DNA from: Acidimicrobiales bacterium
Lineage (GTDB): Bacteria; Actinomycetota; Acidimicrobiia; Acidimicrobiales; Acidimicrobilacustridaceae
Assembly: GCA_025455885.1 (NCBI GenBank)
Contig: JALOLR010000023.1
Location: 1-32,268, forward strand
Length of the DNA stretch: 32,268 nucleotides
Direction of reading: 5' to 3'
Under the pieces are notes generated by a model, which was not told the origin of the DNA, made no database searches, and saw only the letters and a list, made by a program, of their open reading frames with translations. Made by a program: the position numbers and the translations under genes. Below, in pieces: positions 1 to 32,268 of the stretch (positions are counted from its first letter, which is position 1; each line of letters starts with the position of its first letter).

Positions 1-178
1 CGGTGGGGGGTCCGCGTCGCTGGGCGGCGCTGCGCGCCGCGGGTGTGGTCGGCGTCGCTGGCGCTTCCCGCCGCCCACCTGGGTCGGGTCGGTGGGGGGG
101 TCCGCGTCGCTGGGCGGCGCTGCGCGCCGCAGGTGTGGTCGGCGTCGCTGGCGCTTCCCGCCGCCCACCCGGGTTCGG
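1..178. repeat. Two copies of a ~90-bp GC-rich tandem repeat, cut by the left window edge
   Basis: Bases 11-80 recur at 101-170 with two mismatches (41 G to A, 80 T to C). The G-run just before has one extra G in the second copy, so the period is 89-90 bp. Similarity fades at about 174-178, so the array ends here and may continue to the left of the window. Each copy holds a perfect 7-bp hairpin with a TGC loop (24-40 and 114-130) and two near-identical 10-mers (gcgtcgctgg). The arms ggtggg near the start and cccacc near the end of each copy could close a larger fold. One frame is open through the repeat (period divisible by 3), but I see no start signal and treat it as intergenic. Confidence 0.9.
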
Positions 179-242
179 CGTCGTGGCGGGACGGGGTCGC
201 ATGAAGCGCCGCCTGTGCGGTCGGTGGACCCGGGTCGATCGG

Positions 243-248
243 TAGGAT
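243..248 (+). promoter_or_regulatory. -10 box TAGGAT, leaderless start
   Basis: TAGGAT, six bases, then GTG at 255. This spacing puts the transcription start at or next to the GTG. A perfect 10-bp palindrome GACCCGGGTC (227-236) lies between the -10 and the expected -35. Confidence 0.6.
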
Positions 249-254
249 CCCGGC

Positions 255-488
255 GTGTCGAACCCTCGCTACCGCTGCTCGGCGTGCGGAAACCTCACCC
301 GCTTCGACGTGACCACCACCCGCCGCACGCGGGCCTACCACCACTACTCGGTGGGCGGCGAGCTCGACGTGGAGCACGAGGAGGTCCTCGACGAGCACGT
401 CGAGGAGGTGACCTGCCGTTGGTGCGGTCCCGCCGGCTCGGTGCACCCGGTCGAGCCCGACGTGGTCGCCGACGACGTCGGTCGCTGA
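255..488 (+). CDS. Small zinc-ribbon-like protein of unknown function
   Basis: A 77-residue protein. Two CxxC knuckles are visible, C8-x2-C11 and C54-x2-C57, which together would hold one zinc ion as in zinc-ribbon folds. The middle (residues 30-52) is rich in Glu, Asp and His. The GTG start is supported by a -10 box six bases upstream and by the lack of any ribosome binding site, so it is probably read from a leaderless mRNA. It stands alone: the next gene is convergent and ends 13 bp away. I do not recognise a named family. A nucleic-acid-binding or metal-binding role is only a guess from the Cys pattern. Confidence 0.75.
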   Translation: MSNPRYRCSACGNLTRFDVTTTRRTRAYHHYSVGGELDVEHEEVLDEHVEEVTCRWCGPAGSVHPVEPDVVADDVGR

Positions 489-501
489 GTGGGCCGAACC
501 G

Positions 502-1242
502 TCAGGCCCAGCCGCCCGCGTAGGCGACGAACTGCCCGGTGGTGAAGTTGCTCGTCCCGTCGAGGAACACCCCGCAGAACGCCGCGAACTCCTCCATGGT
601 CCCGAGACGGCGCATCGGGACCTGCGCCTCGACTCGTTCCCGCCCCTCCGGCTCGGTGGCGCCCGTGGCGGCGAGGAACGCCGGGAAGTCCATGAAGTTG
701 GTCCCCACGGCGTTCACCTGGACGCCGGCGCGGGCCACCTCGCCGGCCACGTTGCGGGCCAGCATCGTCGCCCCGGCCCGGGCCGCCGAATAGAGGGGTG
801 CGCCGGGGGTGGGGCGGGAGCCGGCCGCGCTGGTGATCACCAGCACCTGACCGCCGCCCCTGTCCACCATCGGGGGGACCACCGTCTTGAGGAAGTGGTA
901 CGGCGCCATCATGCAGCCGTCGATCACCGTGGCGAAGTCCTCGGCCGTGGAGTCGACGAAGCGGCCTCCGACGATGCGACCCGAAGCCGCCACGGCGGCG
1001 TCGAGGCGGGCGAACCGCGTGAGTGCGGCGTCGACCAGGCGGGGGGCCGCGTCGGGTCGAGACAGGTCGCCCACGCCGGTCACCACCTCGACCCGAACGC
1101 CCCGGCCCGTCAGCTCCTCCACGAGGTCCGGGTCGGCGTCGCCGAGCACCAGGTCGTGGTCCCGGGCCGCGAGCACCCGGGCCAGCGCCGGGCCCACGTA
1201 GTTGCGAGCGTCGGCCACGATGGCGACCCGACGGTCGGACAC
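502..1242 (-). CDS. SDR-fold protein with halohydrin-dehalogenase-like active site
   Basis: A 246-residue single-domain protein of the short-chain dehydrogenase fold. Two things set it apart from an ordinary SDR. The catalytic triad is S138-x12-Y151-x3-R155, with Arg instead of Lys. The glycine-rich cofactor loop (TGxxxGxG) is missing and replaced by A10-x4-Y15-x-G17. S-x12-Y-x3-R with T-x4-F/Y-x-G is the signature of halohydrin dehalogenases (HheA-HheG), which close vicinal haloalcohols to epoxides and reopen epoxides with azide, cyanide or nitrite. Only the first Thr differs here (Ala10). The stretch after the Tyr (SARAGA-like) and the RLGT...TGQ...AGG C-terminus also resemble HheC from memory. 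The GTG start is 6 bp after the stop of the LLM oxidoreductase, so the two are probably one operon. It could instead be a catalytically dead SDR. Confidence 0.85.
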   Translation of the reverse strand: MSDRRVAIVADARNYVGPALARVLAARDHDLVLGDADPDLVEELTGRGVRVEVVTGVGDLSRPDAAPRLVDAALTRFARLDAAVAASGRIVGGRFVDSTAEDFATVIDGCMMAPYHFLKTVVPPMVDRGGGQVLVITSAAGSRPTPGAPLYSAARAGATMLARNVAGEVARAGVQVNAVGTNFMDFPAFLAATGATEPEGRERVEAQVPMRRLGTMEEFAAFCGVFLDGTSNFTTGQFVAYAGGWA

Positions 1243-1248
1243 GGTCGC

Positions 1249-2172
1249 TCAGCCCTGCCGCGAGGGCGAGATGACCTTGGCGCCGAAGGCGGCGAGGCCC
1301 TCGAGGGCGCTGTCCAGGCTGTCACCGGGCACACCGGCGTCGCTCCAGGTGACGCCGAGGGCGGCCAGCTCGCCGAGCTCGTCGAGGTAGCGCTCCGCGG
1401 GGAAGTCGTCCGCGCGGGGGTCGCCCCCGACGAACGGCCCGAAGGCGATGTCGATGCTCGCCGGATCGCGGTCCTGGGCCTCGACCATCACCCAGAGCTC
1501 GTCGAGCATCCCGGCCAGGTCGTCCGCCGTCTCGAGCGGGAGCGTGCGGGCGGTGGTGGCGAGGGTGCGGTCCGCGGGGAAGGGCTTCCACCCGGACGCT
1601 GCTCTGGCCACGCGCCGGCGCGAGAGCTTGCTGTTGCCGCCGATCCAGATCGGCGGCGGGGACGCGGGCTTGGGGTTGGCGGTCTGGCCCCGGGCCTCGA
1701 AGTGGAGGCCCTCGTAGGCGAAGTCGTCCTGGGTCCAGATCCCCTGGAGGACGTCGAGGGCCTCGTCGAAGAGGGCGTTGCGCTCCTCGAAGTCCACGCC
1801 GAGCGCCTTGTACTCGCCGCGCAGGTAGCCGGTGGCGACGGCCAGGATGAAGCGCCCCCCGGACAGGACGTCGAGGCTGGCCACCGCCTTGGCCACCACG
1901 AAGGGGTTGCGGTACGGCAGCACCAGGATGTTCGGGATGAGGTGCAGGCGCTCGGTGACGGCCGCGCAGTAGGAGAGGGCCACGAAGGGGTCGAGGGCGT
2001 CGTGCCCGCCGGCGCGCAGCCACCGGTCGGTGGGGGCCGGGTGGTCGGTGAAGCTGACGGCGTCGAAGCCGGCGGCCTCGGCGGCGCGGGCGAAGCGGAT
2101 GACGGCGTCGCCGGTGAGGAACGCAGGGTCGTACGGGCCGGCGACGATCGGGAAGGTGACCGAGAACTTCAT
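1249..2172 (-). CDS. LLM-class F420-dependent oxidoreductase
   Basis: A 307-residue luciferase-like (LLM) TIM-barrel protein, resembling the Rv2161c-type family of probable F420-dependent oxidoreductases. Family features seen: an N-terminal MKFSVTFP strand, a DHP metal/active-site-like turn near residue 44, the NPFVVAKAVASLD-type segment with SGGR(F) around residues 105-130, and a PPIWIGG strand followed by a Ser/Arg-rich loop. These enzymes transfer hydride between reduced deazaflavin F420 (or FMN) and varied small substrates; the substrate here cannot be read. ATG 2172 is chosen because a TAGGTT -10 box lies 7 bases upstream, fitting a leaderless mRNA; an extended frame to 2433 would overlap the divergent gene. 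It is first in an operon with the halohydrin-dehalogenase-like gene. Confidence 0.88.
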   Translation of the reverse strand: MKFSVTFPIVAGPYDPAFLTGDAVIRFARAAEAAGFDAVSFTDHPAPTDRWLRAGGHDALDPFVALSYCAAVTERLHLIPNILVLPYRNPFVVAKAVASLDVLSGGRFILAVATGYLRGEYKALGVDFEERNALFDEALDVLQGIWTQDDFAYEGLHFEARGQTANPKPASPPPIWIGGNSKLSRRRVARAASGWKPFPADRTLATTARTLPLETADDLAGMLDELWVMVEAQDRDPASIDIAFGPFVGGDPRADDFPAERYLDELGELAALGVTWSDAGVPGDSLDSALEGLAAFGAKVISPSRQG

Positions 2173-2179
2173 GGCGCTG

Positions 2180-2185
2180 AACCTA
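2180..2185 (-). promoter_or_regulatory. -10 box TAGGTT, leaderless start
   Basis: On the minus strand TAGGTT is followed by seven bases and the ATG at 2172. It drives the LLM oxidoreductase and the following SDR-like gene. Confidence 0.55.
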
Positions 2186-2204
2186 ACAGTCGGGTCATGC
2201 AGCG

Positions 2205-3527
2205 TTGCCGGCCGCGTGTGCCAGCCTGTCGGCGTGCGTTCCACCCGATGCGGATGCGGCCCGGCTGCCCGGTGACGGCCTGGTGAGCCCGTTCCCGAGC
2301 CCCTGGCCGGCCGAGGACGGTGGTCCCGATCGGCTCCAGGCCAGCCCCGGTGTGTTCGCCGGGTTCGATGTCGCCTCGGCCTCGGTGATCTCACGGGACG
2401 CGCCCGGCGCGACGATGGCCGTGCTGCGTGCACCCGGCGAGGTGTTCCTCCTCGGCCACACGATCGGTGAGGACGCCACGGCGTGGGTGGAGCGCATCGA
2501 CCCGGAGACCCTCGAGGTCCTCGACCGCGTCGAGGGCCTCGCCGGTGGGCCGACCTGGCCCGGCGGGTTGGCCGCTCACGGCGACGGCTCGCTGCACGTC
2601 GTCTTCGGCAACCACGCCCACCGGCTCTCGGCCGGGCTCGAGGTCGAAGCCACCGCCCGCCTCCCTCGCGAGCGTCCCTACAACAGCTTCGTGACCCTGC
2701 CCGACGGCCACCTCGTCACCAAGGACTTCGGCGGCCGGCGACCCGGTGAGACCGACAGCGCCGTCGCCCCGCCGTGCGAGCTGCTGGTGCTCGATCCGGT
2801 CACGTTGGCCGTGGTGGCCTCGGCCGAGCTCGGGGAGCCGTCTGTCGCTCGGCTCTCCGCCGACGGGGCGACGGTCTACGCCGTCGGCCACACCGCGCTC
2901 TGGCGGGTCGGCTGGGACGGCACCGACCTCGTCGTCGACCCGGACTTCCGACCCGTCTACCGGATCATCGACGGTCAGACCCACGGATGGGACGCAGTGA
3001 TCGCGTTGGGTGCCGCGTGGTTCCTCGACGACGGCGCCGGCAGTGAGAACTACGCAGGCACCCTCCGCGGGCAGGGCTCCTCGACGGCCCCGCTGCACCT
3101 GGTGCGGATCGCCCTCGACACCGGGGATGTCTCCCTCACCGAGGTTTGCGGGCGAGCCGGGGGTGTGGTGGCCAACCCGCCGCTGGTCGACCCCGTTCGC
3201 CGCATCGCCCTCGCTTACGACACCGGCAACGGGGTGATGGCTGCGTTCGACATCGCCGACGACGGCTCGCTCACCCGCCGGTGGGAGGTCGATCAGGACC
3301 ACGGGAGCCATCTCCTCGCCGATCCCGCCTCCGGGCTGGTGCTCACCCTCGACCACGACGGCGAGCGCTGGATGGAAGAGATCGTCCTGCGCGACATCGA
3401 CACCGGTGACGAGCGCGCCCGACTCGACTCGGGGAGCCCGCTGCAGTCGGTGCTCTTCCCGGCTCCGGGATGGGGTCGCCAGGTCTACGTCTGCACGTTC
3501 AGCACCCTGACCTCGCTCACCTGGTGA
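2205..3527 (+). CDS. Beta-propeller-like protein of unknown function
   Basis: Up to 440 residues. The protein is built of repeating strand-rich blocks of roughly 45-60 residues with turn motifs such as (L/V)DP(V/E)T(L)-V, DG(S/H)L, and (A/V)YDTGNG, as in six- or seven-bladed propellers of the SMP-30/YncE/strictosidine-synthase-like kind. A segment near residues 155-175 (PYNSFVTLPDGHLVTKDFGG) looks like the conserved core. No catalytic residues can be assigned. The start is unclear: TTG 2205 gives a very short N-terminus ending in LSAC, which looks like a lipobox but lacks the charged and hydrophobic parts of a signal peptide; GTG 2283 would remove it. It is divergent from the LLM gene and converges with the 3534-4055 gene, 6 bp away. 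Confidence 0.8.
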   Translation: MPAACASLSACVPPDADAARLPGDGLVSPFPSPWPAEDGGPDRLQASPGVFAGFDVASASVISRDAPGATMAVLRAPGEVFLLGHTIGEDATAWVERIDPETLEVLDRVEGLAGGPTWPGGLAAHGDGSLHVVFGNHAHRLSAGLEVEATARLPRERPYNSFVTLPDGHLVTKDFGGRRPGETDSAVAPPCELLVLDPVTLAVVASAELGEPSVARLSADGATVYAVGHTALWRVGWDGTDLVVDPDFRPVYRIIDGQTHGWDAVIALGAAWFLDDGAGSENYAGTLRGQGSSTAPLHLVRIALDTGDVSLTEVCGRAGGVVANPPLVDPVRRIALAYDTGNGVMAAFDIADDGSLTRRWEVDQDHGSHLLADPASGLVLTLDHDGERWMEEIVLRDIDTGDERARLDSGSPLQSVLFPAPGWGRQVYVCTFSTLTSLTW

Positions 3528-3533
3528 TCGGGT

Positions 3534-4055
3534 TCAGCCGCCGCCGTCGCCCCACAGCTCGCCGATCCCGTCGTCGATGCCGTCGTCGACCGCCGGTGCC
3601 GGTCGCCGGGTGCCGCCGGTCAGCAGATCGAGGCCGTCCGTCCGCAACCGGAGCGCCTCGCACCCGGCGCGGGTTGGCCGGTCGCCGCTGTGGCCCAGCA
3701 CCTTCATCCCCGTGAAGTGGTGGACGCCCACGGGGTCGAGCAGGGTGCGTCCGTGGTACGAGCCGAGGTGCACCGGCCCCGGGACGATGTCGCCGGTGGT
3801 CGGGAGCCACCACAGGTGCCAGGCCGCTCTCGGGTCGTCGGTCGAACGCCAGCCCGTGCCCAGGTCGACCTCCTGCTCGACGCCGCGCATCCGCCCGAAG
3901 TGACCGGGGCTCACGAGGTCGGTGCGCGGTTCGGGGGCCTGCCACGCGCTGATGGTCCGTCCGTAGAACCCGAGGACCGCGGCGGTGGCCGCCGCCAGTC
4001 CACCCAGGAAGACCCAGGTGGCGAGCTCCTGTTCGACGACGTCGGCGGAGGTCAC
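3534..4055 (-). CDS. Single-pass membrane protein of unknown function
   Basis: A 173-residue protein with one membrane helix near the N-terminus (about residues 12-31) and a soluble C-terminal part with Trp- and Gly-rich segments (for example DLGTGW and AAWHLWW). No domain recognised. The GTG start is supported by a TAGCGT box six bases upstream, part of which is the TAG stop of the molybdopterin oxidoreductase gene 9 bp upstream. It could also be transcribed with that gene. The last ~20 residues are rich in Asp and Gly. Function unknown; nothing in the sequence says it is a subunit of the neighbouring oxidoreductase, though a membrane anchor for it is conceivable. Confidence 0.75.
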   Translation of the reverse strand: MTSADVVEQELATWVFLGGLAAATAAVLGFYGRTISAWQAPEPRTDLVSPGHFGRMRGVEQEVDLGTGWRSTDDPRAAWHLWWLPTTGDIVPGPVHLGSYHGRTLLDPVGVHHFTGMKVLGHSGDRPTRAGCEALRLRTDGLDLLTGGTRRPAPAVDDGIDDGIGELWGDGGG

Positions 4056-4061
4056 GCCCGA

Positions 4062-4067
4062 ACGCTA
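4062..4067 (-). promoter_or_regulatory. -10 box TAGCGT overlapping a stop codon
   Basis: On the minus strand the TAG stop of the molybdopterin oxidoreductase gene is the first half of TAGCGT. Six bases follow, then the GTG at 4055. This would give a leaderless mRNA for the small membrane protein. Confidence 0.5.
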
Positions 4068-6341
4068 TCGGCCGGGGGCCGCCCGCACCTCCACCGGGAT
4101 CCCGTTGACGGCGGCGTTGCCCGACAGCTCGTCGACGAACGTTCCCGGTGCGAGGAGGTTGTTGTTCACGCCGGCGTGCTCACGGGCGACGGACATGCGG
4201 GTCCCCGGCCGGTCGTGGCCCCAGCCGTGGGGGAGGCACACCACCCCGGGCATCATCTCGTCGGTGACCTCGACCGGCACCTCCACCGTGCCGACCTCGC
4301 TGCTGACGATCGCCCGCCCCTCGTCGACGACCCCCGAGCGCGCCGCGTCGTCCGGGTGGATCAGCAGGGTGCAGCGGTCCTTGCCCTTCACCAGGACGTC
4401 GACGTTGTGCATCCAGCTGTTCTTCGACCGCAGGTGGCGCCGGCTCACGAGGACCAGGCCGTCCGGCCGCGTCCCCATCGCCGACCGGAGCCGGGGCAGG
4501 TCGCCGAGCACGTACCCGGGGGCGAGCTCGACCATCCCGCTCGGGGTGCCGACCAGCTCCGCGGCGCGCGGCACCATCGGGCCGAGGTCGATCCCGTCGA
4601 TCTCCGGGCGGATCCGGGCGAGCGTCAGCCCGTCGGGTGCCTCGCCGTAGCGGTCGCCGAAGGGGCCCATCCGCACGGTCAGGTCGATCATCCGCTCCGG
4701 CCCGCCGTGGTCGTACTCGGCGAGCGTGGTCTCGGGGTCGCGGTCGAGCATGGTGCACAACGCCGAGAACCAGCCGTCATCCACGGTGGCGAGGTCGAAC
4801 GTCGCCTCGGTCCGCCCGGCGCAGTACCACCCGAGCCGGCAGAGGATCTCCCACTCGGAGGGCTGGTCGTCGGGGGTGGCGTACAGCGGGTCGCTCCACT
4901 TGGTCGCCGAACCCACCGCCCACCCCCAGATGAGCTCGTCGAAGTGAGAGGTCTCGAGCGGCGACGGCCCGGGAAGGATCACGTGGGCGAAGCGGGTCGT
5001 CTCGTTGAGGTAGTTGTCGAGCGAGATCATGCAGTCGAGCATCGGGAGGGCGGCCTCGAGGCGGTCCGACTCCGGCACGCTGATGACCGGGTTCCCGGCC
5101 ACGGTGATCAAGCCGTGGATCTGCCCGTCGCCGGGGGTGGCGATCTCCTCGGCGAGACAGGAGCAGGGGACCTGCCCGAGGACCTCCGGTGCGCCGCGTA
5201 CCCGGCTCGTCCACCGTCCGAAGGTCGGCTCGCCGGTCACGTTCGTGTCGGTCATCCAGGCGATCGGCACGCTCGCCGGCTTGCCGAACATGAGTCCGCC
5301 CTCGACGTCGAAGTGGCCGGTGACGATGTTGACGACGTCGACCAGCCACGATGCGAGGGTGCCGAACTCCTGGTTGCAGAGGCCGATCCGGCCGTAGACC
5401 GCAGCGCGCTCGGTGGTGGCGATCCGGCGGGCGAGGCCCCTGATCGTCCCGGCCGGCACGCCGCACCAGTCGGCCACCGCCTCGGGGGTCCACCCCTGCA
5501 CGGCCGAGAGCAGCTCGTCGAGCCCGGCGACCATGCCCTCGACGGCGCCCAGGTCGACGAGGCCCTCGTCGGCGACGACCTGGACGACGGCCATCAGGAG
5601 CGCGGCGTCGGTCCCCGGACGGATCGGGATCCACTGGTCGGCGCGGTCGGCGGTGCCGGTGCGGCGCGGGTCGATCACGACGACCGAACCGCCCCTGTCG
5701 CGGATGGCGTCGATCTCGCCCAGCACGTCGGGGCAGGCCAGCAGCGAGCCGCCGGAGGCCTGGGGGTTCCCACCCATGACGACCAGGAGGTCGGTGCGGC
5801 GGATGTCGACGGTCGGGATCTTCCACTGGTTGCCGTACATCAGCGCCGACGTGACGTTCTTCGGCCACTGGTCGATCGTCCCTGCGGAGTAGATCATCTC
5901 GAACCCGGCCTGGCCGATGAGCATCGCCATGTAGCGCCCGAGCGTGAAGGAGTGGCCGACGGGGTTGCCGACGAAGGCGGTCATGGCCTTGGGTCCGTGG
6001 CGGTCGAGCACCGAGGCGATCAGCTCCTCGCAGCGGGCGAACGCCTCGTCCCAGGAGGCCTCGCGCCACTGATCGCCCTCGCGGATCATCGGGGTCCGCA
6101 GCCGGTCGGGGTCGTCGTGCAACCGGCCGAGCACCGTGCCCTTGGGGCAGAGGTACCCCTTCGACCAGACGTCGTCGGGGTTGCCCCGGATGACCTTCAC
6201 GGCGTCGTCGTCGCCGAGGTGGACCTCCAGGCCACACATGCACTCGCAGAGCGGGCAGGTCCGCTTGTGGATCCGCGTGCCGTCGCGGACCTCGTGGATC
6301 GGTCCGATCAGCCGTCGCGGTGCTGCGACCGGTTCGCCCAT
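4065..6341 (-). CDS. Molybdopterin-dependent oxidoreductase (Mo/W-bis-MGD, FdhF/NapA-like)
   Basis: A 758-residue enzyme of the DMSO-reductase/formate-dehydrogenase superfamily. The N-terminus carries the [4Fe-4S] motif C29-x2-C32-x3-C36 and C65-P-K-G, followed by the molybdopterin domains (PIRPGTDAALL, VDELSGNAAVNG and the C-terminal barrel with HDRPGTRMS). At the place where the metal ligand (Cys, Sec, Ser or Asp) normally sits, the sequence reads YSAGTIDQWPKN (residues 151-162): no Cys or stop/Sec codon, so Ser152 or Asp157 are candidates. No Tat signal, no iron-sulphur or membrane subunit nearby, so a soluble, single-subunit enzyme is likely. The reaction cannot be named. Start ATG 6341 has a purine-rich GGGGGAAG upstream; a longer frame to 6659 lacks family sequence. 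Confidence 0.9.
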   Translation of the reverse strand: MGEPVAAPRRLIGPIHEVRDGTRIHKRTCPLCECMCGLEVHLGDDDAVKVIRGNPDDVWSKGYLCPKGTVLGRLHDDPDRLRTPMIREGDQWREASWDEAFARCEELIASVLDRHGPKAMTAFVGNPVGHSFTLGRYMAMLIGQAGFEMIYSAGTIDQWPKNVTSALMYGNQWKIPTVDIRRTDLLVVMGGNPQASGGSLLACPDVLGEIDAIRDRGGSVVVIDPRRTGTADRADQWIPIRPGTDAALLMAVVQVVADEGLVDLGAVEGMVAGLDELLSAVQGWTPEAVADWCGVPAGTIRGLARRIATTERAAVYGRIGLCNQEFGTLASWLVDVVNIVTGHFDVEGGLMFGKPASVPIAWMTDTNVTGEPTFGRWTSRVRGAPEVLGQVPCSCLAEEIATPGDGQIHGLITVAGNPVISVPESDRLEAALPMLDCMISLDNYLNETTRFAHVILPGPSPLETSHFDELIWGWAVGSATKWSDPLYATPDDQPSEWEILCRLGWYCAGRTEATFDLATVDDGWFSALCTMLDRDPETTLAEYDHGGPERMIDLTVRMGPFGDRYGEAPDGLTLARIRPEIDGIDLGPMVPRAAELVGTPSGMVELAPGYVLGDLPRLRSAMGTRPDGLVLVSRRHLRSKNSWMHNVDVLVKGKDRCTLLIHPDDAARSGVVDEGRAIVSSEVGTVEVPVEVTDEMMPGVVCLPHGWGHDRPGTRMSVAREHAGVNNNLLAPGTFVDELSGNAAVNGIPVEVRAAPGR

Positions 6342-6374
6342 GGCGCTTCCCCCCCGGGTGACGTCGAGTGCCCG

Positions 6375-6380
6375 AAGGTA
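6375..6380 (-). promoter_or_regulatory. Possible -10 box TACCTT for the molybdopterin oxidoreductase
   Basis: Minus-strand TACCTT lies 33 bases upstream of the ATG at 6341 and would give a short leader carrying the GGGGGAAG ribosome-binding site. No clear -35. Confidence 0.3.
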
Positions 6381-6476
6381 TCCGAGGCGGCGGCGGCGTC
6401 CGGGGCCGACCCCTGCGTCCGGCGGCGACGTCGCGTCGCGGCGGGGAGTGTCACAGGCGGTGGGGAGACTGCACGC

Positions 6477-6677
6477 ATGGAGCTTCCCCTGGTCATCGAT
6501 TGCGGCGACTGCGAGATGCAGCACACCGACGTCTGTGCCGACTGCCTGGTCACCTACGTCTGCTCGCGGGAGCCCGACGACGCCCTGGTCGTCGACGTCG
6601 CCGAGGTGCGAGCGCTGCGCCTGCTCGCCGACAGCGGTCTCGTGCCCGAGCTGCGCCACCGGCGGCGAATCGGCTGA
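6477..6677 (+). CDS. 66-residue Cys-rich protein of unknown function
   Basis: A small protein with C9-x2-C12, C20-x2-C23 and C29, beginning MELPLVIDCGDCEMQH. The spacing suggests a metal site (zinc or iron-sulphur) in the first 30 residues; the rest (about 40-58) is a predicted helix rich in Ala, Leu and Arg. ATG 6477 follows GTGGGGAGA at a good ribosome-binding distance. It is divergent from the molybdopterin oxidoreductase (135 bp between starts) and lies 74 bp before queG. The reading frame stays open far upstream only because it runs antisense to the oxidoreductase gene. Family not recognised; coding status rests on the Cys pattern, the ribosome-binding site and the position in an otherwise empty gap. 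Confidence 0.65.
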   Translation: MELPLVIDCGDCEMQHTDVCADCLVTYVCSREPDDALVVDVAEVRALRLLADSGLVPELRHRRRIG

Positions 6678-6685
6678 GCCTCGCT

Positions 6686-6710
6686 CCGGCCCGGCCCGGC
6701 CCGGCCCGGC
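6686..6710. repeat. Five tandem copies of CCGGC
   Basis: A perfect 5-bp microsatellite between the Cys-rich gene and queG, ending about 30 bp before the presumed queG -10 region. Slippage here would change promoter spacing but not any reading frame. Confidence 0.9.
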
Positions 6711-6751
6711 CCGCCGCGGTGTGGTGGTCGGCGACCGGCCACAATGAGGTC

Positions 6752-7801
6752 ATGGACAGCCCCGGCGTCGAGCAGCTCCGCGCCACCGGACGTCGTGCGG
6801 GCCTCGTCGCCGTCGGGGTGACCGACGCCGCGCCGCTCCTCGAGGCACGCGCCACGCTCCACGAGCGACGGGCCGCGGGCCTCCACGGCGGCATGCAGTT
6901 CACCTACCGCAACCCCGAGCGCTCCACCGACCCGTCCCGGATCCTGGCGGGGGCTCGCTCCGTCGTGGTGGGCGCCCACCCCTATCCCGGAGGCCCGGTC
7001 GAGCTCCCGACGGCCTCGCCGTCCGAGCCCGGAGGGCCCTGGGGGCGGGTGGCGCGCTACGCGACCGAGGACCACTACGAGGGGCTCCGCCGTGCGTTGC
7101 GCGCCCTGGCCGCCGTCCTCGAGGCGGCGGGCGGGCGCGCCCGGGTCGTCGCCGACGACAACGCGCTCGTCGACCGGGCGGTCGCCCGGCGGGCCGGCGT
7201 GGGCTGGTCCGGGCGCAACGCCAACATCCTCGTCCCCGGTCACGGGAGCTGGGTCGTGCTCGGCGCCGTGGTCACCGACCTCCCGCTCGAGACCGACGAG
7301 GAGGTGCCCGACGGCTGTGGCGCCTGCCGTCGCTGCGTCGACGGATGTCCCACCGGGGCGATCATCGCTCCCGGGGTCGTCGACGCCCGTCGCTGCCTGG
7401 CCTGGCTCGTCCAGGCCGAAGGGGACTTCCCCGTGCAGCACCGGGCGGCGCTGGGCGACCGGATCTACGGCTGCGACGACTGCCAGGAGGTCTGCCCCCC
7501 CGGCGCGCGGGGCCCCGAGGGCGCGCGGCCGGTCGCCGCCCGGGGGGCCTGGGTCGGTCTGATCGGGATGCTGGACGCGTCCGACGACGAGCTGATGGCC
7601 CGCCACGGTCGCTGGTACGTGCCCCGGCGCGACCCTCGCTACCTGCGTCGCAACGCGCTCGTCGCGCTCGGCAACACCGCCGACCCCGACGACCGTGCGG
7701 CCGCGGCGACACTGGCCCGCTACGCAGGGGGCGACGACGAGCTGCTCGCCGAGCACGCCCGGTGGGGTCAGCGACGCGTGGCCGAGCGGGTCGACGCGTG
7801 A
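6752..7801 (+). CDS. queG: Epoxyqueuosine reductase QueG
   Basis: A 349-residue cobalamin and iron-sulphur enzyme that makes the last step to queuosine in the wobble base of GUN tRNAs, reducing epoxyqueuosine on tRNA. Visible features: a DUF1730-like N-terminal half with the ADDNALVDRAVARRAGVGW-type B12/active-site segment (residues 134-152), and the two cluster motifs C189-x2-C192-x2-C195-x3-C199-P and C241-x2-C244-x3-C248-P with C215 between them. The C-terminus has HEAT-like helices (about 285-340), as in longer QueG proteins. ATG 6752 has CACAAT six bases upstream, a weak match to the leaderless pattern. Its TGA overlaps the GTG of the next gene by 4 bases. No other queuosine gene lies in the window. 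Confidence 0.93.
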   Translation: MDSPGVEQLRATGRRAGLVAVGVTDAAPLLEARATLHERRAAGLHGGMQFTYRNPERSTDPSRILAGARSVVVGAHPYPGGPVELPTASPSEPGGPWGRVARYATEDHYEGLRRALRALAAVLEAAGGRARVVADDNALVDRAVARRAGVGWSGRNANILVPGHGSWVVLGAVVTDLPLETDEEVPDGCGACRRCVDGCPTGAIIAPGVVDARRCLAWLVQAEGDFPVQHRAALGDRIYGCDDCQEVCPPGARGPEGARPVAARGAWVGLIGMLDASDDELMARHGRWYVPRRDPRYLRRNALVALGNTADPDDRAAAATLARYAGGDDELLAEHARWGQRRVAERVDA

Positions 7802-8988
7802 AGCACCTCCTCGTCACGAACGACTTCCCGCCGAAGGTCGGGGGCATCCAGACCTACCTCTGGGAGCTGTGGCGCCGGCTGCCTCCCGAGGACACCACGG
7901 TGCTCACGACCCCGCGCCGCGGGTCGGGGTCCTTCGACGCCGCGCAGCCCTTCCGGATCGAACGGGCCCGGGCCCGGGTCCTCCTCCCCACGAGGTCCCT
8001 GGTCAAGCGCATCGACCGACTCGCCGCCGAGGTGGGGGCCGACGTCGTGCTGCTCGACCCCGTTGCCCCCCTCGGGATCGTGGGCCCCCGGCTCGAGCGG
8101 CCCTACGGCGTGGTCGTCCACGGGGCCGAGGTCAGCGTCCCCGGGCGGCTCCCGGTCCTGCGTCGGCCCCTGCGGAGGGTCCTGCAGGGCGCGTCGATCG
8201 TCGTCGCCGCCGGCAGCTTCCCCGCCGAGGAGGCCCGAAGGGTGGCCCGACGCGACGTCCCGACGGTCCTCGTCCCGCCGGGCGTCGACACCGAGCGGTT
8301 CGTGCCGCTGAGCCCGGACGAGCGGGCGGCGGCCAGGGCGCGCTTCGGCCTCGAGGAGGACGCGGTCGTCGTGCTGGGCGTCAGCCGCCTGGTCCCCCGG
8401 AAGGGGTTCGACACCCTGGTGGAGGCGGGAGCCGTGCTCTCGACCCGCTATCCCGGGTTGCGCGTCGTCGTGGCCGGCACCGGGCGCGACCGTCGCCGCC
8501 TGGCCCGCATCGCCGCCAGCCACCACAGCCCGACGACCTTCCTCGATCGGGTGGCCGACGAGGACCTCCCGGCGCTCTACGGGTGCGCCGACCTCTTCGT
8601 CATGTTGTGCCGCAACCGTTGGCGGGGCCTCGAACAGGAGGGGTTCGGCATCGTCTTCCTGGAGGCCGCGTCGGCCGGAGTGGCGTCGGTCGCGGGGCGC
8701 AGCGGCGGCTCGCCCGAGGCGGTGCTCGACGCCGTCACCGGGCTGGTCGTGGACCGGCCCTCCGACGTTGCCAGCGCGGCGTTCGCCATCGACCGGCTCC
8801 TGGGGGACCCCGAGCGCCGGACGCTGATGGCCATGGCTGCCCGCCATCGCGTCACCCGCCAGTTCACCTACGACCGTGGCGCCGACGAGCTGGCGCGGGC
8901 CCTGCGCGACCTGGACCCGACGTCAGGGTCCGGCGCGGTGCAGGCCGACGACGCCGATCCCGCAGCCACACGGGAGCCGCCGTCGTGA
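7798..8988 (+). CDS. pimB: GT4 glycosyltransferase, PimB-like (phosphatidylinositol mannosyltransferase)
   Basis: A 396-residue GT-B enzyme. Its N-terminus, TNDFPPKVGGIQTYLWEL (residues 7-24), is typical of PimB', which adds the second mannose from GDP-mannose to phosphatidylinositol monomannoside on the inner face of the membrane. The catalytic Arg-Lys pair is in VSRLVPRKG (R201, K202). The GT4 EX7E motif is E281 to E289 in EQEGFGIVFLEAA. The last ~30 residues are a disordered Asp/Ala/Pro tail. It is translationally coupled to queG (GTGA, 4-base overlap) and to the following membrane protein (again GTGA). Exact acceptor cannot be proven from sequence; other GT4 mannosyltransferases or glucosyltransferases remain possible. 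Confidence 0.85.
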   Translation: MKHLLVTNDFPPKVGGIQTYLWELWRRLPPEDTTVLTTPRRGSGSFDAAQPFRIERARARVLLPTRSLVKRIDRLAAEVGADVVLLDPVAPLGIVGPRLERPYGVVVHGAEVSVPGRLPVLRRPLRRVLQGASIVVAAGSFPAEEARRVARRDVPTVLVPPGVDTERFVPLSPDERAAARARFGLEEDAVVVLGVSRLVPRKGFDTLVEAGAVLSTRYPGLRVVVAGTGRDRRRLARIAASHHSPTTFLDRVADEDLPALYGCADLFVMLCRNRWRGLEQEGFGIVFLEAASAGVASVAGRSGGSPEAVLDAVTGLVVDRPSDVASAAFAIDRLLGDPERRTLMAMAARHRVTRQFTYDRGADELARALRDLDPTSGSGAVQADDADPAATREPPS

Positions 8989-9605
8989 TCGAGGCGCCCG
9001 ACGGGTCCGGCGCCGAGCGGGCGCCCACACCCGGCACCCGCCTGCTGGTCGCCTCCTGGGCGGGGACCGGCCTGTTCACCGCGCTCGCGGTCGCCGCGCT
9101 CTTCGTCGACGCCGTCGTCCTGACGTTCGTGGCGCTGTCGCTGGTCATGTTCGCCGTCGGGTGCGTCCTGTTCGTGGTCGCCTTCCTGCGCGCCGTCGAT
9201 CGCAGCCGCACCGAGACGATCGGGATCGGCGGGTTGTTCTTCGGGGCCGGAGCCGCCCCGGGTCGGGTCCAGGCCCTCCTCATGGGCTCGCTCGCCGTCG
9301 AGGTGGTGGTGGCGGTCACGATCGCCGTCCTGCGTCCGTACACCGCCCTCGCGTTCGGGACCCTCGCGCCGATGTTCCCGCTGGGGGTCGCCGGGCTGTG
9401 GGTGGCGCTGTTCGGGGTCTTCCCCTCACGGGAGGCCGAGCTGACCCGGGCGGGTCGGCGAGACGCGGAGCGGGCCGCCCATCGGCGCGGTCCGTCGGGC
9501 GGGACCGCCTCCCCGGACGTGGCCGGGGTCGACGACCGACCGCCCCCGCCGGCACCCGGGCCCGGTGGGAGCCGGGAGGCCGGCGCCGACGGAGGCGACG
9601 ACTAA
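8985..9605 (+). CDS. Four-helix membrane protein of unknown function
   Basis: A 206-residue protein with four hydrophobic segments (about residues 16-37, 41-64, 94-115 and 118-140), a short charged turn between the second and third, and a long polar, Pro/Gly/Asp-rich C-terminal tail. No domain recognised. Its GTG start overlaps the TGA of the PimB-like gene by 4 bases, so the two are made together; a role in mannolipid transport or in holding the glycosyltransferase at the membrane is possible but not shown. Its TAA stop is also the first half of a TAACGT box that may serve the next gene. Confidence 0.8.
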   Translation: MIEAPDGSGAERAPTPGTRLLVASWAGTGLFTALAVAALFVDAVVLTFVALSLVMFAVGCVLFVVAFLRAVDRSRTETIGIGGLFFGAGAAPGRVQALLMGSLAVEVVVAVTIAVLRPYTALAFGTLAPMFPLGVAGLWVALFGVFPSREAELTRAGRRDAERAAHRRGPSGGTASPDVAGVDDRPPPPAPGPGGSREAGADGGDD

Positions 9606-9608
9606 CGT
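9603..9608 (+). promoter_or_regulatory. Possible -10 box TAACGT overlapping a stop codon
   Basis: The TAA stop of the preceding gene extends to TAACGT. It would give a leader of about 28 bases carrying AGGGAGGT before the ATG at 9643. Confidence 0.35.
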
Positions 9609-9642
9609 CGGCGGTTCGAGGGCGTGCGCCCAGGGAGGTCCG

Positions 9643-10119
9643 ATGGTGGAGCAGGCGAGGGAGCAGATCCGCATCGACGCGCCGGTCGCCCGGTGCTTCG
9701 AGACGCTGACCGCTTTCGAGTCGTACCCGGAGTGGGCCGGTGACCTGAAGCAGGTGACACGGATCGAGGAGGACGTCGAAGGCCGCGCCACGGTGGTCGA
9801 GTTCCGAGCCGCGGCGATGGGACGCAGCACCACCTATCAGCTCCGCTACGACTACTCGGCGGCACCGCAGCGACTCGGTTGGGCCCTCGTCGCCGGGGAC
9901 CTCCCCCGTGAGCTCGACGGCACCTACGTCCTCACGCCGGCCCCCGACGACCCCGAGGCGACCGACGTCACCTACGAGCTCGCCGTCGACCTCGTCTACC
10001 CCATCCCGGGCTTCGTGAAGCGCCGCGCCGAGGCGCGGATCATCAAGACCGCGCTCATCGAGCTGAAGGCTCGCGTCGAGGGTGCCCCCCGTCCGGATCT
10101 CGACGACGTCGACGGCTGA
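9643..10119 (+). CDS. SRPBCC (START/cyclase-dehydrase-like) protein
   Basis: A 158-residue helix-grip fold protein. Family marks: an N-terminal strand followed by APVARCFETLTAFESYPEWA (Trp in the helix after the first strand), a central VEFRA strand, a GTYVLTP strand, and a long C-terminal helix starting at PGFVKRRAEARII. Such proteins bind lipids, polyketides or other hydrophobic ligands in a closed pocket; the ligand is not readable. ATG 9643 has the strongest ribosome-binding site in the window, AGGGAGGT. It follows the queG-pimB group after 37 bp, and a hairpin 40 bp after its stop probably ends transcription. Lipid handling next to a mannolipid enzyme is plausible, not proven. Confidence 0.85.
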   Translation: MVEQAREQIRIDAPVARCFETLTAFESYPEWAGDLKQVTRIEEDVEGRATVVEFRAAAMGRSTTYQLRYDYSAAPQRLGWALVAGDLPRELDGTYVLTPAPDDPEATDVTYELAVDLVYPIPGFVKRRAEARIIKTALIELKARVEGAPRPDLDDVDG

Positions 10120-10159
10120 GGCTCCCCTCCGAACCCGTCGAGGGCTCTCGGATCGCCGT

Positions 10160-10181
10160 CCCTCGCACCGGTGTGCGAGGG
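10160..10181 (+). terminator. Hairpin terminator candidate after the SRPBCC gene
   Basis: Perfect 9-bp stem CCCTCGCAC / GTGCGAGGG with a four-base loop (CGGT), 40 bp after the stop codon. No T-run follows, which is usual for high-GC actinobacteria. Confidence 0.6.
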
Positions 10182-10260
10182 CGTCCGGGGCGCATCGGTG
10201 CTGGTCGGCGGCGGACAAAGGCTCAACTGCGGGCTCGGAGACGCCGATGGCTAGTGGACC

Positions 10261-12372
10261 ATGCGCCTGCTCCAGCTCCACCTCGATCCCGATGACGGAA
10301 CCTTCGTCGAGCTGCACCCCATGTTCACGGTGGTGCGCGGGCTCGACGAGATCGACCGCCAGCGCCTCGTCGCCGTCGTGACCGCCATCGCCGCCGGCGA
10401 GGACCCCGGCTGCGAAGGGTCGATCGAGGCCCACGGCGTGGTGATGGACCTCTCCGCCGAGTCGCTGGGGATGCTGGACGCGGGCAGCGAGATCGATCCC
10501 GTGGTGCGTCGCCGGGAGCTCCCGGGTGCAGTCCCCTCCTTGTTCGACGCCGGTCCGGACCTCGACCCCGTCGACGTCGACGAGCGGGACGCGGCGGCGA
10601 TGCTCCTCGCCAACGCCCCGGTGGACACCCATCCCGAGCTCGACAAGGTCCGTCAGCGACGCCGGGACACTCGCGAGGCGGTGGCCGTGCTCCGCTTCGC
10701 CGCGGAGCAGGCGGCGCGAGACCTCGACGTCGCCAGTCGGGAGCGTCGCTCGATCGGGGAACGCCTCGACGCGGCGACGGTCCGCGCTGCCTCGCCCCCC
10801 GGGCCCGAGCACCGCCGGGGGCCGGCCGCCGTGCAGGTCGTCGAGCTCCAGAAGGAGCTCGACGCGATCGACGCCGGCATCATCGAGCTCGAAGGGATCG
10901 ACGAGCGCCCCATCGCCGTGCTCCTCGACGCGATCGAGAACCCGGATCCGGTCGAGGAGGTCCCGTCGCCACGGGCCCAGGAGCTGGCCGATCGCTTCGC
11001 CGCCCTGCAGCTCGAGGTGGCAGCCCTGGAGGACCGGATGGAGGCCGAGGGTCGGGGCCCGGCGTCGGTCATGCGTCGCCTCGACGAGGCACGTGCCGCC
11101 TTCCAGGCCGCCGAACGGTCGGCGATGCGGGCCGACATCGCCCCGGAGGACGACGCTGCGCTCGCCACCGCGCACGAGAAGGTGCTGGAGGCCGAGCGCA
11201 AGGCGTCGGGCCTGCGATCGCGCTCCGGGCAGCGCAAGCTCGCCGAGGCGCTGGCCGAGCAGCAGGAGATCCTCGATCGCATGGGGTTCCCGACGTGGAG
11301 CGCCTACGTCATGGGTGCCACCTTGATGGGCACCGACCCCGCTGCCCAGGAGCGTCTCGACGCCGCCCGTCAGGAGCAGTTCGCGGCCGAGGACGAGTGG
11401 GCCGAGGTCAGCGCCCGGATGGAGGCCGACCCCGATCACCATGCCCTCCTCGACCAGCTCGAACAGGTGGAGATCGACGCCGTCTCGCTCCTCCTCGAGC
11501 ACGGGGTCCCCGTGCCCGACGAGCGGATCGGGCTCGAGTCCACCCTGCGTGACGTCCGTCAGCCCAAGGACGACGTCACCGTCGCCCAGCTCGTCGACGC
11601 CCTCGCCTTCCACCTCGAGACCATCGGCCTCACCCTCGACCCGGGCTCGCGGGACCGCGAGAGCGTCACCCGCGTGGCCCAGGCGTTCCTCGCCGAGGCG
11701 GAGGGGATCGCCGAGCGGATCGAGGAGCTCACCACCGAACGCCGCCGTCACGAGGCCCGCCTCGCCGACGCCCGCTCGCGTGCCGAGGCCGAGGCGTGGG
11801 AGGCCCTCGAGGCGTCGGTCGACGGCGCCATCGCCGACCCCGAGCCCACGCTCGCCGAGCTCGAGGAGATGCTCGCCGAGGCCACCGCGACCGAGGCCGA
11901 GCTGAGCGAGATCCTGGAGGGCCGCAACGCCCTGCTCGACGTGGCGTTGATCGCCGACCGACGGGCCGCCGAGAAGGCCCTCGCCGTGGCCGGGGAGGTC
12001 CTCGCCGACGATGACCTCGATCCTCGTGACGTCGTGGCCCGGTACGCCGGTCAGAGCGGCACCGTCTACGCCGCCCGACCGGGCTGGTCGGAGATCGACG
12101 CCGAGGCGATCGAGTTCTACCTGCTCGCCCGACTCGCCGCTCAACGACAGGTCTCCTACGCCGGCTCCGCGCCGATGGTCATCGACGACGCCCTGGCCGG
12201 GGTGCCCGAGAGCGACGTGCGCCGGATCCTCGACGGGCTGGGTCGCATGGCGGAGTCGGTGCAGATCGTCTACGTCACCGACGATCCCGTCGTGATCGAC
12301 TGGGCGCAGCAGCGCGGCGAGGACGTCGCCGTGGCCGATCGCCTGGCGACCGGAGCCGAGTCCACCGTCTGA
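10261..12372 (+). CDS. SMC/RecN-like coiled-coil protein lacking a Walker A motif
   Basis: A 703-residue protein with the plan of an SMC/RecN/AAA-type ATPase: an N-terminal strand-rich head (residues 1-75), long charged helical segments (about 130-345 and 365-590, with breaks near 175-190 and 341-360), and a C-terminal head. The C-terminal head keeps a signature-helix-like stretch (about 612-629), a Walker-B-like strand PMVIDDALAG (638-647) and a following YVTDD where the H-loop would be. The place of the P-loop reads VVRGLDEIDRQRL (24-36): no GxGK(S/T). The catalytic Glu after Walker B is Asp and the H-loop His is Asp. So it looks like a degenerate, probably non-hydrolysing member. ATG 10261 is the only start in front of the conserved N-terminus. 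It stands alone after a terminator. Confidence 0.8.
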   Translation: MRLLQLHLDPDDGTFVELHPMFTVVRGLDEIDRQRLVAVVTAIAAGEDPGCEGSIEAHGVVMDLSAESLGMLDAGSEIDPVVRRRELPGAVPSLFDAGPDLDPVDVDERDAAAMLLANAPVDTHPELDKVRQRRRDTREAVAVLRFAAEQAARDLDVASRERRSIGERLDAATVRAASPPGPEHRRGPAAVQVVELQKELDAIDAGIIELEGIDERPIAVLLDAIENPDPVEEVPSPRAQELADRFAALQLEVAALEDRMEAEGRGPASVMRRLDEARAAFQAAERSAMRADIAPEDDAALATAHEKVLEAERKASGLRSRSGQRKLAEALAEQQEILDRMGFPTWSAYVMGATLMGTDPAAQERLDAARQEQFAAEDEWAEVSARMEADPDHHALLDQLEQVEIDAVSLLLEHGVPVPDERIGLESTLRDVRQPKDDVTVAQLVDALAFHLETIGLTLDPGSRDRESVTRVAQAFLAEAEGIAERIEELTTERRRHEARLADARSRAEAEAWEALEASVDGAIADPEPTLAELEEMLAEATATEAELSEILEGRNALLDVALIADRRAAEKALAVAGEVLADDDLDPRDVVARYAGQSGTVYAARPGWSEIDAEAIEFYLLARLAAQRQVSYAGSAPMVIDDALAGVPESDVRRILDGLGRMAESVQIVYVTDDPVVIDWAQQRGEDVAVADRLATGAESTV

Positions 12373-12506
12373 GCGCCCCTGCGCCCACCCGATCGGGCAG
12401 CCGGGTCCACGATCCGAGGCGATCGGGACCGGGGCGGCCTTCCGCCGGCGCGCCGAGGGGTGGTCCGTGGCCGTGGCCGCCCGTCCGGCCCCCGGGGGAG
12501 GGGCAC

Positions 12507-12512
12507 TACGAT
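12507..12512 (+). promoter_or_regulatory. -10 box TACGAT for the baeRF gene
   Basis: TACGAT lies 28 bases before the GTG at 12541. The resulting short leader carries AGAGGAGACAG as ribosome-binding site. Confidence 0.45.
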
Positions 12513-12540
12513 CGGCGCGCACGCAACCAGAGGAGACAGG

Positions 12541-13662
12541 GTGGCCCTCATCGACGAAACCGCAGTCAAGGAGCTCGTCGCGTTCCGCAGCGGCGGCGCC
12601 CCGGTCGTGTCCGTCTACCTCGACGTCGACGGTCGTCGTCAGGTGCTCCGCCAGGACGTCGAGCGCCAGTTCGAGCACCTCGCCCGTGACGTCGCCGCCC
12701 GGCCAGAGGCCGAGGCGGCCGCCCCCGACCTGGCCCGCATCGCCGAGTTCCTGCAGAAGGACCTCGACCGGTCCGGCGTCCGCGGCCTCGCCGTCTTCTC
12801 GTGCGCGCCCGAGGGCCTCTGGGAGGTCGTGTCCCTCCCCGTTCCCGTCGCGGCCACCATCCACATCGGCCAGGGTGCCGCCGTCGCCCAGCTCGAGGCC
12901 GTCGTCCAGGAGCTCGAGCCCCTGGGGATCCTCCTCACCGATCGCCAGCGAGCGCGCCTGTTCGTGTACCAGATGGGTGAGCTGGTCGACCGCACCGAGC
13001 TCTTCGACGCCCTGCCCCGCAACGACTTCGATCGCCACGACGACGCCAGTCGGGGGGCGGATCGTTACGACCACCACGTCGACGAGGTCGCCCTCCAGCA
13101 CCTCCGCCACGCCGCCGCCGGGGCGTTCGAGCTCTACCAGGACCACGGCTTCGCCCACCTGGCGGTCGGCGCCTCCGACGAGGTGGCCGGCACGGTCGAG
13201 GGGCTGTTGCACCCGTACCTGCGCGAGCGCCTCTGCGGACGGGTGCCCCTGACGGTGAACGCGTCCGACGCCGAGGTCCTGGCGGCGGCCCTCGAGGTGG
13301 AGCACCAGATCGAGCGCTCGAAGGAGGCCGCCCTGGTGGCCCAGCTCCGCGACGCCGTCGGTGCCGACTCGCGCGGCGTCGCCGGACTCGCCGACGTCCT
13401 CACCGCCCTGGGCGAGCGCCGGGTCGCCCACCTCCTGGTCTCTCAGGGCTACGAGGAGGCGGGTTGGCGGTGTCCGGGCTGCGGCGGGCTCTCCGCGCGC
13501 GGCCCTGCATGCCCGGTCGACGCTGCGCCGATGGACCGAGTCGACGACGTCGTCGAGGAGGCCGTCCAGCACGCCATGGCCCAGGGCGCCAAGGTCGAGG
13601 TGTGCATCGGCAACGCCGACCTCGACGTGCTGGGCCGCATCGGCGCGCTGCTCCGCTACTGA
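12541..13662 (+). CDS. baeRF-family (eRF1/Vms1-like) protein without GGQ
   Basis: A 373-residue homologue of archaeal/eukaryotic release factor domains, of the bacterial baeRF type. Seen: the opening PVVSVYLDVDGRR strand (residues 21-33), the strand-loop LLTDRQRARLFVYQMGE (131-147), the loop and helix SRGADRYDHHVDEVALQHLRHAA (170-192), and an eRF1-like C-terminal domain with a partial zinc ribbon (C311-x2-C314 and C324; no clear fourth Cys). In active peptidyl-tRNA hydrolases of this superfamily the loop holds GGQ or a related Gln; here the corresponding place has no Gln in a Gly-Gly context, so hydrolysis by the usual route is doubtful. Ribosome or tRNA quality control is the family role, unproven in bacteria. 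GTG 12541 follows AGAGGAGACAGG. Its stop is 31 bp before the ROK gene. Confidence 0.82.
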   Translation: MALIDETAVKELVAFRSGGAPVVSVYLDVDGRRQVLRQDVERQFEHLARDVAARPEAEAAAPDLARIAEFLQKDLDRSGVRGLAVFSCAPEGLWEVVSLPVPVAATIHIGQGAAVAQLEAVVQELEPLGILLTDRQRARLFVYQMGELVDRTELFDALPRNDFDRHDDASRGADRYDHHVDEVALQHLRHAAAGAFELYQDHGFAHLAVGASDEVAGTVEGLLHPYLRERLCGRVPLTVNASDAEVLAAALEVEHQIERSKEAALVAQLRDAVGADSRGVAGLADVLTALGERRVAHLLVSQGYEEAGWRCPGCGGLSARGPACPVDAAPMDRVDDVVEEAVQHAMAQGAKVEVCIGNADLDVLGRIGALLRY

Positions 13663-13693
13663 CGTCGTGACCCGAGCCGAGTCGGGGCCGACG

Positions 13694-14659
13694 GTGAGCC
13701 GGCCGGTCCTCGGCATCGACGTGGGCGGGACCAAGCTGTTGGGGTGCGCGGTCGACGCCGCCGACCCGTCCGACCCGCTCCTCGAGCGTCGGATCGACAC
13801 CCCCGCCGACGCCGACGCCCTCCTCGAGGCGATCGAGACCATGGTCCGCCTCCTCCAGGGTGGCCTCGCCGACGCCGGTCGGGCCGAGGCGACCGGCCTG
13901 GGGGTGGGGGTGCCGGCGCTCGTCGCGCTCGACGGCGTGCTGTGCTCGGCGACCCACCTGGCCGGCCTGGCCGACCTCCCGTTGCGCGCCGTGCTGCGCG
14001 AGCGCCTCGGGCTGGTCGTGCAGGTCGACAACGACGCCAACTGCGCGGCCTTGGCCGAGGCCCGCTTCGGTGCCGCACAGGGCCAGCGCGAGGTCCTGGT
14101 CGTCACGCTCGGGACGGGGATCGGTGCGGGCATCGTCACCGGCGGCAGGCTGCTGCGAGGGGCCCACGGCCTCGCCGGTGAGCCGGGGCACATGGTCGTC
14201 GTCCCCGACGGCCGGGCGTGCCCGTGCGGGCGCCGCGGATGCTGGGAGCGCTACGCGTCGGGGACGGGGCTGGGCCTGTCGGGCCGTGACGCCGCTCGGG
14301 AGGGGCGCGCGCCGGGGCTCGTGACGCGGGCCGGTGGGGTCGAGCAGGTCCGAGGCGAGCACGTCGTCGACGCGGCCATCGGCGGGGAGGCCGGAGCCCT
14401 CGTGGTGATGGAGGAGTTCGCCGGATGGGTCGCCCTCGGCCTCGCCAACCTCACCAACATCCTCGACCCGGCCGTGATCGTGCTCGGAGGGGGTCTCGTC
14501 GACGCCGGCGACGTGCTCCTGGCCCCGGTCCGAGAGGCGTTCGACCGACTGGCCGTCGGCACCTCCGCCCGCCCGCTCCCCACGATCGAGCCGGCCCGCC
14601 TCGGCCCTCTCGCCGGCGCCGTCGGCGCAGCCTCCATCGCCCTCCCCGCCGAGGTGTGA
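13694..14659 (+). CDS. ROK-family sugar kinase, probable glucokinase
   Basis: A 321-residue ROK kinase. Seen: the phosphate loop GIDVGGTK (7-14), the catalytic DND (112-114), and the ROK zinc site H166...C176-x-C178-G-x2-G-C183-x-E185. These kinases phosphorylate glucose, N-acetylglucosamine or related hexoses with ATP (some with polyphosphate). EPGHM around H166 is typical of glucokinases, so glucose is the likeliest substrate. GTG 13694 places the phosphate loop at the usual distance from the N-terminus; GTG 13667, in the same frame, would add nine residues and start 5 bp after the upstream stop. Likely cotranscribed with the baeRF gene. With the phosphofructokinase at 16870 it would feed glycolysis. 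Confidence 0.88.
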
Positions 14660-14687
14660 CCCCGTCCGCTCCGGCCCCCTGGTCGGG

Positions 14688-14700
14688 CGAACGTCGTTCG
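14688..14700. promoter_or_regulatory. Inverted repeat CGAACGTCGTTCG at the alaC -35 region
   Basis: A perfect 6-bp inverted repeat around one central base. It sits 33-45 bp before the start codon of the leaderless alaC, where the -35 would be, so a repressor bound here would block RNA polymerase. Which regulator is unknown. Confidence 0.4.
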
Positions 14701-14720
14701 GGGCTTCCGCAGGTGGCCGG

Positions 14721-14726
14721 TACCCT
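14721..14726 (+). promoter_or_regulatory. -10 box TACCCT, leaderless start
   Basis: TACCCT, six bases, then the ATG of alaC at 14733. No ribosome-binding site. Confidence 0.55.
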
Positions 14727-14732
14727 GCGGCC

Positions 14733-15911
14733 ATGGAGTTCCGTCGGATCAACTCGCTCCCGCCCTACGTCTTCACGATCATCGACTCGCTGAAGGTCGA
14801 GGCCCGGCAGCGGGGCGTCGACGTGATCGACCTCGGGTTCGGCAACCCCGACCTCCCGTCGCCCGAGATCGCCGTGGAGAAGCTGGCCGAGGCGGCGCAC
14901 AACACCCGCAACCACCGCTATTCCGCGAGCCGGGGCATCCCCAAGCTGCGCGAGGCGATCGCCACCTACTACGCCAAGCGGTTCGGGGTCGAGCTCGACC
15001 CGGACACCGAGGTGATCAACACCATCGGCGCCAAGGAGGGCTTCTCGCACCTCATGTGGACGCTGCTCCAGCCCGGTGACGCCGCGCTCGTGCCGTCGCC
15101 GTCCTACCCCATCCACATCTACGGGCCGCTGCTCGCCGGGGCCGACATCCGTGAGGTCCCCCTCGGCACGGGGAGCGAGTTCTTCGACAACCTCCGCGAG
15201 GCGTGGGCCTACTCCTGGCCCAAGCCCCGCGTGATCGTGATGTCGTTCCCCCACAACCCCACCACGACCTGCGTCGACCTCGACTTCATGCAGAAGGTCG
15301 TGGACTTCGCCCGGGAGCACGAGGTGGTCGTCGTCCACGACAACGCCTACGCCGACCTCGGCTTCGACGGGTACCGACCGCCCTCGATCCTGCAGGCCGA
15401 GGGGGCCAAAGAGGTCGCCGTCGAGCTCTACTCGATGACGAAGTCCTTCTCGATGGCCGGGTGGCGGGTCGCCTTCCTGGTCGGACGGGCCGACGTCATC
15501 GCCGCGCTCGGCAAGCTCAAGAGCTACCTCGACTACGGCACGTTCCAGCCCATCCAGATCGCCGCGACCGTCACGCTCAACGAGCTCCCCGACTTCCCGA
15601 CCGAGGTGAACGAGGTCTACCAGGGCCGCCGCGACGCCCTGTGCGAAGGGCTGAACCGGATCGGCTGGGAGATCGAGCCCCCGCAGGGCACGATGTTCGC
15701 CTGGGCCCCGATCCCCGAGCCGTATCGGGACATGGGCTCCGTCGAGTTCGCGTCGTTCCTGGTCCGGGAGGCCCACGTGGCGGTGTCGCCGGGCGTCGGG
15801 TTCGGTCACGGGGGTGACGGTCACGTGCGGTTCGCGCTGATCGAGAACGAGCAGCGAACCCTCCAGGCGATCCGCAACCTGCGGCGGGCACTCACCCGTC
15901 TCGACGGCTGA
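14733..15911 (+). CDS. alaC: Alanine transaminase AlaC-like, PLP-dependent
   Basis: A 392-residue class I/II aminotransferase. It matches E. coli AlaC (YfdZ) closely from memory over its whole length: [12 protein letters not shown] at the N-terminus, GNPD (37-40), [16 protein letters not shown] (61-76), [12 protein letters not shown] (121-132), [10 protein letters not shown] (171-180) and VSPGVGFG near the C-terminus. The PLP-binding Lys is K237 in [12 protein letters not shown], with D203/Y206 (HDNAYAD) as cofactor contacts. It transfers the amino group between glutamate and pyruvate to make alanine; LL-diaminopimelate aminotransferases are the nearest alternative. Single gene with its own leaderless promoter, an inverted repeat over the -35, and an ACT-domain gene 87 bp downstream that may be linked in amino-acid sensing. 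Confidence 0.93.
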
Positions 15912-15985
15912 CCGCCCGCCCCTCGGGGCAGCGATGCTTCGCGCGTTCGTTGCGACCCGGAAACACGGTGTTCACCCGGCGGTCC

Positions 15986-15991
15986 TACGGT
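15986..15991 (+). promoter_or_regulatory. -10 box TACGGT, leaderless start
   Basis: TACGGT, seven bases, then ATG at 15999. It also argues against the in-frame GTG at 15990, which overlaps the box. Confidence 0.5.
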
Positions 15992-15998
15992 GACCTCC

Positions 15999-16682
15999 AT
16001 GACGACGACCTACATCATCCGGGTCTGGATGCCGGACCGGCCCGGTGCCCTGGGGGCGCTCACGAGCCGCATCGGTGCGGTCGGGGGCGACGTCGTCGGG
16101 ATCGACATCCTCGAGCGGGGGGCGGATCGGGCGATCGACGAGCTCGTCGTCGAGCTCCCCGGGCCAGAGCTCGTCGAGCTCCTGATCGCCGAGATCCAGG
16201 AGGTCGACGGGGTCGACGTCGAGGACATCCGGCCCGCGATCCAGGCGCTGCACGATCCCCGGCTCGACGCCCTGGAGACGGCGGCGATCCTGGTCGGCGC
16301 ACCGACGCCCGAGGCGGCCATCGAGGAGCTGTGCTCCCACGCCATCCGCACGGTCGGTGCCGCCTGGGGTGCGATCATCGACCTCGACGGCGAGCGGATC
16401 GTCATCGGTGACGGCGAGGTGCCGTCGGCAGGGTGGTTGGCGGCCTTCGTGGCCGGGAGCCAGAGCTCGGCCCGACTCGCCGGCGGCTCCGCGGGCCCCG
16501 GCGACGTGGCCTGGTCCCCTCTGCCGTCGGCCGGTCTGGCATTGGTCCTCGGGCGCGACGGTCAGGCGTTCCGGGCTCGGGAACGGAGGCAGGCGGCGGC
16601 GTTGGCCCGCATCGTCGACACCCGGTTTCGCGAGCTCAGGGCGTTGAGGTCGAGGCTCAGCCACCCGTCGGTGAGCCCCTGA
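15999..16682 (+). CDS. ACT-domain protein
   Basis: A 227-residue protein. Residues 1-75 form an ACT domain (strand TTYIIRVWMPDRPGALGALTSRIG, then a VVGIDI strand and LVVELP strand), the fold that binds amino acids and controls amino-acid enzymes. Residues 90-215 look like a second alpha/beta domain, perhaps GAF-like (a region reading AAWGAIIDLDGERIVIG, then GLALVLGRDG), but I cannot assign it firmly. ATG 15999 is preferred over GTG 15990 because TACGGT lies 7 bases before the ATG. It follows alaC on the same strand, so it may sense alanine or a related amino acid. Two strong hairpins follow its stop. Confidence 0.82.
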   Translation: MTTTYIIRVWMPDRPGALGALTSRIGAVGGDVVGIDILERGADRAIDELVVELPGPELVELLIAEIQEVDGVDVEDIRPAIQALHDPRLDALETAAILVGAPTPEAAIEELCSHAIRTVGAAWGAIIDLDGERIVIGDGEVPSAGWLAAFVAGSQSSARLAGGSAGPGDVAWSPLPSAGLALVLGRDGQAFRARERRQAAALARIVDTRFRELRALRSRLSHPSVSP

Positions 16683-16707
16683 GGGCGGCGTGATCCCCAT
16701 CAGGCCG

Positions 16708-16727
16708 ACCGGGGTCCCCTCCCCGGT
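16708..16727 (+). terminator. First of two tandem hairpins after the ACT-domain gene
   Basis: ACCGGGG / CCCCGGT, 7-bp stem with a 6-base loop, 25 bp after the stop codon. Together with the next hairpin it probably ends the alaC-ACT transcription. Confidence 0.45.
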
Positions 16728-16740
16728 TCGGGCCTTGCCG

Positions 16741-16770
16741 CGGCGACCGGGACCCCCTGCCCGGTCGCCG
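16741..16770 (+). terminator. Strong hairpin terminator candidate
   Basis: CGGCGACCGGG / CCCGGTCGCCG, an 11-bp perfect stem with an 8-base loop, between the ACT-domain gene and the phosphofructokinase promoter. No T-run. Confidence 0.6.
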
Positions 16771-16818
16771 TGGCGCGTCCGTCGCCCGGGGGAGCGGGAT
16801 GAGCGTGGCAGCCGTGGA

Positions 16819-16824
16819 TAGGGT
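16819..16824 (+). promoter_or_regulatory. -10 box TAGGGT for the phosphofructokinase
   Basis: Lies 45 bases before the ATG at 16870. The predicted leader would begin near 16831 and contain the 14-bp palindrome at 16835-16848. Confidence 0.4.
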
Positions 16825-16834
16825 CAACAACCGG

Positions 16835-16848
16835 CGACCGGCCGGTCG
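16835..16848. promoter_or_regulatory. Palindrome CGACCGGCCGGTCG in the phosphofructokinase leader
   Basis: A perfect 14-bp palindrome just after the expected transcription start. It could be an operator or an RNA hairpin. It shares the CGACCGG core with the terminator stem at 16741-16770. Confidence 0.35.
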
Positions 16849-16869
16849 AGCGACGAAAGCGAGAGCTTG

Positions 16870-17904
16870 ATGCGAGTGGCGATGCTGACCGGCGGCGGCG
16901 ACTGCCCCGGGTTGAACGCGGTGATGCGCGCGATCGTGCGCAAGGGAGAGCGCCACTACGGCGACGAGCTCGTCGGCTTCCTCGACGGGTGGCGGGGCGT
17001 GATCGACGGTGCGATCCGACCGCTCGACGTCGAGGCGTTCCGGGGGACCCTCCCTCGCGGGGGCACCGTGCTCGGCTCGTCGCGGACCAACCCCTTCAAG
17101 ATCGACGGGGGCGTCGAGGCCTGTCAGGAGTCCCTCGCCCGCCTCGGCATCGACGCGCTGGTGGCCATCGGGGGCGAGGACACGCTCGGGGTCGCCGAGA
17201 AGCTCTACGAGCTCGGGGTCCACGTCGTCGGGGTGCCCAAGACGATCGACAACGACCTCTCGGGCACCGAGTTGACCTTCGGCTTCGACACCGCCGTGCA
17301 GATCGCCGTCGACGCCATCGACCGGCTCCACACCACGGCCGAGTCGCACCACCGGGTGATGGTCGTGGAGGTCATGGGCCGCCACGCCGGCCACATCGCC
17401 ACGTGGGCGGGCATCGCCGGTGGCGCCACGATGATCCTCATCCCCGAGGAGCCCTTCGACATCGACGCCGTGTGCGAGGCCCTGCAGCGGCGCCACGAGA
17501 AGGGCAACTACGCGTCGATCGTGGTCGTCGCCGAGGGCGCCGTGCCGGCCGAGGGCACCATGGAGCTCCAGTCGGGCGAGCTCGACCAGTTCGGCCACGT
17601 CCGCCTCGGCGGCATCGCCAACCGCCTCGCCGAGGCCATCGAGGAGCGCACCGGTTTCGAGACCCGTCAGACCATCCTCGGGCACGTCCAGCGCGGCGGC
17701 ACACCGACCGCTTTCGACCGGGTGCTGGCCACCCGCTTCGGCGTGGCGGCGATCGACGCCGTGCACGACCGGGCCTTCGGTCAGATGGTCGCCCTCCAGG
17801 GAGGGGAGATCGTCCAGGTGCCCCTCACCGAGGCGGTCGGCACGCTGAAGACGGTGGATCCGGCGCTGTACCACGGTGTCGCCGAGGTGTTCTTCGCGGG
17901 CTGA
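16870..17904 (+). CDS. 6-phosphofructokinase, PPi-type active site
   Basis: A 344-residue group of PfkA-fold enzyme that phosphorylates fructose 6-phosphate to fructose 1,6-bisphosphate. Seen: GGGDCPGLN at the nucleotide/PPi loop (8-16), GGEDT (101-105), PKTIDND (123-129) with catalytic D127 and D129, MGRHAG (169-174) and HVQRGG near residue 277. Position 104 is Asp and 124 is Lys. In ATP enzymes these are Gly104 (and Gly124 in E. coli), while D104 with K124 marks pyrophosphate-dependent enzymes such as that of Amycolatopsis methanolica. So PPi is the likely phosphoryl donor and the reaction would be reversible. ATG 16870 is preferred over TTG 16867. It converges with the lipoprotein stub, 19 bp away. 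Confidence 0.92.
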   Translation: MRVAMLTGGGDCPGLNAVMRAIVRKGERHYGDELVGFLDGWRGVIDGAIRPLDVEAFRGTLPRGGTVLGSSRTNPFKIDGGVEACQESLARLGIDALVAIGGEDTLGVAEKLYELGVHVVGVPKTIDNDLSGTELTFGFDTAVQIAVDAIDRLHTTAESHHRVMVVEVMGRHAGHIATWAGIAGGATMILIPEEPFDIDAVCEALQRRHEKGNYASIVVVAEGAVPAEGTMELQSGELDQFGHVRLGGIANRLAEAIEERTGFETRQTILGHVQRGGTPTAFDRVLATRFGVAAIDAVHDRAFGQMVALQGGEIVQVPLTEAVGTLKTVDPALYHGVAEVFFAG

Positions 17905-17923
17905 CCACCTCGTGGCCCAGGTG

Positions 17924-18094
17924 TCAGGGCGTCGTCGAGGTGGTCTTCAGGGAGTCGGGGAGCCGTCCCTCCTGGATGTTGCGGGGGCTGTCCTCGGGCG
18001 TGACGCCGCACGCGCCGACGAGGGTCGCCACCGCGACCGCCGTCGCGAGGAGCAGCACCCTCGGACGCCTCCTCCCGCGCCGGACCGTGCTCAT
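17924..18094 (-). CDS. 56-residue lipoprotein stub in the LpqB position
   Basis: MSTVRRGRRRPR, a hydrophobic core, then the lipobox LVGA-C29: a clear lipoprotein signal peptide. Only 27 residues follow: CGVTPEDSPRNIQEGRLPDSL, then a Lys/Thr/Ser tail ending at the stop. In mycobacteria and relatives mtrA-mtrB is followed by lpqB, a ~580-residue lipoprotein with a GerMN domain that tunes MtrB. This stub has the right place, the right signal and a GerMN-lipoprotein-like beginning (C-G-x-P/T...PR-I), but no GerMN domain. It overlaps mtrB by ATGA and stops 19 bp from the phosphofructokinase stop. It could be a truncated remnant or a genuine tiny lipoprotein; I see no frameshifted continuation. Confidence 0.7.
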   Translation of the reverse strand: MSTVRRGRRRPRVLLLATAVAVATLVGACGVTPEDSPRNIQEGRLPDSLKTTSTTP

Positions 18095-19605
18095 CCCGTC
18101 TCCTTGTCGTCCACGGTGGGGATCGGCTCGATGAGCGGTAGTTCGACCACGAAGCGGGCGCCGGGCTGGCCGTCGACGCGGTCCTCGACCCACACCCTCC
18201 CGCCGTGCAGGCGGACGTGCTCGTCGACCAGGGCCAGGCCGAGGCCGACGCCGCTGTCCGTCGACCGGTTGCCGCTCCCGCTGCCGCGCGAGAAGCGCCC
18301 GAAGATGATCGGACGGTCTTCGGGGGCGACGCCGGGTCCCCGGTCCTCGACCGCGATGAGAAGACGCCCGTCCTCCGTGGAGAGGTTCACCGAGGTCGCC
18401 CCGCCCGCGTACTTCTCGGCGTTGTCGAGGAGGTTCGCGATCACCTGGCCGAACCGGCGCTTGTCGACCCGCACGATGGCGTCGCCCACCTCCGGTTCGT
18501 AGCGGACCGGTACACCGCCCCCGGCGAGGACGCTCACGGCCTGGATCACCATCTCGACGGCGACGACCTCCTCGAGGTGCAACTTGATCGCCCCGACGTC
18601 GAACCGGGAGATCTCGAGCAGGTCCTCGACGAGCTGTTGGAGGCGGTCCACGTCGGCGGAGAGGAGCACCAGCGCGGTCTGGGCCCGCTCGGGCAGCTCG
18701 TCGTGGGAGTTCTCCAGGACCTCCACCGTCGCCGCGAGGGTCATGAGCGGCGAGCGCAGCTCGTGGCTGACCTCCGAGGCGAACCGGGCATCGCGTTCGA
18801 GGCGGTCCTCGAGCGCCCCGGCCATCTCGTTGAAGGGCACGGCGATGAGGTCGAGGTCGGGGTCGTTGCCGGTGGGGAGGCGGGTGTCGAGCCGCCCGCC
18901 GGCGATGGCCTCGGCGGCCACGCCGACGTCGAGGAGCGGCGTGAACACCCGGCGACTGGCCCAGAACCCGAGCAGACCACCGGCGACGGTGGTGATCGTG
19001 GCGGCGCCGAGCAGCGAGATGGCCAGGCCCTCGAGCGTGTCGCGGAGGTCCATGAGCGACACGCCCTCGAAGTACTGGGCCTCGAGCTGTGGCACGGGGA
19101 TCCCCACCACCAGGTAGGGGCTCCCCTGGTAGCTGATGCGCATCCGGGCCGCCTCGCCCGCCCCGACCGTCTCGCGCAGCTCGACGGGGATGTCGTCCCT
19201 TCCGAACTCGCCGGGGTCGCTGGCGTACCACTCGCCCCCGTAGAGCATGACCGGGAGCGCGCCCTCCGGAGTGGGAAGGGCGGTCAGGACCTGCTGGGTG
19301 TCCGATGCGTCGAGTTCGGCGTCGAGACGGTTGTTCAGCCGCTCGGCGTTCGAGATCGCCTGGGACACGGCGCTGTCCTCACGCTGGGAGAGGAGGTTCT
19401 CCCTGGTCAGCCCGAACGTCACGACGGACAGGACGGCGGAGAGGCCCAGCGCTCCCAACGCGAAGGTCAGGGTCAGCCGCGTGCGGAGCCCCAGGTGCCC
19501 CCAGCGGCGTCGGCGGCGCCCGGTGGGGAGGGGGACGGTCGCGGCCGTCCCCGGTCGCACCTCCGCGGTGACGGCGCGGGCCTGGACGTTCGACGTGGTG
19601 GTCAC
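18091..19605 (-). CDS. mtrB: Sensor histidine kinase MtrB-like
   Basis: A 504-residue membrane kinase. Order: cytoplasmic N-terminus with an Arg-rich patch (29-35), TM1 (about 43-66), an extracellular sensor of ~125 residues, TM2 (about 192-216), HAMP (217-270), the phosphoacceptor H281 in SHELRSPL, and an ATPase domain with N-box NLLDNAEKYA, G1 DRGPGV, F-box FGRFSRG and G2 GVGLGLALV. With MtrA it controls cell-wall and division genes in actinobacteria. GTG 19605 is chosen because it lies 11 bp after the MtrA stop and starts right in front of the Arg-rich region. Its TGA overlaps the lipoprotein ATG by 4 bases, as in mtrB-lpqB operons. Confidence 0.9.
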   Translation of the reverse strand: MTTTSNVQARAVTAEVRPGTAATVPLPTGRRRRRWGHLGLRTRLTLTFALGALGLSAVLSVVTFGLTRENLLSQREDSAVSQAISNAERLNNRLDAELDASDTQQVLTALPTPEGALPVMLYGGEWYASDPGEFGRDDIPVELRETVGAGEAARMRISYQGSPYLVVGIPVPQLEAQYFEGVSLMDLRDTLEGLAISLLGAATITTVAGGLLGFWASRRVFTPLLDVGVAAEAIAGGRLDTRLPTGNDPDLDLIAVPFNEMAGALEDRLERDARFASEVSHELRSPLMTLAATVEVLENSHDELPERAQTALVLLSADVDRLQQLVEDLLEISRFDVGAIKLHLEEVVAVEMVIQAVSVLAGGGVPVRYEPEVGDAIVRVDKRRFGQVIANLLDNAEKYAGGATSVNLSTEDGRLLIAVEDRGPGVAPEDRPIIFGRFSRGSGSGNRSTDSGVGLGLALVDEHVRLHGGRVWVEDRVDGQPGARFVVELPLIEPIPTVDDKETG

Positions 19606-19616
19606 CGGGGAGGAGC

Positions 19617-20297
19617 CTACGGCTGGAGCTTGTAGCCGAGCCCCCGGACGGTCATCACGTGGCGCGGGTTGGCCGGGTCGACCTCGACCTTCATGCGCAG
19701 CCGGCGCACGTGCACGTCGACGAGGCGGCCGTCCCCGAAGTACCCGTAGCCCCAGACCCGCTCGAGCAGGACCTCCCGGCTGAAGACCCGGCCGGGGCTC
19801 GAGGCCAGCTCCACGAGGAGGCGGAACTCGGTCTTGGTGAGGTGGACCTCCTGGCCGCCGCGCAGCACGACACCCTCGTCCGGCACGATCTCGAGGTCGC
19901 CGAAGCGCAGGTGCGTGGCCGTCGGGTCGGCGGATCGGGCCCGCCGCAGCAGCGCCCGGATGCGCGCCGACAGCTCCTTCGGCGCGAACGGTTTGGTGAG
20001 GTAGTCGTCGGCACCGGCCTCGAGGCCGGCCACCACGTCGTGGGTGTCGGCCCGGGCGGTGACCATCACGATGGGGACGTCGCTCACCCTGCGGATCGAC
20101 CGGCACACGTCGAAGCCGTCGATCCCCGGCAGCATGATGTCGATCAGGACGACGTCGCTCGGATCGCGGGTGAACGACTGCAGCGCTTCCTCGCCGGTGT
20201 CGGCCTCCTCGACGACCCAACCCTCGTCCTCGAGCGCCATCTTCACGGCGGTGCGGATCCGCTCGTCGTCTTCGACCGTGAGGATCCGGGTGCCCAT
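19617..20297 (-). CDS. mtrA: Response regulator MtrA-like (OmpR family)
   Basis: A 226-residue regulator. Receiver domain (1-115): acidic pair D10-D11, phosphoacceptor D53 in LIDIMLPGIDG, and the conserved Lys in DDYLTKPFAP. Winged-helix DNA-binding domain (about 127-225): VHLTKTEFRLLVELA, the long recognition region RLVDVHVRRLRMKVE, and TVRGLGYKL at the end. VWGYGYFGDGRLVDVHVRRLR is very MtrA-like. ATG 20297 begins four residues before the first strand; an upstream frame adds only non-conserved residues. First gene of mtrA-mtrB-lipoprotein. Expected targets from relatives are cell-wall hydrolases, dnaA and its own promoter. Confidence 0.92.
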   Translation of the reverse strand: MGTRILTVEDDERIRTAVKMALEDEGWVVEEADTGEEALQSFTRDPSDVVLIDIMLPGIDGFDVCRSIRRVSDVPIVMVTARADTHDVVAGLEAGADDYLTKPFAPKELSARIRALLRRARSADPTATHLRFGDLEIVPDEGVVLRGGQEVHLTKTEFRLLVELASSPGRVFSREVLLERVWGYGYFGDGRLVDVHVRRLRMKVEVDPANPRHVMTVRGLGYKLQP

Positions 20298-20351
20298 GAC
20301 ACCCCTATCGTGCCCGATCCGTCCGCGAGATCCGCGCATCGGCGCAGGATT

Positions 20352-20371
20352 CGCCGGCTCACCTACCGGCG
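20352..20371. terminator. Hairpin between mtrA and the inositol monophosphatase gene
   Basis: CGCCGG / CCGGCG, 6-bp stem with an 8-base loop. It lies 20 bp beyond the stop of the minus-strand inositol monophosphatase gene and could terminate it before the mtrA promoter. Modest stem, no T-run. Confidence 0.35.
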
Positions 20372-20390
20372 CAGCCGGCGGGCGAGGGGT

Positions 20391-21200
20391 TCAGACGTCG
20401 GCAGCGCCGAGACCGGCGAGCAGCTCACGGAGCGGCTCGAAGAGCGCCGGGGGCGCGGCGAGGCAGAAGTCGCCGTCGAGCGGCCCGCCGTCGAGGTCGC
20501 CGACACGCGCCCCCGCCTCGGACGCGATCAGGGCTCCGGCGGCGTGGTCCCAGGGGGCCAGACCCTTCTCGAAGTACGCGTCGACCCGGCCACACGCCAC
20601 CGAGCACAGGTCGACCGACGCAGCGCCCATCCGCCGCACGTCACGGATGCGGGGGACGAGCTCTCGAAGGACGTCGGCCTGGTGGGCGCGACGCACCGGG
20701 TCGTACCCGAAGCCCGTCGCGACGAGCGCGTGCTGGAGCACCGTCTCGGTCGACACCGTGAGGGGCTCGCCGTTGCGGCGCGCACCCAGCCCGCGGCGTG
20801 CGGTGAACACCTCGCCGTGCAGCGGGTCGTGGACCACCCCCACCACGGCGCCCGTGGCCGTCCGCGCCGCGATCGAGACCGCGAACCCGGGGAAGCGGTA
20901 GAGGTAGTTCGTCGTCCCGTCGATCGGGTCGATCACCCACTCGATCCCCGACGTCCCCCGTCGCTCGGCGCCCTCCTCGCCGATGATCCCGTCGTCGGGG
21001 CGGACGGCGAGCAGCCGGTCGACGATCAGACGCTCGGCGGCGCGGTCCATCTCGGTGACCATGTCGGTGCTGGTGGACTTGGTCTCGACGGTCCGGGGAC
21101 CGGGGAGCACCTCGACGAGGAGCGCGGCCGCCTCCGCGGCCACGTCGACGGCGAGCGTCAGCAGCGCCGCGGTGTCCGGGTGCTCTCCGGGGTCGGTCAC
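20391..21200 (-). CDS. Inositol monophosphatase family protein
   Basis: A 269-residue Mg-dependent phosphatase of the inositol monophosphatase fold. Seen: GEEG (74-77), the metal-binding motif DPIDGTTNY (about 90-98) and the second motif APWDHAAGALIASEAGA (about 216-232) with its metal Asp. It would release inositol from inositol 1-phosphate, the last step before phosphatidylinositol in some routes, or act on histidinol phosphate or fructose 1,6-bisphosphate, which related members do. The GTG start lies directly after the stop of the upstream membrane-protein gene with no gap, so the two are cotranscribed. With the PimB-like and GT2 genes it fits inositol/mannose lipid metabolism. Confidence 0.9.
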   Translation of the reverse strand: MTDPGEHPDTAALLTLAVDVAAEAAALLVEVLPGPRTVETKSTSTDMVTEMDRAAERLIVDRLLAVRPDDGIIGEEGAERRGTSGIEWVIDPIDGTTNYLYRFPGFAVSIAARTATGAVVGVVHDPLHGEVFTARRGLGARRNGEPLTVSTETVLQHALVATGFGYDPVRRAHQADVLRELVPRIRDVRRMGAASVDLCSVACGRVDAYFEKGLAPWDHAAGALIASEAGARVGDLDGGPLDGDFCLAAPPALFEPLRELLAGLGAADV

Positions 21201-21584
21201 TCAGCGCACCCGCGGGGGTGGTCCCGACGGGGCGGTCGGGGGCCGGCGACGGCCCTTCTCGTCCAGGCCGGGACCCGGGCCCCCGCGGGCCTGGATGGTG
21301 TGCCACTCGCCCATGGCCCGCAGGGTCAGCACGGCCACGACCGCCGTCCCCCCGGCGGCCACGACCGCCCCGAAGAGCCCGCCGAGCCCGGTGATCGCCG
21401 CGCAGTCGTCGCCGGTGCACTGCAGTTGGGCGACGCCGTAGCCGATGAAGGCGCCCGCCGCCCCGGCGAGGACGATGGCGACGAACGCGAGCACGCGGGC
21501 GCCCACCGACGGCAGGGCGGTGGGCGCCGCCGACGGGGCCGTCCCTCCGTCGGCCGACGCGTCGGGCCCGTCGCTGTCGCTCAT
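21201..21584 (-). CDS. Small two-helix membrane protein
   Basis: A 127-residue protein: a Ser/Asp/Ala-rich N-terminus (1-25), two membrane helices (about 30-53 and 66-90) joined by a loop with two Cys (QCTGDDC) that could form a disulphide outside, and a Pro/Arg/Gly-rich C-terminal tail. No family recognised. ATG 21584 is preferred over ATG 21593 because TACCAT lies exactly 7 bases before it, as in other leaderless genes here. The stop codon abuts the GTG of the inositol monophosphatase gene. Function unknown. Confidence 0.72.
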   Translation of the reverse strand: MSDSDGPDASADGGTAPSAAPTALPSVGARVLAFVAIVLAGAAGAFIGYGVAQLQCTGDDCAAITGLGGLFGAVVAAGGTAVVAVLTLRAMGEWHTIQARGGPGPGLDEKGRRRPPTAPSGPPPRVR

Positions 21585-21591
21585 CCGGCTC

Positions 21592-21597
21592 ATGGTA
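21592..21597 (-). promoter_or_regulatory. -10 box TACCAT, leaderless start
   Basis: Minus-strand TACCAT, seven bases, then the ATG at 21584. It contains the alternative ATG 21593, which would then not be transcribed. Back-to-back with the promoter at 21645-21650. Confidence 0.5.
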
Positions 21598-21644
21598 CCG
21601 AGCCACGTCGCCCGGGCCGTCCTCGCTCGCCGGGGCGCGGGTCG

Positions 21645-21650
21645 TACGAT
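21645..21650 (+). promoter_or_regulatory. -10 box TACGAT, leaderless start
   Basis: TACGAT, six bases, then the GTG of the GT2 gene at 21657. The ATG inside the box runs to a stop after three codons, which supports the GTG. Confidence 0.6.
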
Positions 21651-21656
21651 GGCGGC

Positions 21657-22412
21657 GTGAAGCCGCTCGTCGTCCTGCCGACCTACAACGAGGCGGAGAA
21701 CATCGTCGAGGTCCTCGACCGCGTCCGTGAGGCCGTTCCGGAGGCCGACGTGCTCGTGGTCGACGACGCCAGCCCCGACGGCACGGCTGCACTGGCCGAG
21801 GACTGGGCGACCCGCCACGGAGGCGGACTGTCCGTTCTGCGGCGGGCGGGCAAGCAGGGCCTGGGATCGGCCTACCGGGCCGGCTTCGCACAGGGCCTCG
21901 CCCAGGGGTACGACGCGCTGATCGAGATGGACTCCGACCTCTCCCACGACCCGGCGGCGCTGCCCTCGCTGATCAGCGCCGTCGAGAACGGCGCCGACCT
22001 GGCCATCGGGTCGCGCTACGTCCCCGGCGGGAGCATCCCGGAGTGGCCGAAGTACCGGGAGTACTTGAGCAGGGGCGGGAACCGGTACGCCTCGCTCCTG
22101 CTCGGACTCCAGGTCCGCGACGCCACGGCCGGGTTCCGGTGCTACGCCTCGTCGATGCTCGCCCGGTTCGACCTCGACCGGGTCACCGCCGACGGCTACG
22201 GGTTCCAGATCGAGATGGCCTACGGCGTGGCCCGTCGCGGCGGGCGGATCGTCGAGGTGCCGATCAGCTTCACCGATCGCGTGCGGGGCACCTCGAAGAT
22301 GTCGGGACGGATCGTCGTCGAGGCGTTGGTGCTGGTGACGTGGTGGGCGATCCGAGACCGCCTGTTGCACCGCAACCGACCTGTCGACGAGCCGGGCGGG
22401 ACGGGCTCGTGA
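21657..22412 (+). CDS. GT2 polyprenol-phosphate mannose synthase-like
   Basis: A 251-residue GT-A glycosyltransferase of the Dpm1/Ppm1 type. Seen: LPTYNEAENI (7-16), VVDDASPDGT (34-43), the metal-binding DSD at 92-94 in MDSDLSHDP, GSRYVPGG, and DATAGFRCY followed by DGYGFQIEM. It lacks C-terminal membrane helices, so it is the soluble catalytic form. It moves mannose from GDP-mannose to polyprenyl phosphate, the lipid donor used outside the cell for mannolipids or glycoproteins. GTG start set by the -10 box six bases upstream. Divergent from the inositol-phosphatase pair and followed after 46 bp by an HTH membrane protein. Glucose as donor sugar cannot be excluded. Confidence 0.9.
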   Translation: MKPLVVLPTYNEAENIVEVLDRVREAVPEADVLVVDDASPDGTAALAEDWATRHGGGLSVLRRAGKQGLGSAYRAGFAQGLAQGYDALIEMDSDLSHDPAALPSLISAVENGADLAIGSRYVPGGSIPEWPKYREYLSRGGNRYASLLLGLQVRDATAGFRCYASSMLARFDLDRVTADGYGFQIEMAYGVARRGGRIVEVPISFTDRVRGTSKMSGRIVVEALVLVTWWAIRDRLLHRNRPVDEPGGTGS

Positions 22413-22458
22413 CCCCGCGTCGTTCAAGGCGGGGTGCCGAGCGGCCGATGGGACGGCC

Positions 22459-23190
22459 ATGACTCGCGCCACCCTGGCGGTCCTGCCGCCGAGCCGACTG
22501 GGCGAGCTCCTCGCCGCCGAGCGCCGGGGCTCCTCGCGGACGGTGGCCCAGATCGCCGAGGGCTCGCGGTTCACCGCCAGCGAGCTCGCGGCGATCGAGG
22601 CCGGGGATGCGACGATCGACCAGGACCGGCTCGAGGCGGTCGTCGTCGCGTACGGTCTGCGGCCCGACGACCTGCTCCCCGACCGCCACGAGGTCGTCGT
22701 CGACCTCGACCGCGGTGAGCTCCTCGTCGCCGAGCGTTCCGCAGCCCTCGACCCCGAGGCCCCCGCGCCCGACGAGGTGCTGGCGGCCTACCTGTCGCTG
22801 GTGTACGCCCTCCGCAACGCCGAGCCGGGTACACCCCTCGTGCTGCGCCGTCCGGACGTCGTCGTGCTGGCGCGGGCGCTGCGCCTCGCCGAGCCCGACG
22901 TCGAGTCCCGCCTCGTCGGGCTCATGGAGGAGCCCTCCCCGGCCGTCGAGGAGCTGCATCGCTCGCTGCGTCGTCGTCTCGCCGTTCCGGTGATCGGTGC
23001 GGCCGTGGCCGTCGTGGCGGTCGTCGGGATCGTCCTCGTCGTCCAGCGCGACGACGAGGCGCCCACGGCCCCCGCACCGACCACCCGTCCGGGTGCCGTC
23101 GAGTCACCGATCGACCCCGAGGTGTCCCTTCTCCCGCCCGTCTCGGTGACCCGGGAGAGCCCGCCGGGCGCCGGGGCCCCCGCCCCCTGA
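22459..23190 (+). CDS. Membrane-anchored helix-turn-helix protein (RodZ-like plan)
   Basis: A 243-residue protein. Residues 12-72 form an XRE-type helix-turn-helix (RLGELLAAERRGSSRTVAQIAEGS...FTASELAAIEAGD). Residues 100-170 are helical, a single membrane helix runs from about 175 to 195, and the last ~45 residues are a Pro/Ser-rich extracellular tail. This order, HTH inside, one helix, short outer tail, is that of RodZ and of membrane-bound regulators. RodZ ties MreB to the envelope; here no MreB gene is nearby, so the role is open. It follows the GT2 gene by 46 bp on the same strand. ATG 22459 starts just in front of the HTH. Confidence 0.8.
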   Translation: MTRATLAVLPPSRLGELLAAERRGSSRTVAQIAEGSRFTASELAAIEAGDATIDQDRLEAVVVAYGLRPDDLLPDRHEVVVDLDRGELLVAERSAALDPEAPAPDEVLAAYLSLVYALRNAEPGTPLVLRRPDVVVLARALRLAEPDVESRLVGLMEEPSPAVEELHRSLRRRLAVPVIGAAVAVVAVVGIVLVVQRDDEAPTAPAPTTRPGAVESPIDPEVSLLPPVSVTRESPPGAGAPAP

Positions 23191-23257
23191 GTCCGGGAGC
23201 GGCGGCGGCCCCGCCGGTTCCCGCCCGGGGCGGGCCGGGACGCGCCATGCTGTGACC

Positions 23258-23740
23258 ATGCGCGACTGGTTGGTGGCCGGGGCGGTCATCGAGGGCCCCG
23301 ACGGCCTGTTGCTGGTGCGCAACCGTCGCGGTGACGGCCGTGTCGACTGGAGCCCTCCCGGCGGGGTCGTCGACCCGGGTGAGACCGTGGTCGAGGGCCT
23401 CACCCGTGAGGTCGCGGAGGAGACCGGGCTCGTCGTGCGGGAGTGGAGCCCCTTGCTCTACGAGATCGAGGCCGAGGCCCCCGACATGGGCTGGAGGCTC
23501 CGCGTCGAGGCCTACCGGGCGGTGGCCTGGGAGGGCGTGCTCACCGTCGACGACCCCGACGGGATCGTCGACGACGTCCGATGGGTGCCGGCGCCGCGGT
23601 GCGCCCACCACCTCGAGGGCGGCCCTCCCTGGGTCGCCGACCCGCTCCACGAGTGGCTCGCCGCGCCGTGGCCCGGTCGGCGCAGCTACGGCTACCGGGT
23701 GCTCGGCCGGACGGGCGCGTTGGAGGTCACCCGGCTGTGA
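23258..23740 (+). CDS. NUDIX hydrolase
   Basis: A 160-residue NUDIX-fold hydrolase. The NUDIX box is complete, G-x5-E-x7-REVAEETG-L (about residues 36-58), with the Glu residues that hold Mg. It cleaves a nucleoside diphosphate linked to some group X; the substrate cannot be told. ATG 23258 has CATGCT six bases upstream, a weaker version of the leaderless pattern; GTG 23252 would overlap it. Its TGA overlaps the dinB GTG by 4 bases, so it is cotranscribed with the error-prone polymerase. Cleaning of damaged nucleotides (MutT-like) would fit this pairing but is inference. Confidence 0.9.
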   Translation: MRDWLVAGAVIEGPDGLLLVRNRRGDGRVDWSPPGGVVDPGETVVEGLTREVAEETGLVVREWSPLLYEIEAEAPDMGWRLRVEAYRAVAWEGVLTVDDPDGIVDDVRWVPAPRCAHHLEGGPPWVADPLHEWLAAPWPGRRSYGYRVLGRTGALEVTRL

Positions 23741-25002
23741 GCCACCGGGACCACCCGACGATCATCCACGTCGACATGGACGCCTTCTTCGTCGCCGTGG
23801 AGCGCCTCGACCGGCCCGAGCTGCGGGGGCGGCCCGTCGTCGTCGGCGGGGACGGCCCCCGTGGCGTGGTGGCGGCGGCGTCGTACGAGGCCAGGGCGTT
23901 CGGGATCCACTCGGCGATGCCCTCCTCGCAGGCCCGGCGACGGTGTCCGCATGCGGTGTTCGTCGCCGGTCGTCACGACCGCTACGCCGAGGTGAGCGGC
24001 CGCGTGATGGGGATCTTCGCCGACGTGACCCCGCTCGTGGAGCCGCTCTCCCTCGACGAGGCCTTCCTCGACGTCGAGGGGTCCGAGCGGCGCATGGGCC
24101 CCGCGCCGGCCATCGCCGAGCACCTCCGCAGGCGCGTGCTGGTCGAGGAGGGGCTCACCTGCTCCGCGGGGGTCGCCACGACCAAGTTCGTGGCCAAGCT
24201 GGCCTCCCAGGCGGCCAAGCCGCGGGCCTCCGAGTCCGGACCGTTGCCGGGCGCGGGGGTCCGGGTCGTTCCCGGTGACGAGACGCTCGAGTTCCTGCAC
24301 CCGTTGCCGGTGTCGGCGTTGTGGGGGGTCGGCCCCGCCACCCTCACCCGGATGGAGCGGCTCGGCGTCACCTCCGTGGGCGACCTCGCCCGCCTCGACG
24401 TCGAGGTCGTCGTGGCGGCCCTCGGGCGTGCCCAGGGCCGCCACCTGCACGACCTGGCCAACGGTCGCGATCCCCGGCCGGTGGTACCGGCCCGGCGCCC
24501 GAAGTCGGTCGGCCACGAGCAGACCTACGCCCGTGACCTGCACCGACGCGCCGACGTCGCCCGGGAGCTCACCGGCCTCAGCGACGCTGTCGCCGCCCGG
24601 TTGCGACGCCACCGCCTCGCCGGTCGCACCGTCACCCTCAAGGTTCGATTCGGCGACTTCCGGACCATCACCCGCTCGGTGACCAGCACGGCCCCCCTCG
24701 ACGAGGGCCCGGCGGTGCTGCGGTCGGTCCGGGAGCTGCTCGAGGAGGTCGACACCAGCCAGGGGGTCCGCCTCCTCGGGGTCTCGGTCAGCGGGCTCAC
24801 CGAGGGCGGCGTCCGCCAGCTGACCCTCGACGACGCCGACGGCCGACAGGGGTGGGCCGGCGCCAGTCGGACCGTCGACGAGATCCGCGAGCGCTTCGGC
24901 GCCGACGCCATCGGTCCGGCGGCGACGGTCGGGACCGATGGTCTCGACGTCAAGGGTCGCCACCGAAGGCAGTGGGGTCCCGCGGCCGACGACCCGATCT
25001 GA
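23737..25002 (+). CDS. dinB: DNA polymerase IV
   Basis: A 421-residue Y-family polymerase for copying past DNA damage. Seen: the first metal Asp in HVDMDAFFVAVE (D13), the steric-gate region FF (17-18), SYEAR (49-53), the catalytic LSLDEAFLDV (D107-E108), CSAGVATTKFVAKLAS, and the helix-hairpin-helix LWGVGPATLTRMERLGV. The little-finger domain ends with RQLTLDD, near but not equal to the QL(S/D)LF sliding-clamp motif. GTG 23737 overlaps the NUDIX stop (GTGA). The C-terminal ~45 residues after the clamp-like motif are polar. DUF3040 follows after 172 bp, a neighbourhood common in actinobacteria. Confidence 0.95.
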   Translation: MSHRDHPTIIHVDMDAFFVAVERLDRPELRGRPVVVGGDGPRGVVAAASYEARAFGIHSAMPSSQARRRCPHAVFVAGRHDRYAEVSGRVMGIFADVTPLVEPLSLDEAFLDVEGSERRMGPAPAIAEHLRRRVLVEEGLTCSAGVATTKFVAKLASQAAKPRASESGPLPGAGVRVVPGDETLEFLHPLPVSALWGVGPATLTRMERLGVTSVGDLARLDVEVVVAALGRAQGRHLHDLANGRDPRPVVPARRPKSVGHEQTYARDLHRRADVARELTGLSDAVAARLRRHRLAGRTVTLKVRFGDFRTITRSVTSTAPLDEGPAVLRSVRELLEEVDTSQGVRLLGVSVSGLTEGGVRQLTLDDADGRQGWAGASRTVDEIRERFGADAIGPAATVGTDGLDVKGRHRRQWGPAADDPI

Positions 25003-25174
25003 TCGGCCCGGACGTCATCCGGGCGTCGGATGCCGTCCATCTCGAATTCGGCCGCCTGCGTTGTGGAACACGACGATTGGTGGGAAGATGGATTACCAGG
25101 GATCGAACCGGTGGACGGGACACGGCCTGTCGCTCCGACACCGGACCGAGAGCCAGTAGTGAAGGGGTGGACAG

Positions 25175-25552
25175 GTGCCGCTATCCGAGGACGAACAGCG
25201 AATCCTCAGCGAGATCGAGCAGCAGCTCTACCAGTCCGACCCCGCGCTCGCCCGTGACATCGCCGACACCACCGTCTACACCCACGCCTACCGCAACCTG
25301 AAGTGGTCGTTCCTCGGGTTCGTCGTCGGCCTGGTCGGGATGATCCTGGCGCTCGGGACGCACTTCCTGTTGTCGTTCGCAGGGTTCGTCGTGATGCTCG
25401 TCTCGGCCCTGGCCGCCGAGCGCAACGCCCGTCGCCTGGGCAAGGCCGGGATGCAGCAGATGACCCAGTCGATGAAGGCCGCCGGTCTGCGCGACGCGCT
25501 GGGCAACACCAGCTCGCGTCTCAAGGACCGGATGAAGCGCGACGACGAGTAG
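25175..25552 (+). CDS. DUF3040 membrane protein
   Basis: A 125-residue member of DUF3040, a small actinobacterial membrane protein family of unknown role. Typical start MPLSEDEQRILSEIEQQL, then a polar helix, a hydrophobic hairpin (about 46-88, two passes) and a charged C-terminus. The opening LSE(D/H)EQ(R)xLxxIE pattern is the family signature. GTG 25175 follows AAGGGG at a good distance. It has a 172-bp upstream region of unusually mixed base composition and a hairpin 15 bp after the stop. In many actinobacteria it lies near dinB and the division cluster. Confidence 0.92.
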   Translation: MPLSEDEQRILSEIEQQLYQSDPALARDIADTTVYTHAYRNLKWSFLGFVVGLVGMILALGTHFLLSFAGFVVMLVSALAAERNARRLGKAGMQQMTQSMKAAGLRDALGNTSSRLKDRMKRDDE

Positions 25553-25567
25553 CCACGGCCGCGGGGT

Positions 25568-25586
25568 GACGGGCGTGGTGCCCGTC
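25568..25586. terminator. Hairpin between converging DUF3040 and transglutaminase genes
   Basis: GACGGGC / GCCCGTC, 7-bp perfect stem with a 5-base loop, 15 bp after the DUF3040 stop and 94 bp from the stop of the converging gene. May serve both strands. Confidence 0.5.
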
Positions 25587-25680
25587 GCCGATCGCGTCGA
25601 CCCACCCCCGGGCGGGACCGCTCGTCGACCGGGCGTGGTCCGTACGGCCTCACGGCGGCGGCGGTCCCCGTCCTGCTCGG

Positions 25681-28104
25681 TCAGTCGTGTGGCCGGTCGA
25701 CCCGGTGACGGGTGTGGTCGCCGGACCTGCGCAGCGACCTCGGGTCGAGCGCGACCAGCAGGCGGCGCCACCACGGGACCCTCGCCACCACGGCGTCGAT
25801 GAGCGCGTCGGCGTCGGCCCGCGCCCGGACGGCGGTGGCCGCATCGAGGCCGCCGGGCCCGTAGGCCGCCAGGTCGGCGGCGCCGGCCAGGTCGCGCACG
25901 GCCGACGCCTGTTCGGGGAGTGCCGCCCCGACGCGGGTCGCGACCTCGGCGTGGGTCTCGTCGGGCCGGGGCGCCAGCCGGAGGAGACCGAGGCGTTCAC
26001 CGGCGTCGGACCACGCCACGGCCACCTCGGCGGGAGGCGACCCTGCTGCCGCCCGCCGGCGTCGGTGCCGGCGGCGGGTGCGGGTCCCGGTGACCAGGGC
26101 GCCGTAGCCGGCGGCTGCGACCGCCAGCAGGACGGCCCCCGCCGCCGCCGTGGTGATCCAGGTCCCTCCGCCGCCGCCCGGGAGGGCCCCGCCGCCGGAG
26201 CTGTCGAGCAGCTCCGACGCCTGTTCGTCGGCGGGCTGGTCGGGGTCGGAGGGTGCGGTGGTCGTGGGAGCGGCCTCGGTCGTCGACGGTGACGCCTCGG
26301 CTCCCGACGGCCCCGACTCCTGCGAGGGGCGCTCGCCGGTGTAGCTCTCGCCGGTCGGCGAACCCCGCCCGGGCGTGGGCTCGAAGGCCACCCACCCGTA
26401 GGCGCCGAGGTGCACCTCCGGCCAGGCGTGCGCGTTGCGACCCCGGACCTGGAAGACCTCGGGATCCTCGGGGTCGGGGTCACCCCAGGTGAAGCCGACC
26501 GCCACCCGGGCGGGGAGCCCGATCGAGCGGGCCATGGCCGCGAACGTGCCGGCGAACTGCTCGCAGTACCCCCGTCGGGTCTCGAGGAACGACTCGATGG
26601 CGTCCTCGCCGTGCCCGGAGTCGATGTCGAGGTCGTAGACGAAACCGCCCGTGTCGCGGAAGAAGCCCTGCAGGGCCAACGCCTGGTCGTACGCCGTGTC
26701 GGCGCCGGCGACGACCTCACGGGCGAGGTCACGGACCGAGTCGCTGAAGTCCGACGGGAGCTCGACCATCGGGGCCAGGTCAGGGGTGACGGTCGGGTCG
26801 GCGGAGCGGAGCTGCTCGGGGCTCAGGTCGATGATCGCCGAGCGCACCGAGTACGACGCCCCGTCGGCGCTGGATGCCTCGGGGTCGACGATGAGCGTCG
26901 ACGTCTCCTCCTGGTAGCGGATCGGGACCGACGAGTCCACGGCGAGGGGCTGGAAGGCTGCCGGCAACCACAGCGTCGACAGGTTCTGGATCAGGAACTC
27001 CTGGTCGAGCACCTCGGTGGACCGGCTGGGAAAGCGCATGTCGGTCGGCAGGGGTCCGGCGATCTGCTGGTAGGAGCCGTCGGAACGCCAGATGCTCCCG
27101 TCGAAGTCGTCGAGCGCGGTCATCCGCCAGTACGACGGCGCCTCGCTCCGGACCTGGAACACCTCGGTGTCGCTGCGCTCGACGAGGCGGCTGCGGATGT
27201 CGACGAGCGGGCTCACCGTGACCCGCCCCGAGTCGTCCTCGCCGCCCCGCCAGTCGACGATGGCCGTCTCGTCGACCCCGGGGAGGCGCGGGCCGACGAC
27301 GGCCCCGACCAGGAGCGCCACCACGCCGAGCGCCAGCCCCACCCGCAGGAGCGCCGAACCGCCGGCCGCCCGGGCCGACGTGACCCATCCGCTGCTGCGC
27401 TCGAGCCGGGCCACCCGGTGCACGAGGACGAACACCAGGCAGGCCGCCACGTAGAGGACCACGCTCGGGATCCGCTGCCGCTCGCTGGCCAGGAGGGTGG
27501 CGAACACGAAGAGGGTGAGCGACGGGACGAGGGCGTCGCGGGTGGACCACATCCGGAACGCCGCCCAGTCGGCGAGGAACGCCCCCACCCCGACGGCCAC
27601 TGCGCCAGCGAGCACGAACCCGGTGAGCGCCGGGGCCGGCGCCACGAGCTCGCGGAACGCCGTCCACGACCGGTCCGCCTCGGCAGTGACCGCGTCGAGC
27701 GTCGACGGGGTGGGGAGCAGCGCGAACGTCGTCTCGCGGAAGAACAGCCAGGTGGCGGCGAGCGCCCAGCCGCCGGCGACGGCGAGGAACGACAGCGCCA
27801 CCCCCACGCCCCGTCGACGCAGCAGCGCGGTGGCGAGGTGGACACCGGCGGCCAGCGTGAGCAGGGGCCAGAGGAAGCCGAGGGTCTCGAAGATCCTCGA
27901 GAACCCGTAGATCGCCGTGAAGGTGAGCCCGGCCAACGCCACCTCGGCGTGGAGCAGGTGTGGGGGCCGGTCGGACGGCGAGCGACGTCGCCGCGGTGGA
28001 CGGGTGCCCCCGAACTGCTCGGCCCGCGCCTCGGCGGGGGGTGTGAGGTCGGGGGTCGGCGGTCGTGCCGCCGGCGGTCCGGGTGGGGGAGCGGTGACCG
28101 TCAC
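25681..28104 (-). CDS. Transglutaminase-like membrane protein (TgpA/DUF4129 type)
   Basis: An 807-residue protein. Order: polar Pro-rich N-terminus (1-52), about seven membrane helices (53-275), an outer domain, a transglutaminase-like core with C514 (RRGYCEQFAGTF), H559 (NAHAWPEV) and E575 in FEPTPG where many relatives have Asp, a Ser/Thr/Pro-rich linker (590-645), one more membrane helix (648-672) and a cytoplasmic DUF4129-like tail. Family members act outside the membrane, possibly on cell-wall peptides. The GTG start overlaps the DUF58 stop by GTGA. Last gene of moxR-DUF58-tgpA, a common three-gene set. Confidence 0.92.
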   Translation of the reverse strand: MTVTAPPPGPPAARPPTPDLTPPAEARAEQFGGTRPPRRRRSPSDRPPHLLHAEVALAGLTFTAIYGFSRIFETLGFLWPLLTLAAGVHLATALLRRRGVGVALSFLAVAGGWALAATWLFFRETTFALLPTPSTLDAVTAEADRSWTAFRELVAPAPALTGFVLAGAVAVGVGAFLADWAAFRMWSTRDALVPSLTLFVFATLLASERQRIPSVVLYVAACLVFVLVHRVARLERSSGWVTSARAAGGSALLRVGLALGVVALLVGAVVGPRLPGVDETAIVDWRGGEDDSGRVTVSPLVDIRSRLVERSDTEVFQVRSEAPSYWRMTALDDFDGSIWRSDGSYQQIAGPLPTDMRFPSRSTEVLDQEFLIQNLSTLWLPAAFQPLAVDSSVPIRYQEETSTLIVDPEASSADGASYSVRSAIIDLSPEQLRSADPTVTPDLAPMVELPSDFSDSVRDLAREVVAGADTAYDQALALQGFFRDTGGFVYDLDIDSGHGEDAIESFLETRRGYCEQFAGTFAAMARSIGLPARVAVGFTWGDPDPEDPEVFQVRGRNAHAWPEVHLGAYGWVAFEPTPGRGSPTGESYTGERPSQESGPSGAEASPSTTEAAPTTTAPSDPDQPADEQASELLDSSGGGALPGGGGGTWITTAAAGAVLLAVAAAGYGALVTGTRTRRRHRRRRAAAGSPPAEVAVAWSDAGERLGLLRLAPRPDETHAEVATRVGAALPEQASAVRDLAGAADLAAYGPGGLDAATAVRARADADALIDAVVARVPWWRRLLVALDPRSLRRSGDHTRHRVDRPHD

Positions 28105-29309
28105 GGCGCCGCCCTCCCGACCGTTGCCGGGTTGCGCCGGGCCGACATCGCCAACGCGGTCGTCCACGCCCTCGGGAACGGGGTGCCGGGCGGCACCTCG
28201 ATGTTCCACCCGTCGGTGCCGCCGGTGACACCGGTCGTCGTGGTGTGGGCCTCGCCGGTGAACGACACGACCCTGAACGAGCCGTAGCGCCGACCGAGGC
28301 GTTGCAGGCGGTCCCGGTCGTCGTCGGTGAGCCCTCCGCCGATCACCACCAGCGCCCCGCCGGTCGCCCCCGCACCCAGGGCGTCGACGGCTCGGCCGAA
28401 GGCCGAGTCGTCGGTGGAGGGGATGCACGCGAGGTGCTCGAGGAGGGTCTCGGCGTGACCGTGCCCGGCGGCGAACCCCGAGTCGGCGCCGGCGGTGGTG
28501 ACGAGGCGCAGGAGGTCCTGGCGACGGGCGCCGGCGACCACGAGGCTGGCGGCGGCCGAGACCGCCCGCTCGAGGGTCTCGGCGTCGTGGCGCGACGCCC
28601 GGACGTCGAGGAGCAGGGTCGCCCTCCCCTGCCAGGGCAGCTCGTCCTGGCGGATGAGGAGGTCGTCGTTGCGGGCCGTCGACGGCCAGTGGACCCGACG
28701 CAGGTCGTCGCCGATGACGTAGGGCCGCAGCGCGTAGAAGTCCTCGCCGCTGCGTCCGAGCGCGTTCGGGTGCTCGGCCCCCGCCATGGGGTCGTTGCCC
28801 GAGCTGAGCGGGATCGCCGGGACGTGCTCGACGAGCGGGTAGACGATGAGTTCGGAGACCCCGGTCGCCGGGAGGACGAGCCGCGACAGCCCGAGCGGGT
28901 CGGCCACCTCGACCTCGAGCGGTCCGATGGCGACCACCCCCCGCCGTTCGGTCGGGAACCGGTACGCGGCGCGGGCCGTGGCGCCGCTGGCCAACGGGTT
29001 CACGACCAGCAGGGCCCCACGGGTACCGGACACCCGGTCGCGCAGGGTGAGCAGGGGCGACGGCCGGGTGCCCCGGTTCGTGACCAGGAGGTCGATCCGC
29101 GAGGGGTTGCCGGCGTGCACGCGCTCGGGGTGCAGTTCGCGGCTCACCTCCACGGACAGCCGGGTCACGGCCAGCCAGACCACTGACACCACCAGCAGTG
29201 CGGCGAGCACGCTGCCCGCCACGTAGCCCTCGACGAACCCGAGGACCCGCCCGCCGATCAACAGCGCGGCTGCGCCGGCCCCGGTGAGCCAGCCCCGACG
29301 GGTGAGCAC
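28101..29309 (-). CDS. DUF58 membrane protein
   Basis: A 402-residue protein: two membrane helices near the N-terminus (about 9-27 and 29-50), a beta-rich region (50-170) and the DUF58 domain with the hallmark GEDFYALRPYVIGDDLRRVHWPSTAR (about residues 187-212), followed by a von Willebrand-A-like fold (RATLLLDVRAS). Members work with MoxR ATPases, probably as their membrane partner or substrate. The GTG start is 4 bp after the moxR stop and the TGA overlaps the transglutaminase start. Confidence 0.92.
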   Translation of the reverse strand: MLTRRGWLTGAGAAALLIGGRVLGFVEGYVAGSVLAALLVVSVVWLAVTRLSVEVSRELHPERVHAGNPSRIDLLVTNRGTRPSPLLTLRDRVSGTRGALLVVNPLASGATARAAYRFPTERRGVVAIGPLEVEVADPLGLSRLVLPATGVSELIVYPLVEHVPAIPLSSGNDPMAGAEHPNALGRSGEDFYALRPYVIGDDLRRVHWPSTARNDDLLIRQDELPWQGRATLLLDVRASRHDAETLERAVSAAASLVVAGARRQDLLRLVTTAGADSGFAAGHGHAETLLEHLACIPSTDDSAFGRAVDALGAGATGGALVVIGGGLTDDDRDRLQRLGRRYGSFRVVSFTGEAHTTTTGVTGGTDGWNIEVPPGTPFPRAWTTALAMSARRNPATVGRAAP

Positions 29310-29313
29310 GGCC

Positions 29314-30282
29314 TCAGCCAGCGGTCGGGACGGGGACCGTGGCCATCGCCTCTCGGAGGGCGTCGGCCGCCGTGACGCCCTGGAGCTGGGCGTCGGGCGT
29401 CACCGCCAGGCGGTGCACGAGGGCGGGCTCGGCGAGGGCCTTCACGTCGTCGGGGACGACGAACCCGCGGCCCTGCGCGGCGGCGCGGGCCCGCGACACC
29501 CGCAGCAGCGAGAGCGTCGCCCGGGGGGACATCCCGAGCTCGAGGAGCGGGTGGTGGCGGGTCGCCTCGGCCACGTCGACGAGGTAGCCCTTGATGGCAT
29601 CGGAGGCGTGGACGGTGCGCGTGGCGGCGATGAGGCCCTGCACGTCGGCCGCCGTCGCGACCGGGCTCAGCCGGGCCAGGGGGGTGGCGTCACCGTGCGT
29701 CTCGAGGACCTGGAGCTCGGCCGCCCGGCTCGGGTAGCCGATGCTGGCCTGCAGCAGGAAGCGGTCGAGCTGGCTCTCGGGCAGGGGGTAGGTGCCTTCG
29801 TGCTCGATCGGGTTCTGGGTGGCGATGACCATGAACGGCGGCCCGAGCGGGTACGTCGTCGAATCGACGGTGACCTGGTTCTCGGCCATCGCCTCGAGGA
29901 GGGCGGACTGGGTCTTGGGCGACGCCCGGTTGAGCTCGTCGCCGAGCACGATCGACGAGAACACGGCCCCGGGGCGGAAGACGAACTCCCCGCTCGATCG
30001 GTTCCACACGGTCACGCCGACCACGTCGGAGGGCAACAGGTCGGGCGTGAACTGGATGCGCCCGAAGCTGCAGTCGATCGACGCCGCGAGGGCCTTGGCC
30101 AGCGTGGTCTTGCCGACGCCGGGCACGTCCTCGAGGAGCAGGTGTCCCTCGGCGACCAGGCACAGCACGGCGAGCTCGACGACATCGGGCTTGCCCTGGA
30201 TGGCCCGCTGCACCGAGTCGGTGATGGCGCCGAACAGCGCCGGGAAGGTCGCGGTGCGCACGCCTTCTTCCTGCGTGACCAA
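29314..30282 (-). CDS. MoxR-family AAA+ ATPase
   Basis: A 322-residue AAA+ chaperone-like ATPase. Walker A is EDVPGVGKTT (51-60), Walker B and the following helix read LGDELNRASPKTQSALLEAM, sensor 1 lies in ATQNPIEHEGTYPLPESQLDRF, and the C-terminal lid is present. MoxR proteins help assemble or activate neighbouring DUF58/VWA proteins. TTG 30282 is chosen as start because AGAGGAG lies at proper distance before it; GTG 30261 inside would cut only seven residues, and the longer frame to 30342 reads low-complexity Arg/Pro sequence. First gene of the operon; divergent from the second ROK gene. Confidence 0.92.
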   Translation of the reverse strand: MVTQEEGVRTATFPALFGAITDSVQRAIQGKPDVVELAVLCLVAEGHLLLEDVPGVGKTTLAKALAASIDCSFGRIQFTPDLLPSDVVGVTVWNRSSGEFVFRPGAVFSSIVLGDELNRASPKTQSALLEAMAENQVTVDSTTYPLGPPFMVIATQNPIEHEGTYPLPESQLDRFLLQASIGYPSRAAELQVLETHGDATPLARLSPVATAADVQGLIAATRTVHASDAIKGYLVDVAEATRHHPLLELGMSPRATLSLLRVSRARAAAQGRGFVVPDDVKALAEPALVHRLAVTPDAQLQGVTAADALREAMATVPVPTAG

Positions 30283-30403
30283 GACGGGCTCCTCTCGGCG
30301 GATCCGGCGAGTGGACGGGGAGGGGGGACGCCCGCGGCCCACGCCACCGGCCCGGTCAGGCTAGGCCGACGAGGTCGGATCGGTGCGGTCGGGCCGCCCT
30401 CGC

Positions 30404-30409
30404 TAGCGT
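30404..30409 (+). promoter_or_regulatory. -10 box TAGCGT, leaderless start
   Basis: TAGCGT, seven bases, then the GTG at 30417. Confidence 0.5.
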
Positions 30410-30416
30410 CGCCCCG

Positions 30417-31319
30417 GTGAGCGACGTGGTGCAGCCCCCGGCGAGCGGCGTCTGCCTGGCTGTCGACATCGGGGGGACCAAGCTCGCCGCCGGCCTCGTG
30501 GCCGCCGACGGGACGGTGCTGGCCCGTGAACGACGGCCCACCCCCGCGGTCGGCGACCCCGAGGCGCTGTTCGCCGCGCTGGCCGCGATCGTCGTTCCGT
30601 TGCTGGCCTCCGCGGACACGGTGGCCGTGGTCGGCGTGGGCTGCGGCGGTCCGATGACCGCCGGCGGCGAGACCGTCTCCCCGCTCAACATCCCGGCCTG
30701 GCGGGGCTTCCCGCTGCGGTCGCGCCTCGCCGGGCTGACCGCCCGGCCGACCCACGTCGACAACGACGCGAAGGCGCTGGCACTCGGCGAGGGGTGGAGG
30801 GGCGCGGCGGCCGGCGAGCGGGACTTCCTCGCCATGGTCGTCTCCACGGGTGTCGGCGGCGGGATCGTCCTCGACGGCAGGTTGCTCGACGGTGCCGACG
30901 GCAACGCAGGCCACATCGGCCACGTCATCGTCGTCCCCGACGGGCGTCCCTGCGCCTGCGGCGCCCGCGGATGCCTGGAGGCCGAGGCGTCCGGGACGGC
31001 CATCGCCGCGTTGACCGGGCGGCCCGCCGCGGAGGCTGCGCCCGACGTCATCGCCCGCAGCGGGATGCTGGTGGGGCGGGCGGTGGCGTCGGTGGCCAAC
31101 CTGCTCGACCTGCGACTGGCCCTCGTGGCCGGTTCGGTGGCGTTGGGGTTCGGGGCACCGTTCTTCGCTGCGGCCCAGGACGAGCTCGACCGTCGAGCGC
31201 GCATCGGGTTCGCCCGAGGCGCCCGTGTGCGGCCCGCCGGCCTCGGCGCCGACGGTCCCCTCGTCGGCGCGGCCGCCGTGGGGTGGCGGGGCCTCGCCGG
31301 GGACGGGCCCACCGCCTGA
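30417..31319 (+). CDS. ROK-family protein, shortened
   Basis: A 300-residue ROK protein: phosphate loop VDIGGTK (16-22), catalytic DND (115-117), zinc site H166...C179-x-C181-G-x2-G-C186-x-E188. After the zinc site it is about 25-30 residues shorter than the ROK kinase at 13694: the helices that normally follow AxSG are mostly gone (SGTAIAALTGRPAAEAAP leads straight to the last domain), and the usual GG in the ATP-side strand reads VAGSVA. The core residues remain, so it may still be a sugar kinase, perhaps for an amino sugar or ManNAc, but substrate is open. No HTH, so not a repressor of the NagC type. GTG start set by the -10 box. Divergent from moxR; the next gene follows after 19 bp. Confidence 0.87.
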   Translation: MSDVVQPPASGVCLAVDIGGTKLAAGLVAADGTVLARERRPTPAVGDPEALFAALAAIVVPLLASADTVAVVGVGCGGPMTAGGETVSPLNIPAWRGFPLRSRLAGLTARPTHVDNDAKALALGEGWRGAAAGERDFLAMVVSTGVGGGIVLDGRLLDGADGNAGHIGHVIVVPDGRPCACGARGCLEAEASGTAIAALTGRPAAEAAPDVIARSGMLVGRAVASVANLLDLRLALVAGSVALGFGAPFFAAAQDELDRRARIGFARGARVRPAGLGADGPLVGAAAVGWRGLAGDGPTA

Positions 31320-31326
31320 CGGCCCG

Positions 31327-31332
31327 TAGGCT
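31327..31332 (+). promoter_or_regulatory. -10 box TAGGCT, leaderless start
   Basis: TAGGCT, six bases, then the GTG at 31339. It gives the small gene its own promoter only 7 bp after the ROK stop. Confidence 0.5.
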
Positions 31333-31338
31333 CGGGGC

Positions 31339-31641
31339 GTGGGAACGACCAGCGCGACGACGCCGCCGATGCCCGCGCCCGTGTCGGCGACCTGGGCGTT
31401 GCGGGCGGTCGGGGCCGTCGCCGTCCGACCCCGGTTGTGGGGGACCGCCGTCGGGCAGCTCCGGCGGTTGGCCCGTCCTCGCTGGTGGCGCCACGCGCCC
31501 CACCTCCCGCTCCCCGACCCGGACTACCTCCGATTCCGGCTGGTGACCGCCTACGGAGGGGACGGACGCGAACCGAGCCCGGCCGACCTCGTCGCCTACC
31601 TCCACTGGTGCCGTGCCTGGCCCCGGGTGACCGACGCCTGA
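31339..31641 (+). CDS. Conserved-looking 100-residue protein of unknown function
   Basis: A small basic protein. The N-terminal third is Ala/Pro/Thr-rich and probably disordered; the middle is rich in Arg and Trp (RLARPRWWRHAP), and the C-terminal half, HLPLPDPDYLRFRLVTAYGG followed by SPADLVAYLHWCRAW, looks like a folded, conserved core. I recall similar proteins in actinobacteria but no function. GTG 31339 is supported by the -10 box six bases upstream and no ribosome-binding site. It lies between a ROK gene and an HNH endonuclease, both on the same strand. Confidence 0.75.
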   Translation: MGTTSATTPPMPAPVSATWALRAVGAVAVRPRLWGTAVGQLRRLARPRWWRHAPHLPLPDPDYLRFRLVTAYGGDGREPSPADLVAYLHWCRAWPRVTDA

Positions 31642-31693
31642 TCGGCCCGCCCCGGCCGCCGATCCGACCCCGGGGCGCGTCGTGCCCGGCCGC

Positions 31694-31699
31694 TAGAGT
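31694..31699 (+). promoter_or_regulatory. -10 box TAGAGT for the HNH endonuclease
   Basis: About 50 bases before the GTG at 31749, giving a leader of roughly 43 bases that carries GAGGGG as ribosome-binding site. Confidence 0.4.
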
Positions 31700-31748
31700 C
31701 ACCTCGAAGGAGCAGGGCGTCCGCCCTCTCACGCCCCGAGGGGAACCT

Positions 31749-32255
31749 GTGGGTGAGCACGTCCTCGTCCTGAACGCCACGTACGAACCGCTGAGCACGG
31801 TGGGCTGGCAGCGGGCGGTCGTCCTCGTCCTCGACGGGGTGGCCGAGATCGTCGCAGCCGACGACGAGCGCCGGGTGCGTTCCCCGAGCGTGTCCGTCGC
31901 CCGCCCCCACGTCATCCGCCTCCTCTCCTACGTGCGGGTCCCGAGGGGCCGGGTCGCCCCGGTCACGCGGCGTGGGGTCCTCACCCGCGACGGTCACCGG
32001 TGCGCCTACTGCCGCGGTCGGGCCGACAGCGTCGACCACGTCGTGCCGCGATCCCGCCCCGGCGGCGAGCACAGCTGGTCGAACCTCGTCGCGGCCTGTC
32101 GAACCTGCAACGGCCGCAAGGGGAACCGCACGCCCGACGAGGCGGGCATGCCGCTGCTCGCCCGCCCCTTCGAGCCACGAGGCGTGGGTGCACTGGTGTT
32201 GAGGGCCGGCACCCCCCGCGCCGAGTGGTCCCCCTGGTTGTCCCGCGCCCGTTGA
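31749..32255 (+). CDS. HNH endonuclease family protein
   Basis: A 168-residue protein. The N-terminal half (HVLVLNATYEPLSTVGWQRA...) is typical of a widespread actinobacterial HNH family. The HNH nuclease core has C85-x2-C88, D96-H97 (VDHVVPRS), N112 (WSNLVAAC) and C117-x2-C120-N121-G-R-K-G: two Cys pairs for structural zinc plus the His and Asn of the cut site. Such proteins nick or cut DNA; this stand-alone family has no known target. GTG 31749 follows GAGGGGAACCT. A longer open frame upstream lacks family sequence. It is complete; only 13 bp remain to the window edge. Confidence 0.92.
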   Translation: MGEHVLVLNATYEPLSTVGWQRAVVLVLDGVAEIVAADDERRVRSPSVSVARPHVIRLLSYVRVPRGRVAPVTRRGVLTRDGHRCAYCRGRADSVDHVVPRSRPGGEHSWSNLVAACRTCNGRKGNRTPDEAGMPLLARPFEPRGVGALVLRAGTPRAEWSPWLSRAR

Positions 32256-32268
32256 CGACCCGTCCGGC

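Follow-up and report, generated by a model that had tools for sequence, protein, structure and literature searches.

A probable G-type halohydrin dehalogenase with alanine at the motif 1 threonine position and the linkage of its branch to sulfatase genes in Acidimicrobiia

The locus raises the question of whether a protein with the catalytic triad of halohydrin dehalogenases (HHDHs), and alanine where their first motif should open with threonine, belongs to that family, and what it might do in the cell. The gene lies in the window, the whole 32,268-nucleotide stretch of Acidimicrobiales DNA that was analysed, at 502-1242 of the minus strand, with a GTG start at 1242-1240 and a stop at 504-502, and its product has 246 amino acids. 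The plus-strand translation of 502-1242 is another open frame, which was taken as a shadow. Three features of the window are needed below:

502..1242, minus strand: probable halohydrin dehalogenase, G-type, short-loop branch (open reading frame, PDB phmmer, tree, model)
1249..2172, minus strand: F420-dependent luciferase-like oxidoreductase, TIGR03619 (PF00296, E 6.6e-46; TIGR03619, 256.2 bits against a cut-off of 166.9)
2283..3527, plus strand: unnamed beta-propeller of about 415 amino acids, BPP (conserved neighbour, predicted model)

The preliminary description, made from the letters of the window, had read S-x12-Y-x3-R (S138, Y151, R155) and A10-x4-Y15-x-G17 in the protein, and both were found at exactly these positions. 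For comparison, 75 distinct homologues, the window protein included, were pooled from a sample of genomes of the class and a scan of named genomes; the scan gave 34 loci, of which L090-L093 were excluded as ordinary short-chain reductases (SDRs; 26-32% identity). The agreement exceeds chance: in the alignment, S138, Y151 and R155 were present in 75/75 homologues and G17 in all 73 with a letter there. Residue 15 was aromatic in 72 of 73 (Tyr 69, Phe 3, Met 1), the sole exception being a methionine that is apparently the start of the truncated L128. Residue 10 varied among the 72 homologues with a letter at that position (Ala 40, Thr 8, Asn 7, Gly 6, Ser 6, His 2, and Pro, Cys and Asp 1 each). 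With Y15 and G17, the protein has the x-x4-F/Y-x-G arrangement that replaces the SDR glycine loop in HHDHs, and in place of the classical SDR motifs TG-x3-G-x-G and Y-x3-K it has AD-x3-Y-x-G and Y-x3-R. Motif 1 of HHDHs is given as T-x4-F/Y-x-G (PMC11976700); the window protein, with Ala10, fails this pattern, used for mining in 2014, and so do the crystallised HHDHs 8h8y and 7wkq. A comparison set of 27 SDRs was drawn from 33 candidate loci of the window's genome and four distant genomes, six having been removed by a length filter. None of the 27 has both motifs; S-x12-Y-x3-R occurs anywhere in two and T-x4-F/Y-x-G in none, and the alignment column that holds the lysine of YxxxK in 26 of them holds arginine in 75/75 homologues.

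Pfam named only SDR families (PF13561, E 6.2e-33), and none of the best 25 NCBIfam matches listed was above its cut-off (best subfamily, 111 bits against 215). A phmmer search of the PDB gave first 8h8y (AbHheG, E 1.8e-100) and 7wkq (halohydrin dehalogenase, 2.8e-100), then the AbHheG mutant 8hqp and the HheG entries 6i9w (1e-56) and 5o30 (1.5e-55); lower down came 4z9f (halohydrin epoxidase A, 2.8e-25) and the best chain named as a reductase, 4nbu (1.7e-21). The 8h8y chain is labelled 'alpha/beta hydrolase' in the PDB sequence file, yet it is an SDR-fold HHDH. A profile search had been suggested in the preliminary description as a check on family; a profile of 71 homologues set the HHDHs 8h8y, 7wkq and HheG (E 1e-127 to 1e-100) clear of all other matches (1e-35 or worse). 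Pairwise identity to the window protein was 65.0% for 8h8y, 64.9% for 7wkq, 46.5% for HheG, 24.8% for HheC and 29.9% for the best of the 27 SDRs. In its own genome 61 places matched, the gene itself included, the next best at E 2.2e-18 and 29% identity.

A tree was inferred by FastTree (LG) from a MAFFT alignment of 102 sequences, comprising the window protein, 70 homologues, 8h8y, 7wkq, HheG, HheC and the 27 SDRs; the fragments L128, L130, L131 and L139 were left out of the tree and of the tally of motifs and linkage by clade. The window protein grouped with HheG, to the exclusion of HheC and the SDRs, in a G-type clade of 74 sequences with a local support of 0.818. HheC joined this clade before any sampled SDR (local support 0.993), in a tree that lacks HHDH subtypes A, B, D, E and F. 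The protein could still be a common NAD(P)-dependent short-chain reductase that shows the motif by coincidence, as the SDR names from Pfam and NCBIfam and the reductase folds matched by the model at Z about 31 would have it. This is almost certainly wrong, for the tree, a further check suggested in the preliminary description, has 0/27 SDRs inside the G-type clade and arginine stands for the lysine of YxxxK in every homologue; the reading was rejected.

Within the G-type clade, HheG and seven relatives form a clade of 8 with Thr in 8/8 (support 0.993), here the Thr clade. A second branch of 66 sequences (support 0.909) has Ala 39, Gly 7, Asn 7, Ser 7, His 2, and Pro, Cys, Asp and Thr 1 each at this position, and the window protein, 8h8y (Ser) and 7wkq (Gly) all lie inside a 45-member part of it (support 0.942). 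We therefore rejected the idea that the residue-10 oddity is private to the window protein, Ala being the commonest state of the branch (39/66). T-x4-F/Y-x-G matches 1/66 of this short-loop branch against 8/8 of the Thr clade, much as had been foreseen from the window protein, which Thr-based motif searches were expected to miss; S-x12-Y-x3-R matches 66/66. The HheG insertion at 39-47 is absent from the window protein, which has LGDADPDLVEEL where the HheG stretch is 12 residues longer. A short linker is also found in L132 and L135 of the Thr clade, so loop length alone is insufficient to define the short-loop branch.

Sequence, tree and model thus agree with the HHDH identity first proposed for the protein, and place it in the G type. 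The proposals of a new branch and of a rare family fell away: 8h8y (Ser) and 7wkq (Gly), both crystallised, are already in the branch, and a sample of 395 genomes of the class has relatives at E <= 1e-40, counting both clades, at 57 places in 55 genomes. The window protein is a new member of a known, crystallised HHDH branch from which a pocket residue supposed to be fixed has been lost. PMC11976700 mentions two natural variants of high homology that differ at the Thr position (citing Zhou 2023 and Wang 2022), so that the branch and its variation at this position are already in print; a description of Ala at the motif 1 Thr position was not found in the parts of the HHDH literature available. 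Among the homologous loci, L126 and L141 are two HHDH copies in genome G273, with a sulfatase within 8 kb for L126 only. L063, L067 and L078 are Acidimicrobiia-type HHDH contigs titled Bifidobacterium breve in MAG records, which are probably mistitled.

An AlphaFold2 model was built from a 71-sequence alignment, with a mean pLDDT of 95.7 and a pTM of 0.92. Foldseek matched it to 8h8y (TM 0.98, rmsd 0.8), 5o30 (TM 0.96, rmsd 1.4) and 7wkq (TM 0.85, rmsd 3.7), and VIA-align to 8h8y (Z 40.1, rmsd 0.8), 5o30 (Z 36.7, rmsd 1.2), the partly ordered chain of 7wkq (Z 31.9 over 205 residues) and, as best reductase, 1edo (Z 31.7, rmsd 1.8); HheC was absent from the best 50 fold matches listed. The structural overlay proposed at the outset was borne out in that the best matches are HHDHs; reductases at Z about 31 score like 7wkq, however, so the fold alone is not decisive. 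Tyr15 and the overlay of the model on 8h8y at 0.8 A suggest that the nucleotide site would be closed.

Together, these data indicate that the protein is very probably a cofactor-free G-type HHDH of the AbHheG (8h8y)/7wkq branch. By sequence, tree and predicted model it combines the SDR fold with the Ser138-Tyr151-Arg155 triad, has Tyr15 where the SDR nucleotide loop has a glycine, and carries a short linker where HheG has its loop. By the known HHDH mechanism, Ser138 would hold the substrate oxygen, Arg155 would lower the pKa of Tyr151, and Tyr151 would take the proton from a vicinal haloalcohol, the halide departing to give an epoxide. In the reverse direction, Tyr151 would donate the proton as a small anion (azide, cyanide, cyanate or nitrite) opens the epoxide, and the anion would occupy the site where reductases bind NAD(P). 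The enzyme would be expected to act on internal and cyclic epoxides. G-type enzymes use several anions to open cyclic epoxides, and almost no dehalogenation of the chloroalcohols tried is reported for them (PMC10099379); the name 'dehalogenase' may therefore misname the natural reaction.

Residue 10 bears on whether such an enzyme would work. In saturation mutagenesis of HheC and HheG only Thr to Ser retained detectable activity (PMC11976700, section 5), which means that Ala fails in those backgrounds, and no activity of any Ala10 member was found in the available parts of the HHDH literature. Thr to Ala is not among the active HheC and HheG mutants, and the protein might accordingly be an HHDH relative rendered inactive by an anion pocket that Ala10 destabilises. 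We consider this extremely improbable, given that most members of this conserved branch, with its invariant triad, carry Ala10, and that the Gly10 relative 7wkq is reported, by the title of its reference, as an active HHDH. By analogy, an Ala10 bracketed by the natural Ser10 of 8h8y and Gly10 of 7wkq should leave the window enzyme active.

The luciferase-like gene at 1249-2172 ends 6 bases upstream of the HHDH start on the same strand, and the two are likely co-transcribed. Open reading frames similar to it at E <= 1e-8 were present in 9/75 loci, the window included, and were mostly weak matches, on which count this subfamily was dropped as a conserved HHDH neighbour; the luciferase-like frame of L083 (47 bits) is also directly upstream of the HHDH on the same strand. 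A different luciferase-like subfamily, TIGR03857, was found repeatedly, in 7 loci. Genes for acyl-CoA dehydrogenase (14 loci) and Rieske proteins (16 loci) are almost confined to one group of related loci, P450 genes, present in 12 loci, lie outside that group in six, and none of these three kinds was counted as linkage. Elsewhere in the window, the frame at 4065-6659 clusters with a molybdopterin oxidoreductase of L100, and this frame and a short conserved one at 3534-4055 stand in the same order in L097 and L100. Two near-identical tandem copies of about 80 bases, seen by eye, lie within positions 1-180 at the contig end and are perhaps why the assembly ends there.

Neighbouring frames were clustered across 75 loci, up to 8 kb per side. 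The commonest HHDH neighbour, in 27 loci, was a sulfatase of about 765-770 amino acids (PF00884), here the first sulfatase, whose nearest PDB entries are the arylsulfatases 4cxk/1hdh (E about 1e-86). Full-length linked copies from different families are 51-69% identical to the references compared and 37-46% identical to full-length paralogues of the window genome; contig-cut copies blur this gap between orthologues and paralogues (up to 58% over 245 amino acids). With a cut-off of at least 950 bits, chosen after seeing the list, HHDH and first sulfatase lie within 10 kb of each other in 16 of the 37 genomes holding both, or in 17 linked genomes when G260, with a copy interrupted by a frame break, is counted. 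The linkage spans 7 of the 15 families having HHDH, and about 0.26 genomes were expected by chance, a figure that assumes 3-Mb genomes and ignores contig ends in genomes that are partly fragmented. The arrangement varies from divergent to downstream on the same strand (G063, G356) or on the opposite strand (G047, G162). The first sulfatase is present in 37/55 HHDH genomes versus 40/340 others (odds ratio 15.4, phylogeny ignored).

The 55 genomes, about 167 Mb in all, contain 436 sulfatases of all kinds, from which 2.4 would be expected in the 929 kb of flank. At least one sulfatase frame was present in 33/75 loci by a wider count, which includes a 64-bit match (L120), second-type sulfatases and one sulfatase more than 8 kb away (L108). 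The clade-wise rule gives 28/64 branch loci as linked, one of which (L108) has the second sulfatase, hence 27. Among these 64 loci, Ala10 members were linked in 20 and not in 19, and the others were linked in 8 and not in 17; on these counts, a dependence between residue 10 and sulfatase linkage inside the branch is not supported. In L097 the linked sulfatase (9578-12108) is split over two overlapping frames, by assembly error or as a pseudogene.

The window itself contributes another partner, the propeller BPP. At E <= 1e-40 it occurs in 64/395 genomes (34/55 HHDH genomes versus 30/340 others, phylogeny ignored). It lies within 10 kb of the HHDH in 14 genomes, the window's included and three of the Thr clade (G135, G088, G052) among them, and within 10 kb of the first sulfatase in 13, always on the same strand. 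Four members scanned had no Pfam or NCBIfam family above cut-off, and the PDB sequence search gave no match at E <= 0.1. The model of the BPP (pLDDT 94.5) is a predicted beta-propeller matching propellers of many kinds (Rv3035 homologue, Z 38.1; YxaL, Z 37.3; tetrathionate hydrolase, Z 31.7), and its fold therefore names no function.

A second sulfatase of about 535 amino acids, nearest in the PDB to the sulfatase-family entries 4upi and 4upl and to a choline-sulfatase, was found in 38/55 HHDH genomes versus 49/340 others, with phylogeny ignored and a cut-off of about 700 bits chosen after seeing the list. Its gene and that of the BPP lie within 10 kb of each other in 22 genomes, share a strand in 21 of these and are only 3-64 bases apart in 20; the second sulfatase is within 10 kb of the HHDH in 7 genomes. 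The C-x-P-x-R signature was present in 30/31 first and 12/12 second distinct sulfatase copies in the fetched loci. All four genes stand together in L154, with the propeller, the second sulfatase and the first sulfatase followed by a divergent HHDH, a fragment at the contig end; L105 keeps this order but has an SDR gene in between, and in L142 the HHDH, second sulfatase and propeller all run in one direction. In the window genome the propeller is beside the HHDH, and the two sulfatases lie elsewhere, on further contigs (C8:83059-85317, 66%; C7:80963-82534, 65%). None of the three partners lies within 10 kb in 31/55 HHDH genomes, to which fragmentation contributes. The partners are also found together where HHDH is lacking, as in genome G083, and the HHDH can thus be no more than an optional member of the set.

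The linkage suggests that this HHDH branch serves the catabolism of sulfated, possibly chlorinated, compounds, the HHDH probably acting in a catabolic set with the two sulfatases and the propeller. Haloalcohol detoxification and degradation is presumed as the role of HHDHs in PMC11536340, and other physiological functions cannot be excluded according to PMC4989007. The HHDH scaffold might instead serve another natural leaving group, for example sulfate from a vicinal hydroxy-sulfate ester, and both the loss of Thr10 and the sulfatase link would reflect it. Thr is kept in 1/66 of the branch versus 8/8 of the HheG clade, the sulfatase of about 765 amino acids is beside the HHDH in 27/64 branch loci versus 0/7 Thr-clade loci, and G-type enzymes accept many anions and hardly release chloride (PMC10099379). 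The Thr-clade loci, however, number just 7, two of them on short contigs (L133, L135), and the Thr-clade genomes G135, G088 and G052 link their HHDH to the propeller too; residue 10 does not clearly track sulfatase linkage inside the branch, and a sulfate-sized pocket is hypothetical. A different leaving group is thus very unlikely, and we retain the reading as a G-type HHDH.

For the substrate of such an HHDH, one candidate may be named, unlikely though it is. The branch could be a dedicated step in the catabolism of sulfated halogenated lipids by Acidimicrobiia, with algal chlorosulfolipids as substrates. Chlorosulfolipids bear sulfate esters along with numerous chlorines, a sulfated carbon lying beside a chlorinated one. 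The two sulfatases would free hydroxyls adjoining chlorine, the HHDH would close the internal chlorohydrins to epoxides, and the relaxed Thr10 position would be an adaptation of the anion pocket. These lipids fit because they unite sulfate with chlorines and have been found both in freshwater chrysophytes and in coastal waters (PMC13413282, PMC11767188). Against the idea are the weak dehalogenation by G-type enzymes (PMC10099379) and the 31/55 HHDH genomes without a nearby partner. Among the papers searched, none mentions both a halohydrin dehalogenase and a sulfatase. If true, the chlorosulfolipid reading would give a natural role to an HHDH branch and genes to the breakdown of chlorosulfolipids.

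Searches with the published T-x4-F/Y-x-G pattern overlook an entire branch of enzymes that may be useful as biocatalysts, and a Thr-free pattern is advisable. The gene set of HHDH, two sulfatases and propeller is the new lead and the part worth following; the linkage to two sulfatases and an unnamed propeller offers a concrete, testable hypothesis on the natural job of the branch.

Compared with known HHDHs, HheC of Agrobacterium radiobacter (1pwx) is alike in the triad, the aromatic-x-Gly of motif 1 and its tree position (0.993), and differs in its 25% identity and in having Phe where the window protein has Tyr. Its gene shares an operon with an epoxide hydrolase (PMC11976700). One candidate for such a partner was examined here, the alpha/beta hydrolase L116:3701-4621 in one block of loci, and it led nowhere: its nearest matches are ORF17 (8pzg) and macrolide esterases, and the epoxide hydrolase EphA matched weakly. 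HheG of Ilumatobacter coccineus (5o30) shares the G type, the triad, the Tyr and the overall fold (Z 36.7, rmsd 1.2), but has 46% identity, Thr first in motif 1 and the long loop 39-47, and belongs to the clade that makes up the rest of the G-type tree. The 7wkq HHDH of an Acidimicrobiia bacterium has 65% identity, the triad, the Tyr and a short linker, whereas it carries Gly10 and the linker DPAE, the window protein Ala10 and ADPD; its crystal overlays the model less closely (rmsd 3.7) than 65% identity suggests. One homologue with the short linker DPAE replacing loop 39-47 is mentioned in PMC11536340, which is exactly the linker of 7wkq, an entry that is probably that of Wang et al. 2022. 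AbHheG, also from an Acidimicrobiia bacterium, is like the window protein in its 65% identity over 246 amino acids, its triad, short linker and Tyr15, and its fold (TM 0.98). Its structure, 8h8y, is reportedly that of Zhou et al. 2023. It differs from the window protein at residue 10, which is serine in AbHheG and alanine here.
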